Below are positions 1 through 64,000 of a stretch of DNA of 64,000 bases, piece by piece; positions within the stretch are counted from its first letter, which is position 1; the number at the start of each line of letters is the position of its first letter. The notes beneath the pieces were generated by a model, which ran no database searches, was not told the origin of the DNA, and saw nothing but the letters and a program-made list of their open reading frames with translations. The stretch is from positions 248,001 to 312,000 of the forward strand of contig VCMS01000016.1 in NCBI GenBank assembly GCA_022539475.1. Direction: 5' to 3'. The stretch comes from Gracilaria domingensis. Lineage: Eukaryota > Rhodophyta > Florideophyceae > Gracilariales > Gracilariaceae. The position numbers and the translations under genes are program-made.

Positions 1-1
1 C

Positions 2-697
2 GCCGAAGGTGGCGAAAGGATAGACAGCCTGGGCAAGAAGTGCGATGAAATCATAGAGCGCTACTTGCAGGAATATGATGCTGAGACGAGTGACTTCGCC
101 ACGGAGCCCGTGTATGAGCGGAAGAGAACGGAGCTTGAGGCTATAATTGACACTGGGCTCATGAGCGTTTTCATGAAGAATGTGGCCATAATATCTCGTG
201 AGGTTTTGATGTCATTCAAGACTGCTACGTCTGAGGATATGCCCGTGGACTTTGCGTTGTACACTGCCTTGACTAATTTCGACAAGCGTGCTAAAGAGGG
301 TATCCGACGTGGTGGGTCATGGACGTTCGAAAGCGAGCGTGCCGACTTAGAAAGTATGATGCGTGAGATATCGGATCAGAAAAGAAAGCTGCTCGAGTCT
401 CAAGTTAGTGCCTCACAACAGCAGAGCAAGGCGATCCAGTTCTTGCGCATGCAACAGGCACAAATGCAAGCTGTACAACAGCAGGCTTTGGGAGGAAGTG
501 TGGGTCAATGGAACGTTGGAGCTGCATATCGGCCACCGGATTCGAACGTGAACCTTTCCCTTGCTTACCAACAGGGAAAAACAAATCTGCAAGTATCGAT
601 GGTGCCAGATGAATCAGCAACACTTCTGGGGCCGACTGGATTCACGGCCGGTGTGGGACCGGGTAATCTAGGAATGAGTTTTAACGTCAACTTCTAG
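2..697 (+). CDS. Unknown protein, 3' part only (5' end outside window)
   Basis: The reading frame is open from base 2 and ends at a TAG before base 698, giving the last 231 residues of a longer protein. The first two thirds are charged and helical, with a glutamine-rich coiled-coil stretch around window residues 120-160 (SQQQSKAIQ, QAQMQAVQQQ). The tail changes character: about 70 residues of alternating polar and hydrophobic residues (QWNVGAAYRPPDSNVNLSL, NLQVSMVPD, FTAGVGPGNLGMSFNVNF), which looks like beta strand. I do not recognise the family. A large membrane-remodelling GTPase with a C-terminal assembly tail is one possibility, but no GTPase motif lies inside the window. The gene runs tail to tail with the Sel1/armadillo gene, 267 bp away. 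Confidence 0.75.
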   Translation, partial: AEGGERIDSLGKKCDEIIERYLQEYDAETSDFATEPVYERKRTELEAIIDTGLMSVFMKNVAIISREVLMSFKTATSEDMPVDFALYTALTNFDKRAKEGIRRGGSWTFESERADLESMMREISDQKRKLLESQVSASQQQSKAIQFLRMQQAQMQAVQQQALGGSVGQWNVGAAYRPPDSNVNLSLAYQQGKTNLQVSMVPDESATLLGPTGFTAGVGPGNLGMSFNVNF

Positions 698-964
698 ATA
701 CGCTGCGTCGAAAGTTAGTGATAAAGTGCTAGCTCTAGGCTTCTGGATTATATAGGGGGAGGATCATTCAAAAGCAGTATATAGTTTCGCCGACAGAAAC
801 AAACATCGAGAAATGGCAAAACTCCTCGAACCAACTCATAAATCCGCAACGCCGAAGTCTGTACAAATTGTTGCATTGACTCGCGCTGTAACTCAAACAT
901 TCATCTACAATTAAAGTACAAAGCTCAAGAACCAAATCTTGCGGATAGATAAAAGGGTGCGTTT

Positions 965-3900
965 CTATTCCGCCCGAGGAGCCGGATCGTCCTCTGGCTC
1001 TGGACTAGGGGCATCCAGGTCTCCGTAACCGTCTCTTGCACCGCCAGGTTCAAAATCATCGTCTTCTTCGTCATCGAACTCTCGGCGATTTCTTCTGTTC
1101 TTTCTCTTTCTCCGATTTCTAGAAAAGAATGAACCGCGCGTGGCAGGGTTCTCCTCCCCAACTGTTTGGCTGAGGTCCACTAGAGCGTCGTCACGCTCTT
1201 TCTCGCTGGTACGCCTCCTACCGGTGAAGGAAAGTGACTTTCTTGCGCGACCTTTCCGACTTGCATTTGATCCAGAACGTCTCAGTTCTCTACTGAACCG
1301 CTTGACTATTCCGAGTTGTGGTGCACTGTCATGTGAATCACGAACCGAATTGACATGCTGTATCTGGAGTAACGCATAAGCCCCTGATTCCGTTAGCGCG
1401 TTGTCTCCCGGATGAGACTCCAATGCTTTCACGATTGCCGTTCGGCCACCGAGTCGAACAATCCTTTCTTGATTTCCAGCATTGTCCATCGAAGCCGCTC
1501 GCAGAAATTCACACGCACTTGCCAGGAATCTACTATTGTTGGCAAACATTTCCATTGCACTGATAACCTTCCGAATACCCTGGATAACGTTTGGAGAGGA
1601 CTGCAGTTCTTCATCTCCTTTGCACAAGTCTGCTAAAGTCAGACAACACCACAACGTGACATTCACATTTTCAGGATAAAGTTCCATAACACCAAGAATG
1701 CTGCGAACTCCATTATGAATCTTCACCTCATCACAATTGCCAAAGTGATCGTTACACGAATACCTTAGTGCAGCGCAACAGTGTTCCAAGACATAGGTAT
1801 CCTGCTTCCACCTTTGCATGACATCTAATATGGCTTCGACACCTCCAACCGCATGGAATCGATTCTTGTTGTCTTCGGAATCCAAGACCAAAGTGCAAAT
1901 AGTTGCCAAAACAGGTTGCAATGCCTTGATCTCGAAGAATTCCGCTGTTTTCTCTACAAGTCGGGTGAGTTCCTCCACAATACCATCCTTTCCCACTTCG
2001 TTCTTGAACGCAACGCTACGCATGCACAAACGATTTATGGTTGCACAGATGCTTATGATTACGTTTGCAGTCCCAGGTAAACCTTTCTTATGGTATGACA
2101 ATGCTGTATGGAATATCTCAGCAAGAGATGACTCATTCGATCGGTCTGTCAGAAGCTTCGACTTGAATCTGTAGGAGTCTTCTTCGTTCACTTCGTTCGT
2201 AATCGCGCGCATGGCCCTAACAATCTGTATAACTGCTGGTTGCCTATGCAGGAACCTTTGCAGTGCCACAACAAGAACGCTCGAGAGTCCGGTCTTCGGC
2301 AAAGCAGAAACTATCTTTGGTTCAGCTTCGCAAAATGCAGCAAGGGCTGCGCTTGCGTTCTCTTGAACTGCAACGCTGTCCGCATGTCTCTTCATGGCTC
2401 GGACAATGAGCTCAGGTGCCTTCAACACTCCAAAAGCTTGCGCAGTGGTTGCATTCTTCGGAACCACAACGGCTGACATAGCACTGCACGAAGCAGCAAC
2501 AACCTTCGGATCCTTGGAACTATACGTCGTTAAGACTCGCAACAAGACTTCTGGGCAGCCGGTCTTCAGAGCATCAACTTGGTTTTGGGGATTATTTGCA
2601 CAAACACCGGTAAGGGCAAGCAGAGCATATTCCATAACGGATGGAATTGTCTGATGAGAGCTGAGAAGCTGAGAAAGACCTTCAATTCCCTTGTTAGCAG
2701 CAAACGACTCTTGGTTTTCCGGGCTATCGAAGCAAAGCTTTTCAATAACGCCACAGGCTTTTTCAAGAAGGACGTTATCTGTCCCACCTTGTCTTATGAT
2801 ATCAGCGGAAAAGGGAATGCCCCCCGCCTGCACAATCTCCGTTTTCATAGAGCTATAATTGCATAGCGCTTCCATGAAATCGAGAGAGACCCTGATGAAA
2901 TCGGGGTTTCGTGAATGACGCTGCATGGCCACCAGTACTTCAGGCAAGGGCTTCGCATCTACCAAACCTTTCTCTGCTCCTGGTCCTGCATTTCGAGTAA
3001 TGGCAGTTAGGGCCATCACCACAACAGAGCACAGTTCCGCATCATCTCGCTTCAAAACTAGGACTCGGACTAGACGATGATACGCGTAAGCTTGTGTCGC
3101 CTGCGAGCTTGCCACAGCACATCCGTCTGTCAGGTTGCGAAATGCAGCGCAAACGCTCTTCGTAACAGACGTGTTCAAGTCAGAGATGTCATTCTCATTG
3201 TTACCCCAGAGCTGTAGCAGGTTCAACAACTCTGACACTGCACCGGCGTTAGCGAACGCTTCCTTGTAGACCAAGCTCTCCTTACCGATGCACATCGAAG
3301 ACACAGCTCTTGAGGCGGCCTCATGGATTATACCTGAAGCCTGCGAGCTTCTGTGTCGAAGGCTGTATACAATTAGTACAACTGCATCATGTTCATACGC
3401 AACATCTCGACATGCCTTCGACGAAATGGCAACCTCACCGAATGCGGCACAGCCGGCAAGCAGCACGTGTCTCGTTTCCGAATGGCGACGCATAGACTGC
3501 GAAATAGCCTGTATCGCACCGGAACCGTTCTCATCGATACCAGCTGTACCGCTTGGGATGACAGCATCAGAATAACCCTGAACCTTTCGGAAACAATCCG
3601 CATATGACGACAATACTAATTCCTCTTTCTTTGCAGCCTGGGTTGTTCGAACAATTCGAACAATCGCGAGAAGCCCAGCCTCCTGGATGGCCTCGTCTTC
3701 AATCTGAGATATCATGCCAACGACGACCTTGGCAAACGCATTCTCTCTTTCAAGGAGAGCATATGCTTCTGTGTTTCGCAAGGGAAGTACAGCCAAAAGG
3801 CTGGTAAGGTGGAAAATGGGTGCTTGCGAATCCGAGCGCAAAGGATTTCGAGGATATGATGCAAGTGCAGCCTTCAGGTCTGATATGCTTGGCGCAGCTC

Positions 3901-6238
3901 GTTCCACAGTTGAAATTTGCCTAATGTTCTCAGCCGCCGAAGAATCACCAGTCCGCTCGCGTAGCGGAGTCAAATGATCATCCAAAGTTTTTCTCCTATC
4001 CTCACTCTCAAACTCATCAAAGTCTTCATCATGTTGCAAGGTGATGACTTCTTCCTCCTCATCCAGGGTGACCGCTTCCCGGGCGCCATAATCACTGCCT
4101 TCGGCTGCGTCTACAGGTGCCTTAGTATGAGCATATCTCTTAGAACTTAGGGGCCCAGATGGAGCTGCAAGACCCTCCGGAGACATATTAGGGTCCTTCA
4201 TGTCTTCTGCAGTAGAGCCCGTGTGTGCGAAGACAGGGTTCGCGTTTGTTTCGTTTTCGACACGTGTTGAATCACCAACTGCTGCGGAATCGAAGGCGCG
4301 CTCCAACGAACTTGAGGCTAGTCCCCGGGGTCGGTCGGCGTCATTCGTAGCTCCAACGTCGTTTGAGTGGGAAGGCGAAAGAATGGCAGTTGTGAATTCT
4401 TCCGCATCAGTTACAGCAGCCGTCGCTCCCGCAGCAGGACGAAGTGGAGGTAGTGAAGGAGATGCTGTGTGCAAGCTCTGGTCAGGTGTAATAAACTGCT
4501 CTTCTTCGTCTTCGTCTTCTTCGTCACCCTCGTCTCCTTTGTCCTCTACCTCGTGATGATGCGCTTCCAAAGGTTCGTCTAGGTAGTCTAATGGCTCTAC
4601 GTCAGAATCATCAACAGGCTCATGTGCAAACTGGTCCGCGTCCACGTAAACTGCAGAAGGTGCTAAGTCCTCCTCTTCTCGCGGTCGAACGGATGGTTTG
4701 GTGCGGTCCAACGAGGGTGCGTCGTGTGTGCGTTCGGCAAAAAGAATTTCTTCCTGATTGGCCGCCTTTTCGAGAGCGTTTTGCTGCACCTCTCGAATCT
4801 CCGCCTCGCTAATGGAAACCTGAAATGGTTCAGGTGCGGCAAGTTTCCCGACAGGCTCAGACTTCTCACCGTTTTTGCTGGTAGCAGTCTTCTTGTCTTG
4901 GGCAGCCGACATCAGAATGACCTCTCTGCCATCTCGAACCGCTCTATCCTCGCTGTACCTGTCAACTGTTTTTTCTGTAGACCGGTCAATAATATTGCCA
5001 GCATCATCCTGAATAGTCTTGGTCTCGACGTGAACAGTCTGAGTCTCAACATGCACAATCTTCGCCTTCGGAGAAGGGGAGACCACGCGCCCTCTCTCAG
5101 TGGCTTTGTTTGAGGAGAGATAAGCGGTTGCTGCTATATCGCTCTCTGCCTCAGCAAGAGCAGCCTTATGCCTCCTCTCAATTTCTTTTACATGATCTCG
5201 CACGGAAGCGCCGGGTTCGGTAGTGGTAGATTCTTGCTGAGGAGGCAGTTGTGATCGCACGACTTTTTCTGACACCTTCTTAGAGCGCCGCTCTGAAGGT
5301 TGCGTTGTATGCAGTGGCTCTTTTTGCTCCGTCGTTTCGAGCGGCTGGTCCGTAGCCTCTTGAATTTGTTCCTGTTCGAGTATAGGATGGCTCGGGGTGG
5401 TAGATATCGGAGCGGTAGAGTTTTTGCTCTTTGTACTGCTTCTCTCTGAGTTACGAGAAGATGATATAGTCTTTGTGCGACGACCACGCCCAAACAGTGC
5501 TTTTTCCCTCGTAGACAAATGGTCCATAATGCTTTGCTGCTTAATGGCTCGATTCTCCCAATACTCGGCTTCTTGAATGTTTTTAGAGACGCCCTTGCCG
5601 TGACGATAGATCCACGCAAGGTTCTTCATTGCGGTGATGTCATTGTGAACATCAGCAACCTGACGCACAATTTCTAGGCCCTTTTCCGAATCCTGCTTGA
5701 CTCCAAAGCCGCGGATGTAGCACAGGCCCAACGCGCTCTTGCCTGTGTTGTCGCCCATCTGCGCAGCACGCTTCCAGCAACGAGCGGCATCGATGGCGTT
5801 GACCTCAAAGTAACGACCGCGCGCAAGCAGCTGTCCGAGCTCGACCCAGGCGCGCGGATGGCCGCGCACGGCAGCAGATCGAAACCACACAAAGGCAGCG
5901 CGCTCATCCGAGGTGACGACATGCGAGGCGTACGCCACCATGGCGGACAGGTGCCCGTTGAGCGCAGCCTTGAGGTAGAGGTTGACAGCATCGGACAGGC
6001 GACCGCGATTCTCATAATCCTTGGCAAGACAGAAGAGGTCGTGCGGTGTTTCGTGCGGCGCATCCATGGGTACGGCGGTTTGGTTGACGGTAAGCTGGTT
6101 GCTATTGGCGCGGCGCTTGAGCTTGGATGCGTTCTCGAGCGACGAGGTGGGGTGCGCCGGTGGAGAGGGTAGCAACGGGTCGTACGGCGGCGGCGGCGGG
6201 CGCGTGGAACGTTTATCGACATGGACGCCAGCGGGCAT
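965..6238 (-). CDS. Large Sel1-repeat plus armadillo-repeat protein
   Basis: An uninterrupted 1757-codon frame. Residues 1-60 are proline-rich. About 65-235 carry four or five Sel1-like repeats (for example AAFVWFRSAAVRGHPRAW and SALGLCYIRGFGVKQD). Residues 240-790 are disordered, first basic and serine-rich, then strongly acidic (runs of D/E near 575-600). About 800-1650 is a long array of armadillo/HEAT-like helices with typical lines such as GGIPFSADII and GVEAILDVMQRW. The last 100 residues are basic and then acidic (RNRRKRKNRRNRR, then EPEDDPAPRAE). Both repeat types are protein-binding scaffolds, so a scaffold role is inferred; no catalytic motif is visible. I do not know a named family with this order. 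It is divergent from the small membrane protein at 7216 across a GC-rich gap. Confidence 0.9.
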   Translation of the reverse strand: MPAGVHVDKRSTRPPPPPYDPLLPSPPAHPTSSLENASKLKRRANSNQLTVNQTAVPMDAPHETPHDLFCLAKDYENRGRLSDAVNLYLKAALNGHLSAMVAYASHVVTSDERAAFVWFRSAAVRGHPRAWVELGQLLARGRYFEVNAIDAARCWKRAAQMGDNTGKSALGLCYIRGFGVKQDSEKGLEIVRQVADVHNDITAMKNLAWIYRHGKGVSKNIQEAEYWENRAIKQQSIMDHLSTREKALFGRGRRTKTISSSRNSERSSTKSKNSTAPISTTPSHPILEQEQIQEATDQPLETTEQKEPLHTTQPSERRSKKVSEKVVRSQLPPQQESTTTEPGASVRDHVKEIERRHKAALAEAESDIAATAYLSSNKATERGRVVSPSPKAKIVHVETQTVHVETKTIQDDAGNIIDRSTEKTVDRYSEDRAVRDGREVILMSAAQDKKTATSKNGEKSEPVGKLAAPEPFQVSISEAEIREVQQNALEKAANQEEILFAERTHDAPSLDRTKPSVRPREEEDLAPSAVYVDADQFAHEPVDDSDVEPLDYLDEPLEAHHHEVEDKGDEGDEEDEDEEEQFITPDQSLHTASPSLPPLRPAAGATAAVTDAEEFTTAILSPSHSNDVGATNDADRPRGLASSSLERAFDSAAVGDSTRVENETNANPVFAHTGSTAEDMKDPNMSPEGLAAPSGPLSSKRYAHTKAPVDAAEGSDYGAREAVTLDEEEEVITLQHDEDFDEFESEDRRKTLDDHLTPLRERTGDSSAAENIRQISTVERAAPSISDLKAALASYPRNPLRSDSQAPIFHLTSLLAVLPLRNTEAYALLERENAFAKVVVGMISQIEDEAIQEAGLLAIVRIVRTTQAAKKEELVLSSYADCFRKVQGYSDAVIPSGTAGIDENGSGAIQAISQSMRRHSETRHVLLAGCAAFGEVAISSKACRDVAYEHDAVVLIVYSLRHRSSQASGIIHEAASRAVSSMCIGKESLVYKEAFANAGAVSELLNLLQLWGNNENDISDLNTSVTKSVCAAFRNLTDGCAVASSQATQAYAYHRLVRVLVLKRDDAELCSVVVMALTAITRNAGPGAEKGLVDAKPLPEVLVAMQRHSRNPDFIRVSLDFMEALCNYSSMKTEIVQAGGIPFSADIIRQGGTDNVLLEKACGVIEKLCFDSPENQESFAANKGIEGLSQLLSSHQTIPSVMEYALLALTGVCANNPQNQVDALKTGCPEVLLRVLTTYSSKDPKVVAASCSAMSAVVVPKNATTAQAFGVLKAPELIVRAMKRHADSVAVQENASAALAAFCEAEPKIVSALPKTGLSSVLVVALQRFLHRQPAVIQIVRAMRAITNEVNEEDSYRFKSKLLTDRSNESSLAEIFHTALSYHKKGLPGTANVIISICATINRLCMRSVAFKNEVGKDGIVEELTRLVEKTAEFFEIKALQPVLATICTLVLDSEDNKNRFHAVGGVEAILDVMQRWKQDTYVLEHCCAALRYSCNDHFGNCDEVKIHNGVRSILGVMELYPENVNVTLWCCLTLADLCKGDEELQSSPNVIQGIRKVISAMEMFANNSRFLASACEFLRAASMDNAGNQERIVRLGGRTAIVKALESHPGDNALTESGAYALLQIQHVNSVRDSHDSAPQLGIVKRFSRELRRSGSNASRKGRARKSLSFTGRRRTSEKERDDALVDLSQTVGEENPATRGSFFSRNRRKRKNRRNRREFDDEEDDDFEPGGARDGYGDLDAPSPEPEDDPAPRAE

Positions 6239-7215
6239 GGCTTGGAATGAATGTGCGGCACAGGGGAGGTCAGCAGGCGCTGCAGCAGGCGCTTACGCGC
6301 AATCGGCGTGTGTTGGGGAGTTATGCACACGTGGTGCAGAGCCACTGGAAGCTGCGCAGCCGACGCGACGGTGCAACAGAGACGACAAGCTTGGAAGAAG
6401 TAGCGGCGAGCGTGCACAAGCAAGGAGCATACGAGGAGCGGGAGGTGCAGCGCCAATGTGAACGGCTTGACGATCACGAATGGCGCTCCGGAAAGACGGC
6501 CCGTACGCCAGCGACAGGCAGCAAAAGGGCCCGCGGGCGAACAGGGGGACGACAAGGGAAAGGGGGGGGGGGGGGGGGGGGGGTGCAGCCGCAGGGCAGT
6601 CTCGCGACGGACAGCGTCTGCGGGCGGGCGCTTTATGGCGGCGCGTGCGCTCGCGACGCGTACGCGGCGCAGCGGCGGATCAAAGCGCCAGTGGAGACGG
6701 CGCGCCGCGAGGCGCACTGGCGCGAGGCTGGCGCGACACGTGCGCCACCTTCGCGCGCGACCCTCCGCGCGTGCGGGCGGCGCGCGCGCGACGCGCCCCT
6801 GCTGCTTGCCGTTGCCCACGCGCCAAACAGCGCCGCGTCGACCGTTCGCGCTCGCCCACACGCTGCGGTGACCGTTGCTGTAAGTCGAGCGCAGCCGCGC
6901 CGTGCCGCTGACAGCGCACGCCACCTCACGACAAGCACTGCACCGCGCCGGCTCTCCGCGCGTCCTTACACCGCGCGTGGCCACGTGGACACGCCGCCCG
7001 CGGCCACGCATGCCGCGTCAAAAGTCCACAAATGCACCACGAGCCGCGCTGCTGTGCGCGCAACACATGCACGTCGAATTTGGGGGCCCGCCAGCGCCAC
7101 AGCGCGTACGCGCCAATCGTCGCGCCAACAACAGCCGCCCCAGAGCACGCCGCGCTCGAAAGCGCCGTCTCGGAAGCAGTCGTCAACCCTCCACCGTCAC
7201 CCCCTCACAACCGTC
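6239..7215. promoter_or_regulatory. GC-rich gap between divergent genes
   Basis: About 980 bp between two divergent starts. It is rich in GCGC and CG steps, contains a run of 22 G at 6562-6583 and one CCAAT box at 7113-7117. Frames are open through it on both strands because of base composition; they are arginine- and alanine-rich without domain character. It probably holds both promoters. No other gene is supported. Confidence 0.5.
6562..6583 (+). repeat. Poly-G tract, 22 bases
   Basis: Uninterrupted run of 22 G in the divergent gap upstream of the Sel1/armadillo gene. Such a run can form G-quadruplex or triplex structure and is prone to length error in assemblies. Confidence 0.95.
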
Positions 7216-7755
7216 ATGCCCTCCTCCCTCACCACAACCGCCGCGCCGTCCCCTCCGGCCGCACCCCCTGCCGAAGCCTCTTCCCCCCCGCCGCCCTTCG
7301 CTCCCGCCGCCGCCGCCCCCTTCTCCCAGTCGCCGTCGCACGCCTCCTCCCGTCTCCGAACCTCGCTCCACCTCAACGCGCTCGCCGCCTCGCTGCTGGC
7401 GCTAATCGTGCTTCTCTCGCCGAAGACCACCACCGCCGCTCTCGATTTGCCTACCTCCGTCCTCACGCTCCCGCTTGCTCTCGTGCTCGCGCTGTTGGCC
7501 GCTGCAATCTTCAAGGCCGCCACCAAGAACTCGCACTCGCGTCAACACGTCTACGCCGTTGCCTTCTGCAACTTGCTCGCCTCCCTACTAACAACCCTCT
7601 TCCTCCTCCTGCACACCCACAAACTGGTCCCGCCTGCACTGCGCGTGCTTATCACTGTCGCCGTTCTCTCATTCGCGTTCGCTGTCGCTCAGGTCTACCT
7701 ACTCAGAGCTTCGCACCCGTACTCTCAAACAGGCACTGAAATCGTTGCAATCTAA
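7216..7755 (+). CDS. Small four-helix membrane protein, unknown
   Basis: The open frame runs back to 6127, but the upstream part is arginine-rich GC-driven sequence lying over the start of the opposite gene. The ATG at 7216 is the sensible start and gives 179 residues. Residues 1-55 are proline/alanine/serine-rich and probably cytosolic. Four hydrophobic segments follow: LNALAASLLALIVLLS, LPLALVLALLAAAIF, VAFCNLLASLLTTLFLLL and VLITVAVLSFAFAVAQVYLL. A short tail ends GTEIVAI. No family is recognised. Regular hydrophobic spacing and falling GC content across the frame argue for a real gene, but it has not been matched to anything. It is convergent with the bromodomain gene, 349 bp away. Confidence 0.6.
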   Translation: MPSSLTTTAAPSPPAAPPAEASSPPPPFAPAAAAPFSQSPSHASSRLRTSLHLNALAASLLALIVLLSPKTTTAALDLPTSVLTLPLALVLALLAAAIFKAATKNSHSRQHVYAVAFCNLLASLLTTLFLLLHTHKLVPPALRVLITVAVLSFAFAVAQVYLLRASHPYSQTGTEIVAI

Positions 7756-8104
7756 TCAACATGTCGTTTACTCAAACACAAGACGCCACAAGGACAGCCA
7801 CCATCACTATTGCAAGTATGGCGTCACCTTCGGAAGGCTACCACCATCACACGCCACCGTGAAATATGGTGCGATCAGCTAACGTTTTGTTCTGCAAACC
7901 AATTTCAGACACCGAAACCACAAGGCAAAATGGAGAAAACGGATAGAAAAACTCAGCCGCACAAAATCTTCATTCAACGAACAGTGCAATCAACAAAACC
8001 ATAACACCATGGCAAACTTGGACACACGCCGAGAGGAAAAAGGATAGAGAGAGCGATGACTGCGTCCACTGTGTAATGCCTATCGCTTCTAATCTACAAA
8101 AACT
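7756..8104. other. Convergent intergenic spacer
   Basis: About 350 bp between two converging genes. A-rich stretches such as AAAACGGATAGAAAAAC suit 3' untranslated sequence. No coding frame or RNA gene is supported. Confidence 0.5.
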
Positions 8105-10047
8105 CTACTCTGAGTCACAGTCGCTGTCATCACTGGAATCCGAGTCGGACTCTTCAGAAGACGAATCCGAACTGCTGTAGTTCAAATTCTTGCAGTCGTC
8201 GAAGAACGATTTCGGCTTGTCCACCACCTGCCTGCATTCTCTACTTTTCTTTTCCCCGACACTCTTCCTCCTGCTACCAAGCCGCTCTCGCAGACTATTT
8301 ATCTCTTCGTCAACCTCTTCAACACAATTGAACTCACGACCAAGAGAGGACGATCTCACAGTCTTGAAATTTGGTAGAGTATGCTCAAGGAATGCCTCGA
8401 TGTTACGCATTGTGCGATTATCGAGCTTATCCATGTCAAGCTCTACCTCATCGTCCGGGTCTGCACCGGATTCTTGACTCGACTTCTGGATTATGGATAG
8501 CAGTGCCGGCAACTTGCTCGGTGGAACATTAGTCCGTCAGTCCCGCACCTTTTCTTCTCCTCGAAGGTCATGTCCTCTCCGTACAGAAGTGCAGCACGAG
8601 TCAAATATCCGGCGCCCTTTGCCACTGGAGTTCTACCAATAACAGGGGCGCGACAGCGCTCCAGGTAATCTAACCTTTCACGCATTTCGTCGCGACTCAT
8701 CGCGTCAAGATCCGAGTGCATCACAACTTCCCTGGCCGCGGCGATAGCCTTGCGCCTTGCAGATTTGGATGACTTCGACTTTGACTTCTCGCCACTCGAT
8801 GCCGATACGCATATGACATCTACATCGTCATCCACCACTTTAGAAGAGGCCTCAACGGTATGCTTAGCTCTTTTAGAACGTCCAGCGTTGCTGCGCTTCT
8901 TCGACAGTTTAGAGGAAATTTCCTCAGCAGATGGAGGTGGCGGTAACCCTTCACTAAAACAACTGTTGAAGTCATCTTGCAATCTGCTCGCGCAGTTGTA
9001 AAGCATGTCTCCAACCCTATTGTAAACCATAGCGTTCCTAAAAATCAAACGTACATCATATGCAAAGGCTTCGGCATCAAAGCGATAAGGCAGAATACCG
9101 TCCTTCACGGGCTCAATGTAGTCCGTGGTATTTAGCTTCTTCTTAACAGTGCGCAGGTCCATAGGCTGCTTAATCACTTCAAAGTAGCGAGGAATGGCTG
9201 CTTCATGCCACAACTCCCTAACAGGAGCAGAGAATGGCCCGGATGAAGGTTCTCTTAAAATGGAATTTACCAGCTTCTTGCAAAATTGTAATCTCTTACA
9301 CTTAGACATGCAGGTAGGCAGTGGGGCAGTCTTCGCAGTTGGCTCTTCGTCAATGGAAGCCCTCGGTCTGCGAATACGAGAGGACTGGCGAGTTGGTTGA
9401 GGAATAGACTGCGTGGTAGAAGGCTGCTTGTGGGCCTTAGCGGGTGTTATTGAAGTGGACTCGTCATCCACGTTGATTATCTGAGGGATGTCGGCGGGCG
9501 ACTTGGAGGGAACACGGGGATTGGTAGTATTTCGCCGGCGCGGAGCTTGCTTCCTCTTTCGTGCAGTTCGCACAGAGGACTTGCGATTCTTCCGGTCAGG
9601 ATTGGTTTTTTCCGCGACGAGAACAACGTCGTCATCATCACCAGACGGCTCAGCCTTCAGGGCAGCCTTCTTCGACTTGATGGCCTGAAGCTTTTCCAAA
9701 AGAAAACGACGACGCTCCTCGTCGGCGTTGCTGTTGAGTTTGGCGACAAAGTCAGCGGTCTGGAGAGAGGTCTGAAGACTGGCTTCGACAAAACCGGCAG
9801 GTGACTGAGAGTGGGAGCGGTCAACGCGGGCTCGCTTGGTGGTAGGGGAAGAGGGTTCTTGGTCAAACGAAAAGTTGGCGGCCTTTGAAAGATCGGGGAG
9901 GGAGAGAGAAGGTGGGCGAGGTTTCAAAAGGTTGGGGCGAGACGGCTGCGAGGATGATCTTGTGACGCGCATGGCGGACTCGTCGCTTGCGGCCGAACAT
10001 GGACTGGCTGGAAGGTCTTCCCACATTGGTTGAATTTCGGAATGCAT
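8105..10047 (-). CDS. Bromodomain-NET (BET-like) protein, one-base frameshift in NET
   Basis: Two frames make one gene. The first (10047 to 8491, 518 codons) has a basic disordered N-terminus, a bromodomain at about residues 250-360 with the acetyl-lysine-reading Asn in NAMVYN, and then the start of a NET domain (DMTFEEKKR). The second (to 8105) continues the NET domain (TNVPPSKLPALLSIIQ, ELDMDKLDNRTMRNIEAFL) and ends in a Ser/Asp/Glu tail (SSSDSSSEESDSD), as BET and plant GTE proteins do. Between KKR and TNVPP there are 14 bases, where 15 would keep frame (about 8534-8547). A splice across it would remove conserved NET residues, so a base error in the sequence, or a real lesion, is more likely. 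The protein would read acetylated histones and recruit transcription factors in the nucleus. Confidence 0.85.
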
Positions 10048-13000
10048 ATCCGGTTTGAAAGGTGAAGTAGTGGAGCAGAGAGCGGAAGGAAAATGGTCGC
10101 GAACAAGGGGGAAGGTGCGCTAAGACGGAGAAAATGCGCGTTGAATAAGACAGAAGAACTGAGCCGAAGTATGTACATATAAAATAAAGAATGATAAAGG
10201 TTTGTAGTAGATAGGAGTTAAGGGGAAGGGGGAGGGGCAGAGGGGTGGAGGGGGGTGGAGGGGGGGGGTGAGGTGGGGTGGGGGAGCGAGGAGAGTGGCT
10301 GCGAACAAGAGGGGGTCCACCGACGGCGGGCAGGAGTGGCGGGAGTAGGGCGGAGGATCTGGGCGGCCGAGCTCGGATCACAATGCGGCTTGGCAACGCA
10401 CGCGGCGGCGGCGGCGGTTGCGCAGCGGAGGCGCGCAGAGGCGGCCGGCGCTTTTATACTGTTTGGAACTCGCGCACTGTAATGCGCGGTGGGCCTCGAA
10501 AACAGCCGTTTTTTGAGCACGTAGACGAGCACGCTAGCGTGACGAGGCCGTGACTGTGCGCATGGTTTGGCGCGCTTTTTGAAAATGGAGGGAAAAGAAC
10601 GAGCGCCGATTGGGCGGCGCGCGCGTCGATTTAGGAGCCGTGCTGGCAGACAGTCAACTTGCGCGCGCACTGGAGAGGCCGCCGTGACACTGCGCATGAC
10701 GGACGCTGGTTGTGGCGGCCGCTGATTGGACCGCATAGCGCGCTTATCAGTCGTGCTGGCTCGTTGTGCGTGCGTGAAGGCGCCGCACGTGCCGCGCTGG
10801 CGCACGTGCGTTGCGCGTCTCCGCGCGAGTCGTGCAAGCGCGCGCGGCGCGGCCATTTTTGAAAGCGCGCCGCGCTGGCCGCGGCGGCGGCGGCTGGAGT
10901 GCGCGTGTCGAATTGAGGCGTGACTGCGAACCAGTCGCTCAGTCACTGTACGCCGCCTATTTCGCAACAAAAACAAGCGCAGTTCAACTGGCGCTCCCGC
11001 GCTTTCGTCTCGCATTGTACGCACGCTGTAAGCGCGCGGCGTTACGTTATGCACGCGCAGAGGCTGTGCCACACGCGTGGCGCAAACGCGTGCGACGTGT
11101 GCGCTTGCCATTGGCGCTAGTACGATATGTGCGCGTTGTGGCCACCCGTTGCGCTGCGCCTTGCGTTAAACGAAGTTTTACGAACGACGCCACTTGGCCC
11201 CGCCCTGCTGCAATGTGCGGCGCTCAACTCCTCTCCAAAAATAAAAGGGAATTATCGCGGTCCTTCGGCGCCTATTTGTGCGCGGTCGTGGACCGGTTAG
11301 AGAGCCGCAGGGGCGCGGCTTGGAAACGTAGTGCAAGCCAATCGCATTCCAGCAAGGAGTACAACCACGCCTCGGTAACTCATTCGTTCTGATGGCGGCT
11401 CACCTTGCTGGACACCACCATGACCTCTAGCCAACATCATGATCGTGATTATCTTTTGTCCGCCCAAAATGTAGAGAGTCCATCCATTTGTAGTATGATA
11501 CTGGTATTTTCAGTAGAAAAATGACATGTTGTGTAGTGTTACTCTTCCCGTTGCAACTCATGTTCGTCCCGTGTACACCTGTCGTACACCTGATCGCTGT
11601 AGCGAACAGATTAGAATTAGACTTACTTTTGGCAAAAAAAAACGGCCGATTTATGAGGCGTTTGCCTCTATCGCGCACTCGACGTCGACACCAATGCCAG
11701 TTGTACAACACGGGGATATCAGAATGTTCTAATTTCAGAACTTCGCCAAACTCGCATTCAGGGCGCATAATATGCGCAGTATATGCATCTGGGCTCCCCT
11801 GATCGCTATCAGCGTCTCAGATCATTACTGCGACCGGCGCCCTTCCAGCCAAAACGGAGCCCACGTGCTTGCAGCAACGAGTCGTTCCCGTGTTGTAGGA
11901 GTAGGAGTTTTGCGGAGGCCTCCACGAAACATCATGTTCTGGGAAAAGATCTCGCAACTCTTTCTAAGTCACAGGACCGCAAATGAGTTTTTAATTTGTT
12001 GTTAAAAGGCACATGGGAGGGACTCGCGTTCGTGGCTCGAAAGTGCGGCTGGCGGAAAGGGACGACAACATTCTGTCGCTCGCTCCCGACGGCTTACATG
12101 CGACAGCAATTGCTGTCCATGCCTCGTTGGGAGGGTGCTAACGACAGATCCGCTGCTCAAAAGCACTAGGTATACTTTGATTCACGGTCTGCGCCACTCA
12201 AGTTGTGTCTGTCGGGCTCGTCGCTGCTCTGTGAATGTTGCCGGTCAAGTCTCATGCGTCATATACGAAGGTAATTCAAGATGCCTGAGCACCACGCTCA
12301 GCGCCGAAACTGAATTGAATTTTGAAACGTTATCCACCGCCTTGCAGGCATGTGCTATTTATGCGCCACACCGCCCACAAGTGCCCACGGGTGGGCCGCG
12401 TCTTCGGCAGACATGCGCCGGGGAAGTCCACCCTACACGTACTCAAGAATCCTGTCACTGGCGCGCGCAGTCCCGCATTTGCACATATCTCACACAAACG
12501 TGTTCGTGGACAGCATCCCTGATTCTGTCCACGAACAGGTTATTTACCCTTTGTAAGGCTACTGTCGCTTGATGAGCCATGGCCGTTGCGCAATGCGCAG
12601 TGCAAACACTTTGCGATATCAACCAAACCTCCCCTTCAGTCAGAAGCCTCTCCCTCATACCTTCAACGAAAATGTGCCCTTTTACGTTGCATCGTTTGTG
12701 CGTCCCCACTCTTGCGCGTGATCTTTGTGTCCCTCTCGCTCTAGATTTCGTTTTCCCTTCCCCAACACATCATCCCGATGAAAGGCTGCGTCTCTCGAGC
12801 GCTTTCTCGAGTTTGTTATGGTGAAATGTCTTCTAGTTGTGGACACAGACATAAAACCGACCCTCGACACCAGCTCTTCGCATTGGCCTGTCGTTTTATG
12901 CTTGCGCTCTCTTTGCGATCTTCATTCGAGCCTCTTCAGTTGACGCATATTCTCGTCATACATATTCTCCCCTAGCTTCCAAATGTAGCCGCAAGCACCG

Positions 13001-13409
13001 CCCACATTCGTGCGTTTAGTCTCGATTGCAACAAAGAGTTACACACCCCCCTTGATCTCTGTTTCAACTAGGGTCGCAGTCAAGCAATTTTTCGTCCGTT
13101 CCATTCATTGAAAACCCTTATCTCTTGAGTGAACTTCCCCTTCGCATACTATGTTCCATATGGGACATTTACCGTTCAACTAACCTTCCTTTCTCGCTTC
13201 AAATTCACACGCTTTCACTATGCGCCCTTTCTTCGACCCATTTCTATCACTCATCACTTGCTCAACTTCTCGACAGCAGAAAACCTGCTCAGAATCGTCC
13301 TTAAATAAGCTACAATACTCCCGACTCCATATCGTTACAAACCTTCGGTTAACATTAATGGGTCTAGGCTTATGAGCTCATAATAGAGAAAGAGATAAAT
13401 GGGTCCACG
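10048..13409. other. Long gene-free stretch, GC-rich then neutral
   Basis: The first 1.3 kb (10250-11400) is GCGC-rich and contains ATTGG at 10609, 10725 and 11110, CCAAT at 11338 and an E2F-like TTTGGCGCG at 10566-10574, as a promoter or CpG-type island upstream of the bromodomain gene would. The remaining 2 kb has average composition. Frames there (for example 12135-12572) have no recognisable content. There is a hairpin at 12501-12537. I see no supported gene or RNA. Confidence 0.5.
12501..12537. repeat. Inverted repeat, 13-bp arms
   Basis: Arms TGTTCGTGGACAG (12501-12513) and CTGTCCACGAACA (12525-12537) are perfectly complementary around an 11-base spacer. It lies in gene-free DNA; function unknown. 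Confidence 0.9.
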
Positions 13410-14724
13410 ATGGATCGCAGAAATGAACCCAAACAGAAGAAAAAGCACACGCCGTCCTCTTCCAGCCAGGCATCATCTTCCTCATTCAGGCTGCGACGTT
13501 CAAGCAGTTCCGCCAATCTCAGAAAGCCATCTCCTTCACATGCACCCACAAACGTCGAAGCGCAAGGTGCTTCTTCTTCCGCTGCCCCAATCCCACAGGC
13601 TGCAAGAGTAAGCAACCCACAGTCAAGTCAATTCTCAAGAGGCCGCGATTCAGAACGCTCTCAACCAAACATTCGCTTAAGCCGCAATCCGAGAGTAAGC
13701 CGAAACTTTGCATCGGAAACCCCTCCGGGCCCGTCTTCGTCCCAAGCACACTGGCAACCTGTCACACCCAGTTCTCCACAACTCGATCTGCTAGACTCAA
13801 TCTCATCACCGGTTCTTTCTCTGCGCAGAGGTTCTAATAATGGTGCTGGGGCCGCCGCTTCGCAAGCACAGCAGATACAACATAGGAGTTCGCAATCTAG
13901 GTTAGGAAACGTTTTACGACGAGGCTCTGCTAATGTAGAACAAGCTCAAAGGTCCAGAAACGCGGGAGCTACTACGTCGTTCACGTGCCCAACTTGCAGA
14001 ACTCCGTTGCCGGATCGAGACAGTTACAAAAAGCAGTACGTCAACTCTTACTGACCATTTCATAGTTCATCGCTGTATAATCAATACGACCTTCTCACAT
14101 TGTCGACACCCTTCCAATGTGTCAATTCCTGCTCAAACAGCCTCGAAGCACTTGATCACGGCCATGCATGTGAGATATGCGGAGCAAAGTTCGGAGACAA
14201 AGGCAACCTGAAGTAAGTAGACAGCACCTCACTCAGATTCGTACGACTTTCGGTTTGAAAAGTCCGAAACACTAATCAGCTTGGATTTTTCTTTTGATTT
14301 TCTTAGTCGCCACATAAGAACTGTGCAGTATGTTCTTCAATACTTTCGCAATGATATGAAATTCATGCCCCACCCGTTCACGTTACTGACAGCCTGACCC
14401 ACGAATGCTTGCCTATGATCGGTATGCATAATCATGCTTAGTCAAAAAGACAAGCCTCACACCTGCCCACAATGTGGCCTAGCGTTTACATTCCGAGATG
14501 CCTTACGGTAAGTACCACTCACTGCATTTGCTAAGCACGTTTCATGTATTCCGTACTGACGAGGAAAGACACAATGATGTGTTGCCAGACGCCATGTGGA
14601 CGCAGTGCACTGGCAGATTCGTTCCTTTCGGTGTGCACATTGTGAAAAAGCGTACAAGAAGAAGGATCATCTCAAACGCCATCTGGCAGCGTTCCCAGAT
14701 CACAAGCCTGCAGAGGACTTGTAG
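13410..14724 (+). CDS. Spliced C2H2 zinc-finger protein, five exons
   Basis: Exons read from the sequence: 13410-14035, 14141-14212, 14307-14327, 14442-14507, 14589-14724, giving 306 residues. All four introns (105, 94, 114 and 81 nt) begin GTACGT, GTAAGT, GTATGT or GTAAGT and end in AG. Residues 1-195 are a Ser/Arg/Gln-rich disordered region. Four fingers follow: CPTCRTPLPDRDSYKKH..H, CEICGAKFGDKGNLNRH..H, CPQCGLAFTFRDALRRH..H and CAHCEKAYKKKDHLKRH..H, each C-x2-C-x12-H with second-His spacing of 5, 4, 4 and 6. The restored fingers validate the splice sites. It is probably a nuclear DNA- or RNA-binding regulator; targets cannot be predicted. The stop TAG is followed at once by GTAAGA, a good donor, so an intron in the 3' UTR is possible. 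Confidence 0.88.
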
Positions 14725-15364
14725 GTAAGACACATGAACTGAATTGCAACGCGATTAGTACCACAGACTCCAGCAGCAAATGTCGGTTGCAAAAGCGATC
14801 AGAATGTATGAAATCTTAGCATGCAAGTTTGAGCATACTTTCCGGAGTAAACGCATTGGTTATTGGAACTCTCCCGATGCATCAACAAAGTTCTGCGAGT
14901 TACGCACGTAAGAAGCTGTGCGTTTGAGGTTGGTTCGGTCATGTGTGCACAGACAATATGTTGACATTGTGCAGAGATGAAAGCCGTGCTCTCTCTTCTC
15001 CGTAAGAGACAAGACGTTTGGAAGGAGAGATGGAGAGAGACGAAATAGGAGGGGAAAGCTCGGAGAAAGCATGAACTGATATGCTTTCTGATGCCATGGA
15101 TAAAGTCGAATGGTACGAGGTAGTCTCCCGTGATATTGCTAACAATGCAAAAAGAATGTGGCTTCCGTCAGCAGCGATTTCGTAGAAGACAACCTCCTCG
15201 TTCGTTCAATTCGTTCTTGCCAGGTTTCGAAGTAGTAAGGCCAATCAATGTATGAGTTCATGGGGAACTGACCAAAGTTTCAGCAATAGAAGAAAATGGG
15301 AAAGCTGACACGCTTGATCCTGATTGTGACAGGGTGTGGCAAACAACCGGGACGGTTCTGCTAG

Positions 15365-15390
15365 CCCCCCCCCCCTCTCTCTCTCTTTTC
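15365..15390 (+). repeat. C-tract followed by TC microsatellite
   Basis: Eleven C followed by repeated TC dinucleotides and then T-rich sequence, in gene-poor DNA. Confidence 0.85.
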
Positions 15391-17340
15391 TTTGCGAACC
15401 GGGAACATCAAGTACTGGTATGAGGGGGTTTGTTTAGGCCCCAACCTCAATAACACCAGTACATCATAGCCATTGACGTTGGCGGTAAGTCAAAAGCCGA
15501 GCGACACGCATTGGGCTACGACAAGAAAGTTTCGGGTCCCTTGGCTGCTCTCGTTTGTCAGAGCATTTCGACACTGATGCTTGTTGTATTATTCAACCGA
15601 TTTCTCTGCACTTAACCTCTAAGAGACTTTCGGCTGAGGGGATCTCCGGTAAAAGGCGCTTCGTATGTCTCACGTTGACTGCTCAAGAAACTAGGAGCAG
15701 TGCCCTTACCTCCGAAACCACATATCAGTCGGGGAGATCGAGCGCAATAATCAGTCAGCAGCCTTTCACCGTCATCCTACCCAGTGTAGGCTCTCTAAGA
15801 AAACTCCTGGCAACCCCTGATCCACCAGTTCCGCCAGATCTCTTCTTTTAAGAGTGAAAATACAGTGAAACCACGGTAGAATCTTCCTCCGATGATCGGG
15901 TCGTGGCCTCGGGCATGCAGGCAAATAGTTGCGTTTTATCGATATACCACCCAGTTCGGCGAAGGCGACATGCAAGCTGACCGATCACTTGGACGAGTTT
16001 TTTGACCTCCCCGGGTCGCTCTAAAACGCTCAGGACCGATACCCTTTCGTATACTGAGACGATAGAACAGAGCAGTGATCCCAGCAGTTCAGAGCCGAAA
16101 CTGGGTGCACTAGCCCGTGGAAGAGATGAGCAAGAATGCGGAATAAGTTTGAGAAACCTTGATGCGACTGGCACTACACTCTTATAGTGACTCAAGGCGA
16201 ATTACAACTCCTTGCGTACAGTGAACAGACGTCCATCTATTCGATATTCAACTGTGAGTAGGGTGTTGATGCTGTACTAGTTGTTCAACACAGAATGTGC
16301 GGATTAACGATCAACAAGGTAAAGTAGTTCGCCTGAGTCCTGGGGTGTGCACAGGACAGAAGCGAAACAAGATTCAAGTGGTTGGTAAAGCAGTGAAGCA
16401 GTTGAATGATGGAGATAAGGTAATCGTTTCGGATGAAGAGTACGAGGTACTAGATCTCAAACCTATTTATGGGAAAGAACTCCGTGATGGTGATAGTGGT
16501 AGAAGCGAAAAACTATGAGCTGCAGATGACGAAATATATCTGGATGCCATCAAGTCGTTTCGTATGACAGAGTTTCACAGCGAGATGATTGCAACAGCAA
16601 AGATGATTGCGACATCAAGGAGTCGACAAGTTTTGAACTGAACCACATGTGCGTGACTCACCGTGCCGACAACATGTTTAAAACAGCATATGCACAATCA
16701 CAATATCCAAATACTATTCCGACATGATGATTCACTCGTATCGGAAATATTACCAGGCCTCTGTATTATCTATACGTATCAGTTGCATATAATAAGCAGC
16801 AGTTTGTTGCAAATTGGCAAGATTTACAAAGTTGATTCCCCGAACGGGTCGAGAACGCTTCTCTTTTTTTGAGCATCGTTCTTAACAAAAAATAACCAGC
16901 GCCCACACCATCGCTCCGCGTGGACACGAGCAACCTCTCCCGTTCATACCTGTAGTGCTTGCCGTTGTCGCTACTGTCTGCCTACCGATACAATCTTTGG
17001 CCTTCCAAAATGGAAGTTCCAACTATAGCAACATCAAAGCAGAACGTCTGTTCGTGACACAGTCAATACAGTATCTGTCTGAAGCACAAGCCTATGCTAT
17101 AGTAGATACGGGCGGCAACATTTGCCGCGCAGATTCCCTCCCACGGTTCCCACTCGGAGTTTCACAAAAACGTTGTAGCAATATCGACATGGCGGTATTT
17201 CTATTCAGTTCGGCCTCCATCATCGATGTATGATACTTGCTTCTGTATGGTCAGCCGCCCCTGATTGCGAAGCATAAGTCTTCCTTCAATTAAGATCTAT
17301 ATTAAAATTATCCCTGTATTTTTGAATCTACACGTACAAG

Positions 17341-17369
17341 CCTTGTAGTACAAGGCTTGTACTACAAGG
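17341..17369. repeat. Nested palindrome, 14-bp arms, one-base centre
   Basis: CCTTGTAGTACAAG and CTTGTACTACAAGG are complementary around a single G. Each arm contains its own smaller palindrome (CTTGTA-G-TACAAG), so the site is nested. The core TTGTAGTACAA recurs at 56991-57001. Confidence 0.9.
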
Positions 17370-19391
17370 GCAATGGAAAGAGAATTGTATTGTCGTAACC
17401 ATCATGATGAGCAGAAATTGAGAGCCCACAATAAACGATTGACATACAATAAACAACAATGTCATTGTATGCTAAAGCAACTGAGCAGATATAGCACTGC
17501 CACATTGCTCGTTCTCCTTGTCATTTGACCCTACATTTAAGAGTGGTGAGAGGCTTCTCACAATGAGGCAGCCAATAACGTTCCTTTGAAAAGAATCGCT
17601 CCCTCATTGGAATGCAAACATAGCGAGACCACATAATGGGACCACTTCACAATTTCTCCTGCTGATGTTTCTTGTCTTTCACGACCATCTGGGAGATAAA
17701 ATTCTTCGTGCAATCCACGTTTCGCGCAAGGAAGAACGTGATCATCTACGTCATTGACAACGCTGAGTCTGAATCTGCTGACCAATCTTTGGCCAGCCAG
17801 ATGCATGTAAACCAACGGGGTGAGACTAAGCCGGATAAGTAACACGCAGTGGCGACAAGGCAGCTTCAGTTTCTCGTTGTGACAAGTGCTCTGAGACTCT
17901 CATCATCAACTTTTTAAGCCGCAGCTACCTTCTATCGCCTCACGACGTCAGCGAATCCAGAACTCCGAGCTGACTTTGTATCGCAGCATGATTCATCTCG
18001 AGTAGGCCTGAATTAACACTGCATTGCGATACCGCAGTGACTTCGAAGGACAGACAATTCAAAACTTTGTTCAGCCTACCGGTCGTACTTGCTAAAACAC
18101 TGCACATGGCGCAGTAGAGCAAATATCGTATCTACGTTCAGGCTCTTTGGGGGCAGTGGGCATGAGTTTCAACATTGTAGGGGTGGACTATATGTAGCAT
18201 CAGCTCAGTAATCATCACAACAGGAATTATGTGTCACGCTAATATGGATGCATGGCTCAGATATTACGAAAGGACTGTTGAGGGGTTACGGCGTGATTCC
18301 GACGGGGGCGAAGGTAAGCTAAGAAAACTTTCCATTGTGGAACGGTATCCCGAGTCCGTGGCAGAAAAATGGCAACGCTGAGGAACAGCGAAGGTACCGC
18401 CAAGCGGTTTCGCGGTTAAATACAGGGATACAGGCACGTAACAACTAGTCACATCTAATCTACACAACTTGACATTGCGCTGCACTTGCGGAACGAACGC
18501 AAAGAAGACTCCGAGCATGTTGTTCTCCGATGCCTGCTGACAAGCATCTTTAGGAGACAGCTGTTGTAACCCTTGGCAGTTGGCCAGCCAAACGAAGCAA
18601 AATAGTTAGTCTGTGCAATTTTTGAGAAGAAACGAGCCACAGATTGAATCTGATTCGACCTTTCTGTGTTCATCACAAGTTGCTCTACAAACAGAGAAGT
18701 TAGATAACCATGTGTACCGTTGGTAACTTTATAACTTACACGGCAAGCATATCAACTGCTGACCCTTTGCAGCAACGTGAAGGCACAATCAATGATACCA
18801 TGGCAGATCGCCGGGGAGTTTGTTTCGTCTCAATGCCATCGGCTGCCGGCATCTGAACATGTTGTCTAGACAAGGGGCCCGCTGTCATGGCACTGGAATG
18901 ATTCTACTGTTCGTGCATACGTCGTGAGATACTAAGGTAATCAGGCTCAATCGGAATGCTTGCTTGACAAACAGTGGCCCTGTCGCAATTGTGATAAAGA
19001 CAGGAAGACGACGGCAATCATTCTCTCAACTGCAACATAGGAAATAATCGTGATTGCGAGTACGAGAAAAACAGCAGTCGGCGGCTGCACACAACCAATG
19101 TAATCGATTGCATTCCGACCCACTGCATTGTTTGGAAGTGTACAACCGTACCCCCCTGTACATGAAAACACTGGGGCCCATAAACTCGACCCAACAATCG
19201 ACAAGGATTTGCTTCCACGTCAACGCAGAACGCCCTTGTATCAGCTCTGGCTGATACTGCGCAGTGAGGATAGATCATGGCTGCAGGAGCGGCGAATGAG
19301 CACAAGAAAAAAACGCATCCGCGGCGCTCCTAAGACGAAGATAAACCATTTACAAACATGAATGACAAGGCGAAACGAGAGTAAGATTTGA

Positions 19392-20564
19392 TTATTCATC
19401 ATTGGAATTACTTCTTCTATGTCGTATATTGCTCCCTGATCGAGGAGTATCTGCGTACAAAGAGCTTTCGTGCCGACTCTTAACGGCGCCCCACGCGTGG
19501 TAGCGAGGGGCATCCGCTTCGCGGCGCGAAGCGTAGTGGGCGTGTCCGTAAGCATAGCCGCCAGAATTGATAGCACCAACGCCAGGCGGGCCTGATGAGA
19601 ACGCGGTTTCGCGGTTGACGGCAGCCGATATGGATTCGATTTCCATTGGTGACATGGCGGCCGGTGCTTCATACAAATTATGTGCAAACGGTTGTCGGTA
19701 GTTACTTGATAATGAATGTACGCTATGTAGAAGCATTTGCTGGGAAGGGGTGAGAGATGGGCGATGGTCGGTTACAGTAGGTCGTACAGGAGGTGGTTGC
19801 GCAGGGAATGACTCATGCTGATGGGATGTTGTGGAGGGCTGTGGGTAATAATGATAGTTGTGTGTGGATGGGGCTGTTGGCGGTGGGGCATTGGATGTGT
19901 TGACAGATGGGTTGGCATGACGAAGAGGTGGTTTCGATGAATAAGACGAGGGCACAGAATACAATGACGGAAAACGGGGTTGATGGTGACTGGAAGCACT
20001 TTCAGGAGGTTTGGCTTGTGGAGGCGGTTTCAAGCTTCGAAGAAATGCATCATCGACATCTGGGAAGCGTCTCAAACAATCCTCCGCCATGAACAAGATG
20101 CGGGAGGCTTCAGAAGATGAATGGTTCATCATCTGCTGCTGTAGCGAATACAAACGAGGCATGCCTTTCTCAACATGATTTCGAATGTGACGGATACGGG
20201 AGTCTGTGAGAGGAGTTTGATTGACCTTGTGAATCTGTTCGAAGTCACTCAGCAAGGTGCGCATGTGGCGCAGAAAGAGAGCCTGGGGGTTTTGATTGGC
20301 GGATTGGTTGGGGGAGGTGGGGACGTTTTTCTGCTGCGACTGCTGTTGGTGCTGCTGCGTGAGCGACTGCTGCGGCGAGTGCTGTTGCTGCTCTTGACAC
20401 TGCGAGTTCTGAGCGGGCGGCGGGGAGGAAGGCGAGATGGAGGACTGCTTGGGGGAGGTGGGAGACGGGGTGGATGAGGAGGGCCGCGAAAAGCGACTGC
20501 GGCTCCATGTGCGCGCGGACTTGAACGAAGTCATGGAGGCGCGCTTGAGCACGGACGCCGGCAT
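19392..20564 (-). CDS. Gln/Ser/Pro-rich protein, unknown
   Basis: 390 codons from the ATG at 20564. Residues 1-40 are basic with Ser and Arg. About 40-95 is Ser/Pro/Gln-rich with long Gln stretches (QQHQQQSQQK). A helical segment at about 95-175 is the most ordered part (LFLRHMRTLLSDFEQIHKVNQ, LYSLQQQMMNHSSSEASRILFMAEDCLRR). The rest is Pro/Ser/His/Tyr-rich and disordered, ending in RHRRSNSNDE. I do not recognise a family. Low-complexity Q/S/P proteins with one helical patch are often transcription or RNA-granule factors; that is inference from composition only. It is divergent from the glutamate-cysteine ligase gene. Confidence 0.75.
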   Translation of the reverse strand: MPASVLKRASMTSFKSARTWSRSRFSRPSSSTPSPTSPKQSSISPSSPPPAQNSQCQEQQQHSPQQSLTQQHQQQSQQKNVPTSPNQSANQNPQALFLRHMRTLLSDFEQIHKVNQTPLTDSRIRHIRNHVEKGMPRLYSLQQQMMNHSSSEASRILFMAEDCLRRFPDVDDAFLRSLKPPPQAKPPESASSHHQPRFPSLYSVPSSYSSKPPLRHANPSVNTSNAPPPTAPSTHNYHYYPQPSTTSHQHESFPAQPPPVRPTVTDHRPSLTPSQQMLLHSVHSLSSNYRQPFAHNLYEAPAAMSPMEIESISAAVNRETAFSSGPPGVGAINSGGYAYGHAHYASRREADAPRYHAWGAVKSRHESSLYADTPRSGSNIRHRRSNSNDE

Positions 20565-21259
20565 CTAAGCGCGCTCGAGCACCAGAGTCGGGGGGAGGGG
20601 GGCGGGGTGGGGGTGGTGGTGGTGGTGGTGGTGGTGTTTGTAGCAGGCGGAGCACACACGCACGCAGCACACGCAAGCGCAGATATTTGCGGCGGCTGTG
20701 CGGATGTGGGCGGAGTCAACTGCGAAGGTACAATGATGTATTGTCCGCAACGGCGCCAGGTCTACGCCGCCTGTTGCGTCCACATCGTCGGCTCTTTGAC
20801 TGCGCCAACGCTGTTCTGTGTGTTAAGAGAGCTCCAGTTGGCGCGTCGTTGCTCTTCTCGCTGCCACATTGCGCTCCACCAGCGCTGGCCACGCGGCTCC
20901 GTCACGAAGCCTCCGTGGTGTGGTGGTGTCGTGGCGTCGTGGCCGCGTGGCCATGGTGGAGTGATGGCGGAACGGAGCGGCAGAACGGGCGATGTGATTG
21001 GAGCGCCGTGCGGGCGACGCGCGTCGCAGCGCCACATGATGCGCGCGTCGAAACGGTTCGGCAGAGGGCATGAGCCAATTGCATGCGGCGGTGCATCTTT
21101 GGTACATTTGTGCCCCGGTAGAAACTCCCCAATCGCCGCGGCAACCTCGCGCTCTGCATCTTCACCTCGTCGTCGTATACCCTTAAAACCGGCGCCGCGT
21201 TGGCTGCATTGTTCCTCTTCTTGCCGTGCTCATCCGCTGTGCTGCGCGAGGAGCCAACA
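20565..21259. promoter_or_regulatory. Shared divergent promoter region
   Basis: About 695 bp between divergent starts, GC-rich, with a GGT repeat at 20611-20636, ATTGG at 20997-21001 and CCAAT at 21075-21079. Open frames here are composition artefacts. It probably drives both the Q/S/P-rich gene and the ligase gene. Confidence 0.5.
20611..20636 (+). repeat. GGT trinucleotide repeat
   Basis: Eight or so tandem GGT units just upstream of the minus-strand Q/S/P-rich gene, in its presumed leader or promoter. Confidence 0.9.
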
Positions 21260-23533
21260 ATGGGCTTGTTGAGTGAAGGTACCCCCCTCTCGTGGCCTGC
21301 CTCAGCCCCGTACCGCAACCGCGTGCGCCAGGATGGCGTGCAGCAGTTTCTTTCCGTGTACAACGCAGCCAAGCACTTCAAGCAGCATGAGCTCAAGTGG
21401 GGCGATGAGGTTGAGTACCTTCTGATCCGCCTCGACACTACCAATCGACGAGCCACTCTCTCGCTGCGTGCGCCCGTATTGCTGCCTCTGTTGCAGAAGG
21501 AGGAGCAAGAAAGGCCCAACGCTGTTCCCGTCTTGTGGAGACCAGAATACGCCCGATGGATGATTGAAGGTACGCCTGGCGTGCCGTATCGCTCGTATGC
21601 CGCCGACCTGGTCAATGTCGAGAGGAACATGGTTCTCAGGCGCTCGCAGATTGGCAAGTTGTTACAGCCGGGGGAGACTGTTCTCAGTCTTACCACTTTT
21701 CCGAGGGCTGGCTGCGGTTTGTTCACAACCCCCCCTGCACTGCCGTTCGGACCCGTCGCCAAGTCGTTTTTCACATCTGACGATGTCATAAGCCCACATC
21801 CCCGCTTCCCAACTCTTACTCGAAACATTCGACTTCGCCGTGGAAGAAAGATTTCTATCGAAGTACCTTTATTCATCGATGAGAACACCCCGCAGAAAAT
21901 GCCCCTCATTCCGGACGACCCTGAGCACCGCGCTTTGCTTCAGGAGGCGAGGGAACGCGTTTCGAAGCGTGATACGATTGAGCGTCGAACCTTGCTTCAG
22001 CATTTGAAGCAACGTGTCTTAAAACAGGAGAATGCCGATATTCGGTTGTTGGATGTGGCCTTGGATACCTTTGTCAAAGACAAGATTATCATGGATTCCG
22101 CCGCATTTGGCATGGGGTCTAGTTGTTTGCAGGTCACTATTCAGGGGCGAGATTTGAGTGAGACGCGCGTTTTGTACGATCAGTTGGCCGTTATGGCCCC
22201 TATTATGCTCGCACTCACCGCTGCTACACCTGCATTGCGTGGTTTGCTTGCGAATACTGACGTGCGTTGGGACGTCATCTCTGCCGCCATGGATGACAGG
22301 ACTTTTGAGGAGGAACATTCTGGATCCGTTCCGAAGTCCAGGTACAGTTCAATTGATTGTTACCTTTCGGACCGCGCCAAAGATCGACCGGAGAGTTATA
22401 ATGACATCCCAATTCCGATTAACCAAGACGCCTATCAGAAACTTCGCGAGGGAGGTGTGGACCATCTGTTGGCGCAACATGTGGCTCATTTGTTCATTCG
22501 TGATCCGCTGGTTATTTACGAAGAGAAGGTTGAACAGGACAATGCAACATCCACAGATCACTTTGAAAATATCCAGAGTACTAACTGGAATACAGTGCGC
22601 TTCAAACCGCCTCCACCTGGTACGGATATTGGATGGAGAACCGAGTTCCGTTCCATGGAGGTTGGACTTACCGACTTCGAGAATGCTGCCTTCTCGGTGT
22701 TCATCGTATTGCTTTCTAGGGTGATTTTGGCGTTCAATCTTAACTTCTATATTCCGATGTCGAAGGTAGATGAGAATATGGAGACGGCCCATTTGCGCGA
22801 TGCGGTCAAGACTCAGGCGTTTTACTTCCGTAAGAATATCTTCAAGTCTTCTAATGGCTCGGGCTTTCTGTGCGATTGTGGACATGTGCATAATGCCTCA
22901 TTGGTGGGAAGCCATTCTGGGGGGTATGATATCGAACATTTCTGCGGCGCAACGGATGAGAACGGGGGCTCGGAATCTGATTGTGACCCATTTGACTTGC
23001 TTACGTTGGATGAGATCTTCAACGGCAAACCACTGTGTCGAAATGGGCGTGCCGAAGGTACTGAGTTCGCTGGACTAATTCCATTGATCAGGGGTTATTT
23101 GGATGCTTTGAAGATTGACGGGATGACTAGGGCTCGGTTGTACCTGTATTTGGACTTCATCGCCGATCGAGCCTCCGGTGCTCTTTGCACCAATGCATCG
23201 TTTATCCGCAAGTTTATCCGACAACATCCGGCGTATAGAGGCGATTCGGTGGTTTCGCAGGAGATTAATTATGATCTGATGTTGACGTTGAAGGGAATTA
23301 GCAATGGGGAAATTGCTGCACCGGAACTTCTTGGCGATTACCAGGCCAAATGTATTTTTGAGGATGTTCAGACTGCGGAAACTATGATGGCTCTGATGCA
23401 GCGGAAGCTTGAGGGACCGGAGGCGGCTATGTTGCATGGGGCTTCCATGCCGCATTCAGCGCTTGAAGAAACATTGAAGATGATAGCGAGAGAAGCAGTA
23501 TTGCAGAGAGAGTACACCAGATGTAGATGTTGA
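21260..23533 (+). CDS. GCLC: Glutamate-cysteine ligase, catalytic subunit
   Basis: Makes gamma-glutamylcysteine from glutamate, cysteine and ATP, the limiting step of glutathione synthesis. The frame is open from 21200, but the ATG at 21260 begins MGLLSEGTPLSW, matching the usual start of animal and fungal enzymes (MGLLSQGSPLSW). 757 residues, longer than the roughly 640 of human GCLC. Family signatures: LKWGDEVEYLL near residue 45, ARWMIEGTPGVPY near 100, FGMGSSCLQVT near 285, and GWRTEFRSMEVGLTDFENAAF near 460. Land plants use a different, bacterial-like enzyme, so this is the opisthokont-type family (established knowledge). No transit peptide is obvious, so cytosolic location is inferred. 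It is convergent with PET117, with a gap of 91 bp. Confidence 0.96.
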   Translation: MGLLSEGTPLSWPASAPYRNRVRQDGVQQFLSVYNAAKHFKQHELKWGDEVEYLLIRLDTTNRRATLSLRAPVLLPLLQKEEQERPNAVPVLWRPEYARWMIEGTPGVPYRSYAADLVNVERNMVLRRSQIGKLLQPGETVLSLTTFPRAGCGLFTTPPALPFGPVAKSFFTSDDVISPHPRFPTLTRNIRLRRGRKISIEVPLFIDENTPQKMPLIPDDPEHRALLQEARERVSKRDTIERRTLLQHLKQRVLKQENADIRLLDVALDTFVKDKIIMDSAAFGMGSSCLQVTIQGRDLSETRVLYDQLAVMAPIMLALTAATPALRGLLANTDVRWDVISAAMDDRTFEEEHSGSVPKSRYSSIDCYLSDRAKDRPESYNDIPIPINQDAYQKLREGGVDHLLAQHVAHLFIRDPLVIYEEKVEQDNATSTDHFENIQSTNWNTVRFKPPPPGTDIGWRTEFRSMEVGLTDFENAAFSVFIVLLSRVILAFNLNFYIPMSKVDENMETAHLRDAVKTQAFYFRKNIFKSSNGSGFLCDCGHVHNASLVGSHSGGYDIEHFCGATDENGGSESDCDPFDLLTLDEIFNGKPLCRNGRAEGTEFAGLIPLIRGYLDALKIDGMTRARLYLYLDFIADRASGALCTNASFIRKFIRQHPAYRGDSVVSQEINYDLMLTLKGISNGEIAAPELLGDYQAKCIFEDVQTAETMMALMQRKLEGPEAAMLHGASMPHSALEETLKMIAREAVLQREYTRCRC

Positions 23534-23624
23534 TGTCTCTTTTTTTGTGTATAGATTTGTGTTAAAAAGTTTGTTTAAAGCTTGTTTGCACTTTGTATAT
23601 AAAGAGAGCTTGAGGCGCTGCTTC

Positions 23625-23831
23625 TCAAGATTGACGGCTTTGATTATGCTGTTGCGAGGGGGCTTCGTTTTGAAGGGCTTGATGTCGAATTCGCTCTCGT
23701 TCGGCGTCTTGGAGCACTCCGGCTTGCATTCTCTTCAACTCCCTCTTCTGGTCCCAATGCACAAAAGCGATTACTGCTGCGGTGGAGATACAGGTTGCAG
23801 CGAGGGCGAGTACGGCTCGAGACGGCGCCAT
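23625..23831 (-). CDS. PET117: PET117-like cytochrome c oxidase assembly factor
   Basis: A 68-residue protein from the ATG at 23831. The frame extends upstream to 24113, but that part overlaps the NDUFS3 leader and lacks family character. Features are those of PET117: a single N-terminal hydrophobic helix (VLALAATCISTAAVIAFVHW) followed directly by a charged helix, KRELKRMQAGVLQDAERER, close to the H-QKxxRxxLHxGVxRDxER pattern of yeast and human PET117. The family is anchored in the mitochondrial inner membrane and helps cytochrome c oxidase assembly, linked to heme a synthase (established knowledge). It shares a 226-bp divergent promoter region with the complex I subunit NDUFS3, so co-regulation of two respiratory genes is plausible. 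Confidence 0.82.
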   Translation of the reverse strand: MAPSRAVLALAATCISTAAVIAFVHWDQKRELKRMQAGVLQDAERERIRHQALQNEAPSQQHNQSRQS

Positions 23832-24057
23832 GTGAGAGCGAAGTCGAACTGATCGCGTAGGAGACGCGATGGCATTGGGACTCCCACAGTGGGAGATGCA
23901 TGTGATGCCCGGCACAGATTGTGGGATCGTTGCTATTTTGGAGAAATTGACCTGCCCCTGCCTCATCTGCGATCCCTGACATGCGTTGCGCATCGCAACG
24001 CATTGCCATCGTCTCTCAGCTCCCGTTTCTTCTCCATCACCCGATCCCTCCTCCACC

Positions 24058-24807
24058 ATGTTCTCTCTGCGCCGCGCGGCGTCCACTTTCTTCCATCCCA
24101 CGTCACGTGCCACTCATCGTCTGTTCTGCACGGCCAAGGACAACGCCACCGTCACCAATGCGCAGCTAGAACAGCAAAAGGCTTTTCTTGCCTCAGTTGT
24201 GGAGACGCTTCCGAACTCTGTGACTGCCGCCCGAATCCAAGGTGGAAACGCCCCGGGCGGGGGTGAAATGGTGTTGGAGGTTCCCCATAACGTGACTACT
24301 CGCGTATTACGATTTCTTAAGCTGCACTCGTCCTCGCAATTCAAGTCCTTTGTTCAATGCACTGCCGTTGACTATCCGGAGAAAAAGGATCGCTTTAGAG
24401 TTGTTTATAGTCTGTTGTCTACGCGATTTAACGCGCGGATTCGAGTTCAGACTTATGTGGATGAGGTTACACCAGTCGAGTCGGCCACCACCGTCTTCAA
24501 GGGAGCCGATTGGTTCGAACGTGAGGTGTGGGATATGTATGGAGTGTTCTTCCATAGCCATCCGGATCTGCGAAGAATTCTTACGGATTATGGATTTGAA
24601 GGTCATCCACAGCGTAAGGATTTTCCACTCTCTGGCTATGTTGAGGTGCGCTATGATGACGCTGAGAAGCGAGTCGTTCAGGAGCCAGTTGAAATTGCTC
24701 AAGAGTATCGAAGCTTTGATTACTCCACACCTTGGGAAGTATTTCCGGAGGGCACTCGTCCGAAGGATGCTCTGCAATTGGAACAAGCTGACAAGAAACC
24801 GGAGTAA
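24058..24807 (+). CDS. NDUFS3: NADH dehydrogenase (complex I) 30-kDa subunit
   Basis: 249 residues from the ATG at 24058. The first 20 or so residues ([14 protein letters not shown]) are a basic, hydroxylated mitochondrial presequence. The body is the NuoC/Nad9 family: [20 protein letters not shown] near 97, [11 protein letters not shown], and the diagnostic block [19 protein letters not shown] near 150 followed by [21 protein letters not shown] and GYVEVRYDD. It forms part of the hydrophilic arm of complex I in the mitochondrial matrix. In land plants nad9 is mitochondrial-encoded; a nuclear copy with a presequence fits lineages that moved the gene, such as red algae. Convergent with the SMP-C2 gene, gap 141 bp. 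Confidence 0.97.
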
Positions 24808-24948
24808 TCGCACGTTTGTATTTCGTTCACAATGCTCAGCGTTGTATCATGTGAAATATACATTTTTAAAGTTACCTTCTCTCTACAAGCACGACTTGAT
24901 GCTCGATTCTATATGGAGCCGGCCGTCCAGTTTTGTTAGCGTCATTGC

Positions 24949-26496
24949 TCAGTTTCGATCAATTTCGGGTAGTGCGTCTAAAACTAAACCTCGTACAATA
25001 ACCTTCGCGCGCACCGTTGCAGTGGTGTTGAGCTTGAAGTATCCTTGCTTGGACTTTGACGTGCTTCTTGCTATCTCGGCCACGTTGATGTCAATGCTTC
25101 CAATCTCCTTTCCGCAGTCGAGTACCACCAACTTGACGAGCGCCTTTGATATATTCTCGCAGAGCGCATCGCAGCTGAAGTTCCAGACCGGGTTGATTGG
25201 ATCAAATCCAGGGATTGGAACTTGTGGTCTTCTAATAGGATTAGTTTCCTTTTTGAATGACCCCATATACACGCAACATGAAACTGCTTTCGAGTTAGAT
25301 GGCAAGCTACTTGCGCGGTCTACCAACACCGTGACAACACATCGTCCAGTCACTGGTCCTTCATGTCTGGAGAAAGAATAGAAGTTGGATAACAGCAGAA
25401 TCTCGGCGTTTCCTGCGACATTCATTTTTACGTTTTCTCGAAGCCTTATCCACTTGCTTTCCAATTGCAACAGTTCCTTGGCTGCGATTGTTGTTTGACC
25501 AAGAAGATCGTCCGTCGAAACCACATCCCTATCCCAGCATTTCAACCGGAAAGGCTGTGACATAGCTGAGATTATGAACGCCTTGCCAGCGTTCCATTCT
25601 GGATTCACAGTGTTCCATTTCACCTCCGTTGCCATCTCCTCCAACCCAAAAGTTGCTCTACAGAATATATCCGGGATAGATTTCATCAACCCTATTCGTT
25701 TCTTCGAAGCAAATCCACGGCCTCGTTTTATGGTCACAAGCATGACACCCAAAGGCGGGAATGAGGTATCGAAAAAGTCCACAGCATCCGATAACTTATA
25801 CATGATTCGATTCGGAAGCACAACCATCGACGCCGTGACATTTTTCATAACCTTGTTGACCACCTTTTCCAGCGGACCGAATTCGGTTATGTTAGCAATT
25901 CCCGTAAAGTCCATTTCAATTATCGGGTGATCTATCATAGCACCATGGACGGCTCCCACTAAAGGAATAGTTTTAATAAGTGGCCTTAGAAGAACAGAAA
26001 GTCTACCAGACCAACGCAACTCCTTGATTCCAAATGATGCTGAAAGGGGCGCGCATTTCATCTTTATGTTCGGTGTGCCTCTAAAATGAACGTCAAGATC
26101 CAGTGCGATAGAATCCTTGAATCGACGATGAACTGTCACTTTGTCAACTCGAAGAGGATCTTTTCCAAGGTCAGCGCTGACGAAACGGAAGTTTGAAAAC
26201 GGCTTTGGTAAGTGGTTGTTGATGACGGGTTGAATAGTCCATTCCAATTGATCCTCAACAATTTTGCCGATATGTGGCCAACATATTCTGGTGATTTCAT
26301 TGCACCAATCCAAGCTCTCAACAACTCCGGCGATTTGGTCTCTCGGAGATAAGGTGGTGGTGGCTGGCACCTCGATGGAGGGCAGTTTTTTCATGACGCT
26401 TCTCGGAGGTTGTGGCGGCCGTGGTAGGTTTGTCTCCTTGTACAGATAACGATAACATAAATATATCACTGCACCTAAAACGATTAGCCAAAACAT
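24949..26496 (-). CDS. SMP and C2 domain membrane-contact tether (synaptotagmin-like)
   Basis: 515 residues. Residues 2-18 form one hydrophobic helix (FWLIVLGAVIYLCYRYL). About 50-245 is an SMP lipid-transfer domain (ESLDWCNEITRICWPHIGK; FRGTPNIKMKC; LRPLIKTIPLVGAVHGAMI; NKVMKNVTASMVVLPNR). Two C2 domains follow, about 258-375 (GVMLVTIKRGRGF, TVNPEWN, DDLLGQTTI) and 385-500 (GRCVVTVLVDRASSLP, NPVWNFSCD). The order TM-SMP-C2-C2 is that of plant synaptotagmins, E-Syts and tricalbins, which bridge ER and plasma membrane. Calcium-binding aspartates are only partly evident (DRDVVSTDD in the first C2), so calcium dependence is uncertain; the second C2 looks calcium-independent. Confidence 0.92.
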   Translation of the reverse strand: MFWLIVLGAVIYLCYRYLYKETNLPRPPQPPRSVMKKLPSIEVPATTTLSPRDQIAGVVESLDWCNEITRICWPHIGKIVEDQLEWTIQPVINNHLPKPFSNFRFVSADLGKDPLRVDKVTVHRRFKDSIALDLDVHFRGTPNIKMKCAPLSASFGIKELRWSGRLSVLLRPLIKTIPLVGAVHGAMIDHPIIEMDFTGIANITEFGPLEKVVNKVMKNVTASMVVLPNRIMYKLSDAVDFFDTSFPPLGVMLVTIKRGRGFASKKRIGLMKSIPDIFCRATFGLEEMATEVKWNTVNPEWNAGKAFIISAMSQPFRLKCWDRDVVSTDDLLGQTTIAAKELLQLESKWIRLRENVKMNVAGNAEILLLSNFYSFSRHEGPVTGRCVVTVLVDRASSLPSNSKAVSCCVYMGSFKKETNPIRRPQVPIPGFDPINPVWNFSCDALCENISKALVKLVVLDCGKEIGSIDINVAEIARSTSKSKQGYFKLNTTATVRAKVIVRGLVLDALPEIDRN

Positions 26497-27623
26497 GTAT
26501 CAAATCGAAAGGCAATGAATGAAAAGAGCTTGGCCGCTGCAAGCGATTGGCCTGTGACGCAGACAAATGGGACGAGAGGACAGAAAGGATCGACGAGGGC
26601 TCACCGGGGAACTGTGGACGAGGGTAACAATGTATCTAGCAAAGCAATACTGGTGCCTGGCACGGATATTCGAGACTCAAGCTGAGTTTGTACTCTGCAT
26701 GCGAAAAAGTGAAGAGACGACGTAGATACTTCTTGCGAAACAAGTGACTATGTGTGAAAAATTCCAGTGCCTACCGATGAACTCGTGGCTTGTTCGACGA
26801 ACAGTGGTTGCGCGTGACTGGGACCGCCGGGCCCTCGAAGCTGTGGCACTCTTCGAACATGAAATTCGCTCTATCTCGTCATGAGAGGTGTCTACGCTGC
26901 TGTGCAAATGACGCCACATTTCATCACGAGTTATGCTGCTGGCCAGCGGTTGGGACGAACGAAGATTTTACTGCGAAGTATCGCTCTGGAGCAACTCTTT
27001 GACTCCAGAGTTGCTGTGGAGGCAGCTGCAGCCAAGAGACGCTATGGATCGAACAACAGCAGCAGAAAGGCGTGTGTAACTGTCACCCTCGAGTTATGTA
27101 AGCCGGGCCCGGCGAACTGAGCACACGACTGACACGTACGCGTACGCGTACACATACATACAGTATTTGTAAGACACGTATGGACTTGCCAAGTTGCAGT
27201 CTCAATTCCCGACACGTCACACTGACACCGGTTGGGAGACATTTGTCCTTGGGACAAATATCAGAACAACTCCAACACCTGATTTTCCATGGATAGCCTT
27301 CTAGCTTTGGTAATGCACATAGCATCTACAGGAGAGCCGCCACGGTTCTGTTCACAACGGCTTTTGGAACGTCCCTTTGTTCACCATTCGTCTTCCCTGT
27401 TCCGCACCGCCTCAAGTTGGTGACCTTCCGCGAACGAAACGCGCTTCTATGATACTTTTTTCCAACCGCACAACACAAGACGTCGCTTAGCATACAACCC
27501 GTACCTGATCTGCGAAAGAGCCCGGCGACATTCTACAGTGCGAGGCTTCCTCATCTCCCTGTAATCTCGAAGGAACAATAACTTTCCCGCTGAAAACAAG
27601 TGCACCCTTCTATCACAACGAAT
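26497..27623. promoter_or_regulatory. Divergent gap between SMP-C2 and CDK genes
   Basis: About 1.1 kb with no supported gene. It contains an alternating ACGCGT/GTAC stretch near 27130-27160 and a small hairpin at 27241-27259 (ATTTGTCC, 3-base loop, GGACAAAT). It presumably holds both promoters. Confidence 0.45.
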
Positions 27624-28697
27624 ATGAAGGGAGAGGACAAGCCAGAAGATGATGGTTGGGATCAGCCCATAAACCGTGCTCCGTCTCGAAAACGTTGGCG
27701 TTGGTCCCGTGATGTCACTGACTTTGAGGAAATTGAGCAAATCGGAGAAGGAACATACGGCCAAGTGTGGATGGGGCGGGACAAGCATTCTGGCGAGATT
27801 GTCGCCCTCAAGAAGGTGCGAATGGATCAAGAGAAGGAAGGGTTCCCAGTCACTGCCATTAGAGAGTTGAAAATGTTGCGGTCCTTACGTCATGAAAATA
27901 TCGTCAACCTCAAGGAGATTGTCACGGGTCAAAACCAGAACCGGAACAAGGTGCAGCGGAACAAGCATGAGATTTACATGGTGTTTGAATATGTAGACCA
28001 CGATCTTACAGGTTTGATGGATACGCCTACCATTCACTTTACAGAGGCTCAGGTCAAGACGTATTCTAAGCAACTACTGTCGGGACTGTGGTATTGCCAC
28101 GAACGCGAGGTTCTTCATCGTGACATAAAGGGTTCGAACTTGCTCATTGACAACAAAGGAAACCTCAAGATTGCCGATTTTGGGCTAGCTCGTACATTTA
28201 ACGACCAACTGAAGCGTTATACAAACCGTGTAATTACCCTATGGTACCGATCCCCTGAACTCTTATTGGGCGCAGAGGAGTATGGTCCAGAAGTTGACAT
28301 ATGGTCCGTTGGATGTCTCATCGTGGAGCTACTCACAAAGAAACCGCTGTTTCCAGGAAAAGATGAACCTGAACAGTTAGACCTGATCTTTAGCGTACTT
28401 GGTACTCCGACGGAAAACACCTGGCCGGGTTGGCAGCAACTCAGCTTAGCACACACTGTCAAACTGGAGCAGTATGTACCCCGATTACGTCAGAGGCTAA
28501 GGCATCTCACTCCAGCTGCTCTGAACCTCATCGAGTGGTTGTTGAAACTAGATCCCAAGCGACGACCGACAGCGCTGGAAGCTCTCGATCATGAATGGTT
28601 TTGGTCAAAGCCGTACCCCACGCCTAGAGAAGAACTTCCAAAGTACCGTTCGACTCACGAGTTTCAGGCTAAGCAGAGAAGAAAGGAGGCGCGGTGA
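27624..28697 (+). CDS. Cyclin-dependent kinase, CDK9/CDK12 (CDKC) type
   Basis: 357 residues from the ATG at 27624. Complete kinase domain at about 34-335: glycine loop IGEGTYGQV (40-48), catalytic Lys 63 in VALKKVR, cyclin-contact helix PVTAIRE (75-81), HRDIKGSNLL (155-164), DFGLA (175-179), activation-loop Thr 190 in KRYTNRVITLWYRSPE, and WSVGCL. The helix motif and the NRVITLWYR segment place it with kinases that phosphorylate the RNA polymerase II C-terminal domain (metazoan CDK9 PITALRE, CDK12/13 PITAIRE, plant CDKC PITAIRE). PVTAIRE is a conservative variant. It has almost no N- or C-terminal extension, unlike CDK12. It would need a cyclin K/T-type partner, not seen here. Its 3' end is 36 bp from that of the next gene. 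Confidence 0.95.
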   Translation: MKGEDKPEDDGWDQPINRAPSRKRWRWSRDVTDFEEIEQIGEGTYGQVWMGRDKHSGEIVALKKVRMDQEKEGFPVTAIRELKMLRSLRHENIVNLKEIVTGQNQNRNKVQRNKHEIYMVFEYVDHDLTGLMDTPTIHFTEAQVKTYSKQLLSGLWYCHEREVLHRDIKGSNLLIDNKGNLKIADFGLARTFNDQLKRYTNRVITLWYRSPELLLGAEEYGPEVDIWSVGCLIVELLTKKPLFPGKDEPEQLDLIFSVLGTPTENTWPGWQQLSLAHTVKLEQYVPRLRQRLRHLTPAALNLIEWLLKLDPKRRPTALEALDHEWFWSKPYPTPREELPKYRSTHEFQAKQRRKEAR

Positions 28698-28733
28698 TGT
28701 ATGAGCGCGTCGCTGAAAACCAAGCTGAAGAGT

Positions 28734-29905
28734 CTAATCATGCAAGGCACCGAATATGTCATCCAGATCTTCTGAGTCTGAACTGTCAGCATTAGGGGTT
28801 GATTGGATATGTGTCGTGGACATTTCTTTTTTGTTCACCGGCTCGTCGTGGTGAATGTTCAAGTTTCCAGTTGCATTTCCGGCATCGTGTTTATGAGAAG
28901 AATCTGCGTCAGAAATGGCTTTCTGAACAGGAAGGGAAGAATTCAAAGAATCGGAAACTAGTACCAGAGCTTCATGACGAGCTCTATTTGTGTCTTTTTC
29001 GGTTGCATCGTTTTTGCTTTTGTCTGTTCGGATAGAGCTTGGGCGTGGTATGGATACAGCTGCTCTGGCCGTGAACGTCATAGGCCTGGGAGCTGTAGGG
29101 TCGTGGGATGATATTCTCTGGTAGAGAGACGTACTGGCTGTGTCTCGGGGGTTTGAGTGGTGGCGGATAACTTGGCGCGCTTGTATGGATTTGGTATGGG
29201 GAAAATTTCGGGCTTGGTGAATGGTTGAGGCTTGTTGCTGGTGAGATGTATCTGCTCTTGCTCAATGGCGAGAGCTGCGGGGCGGGTTTGTTCAGCATTG
29301 GCACCACGTGATACTGGAATCTCGGTTCCGAGATCCTCTTTGTTTCGATCGGGGCTAGAAATGGAGTTGGGTACATCTTGTCTTTTTGCGTTGTGAACAA
29401 AAAGCAATAATTCAAGTTCGAGTAACGCTCCCTGCAGTTGTTTGAAAATGTTGTTTTCCAATACATGTAATCTACTCAACACAGAAAGCACTGTAACGGC
29501 GAACGGTAAGAAGTGAGAACGAGACACAAGCTCAGTGGTGACGGTTTCGGCGGCCGAGGGGATTACGGTGCATGCGAGGTGACTGTAAAGGTGCTGAAGT
29601 GACTTGAGATCCGCATGCGTAACACTTGACAGAGCCATGGGAGCAGAAGCGGGAGAAATTGGTGTTGTTGTTGTGGCGGTTGTTTTTTTGAATCTGACCG
29701 CACTCCGAATTGAACGCCACGCAACATGTTGTTGGATGTTTCGAAGCAGGCGTCGCACTTGTTCCAACTTTCTGAAATAAAAACCGTGGCGATGTTGATT
29801 GCGGTTTCGATACATCAATCGATTAAATGTTGTATGTTCCACGTTTCTGACCGGGTGAGATTCTACGACAACGAGCTGTTCGAGTCTGTTGCGCAATTGC
29901 TCCAT
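28734..29905 (-). CDS. RMP1/NEPRO-like nucleolar protein, in two overlapping frames
   Basis: The first frame (29905-29078, 275 codons) starts MEQLRNRLEQLVV and contains RLMYRNRNQHRHGFYFRKLEQ near residue 30-50. That resembles the [HY]RxKNQHRxxxxxRxL signature of RMP1, a subunit of RNase MRP, and of the related NEPRO nucleolar protein. Helices follow to about residue 190, then a Pro/Ser/Thr tail. The second frame (29081-28734, 115 codons) overlaps the first stop by four bases (ATGA) and ends SDSEDLDDIFGAL, an acidic end common in nucleolar proteins, so I think both belong to one gene with a one-base slip or an unseen intron. The family helps rRNA processing in the nucleolus. Assignment rests on one motif. 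Confidence 0.6.
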
Positions 29906-30926
29906 GGGTGGGTTGGCGTTTGAGACAGTGGTGAATCATACGTGCTGAGCAAAGTGGCACATAGATAAATAATGTGATTATGGGACGGAAAGTATAATGG
30001 GGCGTTTCCGAAACGTGAGACAGTGGCCGTGAGCTGTGCGGCGGCAGTGAGTGTCAATTGCTCAATTATTGACATGATTTGGGATGTTGATTGCGTCGGG
30101 TCCCAACGGTACAGCGAGAAGGGCGAGCTGGAGCTTGAATAATGGAAACGTTACTGTCGCTGGTGTGGTGCTCAGCGCTCAAGGTAGATAGCGTTTCCTT
30201 TGGGAACTCCAATCTTTTTAACTGTTGAACTTGCTGGGGAGCAACTTGGTTGCACACACCACAACAGACAGCCAATCAATAATGTTATGGGCAGACATTT
30301 TGACATTTGATGAGAGCGTCACGGGTGACGGAAGTAAATTATGCAAGGGATGTTTTGTTGTTATTATTATGAGGTACTTTTTGTCATGATAAGGGAAGTC
30401 AACTAAGCTTATGTACTGTGATGAGTTCTATATATTGTGAAAGAGCGATTAACTGTTGATGAGTATCGATATGCGCGCTTGTTTGTGGCTCCACAAAGCA
30501 GGATATCGGCCGGCTCGTCAAGTTGTTTGCTGAATTGAAGAAAATACGCATCTCGAGAGAAAGTTATGCTACAAGGGGTATGTTGTGCACAAGGGCCAAG
30601 AAGATGTGTGTGTGCCTGAGTGACAGACCAAAGCAGTCTTCAAACGAATAATTCAATTATGCGTGGTTTGTCATGTGATCGATATTCTTTTTATGATGGG
30701 GGCCCACACAAGTCGTGAAGCACAAGTTGTCAACAAACGTTTTGTCTAGTCCGAGACTTGAGGGTGTGCGTGTGTGTGTTTGTGTGTTTGTGTATAATGT
30801 CATATATGAAAGTACATGAGTTTTAATGGGCGGGGTGTCGGAAAGTGTGTGGTGCCAGTAGTACAGTAGCGGTTACGAGTACGGTGTATATTTGCGCGCA
30901 GAGTGACAGCGTGATTTTGGGAGAAA

Positions 30927-30945
30927 GGGGGGGGGGGGGGGGGGG
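30927..30945 (+). repeat. Poly-G tract, 19 bases
   Basis: Uninterrupted run of 19 G in intergenic DNA, a second example besides 6562-6583. Confidence 0.95.
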
Positions 30946-31009
30946 ACAGCCATATCGAGAAAAGAGTGTTTGTGTCATTGTGGGTTGGACATGATGATGC
31001 ATGATGACA

Positions 31010-31030
31010 CACGCACAAGACTTGTGCGTG
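31010..31030. repeat. Palindrome, 10-bp arms, one-base centre
   Basis: CACGCACAAG and CTTGTGCGTG are perfectly complementary around a single A. Same geometry as the sites at 17341, 38116 and 62451. Confidence 0.9.
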
Positions 31031-31455
31031 GGCGTCGGTATATTGTCAAAATTATTAATTAGCTGATCGATGCTCGCTGATTTGGGCTGGCAAGCAAGTG
31101 GCGGCAGCGTTGGAGGCGAATCAAGAATTTTACTAAACTAGCTTGATGTTCGTTTTATTGCAATAACACACGGTGTAGCATTACGCAGATAGCCGAGCAA
31201 CAAGCGCCGAGTATTGGGTTTAACAAGAGATGCTGTACAGTATGCAGGGCGGTGGTGCAAATTTAGGTGCGTCCGTGCCTCATCATCAAAGGCAGACGGC
31301 GTCACGAGGAAAGCAACAGCGGAGGAATCCTCTCTTTATTAAAGAGTGAGAGTGTATATTCCGAAAGTGTCATAATCGATATTTTGAAGCGACGCGCATG
31401 GTGTGCTTGTTTAGGTAAGTTGTACTGCTACGGCTGCAGCCGGTAAGTGTCGAGG

Positions 31456-32430
31456 TCACGACGACGTGACAAACACATTGCGCACGCCCGCCATCCTTTT
31501 GCCCACAAAGCGGCACAGCCGCAAGCTGGGGTCCACGTACGTCACGTCCACCAGCCCCGAGGGGTCGAAAAACTCGAGCGGCAGCGCGAGCTGCATCTCG
31601 CTCACCAGCGGCCGCAAATCGGGCGGCAGCTGGTTGCGCTTGCCGTCGGCGCGCGGCAGGAACTTGACCACGTGCTCCTTGAGCTCGAGGCTGAGGCGGC
31701 TCGGCGACACGAACTGATACGAGCACACGATGCGAATGGACGCCTGCTCCAGCGCCGCGCCCTGCCGGTCCGGCAGCGTGAACAGCGCGTGGTTGACCAG
31801 CCGCCTCTCCGCCGGCTGCACCAGCTGCCCCATGCTGCGAATGCGCACGCTGCCGCGCGTGCCGGTGCGCGTGGACGAGAACAGCAGCGTCCACGCGCCG
31901 GCGATGGCCATCTCGGTGAACTCGCGCGTGACGGGCGCGACGGCGGCGGCCTCCAGCCGCCGAATGAGCGTCTCCGCCTCGCGCAGCTGCGCGGCGTCGT
32001 TGACCAGCGCGGCCAGCACGCGCAGCAGGCGGCGCCTGACGCGCGGCGCGTCGGCCGGCGCGCGCAGCGGCTGCGCGCCGTCGTCGGCGCGCGCGCCGCG
32101 CCGCGCCGCGCCGTTGCGCGCGTGCATGCGCGCCGCCGCCGCCGGCGCGGCGCGCGCGCAGCGCGCGGCGCACGGCGGCGCGATGCGCGGCGCGGGCGGC
32201 GGCGCGGGCGGCCGGAAGGCGGCGGCGGCGGCGAACCTCGGCGACATGCGGGCAGATGGCGGGCGCGCGCGCCGCCCACCGCGGCCGCGGCGCGCGCGCA
32301 TCTCGGCCGGCGCGCGCGCGCGCGCGAGAGGCGCGCCGCGCGCGCGCCAGCGCGCACAGCTGTAAACGGCGCGCGCGGCGTGACGGCGAGCGGCGGCGCG
32401 GAAGGCGGCGCGCGCGCGCGGTAAAATCAT
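31456..32430 (-). CDS. Plastid lipid-associated protein (fibrillin/PAP family)
   Basis: 324 residues if the ATG at 32430 is used; later in-frame ATGs exist, so the start is uncertain. Residues 1-125 are Arg/Ala/Pro-rich and include the presumed plastid transit peptide. The PAP/fibrillin domain occupies about 135-324: an N-terminal helix (ALVNDAAQLREAETLIRRLE), then the family start IAGAWTLLFSSTRTGTRGSV, beta-barrel strands (IRIVCSYQFVSPSRLSLEL) and the C-terminal DVTYVDPSLRLCRFV with VGKRMAGVRNVFV. The family binds lipids and isoprenoids in plastoglobules and thylakoids, and includes plastoquinone-related members. Codons are extremely GC-rich, like the two genes to the right. It is divergent from the histidine-repeat gene; the starts are 196 bp apart. 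Confidence 0.85.
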   Translation of the reverse strand: MILPRARAAFRAAARRHAARAVYSCARWRARGAPLARARAPAEMRARRGRGGRRARPPSARMSPRFAAAAAFRPPAPPPAPRIAPPCAARCARAAPAAAARMHARNGAARRGARADDGAQPLRAPADAPRVRRRLLRVLAALVNDAAQLREAETLIRRLEAAAVAPVTREFTEMAIAGAWTLLFSSTRTGTRGSVRIRSMGQLVQPAERRLVNHALFTLPDRQGAALEQASIRIVCSYQFVSPSRLSLELKEHVVKFLPRADGKRNQLPPDLRPLVSEMQLALPLEFFDPSGLVDVTYVDPSLRLCRFVGKRMAGVRNVFVTSS

Positions 32431-32494
32431 TCAAAGCGTGCGCGGCACGCGCGCGGCGTCGCGCGTACCGAACGCGCGCGCGCGCGCGGCGCGC

Positions 32495-32495
<1 letters not shown>

Positions 32496-32546
<51 letters not shown>
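32496..32546 (+). repeat. CGG trinucleotide repeat, about 17 units
   Basis: Perfect CGG array between the divergent fibrillin and histidine-repeat genes. It belongs to the promoter or 5' UTR of one of them. The same triplet recurs at 32791, 34134 and 34668. Confidence 0.95.
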
Positions 32547-32549
<3 letters not shown>

Positions 32550-32626
32550 GCGGCGCGCATAAAGCGCGGGCGCGGTGCGCGCGCGCGGCGCGCTCGCGCG
32601 CGCGGGGGGCGGACGGCGCGCACACG

Positions 32627-32786
32627 ATGGCGGAGAGCGCGCGCTCCTGCACGGTGGCGCCGTCGCGCGCGGCGACGGTGCCGTCGCCGCCGCTGCTGCG
32701 GCGCGTCATTGCCAAGCAGCAGCACCACCGGCTGCCCGCGCCGCCGCGCCGCGCGCGGCGCTACCTGCGGCTCGTGGCGCCGCCGC

Positions 32787-32825
<39 letters not shown>

Positions 32826-34132
32826 GCGACCTCAAGCTGCCGCCGATTGCGCTGCCCGGCTCGCAGCGCGCGTCGCGCGCGGTGGCGCACCACGCCGTCT
32901 CGCACGCGCTGTCGCACGGCGCGTCGCGCGCCGCGTGCCACCGAGCGCCGCACTCTGTTGCTGTGGCGCATGGCGGCTGCCACCCCGTCGCGCAGTCCGC
33001 CCCACACGCTGCATCGTACGCCGCGGCGCATCGTGTCGCGCACCCCGTCTCGCAGGCGGTCAGCCGTGCCGTTTCACGGCCGCTGTCGCACGCCGTCTCG
33101 CACGCCGTCTCGCACGCCGTCTCGCACGCTTTCCCGCAGTCTGCCACGCATCCCGTTTCGCACGCGGCGAGCCACGCGCTGTCGCACGCGGTTTCACACC
33201 CCGTTTCACACGCGGTTTCACACGCCGTCTCACACGCGGTTTCACACCCCGTTTCACACGCCGTGTCGCACGCCGTGTCGCACGCCGCCGCCTCGCACGC
33301 GGCGCCCTACTCTGTGGCGCAGCGCATGGCGCCGCCGCCGCCGCCGCAGCACGCGTATCGTCGCGCGCCTCACTACGCGCCTGCGCGCGTGCCCGCGTCG
33401 TTGGCGTCTACCGCGCTGCCGCCGCCACCGCGCCGGCTGTCGCTCCCGCCGGCGCCGACGCCGACGCCGGCGCCTCAGCGCACGTACATGGCGCCGCCTC
33501 GCTCGTCGCACCAACTGTACACTGCGCCGGCGGCGCAGCCGAGCCGGCCGTCGCGCGTGTACTGGACGGCGGCCGCTGGCGCGTACAACGGCGGCGCGGC
33601 GGTGGCGCACGCCGCCGTCGAGCCGCAGGCGCAGCCGCAGGCGTACAAGCGGCCGCGGACGGGCGGCGCGTACTGCGGCGCGTCGTCCAACGAGCGCGTG
33701 CAGATCAGCAACCTGACGTCGCGCGACGCGGGCGGCGGCGGCGCGTGCGACGGCGGCGCGTGCGACGGCGGCGCGCGCGAGGCGGCGCGGCTGTACGACG
33801 CGCGGCGCGTGCAGCTGACGCGCGACAAGGAGATGGAGAAGATCCAGGCGAGCGCGGCGTGCAAGGCGCGCGTGAAGATGAACCTGCGCGGGCGCACCAA
33901 GATCGAGCAGTGGCTGGGCAGCGAGCAGGTGGTGACGCGCGCGACGGCGCTGCTGGCGCGGCTGTTTGCGCTGGACGCGGCGATCCTGTCGTGCGACGCG
34001 GCCGAGCGCAAGGCGGGCGTGGAGAAGATGAGCAACGAGCAGCTGCGGCTGCTGGAGGCGCTCATGAACCGGCTGGCGCACAAGGGCGGCTACGCGAGCT
34101 GGCTGCTGCTCACGTCGCAACTGCTGCCGTGA
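32627..34132 (+). CDS. Histidine tetrapeptide-repeat protein (HAVS repeats), unknown
   Basis: 501 residues from the ATG at 32627; the frame is open further upstream only because of the CGG array. Residues 55-65 are a run of 11 Pro coded by GCC repeats. About 84-226 is a tetrapeptide array, unit H-A/P-V-S, nearly perfect in the middle (HAVSHAVSHAVS, from about 33085 to 33300) and decayed at both ends, placing His at every fourth position. A Pro/Ala/Tyr-rich region follows, with a basic patch KRPRTGG. The C-terminal 120 residues (about 380-501) are a charged helical domain (KEMEKIQASAACKARVKMNLR; EQVVTRATALLARLFALDAAI) that looks folded and is probably the functional core. No family is recognised. 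His at i, i+4 can bind transition metals on a helix; that is inference. The ABC gene follows 208 bp downstream on the same strand. Confidence 0.72.
32791..32824 (+). repeat. GCC repeat coding poly-Pro
   Basis: About 11 GCC units read as a proline run inside the histidine-repeat gene. Confidence 0.9.
32880..33305 (+). repeat. 12-bp coding tandem repeat (HAVS array)
   Basis: Roughly 35 tandem 12-base units around CACGCCGTCTCG. Central units are nearly identical, with CACCCCGTTTCA variants; flanking units have drifted. Codon frame is kept throughout. The pattern suggests growth by slippage or unequal exchange in the centre. Confidence 0.9.

Positions 34133-34133
<1 letters not shown>

Positions 34134-34172
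<39 letters not shown>
34134..34172 (+). repeat. CGG trinucleotide repeat, about 13 units
   Basis: Begins two bases after the stop codon of the histidine-repeat gene, hence in its 3' UTR or the leader of the ABC gene. Confidence 0.95.
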
Positions 34173-34340
34173 GGACCGCCGTGCGTCTTGTCTCGTCAGT
34201 GACGACTGATCGCCGCCATGGACGCAAACGAACACGTTTGATGAATGTTGATCTCAACGGTTTACGTAAAAAACAAAACGCCCAAGCTCTCAGAGAGACA
34301 GCGCCGTACCTTTGTACGCACTCCTCTCATCAGCACCACC

Positions 34341-34664
34341 ATGCTGCGCGTCGACGCCGTCAGCGTCACGTTCGCGTCCGGCGCCGCGCTGCGCCCGCTG
34401 TCGCTGCGCGTCGCGCCCGCCGAGATCGTGTTCCTGCGCGGCCCCAGCGGCGCCGGCAAGACCACCGCGCTGCGCTGCATCGCCAACCTGCTGCCGCTGC
34501 AGCGCGGCGCCGTCACGCTGGCCGGCCGCGCGCCGCGCCACACCGGCTTTGCGCGCTGGCGCCGCCGCGTCATGTACGTGCCGCAGCACCGCGTCGCGCT
34601 GCGCGGCACGCCGGCCGAGCTGCTCGCGCGCGCGCTGGCGTTCCGCGCCGCGCGGCAGCCCGGC

Positions 34665-34710
<46 letters not shown>

Positions 34711-35118
34711 GCGCGCTGCAGCAGTACGTGGCCGTGTGCGCGTCCATGGGGCTCTCGGCGCGCCAGGTGTGCGGCCAGCAGTGGGCTGAGTTATCGGGAG
34801 GTAAGTGATGAAAGCGCTTCCGCGCGCGCTTCTGCTGGCTATCCAACTAACATGTTGTTTGCTGAAAATGAAAAAGGGCAGGCGCAGCGCGCGCTGGTGG
34901 CGTTGTGTGTTGCGCTTCGGCCGGAGGTGTTGCTGCTCGACGAGCCGTCCAGCAGCTGCGACGAGCAGTCCACGCTGCTGATGGAACGCGCCATCAAGCG
35001 CGCCAACATCGCCGTCGTGTGGGTCTCGCACGACGCGGCGCAGGCGCAGCGCGTGGGCGCGCGCGTCGTGGACATGCTTCCACCTGGGCCGTGCGACAAG
35101 AGCTCACATGCTTTTTAG
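34341..35118 (+). CDS. Stand-alone ABC ATPase, FetA/STAR1-like, one intron
   Basis: Exons 34341-34800 and 34877-35118 give 233 residues. The 76-nt intron (GTAAGT...AAAAAG) interrupts the signature motif: splicing restores LSGGQAQRALVALCVAL. All ATPase motifs are present: Walker A GPSGAGKTT, Q-loop MYVPQ, signature LSGGQ, Walker B VLLLDEP, D-loop region SSSCDEQS and H-loop VWVSHD. Length and the blocks YVPQ..ALRGTPAELL and IAVVWVSHDAAQAQRVG fit the single-domain family of bacterial FetA (YbbL) and plant STAR1, which pairs with a separate membrane subunit (FetB/STAR2) in iron export or aluminium tolerance. No membrane partner is in the window. A run of 14 Pro sits in the helical subdomain between Q-loop and signature, which is unusual. 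Confidence 0.88.
34668..34710 (+). repeat. CCG repeat coding poly-Pro in the ABC ATPase
   Basis: About 14 triplets, read as prolines between Q-loop and signature motif. Confidence 0.95.
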
Positions 35119-35552
35119 AAACGAACAACACTTGCTGAATCAGCGCGCATCTCACACACCAAAAGCTGCGCCTGATCATCATGCTGCCCCGCTGCAGCTC
35201 GCGTGCCTCCCACGCCGTGTCACGCACAATCACTCTCTAGCTAGAGTTGGCAAGCTTGCGCTCAACAATCTTTCTCCCCCAACTTCACCTTGCCCGCGCT
35301 ACACGTTGCTTCACTCTCGCGCCGCCATACACACTGTGATTTCACATACCCCAATGCGAGTGCTACAGCAATAAAAAAAAAAAAAGGGAGACAAACAAAC
35401 GCCTCTTGCGACTAGATACCAGGGGTAGCGTTCTAGTATGATACATGCTGCAACGCAACACATTTACCTCTGCCAAGTTACATCAGCCCCCATCACACAC
35501 GCTCCAAGCGAAAAAAGCACACTGCTTGTTGCATACTACAGCACGTACAGTA
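35119..35552. other. Convergent spacer
   Basis: About 430 bp between the ABC and EGY genes, with a 13-base A-run near 35372-35384. GC content drops sharply here relative to the island on the left. No gene is seen. Confidence 0.5.
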
Positions 35553-37844
35553 TCATACTGTCCCAAAGAACTTGCATGCCGGATACGGCAACAAGATGCC
35601 AATCATCACAACCATAAACAAATAGCCCACAATCGTGCGAAGCGCGTTTGGTTCCGTGATCTCGTCCTTTGATGGCCGATCGATGCTCCACGGCCCAAAC
35701 GACATCGCCGCCAGGTACATGATCAGGTACGGCGTCTTTGAGCTTGCTAAAAGTAGAAACAACATCGTCACACGAGAAGCCGTCATCGCCGTTTTTCTAC
35801 CGTACAGCGCGCCGATGATTCTTCCACCATCCAGCTGCCGAATGGGCAGCAGGTTGAGCGCCGCAATCGTGAGACAGTTGGCCCCGATCACAGCCAATGG
35901 ATGCAGACCTATTAAAGAGCGCCCGTAATCCACCAGAATCTTCCCGTCTGGCACAAACTGCGTCAGATAGCCCATGATCACCGAGCCAGACACCACAGAC
36001 ATGGGAACGGCGATCACTGACGAAAATGTTGTAGACAGCCGAAGTCCAACGATGAGACAGATCGACGACAGAGTCACCATAGTTACCATTCCCGCCAACG
36101 CGATGTCGAACAATGCGGAGCGAGACGGCGTTGGTGAAGCAATCTGCACTACCGCTCCAAACGTCCCGAGCTGATACGACGGCAAGAAAAACGGCAGCGC
36201 AACCCGTGTCTTGTGGCGCATGGCGACAAGCCGCTGCACCACTTGCGCTACGGCCACAATCATCATAACCGCAAAAGCAATGGTTACCGATGTTGTGGAC
36301 GGCAGGTCAAACAGTCTGTCGAGCATGTATTTTCGAGGGTGCGGACCGTGTACAGCGCGTATGTTTGCCCTCAGAATCGATGCGAAGAATCCACGCCCAA
36401 CACACGTTGAAATCGCCATCAACGCCACAATCAGAGACACCACCTTCTGACGAGCAGCTGGAGGCCTCTTGTCTCGCGCAGTTGGAACCACCACTACCAC
36501 AGGTCGATTATCTTCCTCTCCTTCTGCCAGGCACAGTGTATACTTCTCGCCCAGTCTATCCGAAAGCTTCTTCTCCAGTTTTGCCAATGTCGCCTTCGGT
36601 TCTCCCCTTAGGTTGCCTCGGAATATCAAACCACCAGGCATCGAAACCGTCTCTGTCGCAAAGAATGTTTCGGACCCGAAAATGAGACGGATCTCTGCCA
36701 CATCTCGCTGAGGAATGGTTATCATATCTGCGATGGCACTGTTCACTTCCGCCTCCTTCACCTTAGAAAGGGACACAGCTTCTTTCTCTCGCTCGGATTC
36801 TACCTTCTCATCATCCTCATCCCTTCCTTTGTCCGTTTGCACATCTTCTGGTGGCTGCTCACAAGCAACTTCGACGATGGCTTCTACTTCCTCCAACGAA
36901 TCAATTCGCTCCGGGATAACCTCAGCCTTCTCTTGACCACGCTTGCGCTGAGAATGGGTTTGTGCGTTTCGAGTGCCATCTACCTCGTCATTTTCTTCTT
37001 CCTTTCGTTTCCAAGGCAGTCTAAACCAGCGCTTTTCGCCCGGCTTATCGCTGTCACCTTCCTCACTTTCCTTGCTCCTAGGGGGTTGATATAATTCTCT
37101 CACACTTTCCTGGGCGATAGCATCCTGCGGTTTTTCCAACTCGGCGGGGACTTGTTCTTCGTCAGCCTTGTCATCACCTCCCTCGTCCTCCCTTCCATTT
37201 AGACTTTCCTTCATTTTTGAATTCTTTTCTGGATTCAGGCGAGGAGCAATGATTCTGGTCACGCTCTCAAAACGCTCTTGGAACGATACTTTCGCCAGCT
37301 TTTCTTTCTCCTCATTGCTTTCGCGCGATGCTTGTCTAGAATTGTCATCCTTGGAAGTCTTCCTCGCTTCCAAGTTCACGCTTGCAGCTCCATCTTCGGT
37401 TTTCTTATCTTTCTGCCACGGCCATTTGATGCCTTGATTGTTGCTCTCCTTTCTCCCAATCCGATTAGCTTCTGCTTTTCTTTCGTTGGCGCCACCGCTA
37501 CGGTCTCTTAATCGGAATCCATTCGCATTAGCACTAGCGTCAGTTTCCTCCCCCGTTTGACCTTCAGTCTTTTCTTCCTGTTTTGAGTTAAACCAGAGCT
37601 TCAAACCCGAAAACCATTGCTCACGGGTGCTTCCTTCATCTTTTGGACCTTTTGCCGAACATGTAGGCTGATAGTACACTGGAGCAAACCCTCTTCGTCT
37701 GTGCGGAGAGGTCAACCATGGACTCTTTAACGAGTGCATCATAGTGGCGGCACCGCATGGCTTCAACTTCCGTGAGTGCCATGACGTAGATAAACAAAAT
37801 GGAACAGAATAGGCGTAAACAGAGCTATACTCTTTCCGGTTCAT
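35553..37844 (-). CDS. EGY-family S2P homologue lacking the HExxH zinc motif
   Basis: 763 residues. The N-terminus (MNRKEYSSVYAYSVPF, then RRRGFAPVYY) is consistent with a plastid transit peptide. About 65-380 is a very charged Lys/Glu/Asp-rich region. About 385-470 is the EGY pre-membrane domain with its hallmark GNLR (IFRGNLRGEP). The C-terminal 280 residues hold seven or eight membrane helices. In active EGY1/2 the first metal motif is HExGH; here the aligned segment (VAVAQVVQRLVA, residues about 530-541) has AQVVQ, so both His and the Glu are lost. The later motif NLLPIRQLDGGR (about 664-675) is kept. Plant EGY3 is also a protease-dead homologue. The protein therefore probably sits in a plastid membrane as a non-proteolytic partner. 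Confidence 0.9.
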   Translation of the reverse strand: MNRKEYSSVYAYSVPFCLSTSWHSRKLKPCGAATMMHSLKSPWLTSPHRRRGFAPVYYQPTCSAKGPKDEGSTREQWFSGLKLWFNSKQEEKTEGQTGEETDASANANGFRLRDRSGGANERKAEANRIGRKESNNQGIKWPWQKDKKTEDGAASVNLEARKTSKDDNSRQASRESNEEKEKLAKVSFQERFESVTRIIAPRLNPEKNSKMKESLNGREDEGGDDKADEEQVPAELEKPQDAIAQESVRELYQPPRSKESEEGDSDKPGEKRWFRLPWKRKEEENDEVDGTRNAQTHSQRKRGQEKAEVIPERIDSLEEVEAIVEVACEQPPEDVQTDKGRDEDDEKVESEREKEAVSLSKVKEAEVNSAIADMITIPQRDVAEIRLIFGSETFFATETVSMPGGLIFRGNLRGEPKATLAKLEKKLSDRLGEKYTLCLAEGEEDNRPVVVVVPTARDKRPPAARQKVVSLIVALMAISTCVGRGFFASILRANIRAVHGPHPRKYMLDRLFDLPSTTSVTIAFAVMMIVAVAQVVQRLVAMRHKTRVALPFFLPSYQLGTFGAVVQIASPTPSRSALFDIALAGMVTMVTLSSICLIVGLRLSTTFSSVIAVPMSVVSGSVIMGYLTQFVPDGKILVDYGRSLIGLHPLAVIGANCLTIAALNLLPIRQLDGGRIIGALYGRKTAMTASRVTMLFLLLASSKTPYLIMYLAAMSFGPWSIDRPSKDEITEPNALRTIVGYLFMVVMIGILLPYPACKFFGTV

Positions 37845-38004
37845 ATGTGAGGGAGCAATCGCCGAGAATCAGACATGCGTGGATCCAGATAAAAGTCGTG
37901 CGCTCGCCAAATAAGAGCAAATATTGTTACCCACTTTTACCCCCAACGAATTCCGCGGACTTGGATCACTGCTTCATGAGAAACTTGAAAGAAAGCAATT
38001 CCAA

Positions 38005-38325
38005 TCACGCAAACAGCTCCTTGCTCTGCTCACAAGCGAACAAAACTGTGACACAAATGTAATCGTCTTGCAAGAAATCTGCGAGGGAAGCGTCGTGTGA
38101 GATGTACGGCTGGCAGTCCGTGCACAGCAGCCGTCGGCTGCTGTGCACGGACGGCCATCCGCAGTGGGGCCCCTTGGCCTCTGGGAGCTGTTGATGGCGC
38201 CCAAAAAATTGTGGAATTTGGTTTCCAAGTCGAGAGCACTGCTGCTTTGCGGATAGTGACGCCATATCAGATGCCGACCCATCGAACGGGAGCGGCCAAG
38301 CCAGCACAGCTTTTCCGGACTCCAT
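38005..38325 (-). CDS. Possible small protein spanning a palindrome
   Basis: A 106-codon frame from the ATG at 38325: MESGKAVLAWPLPFDG at the start, then PHCGWPSVHSSRRLLCTDCQ and SLADFLQDDYICVTVLF near the end. Composition is more protein-like than in the other two frames, and two Cys pairs (PHCG, CTDC) might suggest a small metal site. The 37-bp palindrome codes for the residues between them. No family is recognised, and the region overlaps the presumed promoters of two real genes. It may equally be chance or a decayed exon. Confidence 0.25.
   Translation of the reverse strand: MESGKAVLAWPLPFDGSASDMASLSAKQQCSRLGNQIPQFFGRHQQLPEAKGPHCGWPSVHSSRRLLCTDCQPYISHDASLADFLQDDYICVTVLFACEQSKELFA
38116..38152. 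repeat. Perfect palindrome, 18-bp arms, one-base centre
   Basis: GTCCGTGCACAGCAGCCG (38116-38133) and CGGCTGCTGTGCACGGAC (38135-38152) are exactly complementary with a single T between. This is the longest such structure found in the window. It could extrude as a cruciform or form a strong RNA hairpin on either strand. Confidence 0.95.
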
Positions 38326-38661
38326 AATGAAGGTAGCCTGCTTCGAAGCCGGGAGAGAATTCTCACCAGTAGCGCCTTCATTCTGCACGGCTGCTTACAA
38401 AGATCGCTCTCATAGTTTCAGCAGATTTCTGCTGAGCCTTCATACGGCCGGTGATTTGAAGCTTTAAACACATCGGTAACCTAACTTGTTTCAGCCCAAC
38501 ATTTTGTTTTCTTTTCAGGTCATCGAAACGTCTTTGATGATAGAAGTACCCAAAGGGTACAAAGGTACATTTACACGGTATTGAACCGTAACATACTGAC
38601 TTCAGAATAGGAATTGGGCGCCAACGAGTCGAGACGATTTGCTTCTCTTCCAAAACGTGAT

Positions 38662-40434
38662 ATGCGCGTACCTCTCTCTTTAGAAGACCTAAAACGCAAA
38701 AAGGATGAGGAAGAGTCGAAGGCCAGCCGCCCAGTGTTTATTAGCAAAGCAGCTCGCCGAGAAGCAGCCGTAGACGGACGCCGGAAAAAGAGAAAAGCAG
38801 AGGAGCGACACTCTGCTCCCGAAAGGTTCGCGTATAAGAGATCTCGAGCCGAGACAAAAAATGAGCAGCTGAACGACCCTCCATCAGAAAGGGACGGTAA
38901 GAAGCGTCGTGTACCTTACAAACATCACACAGGCGCAAACTACGTGACATCTTCACGAGGTCGCCAGTCGTCTAAATTTCGTTTCGGTTGGGACGAATCT
39001 GATGATACCGCAGCAGACGATGACTTTCAAAGGTCCAGCGTACCGATTCCACAATTTGGACGAGGGCGTCTAGGTGGTATGTCTGATATTTTCGGTGTCA
39101 AAGGATCAATTCATTCGCATCTCCGTGATGCTCGACATTGGTCTGAGAAGCCCAGAACGCAGATGAGCGACCGCGACTGGCGCATATTTCGAGAAGATTA
39201 TCTAATCACGGTTCGCTCATCTAATGCCCCCGCCCCAAACCCGGCCCGAAACTGGGACGAGACTTGTCTTCCGCCAAAGTTACAAAACTTGATAAAGAGG
39301 GTTGTAAAATACGAGCGACCGAGTCCAATACAGATGGCATCCATTCCTATTGGACTAGCGAAGAGAGACTGTATTGGTCTGGCAGAGACCGGCTCTGGAA
39401 AGACAGCTGCATTTGTATTGCCTATGATTGTTCATTTAATGAATATGCCTGTTATGACAGCAGCCATTGCTAGTAATGGTCCGTATGCTTTAGTCGTAGC
39501 ACCGACTCGCGAACTGGCTTTACAGATCGTATCCGAGGCGGAGAAGTTTACTGGTCCGATGGGATACCGTGTCACTGCAATTATTGGTGGCCAAGAAATG
39601 GACATTCAGGCCATGTCACTTCAAGCCGGTTGTGAAGTCGTTGTCTGTACGCCTGGGCGAATGGTAGACTTACTTGATCGACAAATGGCTGCGCTTGGGA
39701 ATTGCAATTACCTCATTCTGGACGAAGCTGATAGAATGATTGATATGGGTTTCGAACCACAGCTAGCTCAAGTGCTTGAATGTATACCAGGAGAAGACAG
39801 GCGAACTTTCATGTTCAGTGCCACAATGTCACCGGCTATAGAACGTTTGGCGAGAAGCTACTTGAAGGACCCCGTGGTAATATCGGTTGGAGAGACTGGA
39901 AAAGCGGCGGACAATGTTAATCAAAGAGTAGAATATTTCACCTCAGAGGCTCGACGACGTAGTCGCTTTATTGAGCTTCTGCAAACCTTAGAGGCGCCGA
40001 TCTTGGTGTTTTCGAATACAAGGAGTGGTTGTGAAATGATCTCTCGGTATGTGGAAGCCAATTCTGTTGTACGTCCGGTCATCATGCACTCTGGGAAATC
40101 TCAAGAACAAAGAGAGAAAACGTTGGAGGGTTTCCGTTCGGGTAGATTCGAAGTTCTCATAGCTACCGATGTCGTTGGGAGGGGTATTGACATCAAAGGA
40201 GTGAAGCATGTGATCAATTTTGAACTACCTAAAACCATCGAATCGTATACACATCGAATTGGACGCACTGGGAGAGCTGGTGAAAAGGGAACTGCATGGT
40301 CCTTGGCAACAGAGATAGACAAGGATATCTTCCTTCCGCTGACTTCGTTGCTCAAAAAGAGTGGAGCGAATGTACCACCAGAAATTCTACAGGAAGCAAA
40401 AGGTTCCCACGGTTCCAGGGCGATAACTGAGTGA
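38662..40434 (+). CDS. PRP28: DEAD-box splicing helicase PRP28 (DDX23)
   Basis: 590 residues from the ATG at 38662 (the frame is open a little further 5' without an ATG). The start, MRVPLSLEDLKRKKDEEE followed by RPVFISKAARREA, matches the PRP28/DDX23 N-terminal block. The helicase core is complete: PSPIQMASIPIGL (Q motif), AETGSGKT near residue 241, PTRELALQI, TPGRMVDLL, DEADRMIDMGFE near 353, SATM, GRGIDIKGVKHVINFELP, and HRIGRTGRAG near 530. PRP28 displaces U1 snRNP from the 5' splice site so that U6 can pair. The short N-terminal extension lacks the long RS domain of the human protein. Its presence agrees with the introns seen in this window. Confidence 0.95.
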   Translation: MRVPLSLEDLKRKKDEEESKASRPVFISKAARREAAVDGRRKKRKAEERHSAPERFAYKRSRAETKNEQLNDPPSERDGKKRRVPYKHHTGANYVTSSRGRQSSKFRFGWDESDDTAADDDFQRSSVPIPQFGRGRLGGMSDIFGVKGSIHSHLRDARHWSEKPRTQMSDRDWRIFREDYLITVRSSNAPAPNPARNWDETCLPPKLQNLIKRVVKYERPSPIQMASIPIGLAKRDCIGLAETGSGKTAAFVLPMIVHLMNMPVMTAAIASNGPYALVVAPTRELALQIVSEAEKFTGPMGYRVTAIIGGQEMDIQAMSLQAGCEVVVCTPGRMVDLLDRQMAALGNCNYLILDEADRMIDMGFEPQLAQVLECIPGEDRRTFMFSATMSPAIERLARSYLKDPVVISVGETGKAADNVNQRVEYFTSEARRRSRFIELLQTLEAPILVFSNTRSGCEMISRYVEANSVVRPVIMHSGKSQEQREKTLEGFRSGRFEVLIATDVVGRGIDIKGVKHVINFELPKTIESYTHRIGRTGRAGEKGTAWSLATEIDKDIFLPLTSLLKKSGANVPPEILQEAKGSHGSRAITE

Positions 40435-40845
40435 ATCAGAATTCGGAATCATTCTCATAAACCACTGCTTTGTACGGATACGATAACGGTGGCGCTGTTC
40501 ATGCCAACTGGTCGTGTTGGGACCGCTGTCATGTTACTGTTCGCTTCATCTTCAGTAGATACACGTTCCAAATGATTAGCAGAAACGGCGTCCCCCCATC
40601 GAGGACCTTTGTCCTGTCTAGCTCAATACCAGTTTTTATGTTCATGTTTCCGATCCTAGAAAACGATGGGAATTAACTCCTCGGCACTACCCCCACGACG
40701 GAGGTCTAGTTCGGTTTCAGCAATTGAACAACTTCTCAAACCTTTCCAGGGATGTTGAGATTGTCCGAGATGTCAGATAGAAGAAAACAAACCTGGCCAA
40801 GACTGATGAAAAAATGGCATGCTCAGCCCTATAGTCCCAACACTC
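40435..40845. other. Convergent spacer
   Basis: About 410 bp between the stop codons of PRP28 and the RPP14-like gene. I see no supported gene. Confidence 0.5.
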
Positions 40846-41181
40846 TCAGATAGCTTCATCGAAGAGTGCGAAAATAAAGGGTGTTGCTCGTTCTACGACC
40901 AGTCGTGTTGCAAAGTCCTTGACATTTCCTTGCATCGTTATGGCAGCCCATACTTTCTGATAGTGCTGAGCCGGTACCCGAAGAACGTACACACCTTCTT
41001 CAGAAATATTAAGATGGGAGAAATCATAAACCAAGGCGGACCCACCAACCACACCATACATGGTTGTTAAAGCAGACTGGACAGCGTCTTCAACCATCTG
41101 CTTCGGCATTGGCTTTACTGTCGGGCACGCCACTTCAGCTCGTACCTTCAGGTACACGATTTTAGGCCGCAAAGCTTTCAT
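40846..41181 (-). CDS. RPP14/POP5-family RNase P/MRP subunit
   Basis: 111 residues from the ATG at 41181 (an upstream GTG is in frame but not needed). The pattern is that of the Rpp14/Pop5 family: a first strand RPKIVYLKVRAEV, a helix QMVEDAVQSALTTMYGVVGGSALVYDF, the strand GVYVLRVPAQHYQKVWAAIT, then DFATRLVVERATPFIFALF. Human RPP14 has the same order with WSSLTLLG and FRVIQVSPFLLAL. The length of 111 is close to human RPP14 (124). These proteins belong to nuclear RNase P and RNase MRP, which mature tRNA and rRNA precursors. RPP14 and POP5 are hard to separate by eye; the C-terminal SPFL-like block favours RPP14. Confidence 0.8.
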   Translation of the reverse strand: MKALRPKIVYLKVRAEVACPTVKPMPKQMVEDAVQSALTTMYGVVGGSALVYDFSHLNISEEGVYVLRVPAQHYQKVWAAITMQGNVKDFATRLVVERATPFIFALFDEAI

Positions 41182-41934
41182 GGCGCTCACCGGCTGTAGT
41201 CGTAATCTTTTACGTTCTCACTTCGATACGAGGAATGACTTTTTGAGAACTGGCTCTCTCGCTAGTAGAGTCTATAGTATAGATTATACATTACATGATC
41301 ATACTTCTTGCCAAGAAGCAAAGAAGACCCCAAGAAGCTCTTGAGGCCAAAGCCTTCTACGTGCACTGTCGTACCTTCGTTCAGGATCGGCACAGCGTGT
41401 GGTGTGATCTTCCATTTTGGTCTGATAATCAGACTCTGATTTACATTATGCACACGCATGCTAAACGTACAATGCAGAGTTTATGAGAAGAGTCCTCTTT
41501 TCAGAGCCAGATTCTGCTCAACCTAAACACAGGTCCGTCTTCTTGGCCATTGCGATCGATCCATACGTTCTGGGATTGCACTCTGTTCTTGAAGTTCAAT
41601 CGTTTTCATATCTTCCAACTCAACTCGCCTATCGTTCCAGAGAACGAAGGCATCACAAGTACTTCAAACAGAGCTATCTCTTCTTTGCTCTTCTCGTTTT
41701 TGGGACACAATAGAACTAGGACGCGTCTCAAACATAACACACAATCTCAGCTTTTGTTCGAATGCGCAAAGGTGAATCATCGCATTAACACCTAATCAAG
41801 AAGGTACTACGAAGGGGAGTTTAATCTCAACTGTTGTTTGAAAGCGAGATTCTATTTGCTTGTGTACACCCTATCCGTTTTCGCGTGGGCGATATACTTG
41901 TTCAATCTACTGAGACCTACCGAATCGACTAAAG
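41182..41934. promoter_or_regulatory. Divergent gap between RPP14-like and RWDD1 genes
   Basis: About 750 bp, average composition, short frames only (for example 41483-41713 plus) with no recognisable content. It presumably carries both promoters. Confidence 0.4.
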
Positions 41935-42606
41935 ATGGACCCTGCAGAAGAACAAGCCGCAGAGCTGGAAGCGCTAGAGGCCATCTTTGCTGGTGAGTTC
42001 CGAATTCTACAGCATGCGAACAACAAAACGTGTGCTCGTTTTGAAATTGAACTTGCTGACGATGTCAGCGAGACTGTGAAGATCAGACTTGTCATAGCAC
42101 ATACTCAAAACTATCCTCAAGAACCGCCCATGCTTGTGCTGCATGCTCTTGAAGGTTTATCAACGTCGCGCCGAAAAGAACTGCAATCTCATCTCGAAGC
42201 AGCTGCAGCAGACTACGCAGAAGATCACATGGCGTCTGCATTTTCACTGTGTGAGGTGGCCAAAGAATGGATTGCAACCCATGTTGTCGGCCATGCGCAA
42301 GATGACGAGGATGAGCAAAGAGGAAACGATACCAAGTTCGAAACTCTGGACGCCACCCAAGAAGACAAGGTGGAAGTAATCTCGAGCAAGGCGATGGGCA
42401 CGCCTGTTACACTCGAAAGCTTCATGGTTTGGCGTGAAAAATTCTTAGAAGAGTTGGAGAGCTCGAAATCTGCAGAACAGGTTCGGAAAGAAACAAATAC
42501 CAAAATGACTGGGAGAGAGTTTTTTGAGTCCAAAACGGTTGTTGTCACAGCTGAAAGCGAGAGCTTTTGGGAGAATGAGGCAATGTTTTACGAAGAGAAT
42601 GCGTAA
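41935..42606 (+). CDS. RWD-domain protein, RWDD1/GIR2 (DFRP2) type
   Basis: 223 residues. The RWD domain covers about 1-118: AAELEALEAIFAGEF, FEIELADDVSETVKIRLVIAH, the YPxxPP element (YPQEPPMLVL) and the helix SFSLCEVAKEW-like segment before residue 120. An acidic linker (DDEDEQRGND) leads to the DFRP block GTPVTLESFMVWREKFLEEL, close to human RWDD1 (GTPVTIENFLSWKAKF), and then KMTGREFFESKT. RWDD1/Gir2 stabilises the translation GTPase DRG2/Rbg2 and its yeast form also contacts GCN1 (established knowledge). Cytosolic role in translation is inferred. No DRG gene lies nearby. Confidence 0.9.
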   Translation: MDPAEEQAAELEALEAIFAGEFRILQHANNKTCARFEIELADDVSETVKIRLVIAHTQNYPQEPPMLVLHALEGLSTSRRKELQSHLEAAAADYAEDHMASAFSLCEVAKEWIATHVVGHAQDDEDEQRGNDTKFETLDATQEDKVEVISSKAMGTPVTLESFMVWREKFLEELESSKSAEQVRKETNTKMTGREFFESKTVVVTAESESFWENEAMFYEENA

Positions 42607-44508
42607 GCATCATTCCCCAGAGATCACATCGAGCTTGTATACATTTTTATTCGTCCAAGCTTGTTTGGTGTATGACACTAGCGGCAGGCTGTTGCTAGAA
42701 TATGATTTGCAGCACCTACCGACCTAGTTCTTTTTGGGAGATTGCTTCATGAGGATAGCTCCAGGGGGTCATGTGTTCAAAGAATAAGGAAAGTTTTGAC
42801 GAGAACAGCACTTTGCTGCCTCTCACGTTATAACCGCGAGAAAGGTCGAGACCATTCTTCCTTCGTATGTACTTACTGAGCATTAACTCAGTTACATGCC
42901 AGGTACTTCATGTTGCGCTTTGCTGATCATCATCATGTTTCAGAACTCCAAGTTTCTTCGAATTTGCCCTGGAATGTTTCAGCCCATAGACTGCCTTTGA
43001 AGGTAGAATTAGTATACACAAGCGAAGCATATCTTCGCTAGTACCGAGGCATCAAAATTCTCCACCTGCTCTAACGACGACGACTTCTCTGTAGTGCAGT
43101 GTAGGAGTGTGTACGTTTGAAGTTGTACATATAGATGTTATCGAGGGAACAGGAGTTACTCTTGTTTGAGGGAAAGGGCGTGGAATGTTTTGACGAACTA
43201 CAGATTAAGTGATTTGAAGTTAAGGTGTATTGCGCGTCGTTCCTCAACGAAGCTTCACGAAGCTCTGCAAATCTTGCTCATGAGTGTGTTCATGTGTTCT
43301 TTCCTGGTGATTCATAAGTACACATCAAACCTGGCACCTTTCTTGGCATTCTTCGATGAATACTCTTTTGCACAGCTTTAACCTCTCGTGTTGTCGGTTT
43401 CCTGCGTCCAACCGCAAATTGGCAGAGACGCATGTCATGATAACTTTCTATATTCAACAAAGTTGCGACCATGATTCAAAACTGTGTCCTTGAACGAATT
43501 TTAAGGCTGCAGCGTGTCGGTTGGTGCTTCGTGTTTTTTCATGTTTAGACCTGGCCTGCTTTCCGAAAAATGTCCACTCTCGGTTTCCACGCCACCCTCA
43601 AGCATTCCGTTAAGGTTTTCCGGCTATGCCGCGAAACTTCCAAGTGGGTTTTTCAAGAGGGACAACCGAAACAACTGGTGTTCAGCGGACGAGAAAGTAT
43701 GGCATGGTGCACATTCGATTTCTTTCGCACTCGATAAATCAGATTTCGCAGCAACGTTACAACGATCCATATTCGTTGAGGAAGAATGTGACGGGGACAA
43801 CTGTAAAACGGAACATTTAAAAGGTAAGCTATGAAGTGCTACAACTCAAAATCCTTCAGTCTGTCCATGTTCTTCTATAGGAACAGGGGTCTTGATTCAA
43901 GATGAATTTCTCCAGCACACACGAACAGGTACCGACATCTCTCGGAATAACAATACAGCGTAAGATCAATATCTACGTTTAGCGGATGCAGATCCATTCT
44001 GACTACCAGAAAGGTAGCATTTGAGACGGAGTGACGAGGTTCTTCACATCGCTGTTGCGTTCCTGGGGCACTGGGCTTGTGGAAAACGGATTGAAAGGAG
44101 CGCAGAAAGAACGCTCATGGATCCGGCCACCATGTTTGTTCCGTTTCTCCCCAGAGAGATGAATCTAGATTGGGAGCAAGCCATGTATGCATGGTCATCA
44201 GCCCCAAAGCAGGCACAGCAGAGGTACTTCAATTCAGCTCCTTGTTCAAAAATGGCTTGCGTTCATACCATTATCTAGCGAATCCTGTGAAGACCAGCAG
44301 CTCTCCGTACGTAGTTGATAATCTGATTTCCAATGAGATATCGCTGCGAGGTAGTACAAGACCTACGGTTAGAACGTTCTTTACGTACACGCATCTTCTC
44401 TGGCCCGCGCAGCAACACCATTGTTCGCATTTCACATTGCTCTCAGTATAGCTATTGGCTCTTTTGAGCTTCTTCCTTCGCACAGTTTTAGAATCTCAAA
44501 ACCTCTAC
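42607..44508. other. 1.9-kb stretch without a clear gene
   Basis: Average composition. One possible two-exon frame (43514-43963) is listed separately. A further open frame at about 44021-44278 includes the peptide DWEQAMYAWSSAPKQAQQ, which looks protein-like but has no start or splice support I can confirm. Confidence 0.4.
43514..43963 (+). CDS. Possible two-exon gene, unknown
   Basis: A frame from about 43514 (first ATG at 43541) runs to a good donor at 43824 (GTAAGC). A 57-nt intron ending TTCTATAG would join it in frame to 43881-43963, giving about 120-130 residues that include DEKVWHGAHSISFALDKSD, EECDGDNCKTEHLK and, after the join, GTGVLIQDEFLQHTRTG. The intron size is typical of this window. 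There is no recognisable domain and the start is unclear; an upstream exon is possible. Treat as a hypothesis. Confidence 0.3.
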
Positions 44509-46170
44509 ATGGCATACTACAAGCCTTCTTTCGTCAATCTCTCCGCCCGCTTTGGAGGCGAATCCCAGCGGAACATGGCTGCCGGAAACAAGAAGGAGAG
44601 TCCTGGCACCAAAGAGTTGGAACAAGTTCTGTCTTTTTCCAGAGCCAGCGTCAACGCGGAATTGAACGCTATGGTTCATGATGTTTGGGAGGAAATATTT
44701 GGGCATGTCCTTAGATCTCATCCGTTGATTATGGAGCACCTCTTCTCTGCCGCTAGTTCTAAAGCAGATGACAATCCCGAAGTGAAAGTTGTGAAAGAGG
44801 TGTTCAAAAGGGAGATGATCATCGCTCTTGAGGGCATCTATGAGTCTCGTCTCAGACCGAACAGCAAGGAGAAGAAAACAGAACTTTTCAAAGAGAGGAA
44901 GGACTCGCTTGACTCTCATGAGCACAGTCTAAAAGATATGACGAGAAAAGCTACGGAAGCCGAGGAGAGTTTACAGATTGTCATCAAAGAGAAGCAGGAC
45001 TTGAAAAACATCTGCGAGGGATATAAGGAAGAGCAGCAGAAGGTTACGAAAATGTTGCACGATGCTAGGGAGGAAATTGAGACGCTGAGGGCGAATAACG
45101 TTTCACTGGCCAACTCCATGAAGCTGTTAAACACCGAAATAAAAGACCTTCGAGAGGCGAAGGGCGCTGAAGAAGCAAATGCTCTCCGTTCTCAACATGA
45201 CGCTGAAATGGCACACCTCATTGCCAAGCAGTCCGTTTTACAGGCAAAACTATTGGACAAGCAGCTAAGAGAAGCTGAGAGCTCCTCAAATATAGTGCAC
45301 AAGCGGGTGGAAGAGCTTCAGAACGTTCAGAACGAGATGAGACGTGTCCTCTTCACCCGTTCACGCCCTTCTGGATCGCACGTTGCGGGAGCGCAAAATG
45401 ACTCGCCGGTGTACAGGAACGCTAGACCACACGGTCAACTGGGGATGGCTCAGGCCCGTCGAAAGCAAAGACTCGATGCAGGTGAGACGAAAGGAAAAAC
45501 CAGAACCGAAAATCACAGGTCTCCGAGGGCACGTGTCAATGTTGAAGGATCGTCACCGCCGACGACTGCGAATCAATCTCGAAGCAGTGATTCAAGGAAC
45601 AGAAATGCAAGAGAGGTCCACCAAAGAATGCAGCGCAGGTTTACCCGTGGGTGGCGAGTTGGATCAAATGAGGAGCGTAGGGGGGCTGGAGTCCGCGAAG
45701 AAAAACGAAGAACCTTCAGCCAGTTTCTAAACCTCGGTCGTGGGGCTCCTAGCAATGTTAATCGCGAGGCTGCAGTGGATCAGGGCATAGGTAGAATACC
45801 GTGGGTGGCAGGGCTGAAACGCCTTCTGTCACCTCGTACCTATTATGAAACGAGGAATGTTCGTCGACCTGTAGGTACAGCGCCACATACGCTTGAGGCA
45901 CTTGGGGAAAACTTGGAGGTACTTCGAGATGTGGTTGATAACAAACAGAAGGAAGTAGATCGTTTGCGAGGGGAGCTGCGAGCCGCTACTCTGCAGTCCG
46001 ATGCACTTGAGCGACGCTTGCGGAAAGAACAGCACAAACGTATAGAAATGAAAGTTGACTGTTCTGGAGACACTTGTGCATCGTCAGCGACAGATACTAC
46101 TAGTTCTGGTGCGCCCGGGAATGGCGAAGGCGTTAAGAGCAACAGCGGCGAAGAGGTCAGTCGTCGCTAA
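44509..46170 (+). CDS. Coiled-coil protein, unknown
   Basis: 553 residues from the ATG at 44509; the ATG at 44575 is an alternative. Residues 50-110 are helical (VNAELNAMVHDVWEEIFGHVLR). About 125-270 is a strong coiled coil (EESLQIVIKEKQDLKNICEG, EEIETLRANNVSLANSMKLL, LQAKLLDKQLREAESSS). About 280-430 is basic and disordered (RSSDSRNRNAREVHQRMQRR). A second short coil lies near the end (EVLRDVVDNKQKEVDRLRGE). The tail is Ser/Gly-rich. Such proteins are usually cytoskeletal, centrosomal or scaffold components, but no family is recognised. It is followed on the same strand by the 47268 gene after a gap containing a LINE fragment. Confidence 0.8.
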   Translation: MAYYKPSFVNLSARFGGESQRNMAAGNKKESPGTKELEQVLSFSRASVNAELNAMVHDVWEEIFGHVLRSHPLIMEHLFSAASSKADDNPEVKVVKEVFKREMIIALEGIYESRLRPNSKEKKTELFKERKDSLDSHEHSLKDMTRKATEAEESLQIVIKEKQDLKNICEGYKEEQQKVTKMLHDAREEIETLRANNVSLANSMKLLNTEIKDLREAKGAEEANALRSQHDAEMAHLIAKQSVLQAKLLDKQLREAESSSNIVHKRVEELQNVQNEMRRVLFTRSRPSGSHVAGAQNDSPVYRNARPHGQLGMAQARRKQRLDAGETKGKTRTENHRSPRARVNVEGSSPPTTANQSRSSDSRNRNAREVHQRMQRRFTRGWRVGSNEERRGAGVREEKRRTFSQFLNLGRGAPSNVNREAAVDQGIGRIPWVAGLKRLLSPRTYYETRNVRRPVGTAPHTLEALGENLEVLRDVVDNKQKEVDRLRGELRAATLQSDALERRLRKEQHKRIEMKVDCSGDTCASSATDTTSSGAPGNGEGVKSNSGEEVSRR

Positions 46171-47267
46171 TCTCGTCGAGTTTTTCAAGCGTTGCAATAA
46201 AAAGGTGTTGTCGTCGCCAACCTTGAGAGTAACTCAGTTTCCCTACGGAGATACTCTCCGCGCTTGGCATTTCGATTCTCAACTTCTTTGCAAGGTTGGC
46301 TGTGTCTCACTGCACTCCTTTCTCCAACTCTTCTTCAAAGGGAATGATTAAAAGAGTTTTCAGACGTTACTTCCGCCACAGGAAGCCACGGTTCTTAGAT
46401 TTGCATAAGCTTCGGAGTTTGACAATTTATGTGCGGGAGGCTTGATAAACTTGGGAGTACCATCTTTGTCAGTGTCTGCACAAACTGGATTTCAAACTTC
46501 GTGTTCAATTACGAGCAGCAACAGGCAGGGCTCTAAAGATTTATCTGCTTTCTCCTCAAGTTACATGGAAAACCAAGAGGCTCAAGTAGTGCTTCAGGAG
46601 CCATGGGATTCACCAGCCGATGTATTGATAACAAGTAAACAGTTCATCCCTTCATTAGTAGCATCATCTTTTCATCAATGCTGCTCTCCTCTAGATGATC
46701 CTCCCCAAACCCTCGTAAAACTTGTACACCTGACAGTATATGAACTTGGCGTTGGCAATCTCATACTCCGCAAGGTCGAGGACTTTATTAAGCCATGGCC
46801 ATAATCCAAATAACAGAAGTCTTCATCTCCCGGGGCCACGCGCAGTGAAGTAGCACACATCATCATTATCGTGGTGATGGTTCCTGCCAACAAGCACAAT
46901 AGTACACCTGCGTCAAATCAATCGGGCCACGGTGCCTCGAGGGATCATCACTTTCGAGATGTATCTAGAAAATGCGTCCCAGTATCGTTGGGTTCATCAG
47001 TCTACCACTCTAGTGTGGCCTTTCTGATGAGGGAGCGCTTCTTTGAAGATCGCTCTGCATTTAGTTCTCGTTAAGCTAGTGCGCCCACAAAAGAGAGAGA
47101 GAGAGAGTCTATGCGACTTGCGTTTGACTTACCCGGTATTATTGCTGCTGCGAAGGTACTGAATAACAGTGAAATGATAAAGATTTTTCTTCAGCCCAAT
47201 ACCCTCGTTGTGACCAGGTCACAAGGCTGCGGACGCGTTTCTTCGAGAAGGTCTAAAGGCTTAAGAC
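46171..47267. other. Gap carrying a LINE 3' fragment
   Basis: About 1.1 kb between two plus-strand genes. Its only identifiable content is the LINE-derived piece near 47012-47107. A 120-codon frame at 46442-46804 has no recognisable content. Confidence 0.5.
47012..47107 (+). mobile_element. LINE 3'-end fragment (copy C)
   Basis: About 95 bp that match the end of the fragment at 62020-62416. The coding remnant AFLMRERFFEDRSAFSSR lines up with AFLVRERFFQKRSAASSS. It is followed by TAAGCTAGTGCGCCCACAAAAG and a GA tail. The piece is 5'-truncated to the last few dozen codons, as reverse-transcribed LINE copies often are. It lies about 160 bp upstream of the next gene's ATG. Confidence 0.75.
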
Positions 47268-48101
47268 ATGGCAGAAACTTGGGAAGACTGTGTAGCCCTT
47301 CTTCGAGCAGGAGCATCTCCATCGGAAGTCTTGCCGAAGCTTAGAGAGCTCATGAACTCTGAGCTCCTTCCCCAATCCGCTCAGGCCGAGGTTCCGAGGA
47401 GTTCGGAAAACTCCCAGTCTTCATCGATTTGCTTTTACAGAGTAAATGACGTACTTCTGCAATTGCCTTACGCACAACCACCACCGACCCTCTGGCAAGA
47501 ACTATCCAACTACTCTGATGAACACTTTTTTGATAGTGAAACAGTCATAGATCTTCTTCAAGAATTCTCTCCGATATTTGTTGGACCACCCGAAGAAGAA
47601 ATTCGTGAAATGTTGCATGACCTTGCCCTTACAAGCCCATCAAACGAGAGATGCGACGGCTCGGAGAATAGTTCAAAAGAAGGTGAAACAGACGACCAGA
47701 ATGAAAGAGTTGCAACTGTCTTGCAAAACCTTCTCTTGGGACAGAAAGATATTGACGATGGCGAGGAATATATCATACCGATGCTTTCCGAAGCAGAGTG
47801 GACTTGGGCTTTGAATAATGTTAACTTTGATAGAGCTGGAAAGGATACTGTTTCTCGTCTTGTTGGCTATGTGAATCAAAGGTCCTTCAGCAGGGTAATT
47901 CTACATTCAATTGTCCCCGTTCTTGCCGATGAAATCGAAAGGGAAGACTTCCTTGAACTTGTGAGTACGATAGCTTCGTCTGCCGAAGTTTATTCGATGC
48001 CGCACAATGAACTGTTGGATCTAATGAATGTGTATCGTGGCATAGAATCAAAGGGAGCCCTTGCACAGCTAGAAATTCTCTGCTGCGGGGAAGTACAGTG
48101 A
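47268..48101 (+). CDS. Helical acidic protein, unknown
   Basis: 277 residues from the ATG at 47268, beginning MAETWEDCVALLRAGASPSE. It is mostly alpha-helical and acidic. Recognisable stretches include LYxLP-like YAQPPPTLWQELSNYSDE, EEEIREMLHDLALTSPSNE, an acidic linker (SSKEGETDDQNE), then FDRAGKDTVSRLVGYVNQRS and a C-terminal helical half (HSIVPVLADEIEREDFLELV). The C-terminal half has the look of a helical-repeat domain. I considered CNOT11 but the key segments do not align. No function is assigned. It is convergent with the RING gene, 288 bp away. Confidence 0.75.
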   Translation: MAETWEDCVALLRAGASPSEVLPKLRELMNSELLPQSAQAEVPRSSENSQSSSICFYRVNDVLLQLPYAQPPPTLWQELSNYSDEHFFDSETVIDLLQEFSPIFVGPPEEEIREMLHDLALTSPSNERCDGSENSSKEGETDDQNERVATVLQNLLLGQKDIDDGEEYIIPMLSEAEWTWALNNVNFDRAGKDTVSRLVGYVNQRSFSRVILHSIVPVLADEIEREDFLELVSTIASSAEVYSMPHNELLDLMNVYRGIESKGALAQLEILCCGEVQ

Positions 48102-48389
48102 TTGATCCGAATACAGACGCATCATACACGGCCATTCGCCGTCGACGAAGAAAGAAATCGAGATTAAAGCGCTCGTAGTTCCAACAAGCTCTTAACTCCA
48201 GAACGCGTAGAAACGGAAACGTACCAAACAGAAATGTCGTTCAGCCGTTGGACTTTTGCCCTTATCCTTCAATATGTATTACGAAAGAACCCTGCACTGT
48301 GTTTCCAAGCCGCGTACGGGTTCTCTTCTCAAGAGGTTCTGTAAAGGCATTCTCTAGCCTTGAAAAATGCCACTCTATTACGGTTCGCC

Positions 48390-51300
48390 CTAATGAACCA
48401 CCATACTCGCAACATTTGTAATATCTGATCGACAAACAGGGCAAATCTTGTCCGTGTTTTCTCTCGCAAGGTACTCCAAGATGCATGCTTCACAGAAGCG
48501 ATGACTACACGGAATTGTCAAGCAATCGGGAGGGTTATCCATACATATACAACACTCCTTATCACGCTCAGCATTTAGTTCCGATGAATTCGGTCCTGGG
48601 GTTCTACCATCCCTTTCATCCTTTAGAAGATCTTCAATAACCTTTTGGTAGTGAGGGGTTTCGGAAGTCCGGATTTCCGATCTCCTCCCAAACGAAGTCT
48701 GTGTTGTAGAGGATCTGCTGCGAGAATGTTTAGTGCGACTCCCCGGACGTCGGCTTGCGCTCTTATCGTTTCGCTGTCTATCCCTAGACGCAGATGGTCG
48801 TCCTCTCGAAACCGGTATGAACTCTTCATCATTCGTCAAGGCGATAACTGGATCGGACTGGGAACCCGCTCTCATTTCAAAACCTGTACCAAATTCTGAG
48901 CAAAGAGAGTTCAACGTCCCAAAAGCTGTTGTAATGTAGTTCGCAGAATCTTGAATGTTCCATCTAGTTAGATCAAGGTTGTCGACAATGTCTGAAGATC
49001 GCGCTTCACCACCAAAAAGGGAAAGGATGCGTCGAACTTCTGACAATAGAATCTCCGGTGACGGTCCATTCTTGGATCTGTGCCACGATCCTCCGTCCCC
49101 GGAGTGTAAACCCTCCCCAGAGTTAGGTGCCTCTGATTTCTCTTGTCCCCCTCCAGGAGTCGAAAGCGTTGTAGACTTTTCCTTTAAGAGCGCACCGTAC
49201 CTGCTGCCAGGGACAAAAGCCCCTTCGTCCTCTTCCGATGATGACGCTAAATCGATTTGAGGAGATACAGCCGGTTTTGGCACAGACTCTTTTCGTTTTC
49301 CTTTCGCCTTGCTTTTCGGTGAAGGCTCATCATTCCACTTCCCGCGTTTGTTGTCTTCTAATGACGCCAGCAAACGCTCCTGTTCGCGTATCTTCTGCAG
49401 TATTTTACCACGGTTCTTCCTCTTCTTAGACCACATGTTCATTGCGCGCCGGTAGAGGTCTATTGAGGCCACGACATGTGATTTCTGAGCCGAGCTAGGG
49501 TCTTTTGCTCTCTCCCTGTGTGCGTCGCCTTCGAGAAGAATAGCAAGGTACAATAAACTTTTTCGTTGCTCGGAGTCAAACGAATGATTTTCACTGCGCT
49601 CTTTTTGTTCTTGAGCGAGAGACTGTACTTTGTGGAGGTCACGGATGCAAGCATCCCACTTGCTCATCCGAAATCTCATATCCGCTCGTCTAAAGTACAA
49701 CCGCATCTTCCTGGGGAAAGCTTCAATAGATCTGGTGACTAATAATACACCCCTTTCCAAGTCTGCATCTTTTCTTGAGGTGGACATCTTCTCAAGTTCT
49801 CGACACCTTTGCCTGTATAGGACGTCTTCCAAATGCCTAACCTCAGCCACTTCCCCTATAATGGAATTCAGATTCGAAGGCATTGAAGTCGAACGAACAC
49901 GAAGAACATTCCTGGCAAAATGCAACATAACTTCCCTTATATTGCCAGCGAGGGTGTGGTACACCCACTCTTCTTCCTTAGCCAAATGCCCTGCCAAAAC
50001 CCAATTGCTCCAGTTCTCAGTGGCCGTGCCGTTATGACTCATAAGTTTTGCCACCTTGTCGACCGCACCCAAATCTGTCGAATCTGTTGAAGAACTTGGC
50101 ATTTTTGGTACAAGCCCAGAGACCCCAACAAATTGGGGAGAGCGAGAAATTCCTTTCCATTCTTGATACTTGATGCAATGGATAACATTTAACGTTTCAA
50201 GAAACATGTCAAACAATGTAGAGATCGCCAGAAGGTCAGTTCCCGTCTTCATATTCTTCAATAGCGCGTCGCAAAATGGCTTCTGAATGCTGTTGACAAA
50301 TCCTATTTTGTTATGCTGCCAGCAAACTTCGTTTTGTAACAAAATCAGAAATGCAACGCCATGTAGAAGTATGCCGTGTTCATTAGCGAGTTCATACCCA
50401 CTACCATAATAACCACTAGGGATCCATTCGAATAAAGCCAGGAAGTTTTTATCATCTACACGATCATCGTTGTGAACGTTCACAAAATATTCTTGCGCAT
50501 CTGCAACCTTCCGAGACTTAAAACGAAGCTTCCACATTCGACGAGCAAAGCATGGTCTGCAGCTACGGTCACAGCCTTTATTCTTCTTCTTACCTCCTTG
50601 AGATTGCAATCGAGTATGAGCCCCAAAGTAACGAGTAAAGTCCAGAGTACCAGTCGACTGAAAAGAACTTCCGAAAATTTCTGTTGTGCATCTAGATAGA
50701 AATGTGTCGTTTCCTGGCGGCAAAGCTTTGCTTGCTTCCTCTAGCAAATCCGTGTCTCGCTGCTTTCGAATACGGGAAAAGTCTAGCTCAGAAACTGGCT
50801 CCTCGTTATCGGAGTCACACACCGTACGGCTCTTTCCAGGTTGAATCGCAGTCCATTGGTTCTTTGACACGAAGCTTTTGAGCTCCGCTACCAGTTTGTA
50901 GTACTCCGCATCATTTTCAGTTTTTGTTTCACCTAGATTACTAGTTAACCCATTGGAGGACTGAGCAGAGCGTAGGGCATCTACAGCTTCGTTCATGACC
51001 AAGAGGTTCTTGAACTTGCGCATGGATGGTTTGGATTTTCCCAAGGTTCTATTCTGAGGTGATTCAGATCTGGACGAACCGCTTCTTTTCCCTCCTCTCC
51101 TCGACCGAGAAGGCGAAGAGGATCCCAGTGATGTCTTCCTCCGAGTCTCCGAATACTGTTCTAGTTTGAAAGGATTGACTGCCATAAAGCCGACTTCATC
51201 GTTCACAGATTCTTTCTCTTTTACAGATGGGAAATTTTTGTCGTCATCGGACGTGGCCACTAAATCCGGGAGATCATCCGCGTCCACTAAATCCGGGAGT

Positions 51301-52421
51301 TCCTCCGTGTCAACCAAATCTGGGAGTTCCTCTGTGTCCACCGAATCCGGGTGTTCCTCCCTGGCCGCTGAATCCGGCCCTTGGCCATGATTACGTCCAC
51401 AGGTGCATCCATAATTTGTATACTCTGAACTTTTGTTGTCATAAAGGTAAGAATCGTCGCCGAAGTAGAAGCTTTCCTCAGACTCCTCTCCATCTCCGTC
51501 GGAACAAGAATCGCTGTCAATCTGCCATATCACGTCGCCATCATCATGGCCACAAGCGCCCATGCCCATGTGATACACGTGATGACACAAGTGCTCCACA
51601 TTTACCACAAGTGTCGGATTACCATCCTCTTCGGAATTCAGGTCATAATCGTCAATTCCAGTGTTAATCTCTCGAAGATAGGAGCTGGGTGTGTGCGGGT
51701 GCAGAAAGCGTCCACGCTCTTCCTGATACGGGAAATCTGCTGGCCGTCCAGGCCCTCTTTGACTATGTCCAGGGTCTTCAACAGGAGGTGATGAATCTCG
51801 TCTCGCGATCTCAAGATCGATTTCAAATCGGCGCAATTTGTTAACAGCTTCTGTGATTGAGACCCTCGTATCCCTTTGTGTGCTGAGCTTGTCCTTGATA
51901 CTGACAAGAGCACTATAGGCACTCAAAGCTTCCTCAAAATTACGAAGCTTAACTTGCGCGTTTGCAAGAAGAATGAGCACCTGAAAATGCAAACCCGTGT
52001 TTTCCCGATAGTACAGGTTTGGAAATGCAGAGAAGCACAGCTCGCATATTTCAAGACATCGACGATAGCGTCTGAGATTATACATGCATGTGGCGCGATT
52101 AGAGAGCAGAGTAGCATCGAACGGGTTAAAGAGAGAGGCCATTCTATAACGTTGATTAGCTTCTTTGTATCTGCCCTGGCGGAACATACGAACAGCGGTG
52201 TCTCTGAGCATCGTAGCGAACTGAAAGGTATCCGGAGGGCCGTCATAATCCTTAAAAACCTCGAGGCATTCATTCTCAAGAACATACTGTGCATGAGGAG
52301 AAATGCGAAGTCCTCGACGTTCACTGCGGATGAGAAAGGAGGCTACGGCCTGCAGACGGCTACGCGCATCGCGCCTGCGACGTCGCCGCTCCCTCGCGTT
52401 ATCAGGGTATGAGGAATACAT
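48390..52421 (-). CDS. TPR and RING-finger protein, putative E3 ubiquitin ligase
   Basis: 1343 residues in one frame. The N-terminus is Arg-rich. About 65-200 has TPR-like helices (TAVRMFRQGRYKEANQRYRM; ATLLSNRATCMYNLRRYRRC). An acidic region at about 290-400 includes a nine-residue tandem repeat (LVDTEELPD). About 610-880 is a long helical/mixed region with a Cys-rich patch (GCDRSCRPCFARRMW). Around 890-1020 a second TPR-like segment appears (LLVTRSIEAFPRKMRLYFRRADM). The C-terminus is a complete C3HC4 RING at 1290-1330 (CCIC, CSHRFCEAC, CPVC). RING domains recruit E2 enzymes, so a ubiquitin ligase with TPR substrate- or chaperone-binding arms is inferred. The exact family is not recognised. 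Confidence 0.88.
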   Translation of the reverse strand: MYSSYPDNARERRRRRRDARSRLQAVASFLIRSERRGLRISPHAQYVLENECLEVFKDYDGPPDTFQFATMLRDTAVRMFRQGRYKEANQRYRMASLFNPFDATLLSNRATCMYNLRRYRRCLEICELCFSAFPNLYYRENTGLHFQVLILLANAQVKLRNFEEALSAYSALVSIKDKLSTQRDTRVSITEAVNKLRRFEIDLEIARRDSSPPVEDPGHSQRGPGRPADFPYQEERGRFLHPHTPSSYLREINTGIDDYDLNSEEDGNPTLVVNVEHLCHHVYHMGMGACGHDDGDVIWQIDSDSCSDGDGEESEESFYFGDDSYLYDNKSSEYTNYGCTCGRNHGQGPDSAAREEHPDSVDTEELPDLVDTEELPDLVDADDLPDLVATSDDDKNFPSVKEKESVNDEVGFMAVNPFKLEQYSETRRKTSLGSSSPSRSRRGGKRSGSSRSESPQNRTLGKSKPSMRKFKNLLVMNEAVDALRSAQSSNGLTSNLGETKTENDAEYYKLVAELKSFVSKNQWTAIQPGKSRTVCDSDNEEPVSELDFSRIRKQRDTDLLEEASKALPPGNDTFLSRCTTEIFGSSFQSTGTLDFTRYFGAHTRLQSQGGKKKNKGCDRSCRPCFARRMWKLRFKSRKVADAQEYFVNVHNDDRVDDKNFLALFEWIPSGYYGSGYELANEHGILLHGVAFLILLQNEVCWQHNKIGFVNSIQKPFCDALLKNMKTGTDLLAISTLFDMFLETLNVIHCIKYQEWKGISRSPQFVGVSGLVPKMPSSSTDSTDLGAVDKVAKLMSHNGTATENWSNWVLAGHLAKEEEWVYHTLAGNIREVMLHFARNVLRVRSTSMPSNLNSIIGEVAEVRHLEDVLYRQRCRELEKMSTSRKDADLERGVLLVTRSIEAFPRKMRLYFRRADMRFRMSKWDACIRDLHKVQSLAQEQKERSENHSFDSEQRKSLLYLAILLEGDAHRERAKDPSSAQKSHVVASIDLYRRAMNMWSKKRKNRGKILQKIREQERLLASLEDNKRGKWNDEPSPKSKAKGKRKESVPKPAVSPQIDLASSSEEDEGAFVPGSRYGALLKEKSTTLSTPGGGQEKSEAPNSGEGLHSGDGGSWHRSKNGPSPEILLSEVRRILSLFGGEARSSDIVDNLDLTRWNIQDSANYITTAFGTLNSLCSEFGTGFEMRAGSQSDPVIALTNDEEFIPVSRGRPSASRDRQRNDKSASRRPGSRTKHSRSRSSTTQTSFGRRSEIRTSETPHYQKVIEDLLKDERDGRTPGPNSSELNAERDKECCICMDNPPDCLTIPCSHRFCEACILEYLARENTDKICPVCRSDITNVASMVVH
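51259..51375 (-). repeat. 27-bp coding tandem repeat (LVDTEELPD)
   Basis: Four to five tandem 27-base units in the TPR-RING gene, each coding nine acidic residues. Units differ by a few bases. Confidence 0.85.
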
Positions 52422-52953
52422 ATTTCAGCCAGAGCCGAGCCTCATTCGGAGAAAGTACAAGCTGCGCCAGGAACAAGAGCAATGTTGGTCGCGTAACCGA
52501 GGTTGGGGGAACGGTGAACGAAAGTAGCTTCAAAACCCTGACCTGAGGAATCTGGCGGGAGTACGAGCGAAACAACACCGATTTGTACAGGGGAGAAAAG
52601 ATGCGGATGGTTCGCAAACGTCTACCAACTTGGTAGTACCAAGCATGCAAGGGCAACAAGGGCTACAGCGAAGGAGCGCGTGAAACGAAGGGAAAGAAGG
52701 ACATCATCTCTTATATCTAATTGCCCGCCGGTGCCATGCTCAGCCGCCCGTTGCTCTTCCAATCTCTTGCTGCCACGTTGCATCCGGTTCGCTACATGTA
52801 GCGAAGCACAACCAGGCCAGTCACAGGAGATACAGCAAACGTTACACCGGTGCCGAAGAATGATCTTTGCAGTGCCGCCTCGATGGGTGCTTTTCGATCA
52901 AGAGACAACTCCGAGATCGTACTTCAAGTTCATGACGTTCGTCGTGCAGCATT
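52422..52953. promoter_or_regulatory. Divergent gap between TPR-RING and OTC genes
   Basis: About 530 bp with both starts facing outward. Frames here are short and unconvincing. Presumed shared promoter region. Confidence 0.45.
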
Positions 52954-54021
52954 ATGACGCAAACAATAGCAATGGCTACCGGCTTCATTTCTTTTCCCCT
53001 ACCGATCCCATCTCACTCGCGACGTTCCACAAAGAATGCTCCTCGATGCTCAACAACAGCACCGCAGCCAGTCATCTCAAGAGCCAAGCTGCCCACCACG
53101 CAGTCTCATTTTTTGCATGTTGATGACTTTTCGGCCCAGCAACTGAGAGATGTGTTGCGAATCGCTGATGAGCTTAAAAAACGCGACAGTCTAAACGATC
53201 CAGATTTCTTGCCCTTGAAAAAGAAAGCAATGTCAATGGTGTTTGCAAAGCCCTCCGCGCGCACGAGAGTTTCATTTGAAACTGCTGTATTCAAGTCTGG
53301 CGGACATGCGCTATGTCTTGGTCCAGAGGTTGGCGTAAACACTAGAGAGGCAGCAAAAGATGTTTCTAGAGTTTTGTCGGGAATGACCGATATTATTATG
53401 GCTCGCTTGTTTGCCCATAACGATATATTGGAAATGGCAGAGTATGCATCTGTCCCTGTCATAAACGGCCTCACCGATTACAATCATCCATGTCAGATTG
53501 TAGCAGATGCACTCACAATCTTGGAATCTCGTGGTTCAATTGATGGCGCACACGTTGTTTACGTCGGCGACGGAAACAACATCGTGCATTCATGGTTTGA
53601 ATTGGCCGCCTTACTACCTATTCGTTTTACATGCGCTTGTCCAAAGGGTTATTTACCCAACATGCAGCTCTTCGAGAAAGTGCAGAACATGGGTATATCA
53701 GAAGTGAGCATCTCTCACGACCCACAAGAAGCAGTTCGTAACGCAGATTTTGTCTACACTGATGTTTGGGCGAGTATGGGTCAGAAAGAGGAGGCCATAG
53801 AGCGTGTAAAGACCTTCAAGGATTTCCAGATCACAGGCGAGATGATGAAGCAGACCAATGGCGGAAAATTTCTGCATTGCTTACCTGCCGAGAGAGGGAG
53901 AGAATGCACTGACGAAGTCATGGAGGCGGACTATTCAATAGTGTTTCAACAAGCAGAGAACCGAATGCATGCACAATTGGCTATTATACTCGCATGTATG
54001 GGTATTGATGTCGGGGTTTAG
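52954..54021 (+). CDS. OTC: Ornithine carbamoyltransferase, plant type
   Basis: 355 residues from the ATG at 52954. The first 45 residues (MTQTIAMATGFISFPLPIPS, then SRRSTKNAP) are Ser/Thr/Pro-rich and suit a plastid transit peptide. The enzyme follows: carbamoyl-phosphate loop KPSARTRVSFE (99-109), DIIMARLFAHNDI, NHPCQI (177-182), YVGDGNNIVHSW, DVWASMGQKEE, HCLPAERG near 315 and FQQAENRMHAQ. It converts ornithine and carbamoyl phosphate to citrulline in arginine synthesis. The sequence tracks land-plant OTC closely (SMRTRVSFET, GLTDHNHPCQI), including length. Codons look normal for the window and there is no intron. Confidence 0.97.
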   Translation: MTQTIAMATGFISFPLPIPSHSRRSTKNAPRCSTTAPQPVISRAKLPTTQSHFLHVDDFSAQQLRDVLRIADELKKRDSLNDPDFLPLKKKAMSMVFAKPSARTRVSFETAVFKSGGHALCLGPEVGVNTREAAKDVSRVLSGMTDIIMARLFAHNDILEMAEYASVPVINGLTDYNHPCQIVADALTILESRGSIDGAHVVYVGDGNNIVHSWFELAALLPIRFTCACPKGYLPNMQLFEKVQNMGISEVSISHDPQEAVRNADFVYTDVWASMGQKEEAIERVKTFKDFQITGEMMKQTNGGKFLHCLPAERGRECTDEVMEADYSIVFQQAENRMHAQLAIILACMGIDVGV

Positions 54022-54973
54022 CCATAGAAATGGGGTTTGGCCCAAGTTAATCTGGAGAGTAATCTGAATCAGTGCTCCTTTGAATTTCATCGTAGTAATA
54101 TTTCTAGTGTTCTTTTCAAGACTGCCCTTACGAGTTGCTGCCCAACTAAATAACGCAGAGTGTGATGAAGAGTTTTTTATCTCCTTGGCAGCCTATCCAC
54201 GGATTGTCCAACGACGAAGAAACATGCGGAGCATAATCGGTGGTCTTTGAGTCAGCATCCTCGCCAGGCCCTATCGAAACCACCAAAGATATACTTTTCT
54301 TACAGACATGATGTGCGAAGGTTGGCCGTCGAACAGCACAATTCTGGGAGGCTGTACTGACGGAACATTGCGGCCCAGAGAGTGCAGGGGTAAGGATATC
54401 CTTCTACCCTTGATGATGATGTCGGCTTTATTTAGGCTATCCAAGGATAGCCTTCGTATCCTTCTACCCTTCGTATCCTTCTATCCTTGTAGTAGAAATC
54501 AGGTGAAATTTCCTACGCAAGAAAAATTGCCTGCAAATTTTGCAGTGCAAAATATTGTCGGTGTAACTGCCACGGATGATGGAAGTACATACTGACATGG
54601 GCGTATAAGGATAACTTCTGGGGCCATCGGTAACGTCATCGTCCAAGTTCATCCGCGTGCTCTTTTATTGGTAGGGATCGAAGTCAAAGGACAATCAAAC
54701 GAATCTTTCTCCTTTGCGTATTCTGCGCATTCTTGATACAATGTTTTTTCCTTCCTCACCTATACGTAGAGTCTGAATGCTATTCTGAGAAGGTAACGGC
54801 GGTATTCAACCACTTTCAAGCTTTGACCAACCTTTCGAAGCATCCCGGCTATACAGTGGTCGAATCTAGTCGGATTGCGCTCAAACAAGCTCTCAACCCG
54901 GGCTTCAATATTTTGCTTCGACACCGGCTCTCCTATTGTCCCTAGCGAAGCCTTTGTGACTTCATGCTCTGCA
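54022..54973. other. Gap between OTC and COQ10
   Basis: About 950 bp. It holds a short tandem repeat of an 18-base unit (CTTCGTATCCTTCTACCC-like) at 54451-54488 next to a small hairpin GGCTATCC-AA-GGATAGCC at 54435-54452. No coding frame is supported. Confidence 0.5.
54435..54488. repeat. Hairpin plus 18-bp tandem repeat
   Basis: GGCTATCC and GGATAGCC around AA form a hairpin, directly followed by two pyrimidine-rich 18-base units. A related unit (ATCCTTCTACCCTT) also appears near 54400. Confidence 0.7.
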
Positions 54974-55654
54974 ATGACCATTCAGACTGCCAGTTGGTTG
55001 CGGAGTACTTGGCGACAGTTTTCAAATCATTCAAGAGCCCTTCGCCCAATAAGACCATCAGCCTCCCGTATAACCAAACCTCTAACTCCATTAACTCCTT
55101 CCCCAATAACTGCAGCATCTGTTGGACCTGTGGCGCCAGTGCCAAAGAGAGCAAATAGTTCCACACCCCAAACTCGCTTACCACATTCTCGAAGTCATTC
55201 GGAAGAGCGTATCGTACCATTCACCCCCGATCAACTTTACCGAGTCGTTGCAAATGTTGACGAGTATTCGGAATTCGTGCCATGGTGTACATCGTCGCGA
55301 GTAATACGCAGAATTGATGACCATCACATTATCGCAGACCTTGCCGTGGGCTTTCGTGTTCTTTCCGAAACATACACCTCGGTAATCACTCTCAACCCTT
55401 ATCGTTCTGTCTGCGCGGATGTGCCAAACTCATCCCTTTTTGATTACCTTATCACTGACTGGGCTTTTGAACCGGCGGGAGACATCACAAAACTCAAATT
55501 CTACGTCGAGTTTGCGTTCCGAAATCCAATGTACCAGCGCGTAACGGACTTGTTTTTTGAAGAAGTTGTGAAGCAAATGGTGGGTGCCTTCGAGAACAGA
55601 TGTTTAGCGAAATATCGCACTGCGGAACGCCACGGAATATTGCATAAGTGGTAG
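54974..55654 (+). CDS. COQ10: COQ10-like START-domain protein
   Basis: 226 residues from the ATG at 54974. The frame is open upstream, but the ATG gives a typical mitochondrial presequence: MTIQTASWLRSTWRQFSNHS with many Arg and Ser and no acidic residues for 35 residues. The START/polyketide-cyclase domain covers about 75-220: IVPFTPDQLYRVVANVDEYS, FVPWCTSSRVI, ADLAVGFRVLSETYTSVI and FYVEFAFRNPMYQRVTDLFF, matching yeast and human COQ10 and bacterial RatA. COQ10 binds coenzyme Q and helps its delivery in the inner membrane (established knowledge). Its 3' end is 47 bp from that of CDC123. Confidence 0.93.
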   Translation: MTIQTASWLRSTWRQFSNHSRALRPIRPSASRITKPLTPLTPSPITAASVGPVAPVPKRANSSTPQTRLPHSRSHSEERIVPFTPDQLYRVVANVDEYSEFVPWCTSSRVIRRIDDHHIIADLAVGFRVLSETYTSVITLNPYRSVCADVPNSSLFDYLITDWAFEPAGDITKLKFYVEFAFRNPMYQRVTDLFFEEVVKQMVGAFENRCLAKYRTAERHGILHKW

Positions 55655-55701
55655 CCATCGGAATAAATGAAGTACATTGCTTTTCAAAACCACATACGTG
55701 C

Positions 55702-56622
55702 TCAATCGTCCTCGTTTCCACTACTGTGTTCAGTTTCGTCCTCGGCTTGCTCCCCTATTAGACGTCTTGCCGTTGCAATGAAATCCCTTATCGCATCTTC
55801 GCGCCGAAGTTCAAGTGGGAGGCCGTCATATAATCTGTTTGATGGCACTACGCCGCAACGCAGGGCACACCGAAACAGAGGTCTTCCGTTGGACATCCGG
55901 TGCGCTTCGGTCAGTTCCTCCCAACTGTACAACAGAGCGTCAGCAACCTCCCAGTGGTCAAAGTCAATAATCCAGACATTCTCTCGTTCGATGTAAATGT
56001 CAACCACAAAGCTGCCTGGGAATGAGCCCTTTACCTCTGCCTCATAAAAACCAGTGATCTTGTCGACAATGGAATCCATCTCCTCGTCACTGTACTCGAA
56101 GAAATTTTCTGACCTTTGTGAAATAGCAACGACTTCCTCGTCTCGCACAAACACGCGAAACTCCATGCGATCGTCAACGTCCGCCCATTTTCTCAGAGCC
56201 AAATAACATCCATTCTCCGGAGTAACTGTGCGCATCACACGTTCTGAAGAACTGAACATCACAAGCACGTCATCCGCACTTGTGCATTTCATTGAGCGGT
56301 GAAAGTTCACCCATGTCGCATCCGAAGGGCATTTGGAGCCAAACTTCGGGCACACAGCGCCTCCTAACTCATTTATTGAAGCATTAATTGCAGCTTCCAA
56401 ATCAATATGGATTGAAGTTTCTGCGGATACATCAGAAGTCGTTCCATCAGACCATTCGACAACACCTTCTTGTGTTGCAGTTTTCACCGTGCCTTCGAGT
56501 AGAGAGCTTAGAACGGAGGGGGTTAGCCAGACAAAACGAGTCTTGGGGGTTCGACGACGAAACCGAGGAACCCAAGCGTTCGGAGCGAAACTGGCGGATG
56601 TAGGATCCGCAGTCCCTGGCAT
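55702..56622 (-). CDS. CDC123: CDC123 (D123), eIF2 assembly factor
   Basis: 306 residues from the ATG at 56622. The ATP-grasp-like D123 fold is evident: AVCPKFGSKCPSDATWVNF near 90-108, YLALRKWADVDDRMEFRVFVRDEEVVAISQR near 145-175, and FVVDIYIERENVWIIDFDHW near 210, where the acidic residues that hold Mg-ATP lie. The tail is acidic (EQAEDETEHSSGNEDD). CDC123 binds eIF2 gamma and promotes joining of the alpha subunit, so it is needed for translation initiation (established knowledge). Length is close to the usual 330-360. The gene is convergent with COQ10 and divergent from EMC6. Confidence 0.95.
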   Translation of the reverse strand: MPGTADPTSASFAPNAWVPRFRRRTPKTRFVWLTPSVLSSLLEGTVKTATQEGVVEWSDGTTSDVSAETSIHIDLEAAINASINELGGAVCPKFGSKCPSDATWVNFHRSMKCTSADDVLVMFSSSERVMRTVTPENGCYLALRKWADVDDRMEFRVFVRDEEVVAISQRSENFFEYSDEEMDSIVDKITGFYEAEVKGSFPGSFVVDIYIERENVWIIDFDHWEVADALLYSWEELTEAHRMSNGRPLFRCALRCGVVPSNRLYDGLPLELRREDAIRDFIATARRLIGEQAEDETEHSSGNEDD

Positions 56623-57221
56623 CTCTTAAGTTTGAATCAAAAAGACCTGTTCATGCACGGAACTTGAGCCAAAGCGCCTCGCGTTTCTTTTCTAGGGCAA
56701 CGAAGAACTCACCTCCAGCGTCCAAGCCTACTCTTCAAACCTAAGTGGCTTTGCAAGTTTTCTGGATGCTCAGCAATGGGGTTTCGGCTGGACGCTTCCC
56801 GATGTTCATACGAAAATTGCCCATCTTCGCGCACGTACGTGTAGTATGCCCTTCTGACACTTACAGATGTGAGAACAGTACGCATACGTGTACATACTGT
56901 ACGTGTACCTGTATTCGGTGTTTGTCCAGGTTGACAGGTGCGTACATCTTTCAGCACCTGACACTTACGGAGTTCATGCAAGTTGCAACTTTGTAGTACA
57001 AAGTTTGTACCCTGTATGCAGACGGGGTAAGATACCAGAATTTTCAACTGTACTTACGTGTATTACAAAGACAAGCACCCTGTGCAGTCTGCGAGGAAGT
57101 CTGATATCTTTGGTGGCATGAAATAATCTGTTCTTGACGTGACTTTCCTGATTCCCAAGTCCTTCATCCCGGATCTTGATCATCAAGTCGAACGATATCG
57201 AAGCTTTCTGCTTAGATAATC
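56623..57221. promoter_or_regulatory. Divergent gap between CDC123 and EMC6
   Basis: About 600 bp. It contains repeated GTAC/CGTGTAC motifs around 56820-56920 and a 15-bp palindrome at 56989-57003 (CTTTGTA-G-TACAAAG) that shares its core with the one at 17341. No gene is seen. Confidence 0.45.
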
Positions 57222-57602
57222 ATGGCGATTTTATCGATCCAGGACATTAAGCTGCAAAAACTCTACGCAGCCAACCAACAGGCTCTGCTTTTTGTGTACG
57301 TTTACAAACTGACTACAAATAGTAGTATTTCTCAGCCAACCTAACTCTGAAACAGTCGTATATTTGGATATGCGGCCGGGGGTGTTGCAGCAGGTATACT
57401 TGGTCTACAAGGGTTTCAAGGTTTCCTGTTCTACGTGCTTGTTTCCCTAATGATTTCCATAGGTCTTCTCGTCAAGACTAATTTCGTTCCGGGAAGATAT
57501 TTGCGGGCTCCAATTGCTACAATATTGTTCTTTGGTGCCTTTGGGAGGAACTCAATTCTGACTTATGTTCTCTTTTGGACCATGGCATTCTCCTTTCGCT
57601 AA
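57222..57602 (+). CDS. EMC6: ER membrane protein complex subunit 6, one intron
   Basis: Exons 57222-57295 and 57356-57602 give 106 residues (human EMC6 has 110). The 60-nt intron starts GTACGT and ends AACAG; splicing joins QQALLFV to RIFGYAAGG in frame. Family features: NQQALLFVRIFGYAAGGVAAG, ILGLQGFQGFLFYVLVSLMIS, and the last helix ending LTYVLFWTMAF, close to human ILGLTGLYGFIFYLL and FTYVLFWTFLYG. EMC6 is a core membrane subunit of the EMC insertase, which places tail-anchored and multipass proteins in the ER membrane. The last 51 bases of its coding sequence overlap those of the convergent gene on the other strand. Confidence 0.9.
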
Positions 57603-58539
57603 GCGACAAGTTTTCTTGAACTCATTCAGAACTTGCGCTGCCACTCGCAGACGCTCGGGACGCGCATCCAAGTATTTTTCCAAGTTCTTCTTCGCTCGTT
57701 GAAGATCGCTTCTCTCTTTAAGCAAATGCTGCATTTTTTCCTCCAAGCATTTCAGTTCTTTTCGGCTTTGTTCTATTTCCCTGAAAAGTAGCGTCAGGAA
57801 CGCGCTGCTGCCCTGCATATGTCGTAATCGGACCCTCTCTATATCAAGGTTAATGCCCGCACCGTATTCGACTCCCCATGGAATAGAGATAATTAATTCA
57901 TTTTTCTCCACGCGAGCAAGGGGTGGCTTGCTTGAAAACGCTTTACGAATCGCAGTTGTCCTTGAAATCGCAGATAACAATGCTAGAGATTCACGGCGAT
58001 CCGGTTCGTTTGGGATGTTGCCGACCAGAGAAGACATCCCATTACAAATATTTACTTTGATCCCTTTGTCAGAATCCGCAGACAAAGCAACGAGTCCATA
58101 AAGGGCTTCGCAGCCGTCATTTCCACCACTCACTTTCCCAACCCATTTCCAATATTTTGCTTGCAGCTCCTGCACCATACTCGGTGCCGTTCGCTTCATC
58201 GAATGGTAGAATAGCAAATGAAATCAGATTGAAGCGAATGGTAACTACCCTTGGTACGAGTATTGTACCGATGTGATTCACATGTGAGCGAAATTTTTGC
58301 GGGGCGCTTCTGAAAATAAATTTGGAAGCGCCTTCGAGAATCACGAATTCCCAAGCGTTGTTAGTCAGCAACACGCAAATGATGTTGAGGTGGGCACGGG
58401 AATGTCCCCTGCTTCTCATATAGGCAGGCGCAGGCCTTTTGAGAACTTGCAGAACAGTTGCATGTAACTTGTGGTGCGTTTTGTCTCTTGATGGGACTGA
58501 TTCCGGCGACATTGGACATTGATCAGCGAGATAGGACAA
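57552..58539 (-). CDS. Coiled-coil protein, possibly two exons; XRCC4/XLF-like fold considered
   Basis: The secure part is 58193-57552: YWKWVGKVSGGNDGCEAL, a domain ending in NELIISIPWGVEYGAGINLD, then a long coiled coil (REIEQSRKELKCLEEKMQHL, RSDLQRAKKNLEKYLDARPE) and a basic end. The open frame begins at 58217, but a donor (GTAGTT) and acceptor (AAG) at 58194-58248 would join it in frame to 58539-58249, adding NAWEFVILEGASKFIF. A beta head followed by a coiled coil is the layout of XRCC4/XLF-type end-joining factors, but no diagnostic residue is seen, so this is only a suggestion. It ends inside the antisense of EMC6's last exon. Confidence 0.5.
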
Positions 58540-58933
58540 CTAGCACTGTGTAATGAGCCTGCAGAAATTCTCTCGTGCTCAAGAACTTGTCAGAAACCTC
58601 AGTTTGGATGTCCGGACTCATCGCAAATGTTTCTGCACAGTGCGAGCAGATTATGGCCTCATTTGATACAAATGCGGTTGTTGATGTTGGGCCATTCTCG
58701 TTGGTGATGTCCAGAACTAACCAACATCTTCTTTGTTTCGGACAACAACCACTAATTCCTAGCTCGAGGTAGAACTTTCGTTTAAGAAAGTTCTCTCTCG
58801 TCATAGAGGCCAAGAACCCACCAGCCGTAAAGGAACTCAGTAAATCACATTTACTTTGGACCCATACGCGCCACCATATGAGCTTGTTCGTACCGCACAC
58901 TCGCGTCACGCCAAAATGAACTACCGGTCTCAC
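58523..58933 (-). CDS. Possible upstream exon or small gene, unknown
   Basis: A 136-codon minus-strand frame with protein-like composition in its middle (FLKRKFYLELGISGCCPKQR; CWLVLDITNENGPTSTTAF; ICSHCAETF). It overlaps the start of the previous gene by a few bases and might be its first exon in another frame. No domain is recognised and splice sites are not secure. Confidence 0.3.
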   Translation of the reverse strand: MRPVVHFGVTRVCGTNKLIWWRVWVQSKCDLLSSFTAGGFLASMTRENFLKRKFYLELGISGCCPKQRRCWLVLDITNENGPTSTTAFVSNEAIICSHCAETFAMSPDIQTEVSDKFLSTREFLQAHYTVLVVLSR

Positions 58934-59177
58934 TGGTTAGAATCACTAAGAAAAAACAAGCAGTGGCATTCCAAGTTTTGAATTTCTTTTGGAGGGAAGG
59001 ACACTTTCAGCTAAAAGTACACTTCCTGCTGCTTCGTAATTGAGGAGAGCTGACTACAAGGAAGACTGAACAAGAGCTTGTTCTTTATGGAAACTAGGGT
59101 GCACCTGACAACCCTGCGTCTTATCGAGAAATACTTGATTTCTTCATGCTTAATAACTATAGTTTACAAGGGTTACC
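58934..59177. promoter_or_regulatory. Presumed promoter of the 59178 gene
   Basis: Short spacer before the membrane-protein gene, without a coding frame. Confidence 0.35.
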
Positions 59178-60470
59178 ATGTCTCCTACAACTAGAGTATC
59201 ACAGATGCGGCTTCTGCCGTATGTGTATGAACCATCTGTCTTCAATACGGTGTCATCGACTGCCCAGGAGGACATAGAGTCAGTTCGTGGTAGCTGTTCT
59301 ATTACGTTTCCCCGTCAAGATCATCCCGATCTCCAAAGATACTCTGAGATCTCTTTCGGCACAAGAGGTATCATTAAGGTTGCGAGATTTGATGTCTATG
59401 ATAACTTTTCTGTACTCGTCAGGAAAAAGACGTTGACGTGGAATTTGCAACGGGGAAGCTCGATTCGAAATGGAATCAAACGCGATGGCTCATTCATTGG
59501 CGGTACTCCCGTTGTCCTTCCTCAAGAAGTCTTGAAGAATTTTCCAAACTTCGAGCAACACATGAAAGCAAACGAGGAATGGTTGCAAGAGCAAGAAGAA
59601 AACATAAAGAAATTCAAAGCTAGGTACAACATACCTCACATACCAGGCAAAGGATCTAGTGTCAACGACTGGACTCCCTTGGAGAAAGATGTTGTCGTAA
59701 ATAATGAAAATTGGGAGCAGTATGGTACACATGAGTTGTTTCCCTATATGAAAGCTGCAACTAATAGAAGTTACTTTGTTCTTCGCAACAACAGGGAAGC
59801 AACTATTGTTAGACCGATCGAAACTATTCCGAATATGTACGCGCGTGTCGCCCGTCTCAAAGCCTTAGAGCTATTTTGTCTTCCCACAGAGCACGGGGTA
59901 CTGGTTGCCGCCCCGTTGCGATTCTTGCTAAGCCTTTTTTGGTTGCTACTGAGCCTTTGTTCCGGTGTAGTTGCAGCCGTTCACAATCGAAGTGACTGGG
60001 TTGAAAGAATGGAATCATTTATCACAGTCGCGACGGTTGTTGGCTTAACCTTGCCTGCATTCTTTTCTCTTCTCATGCAAGAGCCTGATCTGGTTAAGAA
60101 TGCTATTCGTGGGAAAAAGACCCTTACAACAGATCAACAAGTAGCGACATGGTTCGGTTTCACAGAGCTGGACTACGCAGCAGCAGCTATTTGTCTCAAT
60201 GGTACTTTCCTCGTTAGTGAATTTCGAGGCCGGTTTCTTTCCGGGAAGGCCAACGGTGCACTTTCAGGAGGCGGATATCTAGTATCTGCTGCAACACTTC
60301 AAAAGGTGGGAATTCTTGTTGGAAGATCAATATACAGACGGGTATGGGACGACACGAATAGAATTGTCGAACAAGTTGATTCTTTTGTGAGCCATTTATC
60401 TAGTCTCGAAAGAAAGGGTAAATATCGAAGTTGGGCAGCGGGATGTGTGGAGACAACACTTGTGGGTTAG
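59178..60470 (+). CDS. Membrane protein of unknown family
   Basis: 430 residues from the ATG at 59178. Residues 1-150 are soluble (RGSCSITFPRQDHPDLQRYS, ARFDVYDNFSVLVRKKTLTW) with a charged helix around 125-150 (NEEWLQEQEENIKKFKARYN). Membrane segments follow: about 250-272 (PLRFLLSLFWLLLSLCSGVV) and 288-305 (FITVATVVGLTLPAFFSLLM). After a charged loop comes a mildly hydrophobic region with many Gly (LSGGGYLVSAATLQKVGILV) and a basic amphipathic end. No known family is recognised. It is the last intact gene before a stretch with LINE fragments, and its codon use looks ordinary. Confidence 0.7.
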   Translation: MSPTTRVSQMRLLPYVYEPSVFNTVSSTAQEDIESVRGSCSITFPRQDHPDLQRYSEISFGTRGIIKVARFDVYDNFSVLVRKKTLTWNLQRGSSIRNGIKRDGSFIGGTPVVLPQEVLKNFPNFEQHMKANEEWLQEQEENIKKFKARYNIPHIPGKGSSVNDWTPLEKDVVVNNENWEQYGTHELFPYMKAATNRSYFVLRNNREATIVRPIETIPNMYARVARLKALELFCLPTEHGVLVAAPLRFLLSLFWLLLSLCSGVVAAVHNRSDWVERMESFITVATVVGLTLPAFFSLLMQEPDLVKNAIRGKKTLTTDQQVATWFGFTELDYAAAAICLNGTFLVSEFRGRFLSGKANGALSGGGYLVSAATLQKVGILVGRSIYRRVWDDTNRIVEQVDSFVSHLSSLERKGKYRSWAAGCVETTLVG

Positions 60471-61469
60471 ATAATGGAAAATGAACATATCTGTCTTCCA
60501 TTCTGGCATGTGAACGAGACCCGTGACTACGTTCTGTCGTCGCTGTTCTTTATGGTGAAACGGCCTTCGCCAAAGATGTGCTATTGCGCGGCCTGAGATA
60601 TATTTAGATGACATGTCGTCGGGAACAAAAGACGGAGCAAATGACGAGACTTATACCAACTGTAGGGGAAATCGAAGAGAACTCGAAGAGCTTGATCTCC
60701 ATGATGTAAAAGAATGTAGGTCTGGTCTGTGCAAGTGAGGAATGCGCATATGAAAGGAAAACTCCGGACGTGCAACGCCTTCTCGCGATGAGCCAAGCCC
60801 GAGCGAATGAACTTTCAATGCAGCAAAGCGAGTTTGGAGCCTGACCGCTCCCGCCGAAAAGATCAGCGCTTGATCAAGTTGTGCCTTGACGGTATCTGAG
60901 ACTTTGGAGCCATTCTGCTCTCGAAGGAAACGCAAGCATAGTCCTCATGAATTAACTCTCTGTGGACGTCTCAAGCCGTAGTGTTCTACGTCATTTAAAC
61001 TCCCCGTTCTGTAGATCTATATCAACATCCTTCCAAGCAGATGCAACTTAGCAACCTAAGTGAGTGAGGAGACAGATCGTCTATGCTTTCTTACTTTGCC
61101 TTTCTGGATGCAGAACGAAAAGAATTTCGAGTTAAAGTGCAGCGTCTATACGAGCCGTAATGACTCTTTTTAGTAAACCACCAGTCTCTTGAACTATGCC
61201 AAGACAACGCTTGGATAAATGGAAAGAATATGGCTAATGGTAATCACTTGTGTTGCAAGAAAGGCAAGCGCAGAATAGCTCAGCTTGCTTATCGATACAT
61301 GCCCGCGGTCCCCATCTCATGACAAAACAGCTGCTTGTGCCCAGACGACGACAAAGATGTCTTTCACTGCTGATGCTGAAGCAGCGCTCCATTTTGTGGC
61401 CGACATGGACATAAAGGGGGGTGAGGGGAGGAGAGAGCTGGGCACTTTTTCATACACTTGAGAAGAGTG

Positions 61470-61915
61470 ACATGTCCCTCCAGTATCCCAAGGACCGCCA
61501 TCGTAGTGTCAAGGAGAAAATGATACAGTGCGGATTGGAAAGCTCCTTAGCCGATGACTTCAAGAGGTTGCATGAAGAGGTGAACAGGTAGGTCGAAAGG
61601 GCACAGCTTTATGTTGGGCATTCACCATACTTGCCTCCTTTGGGTACTTATCTGCAAGGTAAGAGGTTGGGTTGCAGCTGCAGTTCTGGAGTATTGGATA
61701 CAGTTGAGCATTATCTTTTGAGATGCTCAACGAGAACCTTTTCCCGACGCTTGTGCTGGCCTGCTGAAAGTGATCGACAGGGTCTAGCTGTTAAGAGAAT
61801 AATTCGAAAATGGCCTGAAAAGGTTTTGGCCTTCCTGGTGAGAGAACGTTTCTTTCAACGGAAACGTTCTTTAGCACGCCGGAATTAGGCTGTTGCACCC
61901 ATAAAAGAGAGAGAA
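61470..61915 (+). mobile_element. LINE 3'-end fragment (copy A)
   Basis: Remnant of the C-terminal end of a non-LTR retrotransposon ORF. It includes LYVGHSPYLPPLGTYL and the zinc-knuckle pattern CSCSSGVLDTVEHYLLRC, typical of the region after LINE reverse transcriptase, then WPEKVLAFLVRERFF, which is shared with copies B and C. An in-frame stop near 61591 interrupts it, and the 5' part of the element is missing. It ends near CACCCATAAAAG and a short GA tail. Confidence 0.75.
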
Positions 61916-62019
61916 TTAGGCTGAGATAGCGTAGAGGGAGAGACATTGGAGATGAATACTAAATCGTAATTAGGCTAGGATACCCATTAACAGAGAGTTC
62001 TCTGAGAGAACGTTCTTAG

Positions 62020-62416
62020 ACAAAGCCTTGATTGTCTCACTGCCAGAAGCATTGACTGGAATTGTAACGAAAAGGAAGGCAGAAGTTGTACTATCCCAAC
62101 TTTTTGTCGGACATTGCTCACAATTCCATCCATTTGGTTCATTTATGTTGAAGAGAAGATTGGTTTGTCGTTGTCGTCCTGGAGTGCTAAATACCGTGGA
62201 TCACTACTTGTTAAGGTGTCCGATGCGAACACTCTCAAGGCGACTCAGCCTGCCTCCTCTGAGCGAGCGTAGAGGTTTGTCCGTTAACGAAATCATCTTG
62301 AAGTGGCCCGAAAAAGTGTTGGCCTTTTTAGTGAGAGAGCGGTTCTTTCAGAAGCGCTCCGCAGCTAGTTCTAGTTAAGCTAGGGCGCCCATAAAAGAGA
62401 GAGAGAGAGAGAGAGA
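62020..62416 (+). mobile_element. LINE 3'-end fragment (copy B)
   Basis: A second copy of the same region: QLFVGHCSQFHPFGSF, CRCRPGVLNTVDHYLLRC, WPEKVLAFLVRERFF and a stop followed by GCTAGGGCGCCCATAAAAG and a (GA)n tail. It is open for about 116 codons. It differs from copy A at many positions, so the two are separate insertions or an old duplication, 100 bp apart in the same orientation. Confidence 0.8.
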
Positions 62417-62420
62417 CGAA

Positions 62421-62477
62421 GTGCAGAGTCTGCACTTTGTCTAAGAACATTCTGCACTGCAGAGTCTGCAGTGCAGA
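62421..62477. repeat. Two adjacent odd-centred palindromes
   Basis: GTGCAGA-G-TCTGCAC at 62421-62435 and a larger one at 62451-62477 with 13-bp arms (TCTGCACTGCAGA and TCTGCAGTGCAGA) around a single G. They share the core TGCAGAGTCTGCA and follow directly on the LINE GA tail. Confidence 0.9.
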
Positions 62478-62890
62478 CGTACTGATTTTAGGGACAAATA
62501 AATGTAAGGTTGCTCATACAACTGTGTCACCAGTGCTGTACCTTCGAAGTTCGTACCGCAGCTACCAAAGGGAGATGCAAATGATCCCTTCTTGTTCACG
62601 TTTTTGTTCAGATCTGAGTCGAAAACAAGGAGTAAGGTGTTGGCATGATAAGACCTCATATGGTCGTCTTCCGCGATATCCAGTGTCGCAATTGAGCTTC
62701 TTGTTATTGTCAGAACAAAAGAAAGAAGATACCAAGGGTACGTGCTGTTATTTTTACCAGAACAATTGCACACCGGTACAAGGGCACTCCTAACTCGGCG
62801 CTCTGATACCGAAAGGACTTTTCTATCAGAATTTCTGCTCTATAGATGCTGTACAGGGTTAGCGCGGTACAATCCCGTGATCCAAGAGGC

Positions 62891-64000
62891 ATGAATATGA
62901 ACGACGCTGAGAAAGATGATTCTTTGAGTACGCCTGATATTGAGCGCTACAGCCGACAGCTTTTGCTTACGCCGTTTGGAATTTCAGGTCAAAGGAAACT
63001 GAACAGTTCTCGCGTTCTCGTTGTAGGGCTAGGAGGGCTGGGTTGTCCAGCGGCCCTCTACCTCTCCGGTGCCGGAGTAGGGACTCTTGGTCTCGTGGAC
63101 AGACCGGATGATGTTGTTGAAGCAAGTAATCTTCATCGCCAAATCGCACATTCCGAAGCCCGAGTTGGAACATGTAAGGTGAACTCGGCGGAGATCGCGA
63201 TCAAAGCTTTGAATTGTAACGTTGCCATTGAGAAGCATGACAAGTTTGTCCGCGAAAACGCTGTTCGCTTAACATCTTCCTATGACTTAGTCTTGGATTG
63301 TACGGACAATGTGGCATCTCGATATCTTATCAGTGATGCGTGTGCAACAAGCCGAACACCGTTGGTTTCCGGATCTGCAATCGGTACAGATGGGCAGCTC
63401 ACTTTGTATTGCAAAACGCAAGAATCTCCATGTTATAGATGTATCTTCCCATCCCCACCTCCTCCTTCTTGCGTTGGCAGCTGTGACTCAGCTGGCGTGC
63501 TTGGTCCTGTTCCTGGTGTGATAGGCACTCTGCAAGCCTTGGAAGCAATAAAGCTCTTGAGCTGTATGAAGCAAACAGACGATCTGGATCGCAAAATGTT
63601 ACTGTTCGACGGTTCGCTATGCGGGTTTAGGACCGTAAAGCTTCGATCGCGTGTTAAGAACTGTGCAATATGTGGTGATTCGCCTCAAGTGAATGTTGCA
63701 AAGTTCGATTACGACTTGTTTGCTAATGGCGGTATGATATTGGGAGCAACAGTACCTGATATACCCCTACAATACCGAATAACACCGCAGGAATTTGAGA
63801 AGATTAGGAAAGATGCTTCCGCCTACAGACTGATTGACGTGCGTCCAAGCCATGAATTTGCACTATGTCATCTCAATGAGGCCGAGAACTGGCCCTTGAG
63901 TTCTTTGGAGCCATCTCGAGACATCAGTGACAAAGCTGTCAACAACAAGCGAATCATCTTTCTTTGCCGTCGAGGCAATGCAAGTCGCAAAGCATTGAAG
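62891..64000 (+). CDS. MOCS3: MOCS3/UBA4 adenylyltransferase-sulfurtransferase (3' end outside window)
   Basis: The frame is open from the ATG at 62891 (or 62897) to the window end, 370 codons. The E1-like domain starts with IERYSRQLLLTPFGISGQRK, then the nucleotide loop VLVVGLGGLGCPAAL near 45-58, SNLHRQI, DCTDN and zinc cysteines CYRC near 181 and CAIC near 257. The thiol-relay cysteine is in SCDSAGVLGPVPGVIGTLQ near 197. A rhodanese domain begins near 295 (AYRLIDVRPSHEF), with its active Cys in FLCRRGNASRKA near 359, just before the edge. This enzyme activates URM1 (and MOCS2A) for tRNA thiolation and molybdopterin synthesis in the cytosol. About 60-90 residues are probably missing. Confidence 0.95.
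   Translation, partial: MNMNDAEKDDSLSTPDIERYSRQLLLTPFGISGQRKLNSSRVLVVGLGGLGCPAALYLSGAGVGTLGLVDRPDDVVEASNLHRQIAHSEARVGTCKVNSAEIAIKALNCNVAIEKHDKFVRENAVRLTSSYDLVLDCTDNVASRYLISDACATSRTPLVSGSAIGTDGQLTLYCKTQESPCYRCIFPSPPPPSCVGSCDSAGVLGPVPGVIGTLQALEAIKLLSCMKQTDDLDRKMLLFDGSLCGFRTVKLRSRVKNCAICGDSPQVNVAKFDYDLFANGGMILGATVPDIPLQYRITPQEFEKIRKDASAYRLIDVRPSHEFALCHLNEAENWPLSSLEPSRDISDKAVNNKRIIFLCRRGNASRKALK

What the first reader, a model, noticed from the sequence alone, without database searches (positions are those of the whole stretch)
32880..33305. Protein repeat that places histidine at every fourth residue
About 35 tetrapeptide units (H-A/P-V-S) form one block, nearly perfect in the centre and decayed at both ends. 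On a helix, i/i+4 histidines line up on one face, a classic metal-binding geometry; the Pro-containing units would break it into short segments. The array is in frame, and the non-repeat C-terminal 120 residues look folded. I know no described family with this arrangement.
Basis: partly seen in the sequence, partly recalled or inferred. Interest (0 to 1): 0.7.

Follow-up and report, generated by a model that had tools for sequence, protein, structure and literature searches.

The report
Histidine-rich tetrapeptide array, red-algal protein
A red-algal gene of unknown function in an unusually GC-rich stretch of DNA encodes a long run of four-residue units that mostly begin with histidine; it looks like a low-complexity segment born from a short DNA repeat, and metal binding is possible but unsupported.

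Summary
Window 32627-34132 (+) is a 501-codon ORF; residues 89-222 (32891-33292) are 33 units of consensus H-A-V-S, H leading 25 of 32 four-residue units. Codon-phase GC fixes the frame. Decay is one-sided: the C-terminal 17 units are near perfect (H 16 of 17), the N-terminal half is decayed, mostly AT to GC (15 against 2). The host fits a red alga (plastid phycobiliprotein genes; Gracilaria-like size). The gene sits in a ~3-kb island of up to 86% GC in a ~50% GC genome. The last ~116 residues are predicted helical; no relative was found, but no other eukaryote could be searched. Best reading: a His-rich low-complexity segment, born as an in-frame 12-bp minisatellite, partly held by selection, giving weak multivalent, perhaps pH- or metal-sensitive contacts in a probably nuclear protein. 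A close rival is an unselected by-product: the same genome has other 12-bp arrays coding other tetrads, and bacteria have H-x-V-S arrays partly outside genes. A metal-binding helix is not excluded, but Pro/Val/Ser content and 40-degree drift per unit speak against one aligned face.

The parts
32627..34132 (+). ORF P0001, 501 codons plus stop, carrying the array; first ATG after the in-frame stop
   Evidence: GC by codon position 0.754/0.613/0.912
32891..33292 (+). 33-unit array, consensus CAC GCC GTC TCG = H-A-V-S (A or P at position 2)
32891..33088 (+). decayed N-terminal half: 15 four-residue units (H 9 of 15) plus one six-residue unit
   Evidence: non-consensus changes at codon positions 1-2: 15 AT to GC, 2 GC to AT, 13 neutral
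33089..33292 (+). near-perfect C-terminal half: 17 units (H 16 of 17), pN 0.19, pS 0.60
32792..32824 (+). run of 11 prolines before the array, from (CCG)n
33647..33658 (+). KRPR (residues 341-344), a basic cluster of the K-[KR]-X-[KR] nuclear-signal type (motif recalled)
   Evidence: sequence
33723..33812 (+). 15-bp repeat in the Gly/Asp linker (GGACDGGACDGG)
33782..34129 (+). C-terminal segment, residues 386-501, predicted helical; GC3 114 of 116
   Evidence: only itself in the own genome; no Pfam family above cut-off; no PDB sequence match
31500..34850 (.). GC island (68-86% GC per 500 bp, CpG observed/expected 1.47) that holds the gene and parts of its two neighbours

Best explanation
Shown: an in-frame 12-bp tandem array encodes H-A/P-V-S units inside a gene that has no second copy in this genome, in an extreme GC island. 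Inferred: a 12-bp unit multiplied in frame, and the resulting segment is kept as a histidine-rich, acid-free, mostly disordered spacer or adhesive segment of a probably nuclear protein. Its 28 imidazoles at regular pitch give weak multivalent contacts (self, RNA, phosphoprotein tails or metal ions) that respond to pH or Zn/Cu. The helical C-terminal segment anchors the protein to a partner. The N-terminal half of the array is being eroded by the local pressure towards GC (H to R, V to A, S to A or P), while the C-terminal half is held by selection on the protein. It works like the histidine-rich segments of nuclear regulators such as cyclin T1, without being a member of that family.
For: His periodicity far above chance. 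Array (residues 85-228): 28 His, 0 Asp/Glu, 5 Lys/Arg. Units differ at synonymous sites as much in the near-perfect half as in the decayed half (pS 0.597 and 0.592), but much less at non-synonymous sites (pN 0.189 and 0.424; 1 of 1000 label permutations reached that difference), so the near-perfect half is not simply younger DNA. Two Ser codons in the array are AGC rather than TCN. The irregular units (a six-residue unit and a five-residue step at the end) keep the frame. KRPR cluster and a basic first 84 residues (15 K/R, 2 D/E). In human cells a minimum of 6 His is needed for nuclear-speckle targeting, and the authors write that spacing may matter more than number (PMC2644819, passages). Cyclin T1 lacking its His-rich domain is unable to form droplets (PMC8257543, a review, passages).
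Against: No homologue, transcript, localisation or binding data; nuclear placement rests on a short basic motif. The selection evidence is soft: I split the array after seeing it, unit pairs are not independent, a minus-strand frame gives nearly the same pN/pS (0.39 against 0.32), and bacterial 12-bp arrays found by the same kind of pattern also show low pN/pS where there is hardly a gene (L023, L058). Other 12-bp arrays of this genome code other tetrads without His, so the process that makes such arrays is not tied to His. Longest His run is 2, so it is no poly-His tract. GC3 in the array is 106 of 134 against 351 of 367 elsewhere in the ORF, which suggests the array is younger than the rest or not at codon equilibrium.
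Confidence: 0.37

Rival explanations
1. The array is a by-product. A 12-bp GC-rich minisatellite expanded in frame and is tolerated as a linker; its amino acids have no specific function.
For: The same genome has 12-bp arrays of 21.0 copies on C311 (longest frame A-A-P-S, 202 codons) and 16.9 copies on C24 (D-V-Q-S in a 648-codon ORF), so in-frame 12-bp expansion recurs with other amino acids. The island itself carries (GCG)n, (CCG)n and 15-bp repeats, and the neighbouring ABC gene a run of 14 prolines. Array codon choice differs from the rest of the gene (Val GTC 9, GTT 8, GTG 3 inside; GTG 14, GTC 2 outside), as expected for copies of a founder unit. H-x-V-S 12-bp arrays recur in bacterial DNA, 21 of 44 loci in ORFs under 100 codons.
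Against: Amino-acid conservation in the C-terminal half at high synonymous divergence; frame-keeping irregular units; His is the best kept unit position. Period-12 arrays of 4 or more copies are not common: none in 200 kb sampled outside the window.
Confidence: 0.36
2. Metal-binding comb: i/i+4 His pairs in short helical segments, broken at Pro, bind Zn, Ni or Cu for storage, buffering or metal-gated assembly.
For: 19 His pairs at i/i+4; His is the best kept unit position (25 of 32, against S 22, A 20, V 18); AlphaFold draws two helices over the array.
Against: The helix prediction is from one sequence at block pLDDT 44-69; 10 Pro in residues 85-228 and Val/Ser-rich units are poor helix formers. 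The two neighbours scanned are a PAP/fibrillin gene and an ABC ATPase whose substrate is unknown, so no metal link is seen. No Cys or acidic residue in the good half.
Confidence: 0.16
3. Silk- or suckerin-like structural segment: in an extended strand Ala/Ser lie on one face and His/Val on the other, giving beta-sheet or pH-dependent assembly.
For: Alternation of small (A/P, S) and bulky (H, V) residues follows directly from the unit; the composition recalls squid suckerin peptides rich in A, V, S, H (recalled; papers seen in a listing only).
Against: No hydrophobic signal-peptide-like stretch at the N-terminus by eye; Pro at position 2 in 6 and at position 4 in 3 of 32 units breaks strands; the KRPR cluster and charged helical C-terminus suggest an intracellular protein.
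Confidence: 0.07
4. The ORF is not translated: it is a chance open frame in GC-rich DNA.
For: All frames are long here; no transcript data; no homologue.
Against: Strong codon-phase GC signal (0.69/0.45/0.98) through the C-terminal part, third-position excess of differences in the array (35 of 54), one frame kept across the whole array.
Confidence: 0.04

Closest known systems
Histidine-rich domain of cyclin T1 (P-TEFb)
   Same: His-rich, low-complexity segment within a larger disordered region (PMC8257543, passages)
   Different: No Pfam family at E up to 1 in P0001, so no cyclin box seen; the cyclin T1 stretch is irregular with His runs (PMC2644819, passage), here it is a tetrad
Homopolymeric His-tract proteins that go to nuclear speckles (Salichs et al. 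2009, PMC2644819, passages)
   Same: His repeat with Ala, Ser and Pro around it in a basic, probably nuclear protein
   Different: Longest His run is 2; those proteins have 5 or more in a row
NCBIfam NF033849 ser_rich_anae_1 (anaerobe serine-rich protein)
   Same: Array scores E 1.1e-10 against part of the model
   Different: 39.6 bits against a cut-off of 650; only residues 89-221 match, so probably compositional
Bacterial 12-bp H-x-V-S arrays (for example MAG JAFDZT, Bacteroidetes SZAS-90)
   Same: Same tetrad read from a 12-bp tandem repeat; position 2 often A, P, S or T
   Different: In that MAG at many places (11 loci); the algal H-A/P-V-S array is at one place only in its genome
Other 12-bp arrays of the same genome (C311, C24)
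   Same: 12-bp period, about 17-21 copies
   Different: Longest frames encode A-A-P-S and D-V-Q-S tetrads without His
Sand-rat GC-rich regions (PDX1; PMC7574485, abstract)
   Same: Extreme local GC with divergent proteins (analogy for the island)
   Different: Animal locus; biased gene conversion was not tested here

Membership tests
Homopolymeric His-tract protein | Run of 5 or more consecutive His | tested here: not met
   Longest His run in the 501 residues is 2
Cyclin T | Cyclin box | tested here: not met
   No Pfam family at E up to 1 in P0001; only sub-cut-off GAF_3 and AnfG_VnfG for the C-terminal piece
NF033849 ser_rich_anae_1 | Whole-protein score above 650 bits | tested here: not met
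   39.6 bits, residues 89-221 only
Three-helix-bundle families (YlaN, Avd, BAG) for the C-terminal segment | Same fold by structure comparison | tested here: inconclusive
Metal-binding His protein | Binds Zn, Ni or Cu | not testable with these tools
   Only i/i+4 spacing shown
Suckerin/silk | Secreted, signal peptide | tested here: inconclusive
   No hydrophobic N-terminal stretch by eye; no predictor run
Nuclear protein | Nuclear localisation | not testable with these tools
   Only a KRPR cluster seen

The most novel reading that the evidence does not exclude
A new kind of histidine comb: a selected array of more than 25 imidazoles, mostly at fixed pitch 4, that acts as one graded pH or metal switch on the assembly of a nuclear protein, held in its C-terminal half against strong local GC pressure that is visibly dissolving the other half.
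Probability: 0.12. Interest if true: 0.6.

Novelty: new variant of a known kind. Interest (0 to 1): 0.3.

Why it matters
If the pitch is selected, it would be a simple natural sequence for pH- or metal-gated assembly, easy to rebuild as a peptide. The locus would also show selection on a protein repeat against a local drive to GC, with a decayed and a kept half side by side. If not, it is a clear example of how 12-bp repeats and a GC island make low-complexity protein and may hide homology.

Tried and rejected
Homologues of the C-terminal 116 residues were sought in the own genome (only itself), Pfam (nothing above cut-off), NCBIfam (none), PDB sequences (none at E up to 10) and viral contigs (none). 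The whole protein against PDB sequences gave 6 weak hits to residues 19-138, best E 0.057. No eukaryotic collection beyond the own genome was open, so absence of a homologue is not shown. Structure: the C-terminal piece alone gave pLDDT 58.8; the full length gave 54.1, with 67-85 by blocks over residues 381-500. Foldseek and VIA-align gave no convincing match. Families not listed there are not excluded.

Array elsewhere: own genome by pattern, 9 overlapping hits, all in this array. By protein there were 8 matches at E up to 10: one is the gene itself. The other seven (best E 0.004) are other low-complexity stretches. Four are 8-residue repeats on C128. C311 is a Q-Q-H-P frame with 19 lag-4 His pairs and no Met, inside a 12-bp array whose longest frame is A-A-P-S. 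C24 is an E-H-R-F frame on the strand opposite to a 648-codon ORF. C303 is a short H-A-I-x frame. I do not regard them as paralogues, but they show that pitch-4 His frames arise from other 12-bp arrays. This made me lower the best explanation from a drafted 0.40 to 0.37, the metal comb from 0.17 to 0.16 and the novel case from 0.13 to 0.12, and raise the by-product rival from 0.33 to 0.36 and the untranslated rival from 0.03 to 0.04; interest went from 0.33 to 0.30.

Considered and dropped: recent DNA homogenisation as the only cause of the near-perfect half, because pS there equals that of the decayed half. Codon scrambling to avoid recombination, because the units at residues 155, 159 and 163 are identical in DNA. 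pN/pS as proof of selection: weakened by the minus-strand frame and the bacterial arrays. A simulation with random changes gave lower amino-acid identity between units than observed (0.37 against 0.64, 0 of 2000), but it treats units as independent. In one search the line 'PAP 3p part' was read in a wrong phase and was not used.

Literature: searches. The search with at least two of 'histidine-rich', 'tetrapeptide repeats', 'every fourth residue' gave one unrelated paper; all of 'histidine-rich protein', 'Rhodophyta', 'tandem repeats' gave none. This is an open-licence library only, so it does not show that the repeat is unpublished.

Full report
What is there. Window 32627-34132 on the + strand is an ORF of 501 codons. 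Residues 89-222 (window 32891-33292) are 33 head-to-tail units of consensus H-A-V-S, 32 of four residues and one of six. Tandem Repeats Finder reports a 12-bp period over 33086-33287 with 16.8 copies. H leads 25 of the 32 four-residue units; the other seven have R (3), Q (3) or Y (1). Six of these seven codons are one base from a His codon, the seventh (CGG) two (codons). At lag 4 there are 19 His pairs in residues 86-230, with 5.1 expected and at most 15 in 20,000 permutations.

Is it coding? ORF length cannot decide. From about 31.5 to 34.85 kb the DNA has 68-86% GC per 500 bp, with CpG observed/expected 1.47; the three + frames are open for 548 to 582 codons and the minus frames carry ORFs of 115 to 567 codons. 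The codon phase does decide for the gene. GC by codon position is 0.69/0.45/0.98 in the last 116 codons and 0.82/0.69/0.98 before the array. In a 20-unit stretch (33041-33280), 35 of 54 differences from the consensus are at codon position 3. The irregular units keep the frame.

How the array evolved. I split the 32 four-residue units into an N-terminal 15 and a C-terminal 17 (the six-residue unit was dropped; the split was made after seeing the array). Synonymous difference between units is the same in both halves (pS 0.592 and 0.597), non-synonymous difference is not (pN 0.424 and 0.189); 1 of 1000 label permutations reached this difference. The near-perfect half is therefore not merely a young copy. 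In the decayed half, non-consensus changes at codon positions 1 and 2 run 15 AT to GC, 2 GC to AT, 13 neutral; in the kept half 5, 2 and 5 (AGC serines set aside). The reading is that local pressure towards GC turns H into R, V into A and S into A or P, and that this is resisted in the C-terminal half. Against a strong claim: a minus-strand frame gives a ratio of 0.39 (the coding frame 0.32; the other four frames 1.16 to 4.90), and some of the 44 bacterial arrays, with hardly an ORF, also show low ratios (L023 pN/pS 0.09/0.32, L058 0.12/0.38). The search pattern that found those loci favours this. GC3 is lower in the array (106 of 134) than in the rest of the ORF (351 of 367; Fisher p 8e-8), and its codon choice differs from the rest, as for copies of a founder unit that have not reached the gene's codon bias.

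The host. The own assembly has 77.9 Mb in 680 contigs. Contig C680 carries 8 full-length phycobiliprotein matches; in all there are 12 matches to PF00502. This fits a red-algal plastid; other phycobilisome-bearing algae were not formally excluded. GC is 50.3% over 200 kb sampled from 20 places. Size and GC fit Gracilaria (76.07 Mb and 48.9% for G. chilensis; 78 Mb for G. domingensis; PMC10388701, passages). The species is my inference.

The rest of the protein. The first 84 residues are basic (15 K/R, 2 D/E) and hold a run of 11 prolines. The array has 28 His, 5 K/R and no D/E (residues 85-228). A KRPR cluster lies at residues 341-344. Residues 371-501 are charged (21 K/R, 15 D/E) and are predicted helical with block pLDDT 67-85 over 381-500 in the full-length model, though only 58.8 when the last 116 are folded alone. 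No sequence or fold match is convincing. Genes in extreme GC regions can become aberrantly divergent, as in gerbils (PMC7574485, abstract); this may be why no relative shows, but biased gene conversion was not tested here, and no other eukaryote could be searched.

Uniqueness. The H-A/P-V-S array occurs once in the own genome. In 200 kb sampled from 20 places of the genome no other period-12 array of 4 or more copies was found, and none of the 780 windows of 500 bp there exceeds 76% GC. But the weak matches led to other 12-bp arrays in the genome: 21.0 copies on C311, 16.9 on C24 and 5.3 on C303. The longest frames read A-A-P-S on C311 (202 codons) and D-V-Q-S on C24 (648 codons), while another frame of C311 reads Q-Q-H-P with 19 lag-4 His pairs, and the strand opposite at C24 reads E-H-R-F with 12. 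So 12-bp in-frame expansion recurs here with other amino acids, and a pitch-4 His frame can appear without being the coding one. In the prokaryote collection, three H-x-V-S units in a row (x with a middle C in its codon) occur in 44 stretches, 11 of them from one Bacteroidetes MAG; 21 of 44 lie in ORFs under 100 codons, at least one of these cut off by the locus end. In viral contigs there are 2.

Mechanism. Shown: sequence, frame, periodicity, composition, GC island. Inferred: disorder, nuclear placement, multivalent or pH/metal-sensitive contacts. The helix-face idea fails in its simple form, because 4 residues turn 400 degrees, so the His stripe drifts by 40 degrees per unit and circles the helix in 9 units; pairs i/i+4 remain possible locally. 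The AlphaFold helices over the array rest on one sequence at block pLDDT 44-69, and such predictions are unsafe for repeats (PMC11795689, listing). His-rich segments that drive nuclear localisation or condensation are known (PMC2644819 passages; PMC8257543 passages). This array resembles them in composition but fails the defining His run, so I call it 'works like', not 'is'.

Verdict. A real and unusual protein repeat, at one place in one genome; probably a His-rich low-complexity segment born from a 12-bp minisatellite. Whether selection keeps it for its histidines (0.37) or merely tolerates it (0.36) is nearly even on this evidence; metal binding is open; interest moderate to low until relatives are compared.

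Noticed in passing
window 31500-34850: Extreme GC island (68-86% GC per 500 bp) in a genome of about 50% GC, spanning this gene and parts of two neighbours; GC returns to normal outside, and 0 of 780 windows sampled elsewhere exceed 76%. Possibly a hotspot of GC-biased change comparable to the sand-rat PDX1 region.
   Followed up: partly
window 34338-34808: ABC-transporter ATPase gene (Pfam ABC_tran) with a run of 14 prolines (34668-34709) inside the ATPase domain; the rest of the domain appears in another frame at about 34870-35115, so probably after an intron.
   Followed up: no
window 31456-32430 (-): PAP/fibrillin gene, head to head with the array gene, 196 bp apart if both first ATGs are used; its N-terminal ~120 residues are Ala/Arg/Pro-rich low complexity.
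   Followed up: no
L025, L027, L028, L031, L033, L036, L040, L046, L048, L049, L059: One Bacteroidetes MAG (JAFDZT, SZAS-90) carries many 12-bp arrays with units like CACGAAGTGTCC or CACTCCGTGTCG; at least four (L031, L036, L048, L059) sit in frame inside cyclase-like genes (label recalled) beside the same motif. Similar arrays occur in Acidobacteria, Fluviicola, Planctomycetes and others. Possibly a dispersed dodecamer repeat of bacteria.
   Followed up: partly
L011 1484-1735 (G000:C311) and L016 1571-1773 (G000:C24): Two more 12-bp arrays of the same genome, 21.0 and 16.9 copies; longest frames give A-A-P-S (202 codons) and D-V-Q-S (648 codons) tetrads, while other frames give Q-Q-H-P and E-H-R-F with His at pitch 4. 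The genome seems prone to in-frame 12-bp expansion.
   Followed up: partly
L012, L014, L015, L017 (G000:C128, 184-191 kb): Long stretch of A-L-S-F-x-x-A/I-x 8-residue frames; at L012 it overlaps a Ser/Pro-rich ORF of 823 codons.
   Followed up: no
window 51252-51377: 27-bp repeat, 4.7 copies, in the large minus-strand ORF 48390-52421, encoding an acidic E-L-P-D-L-V-D repeat.
   Followed up: no
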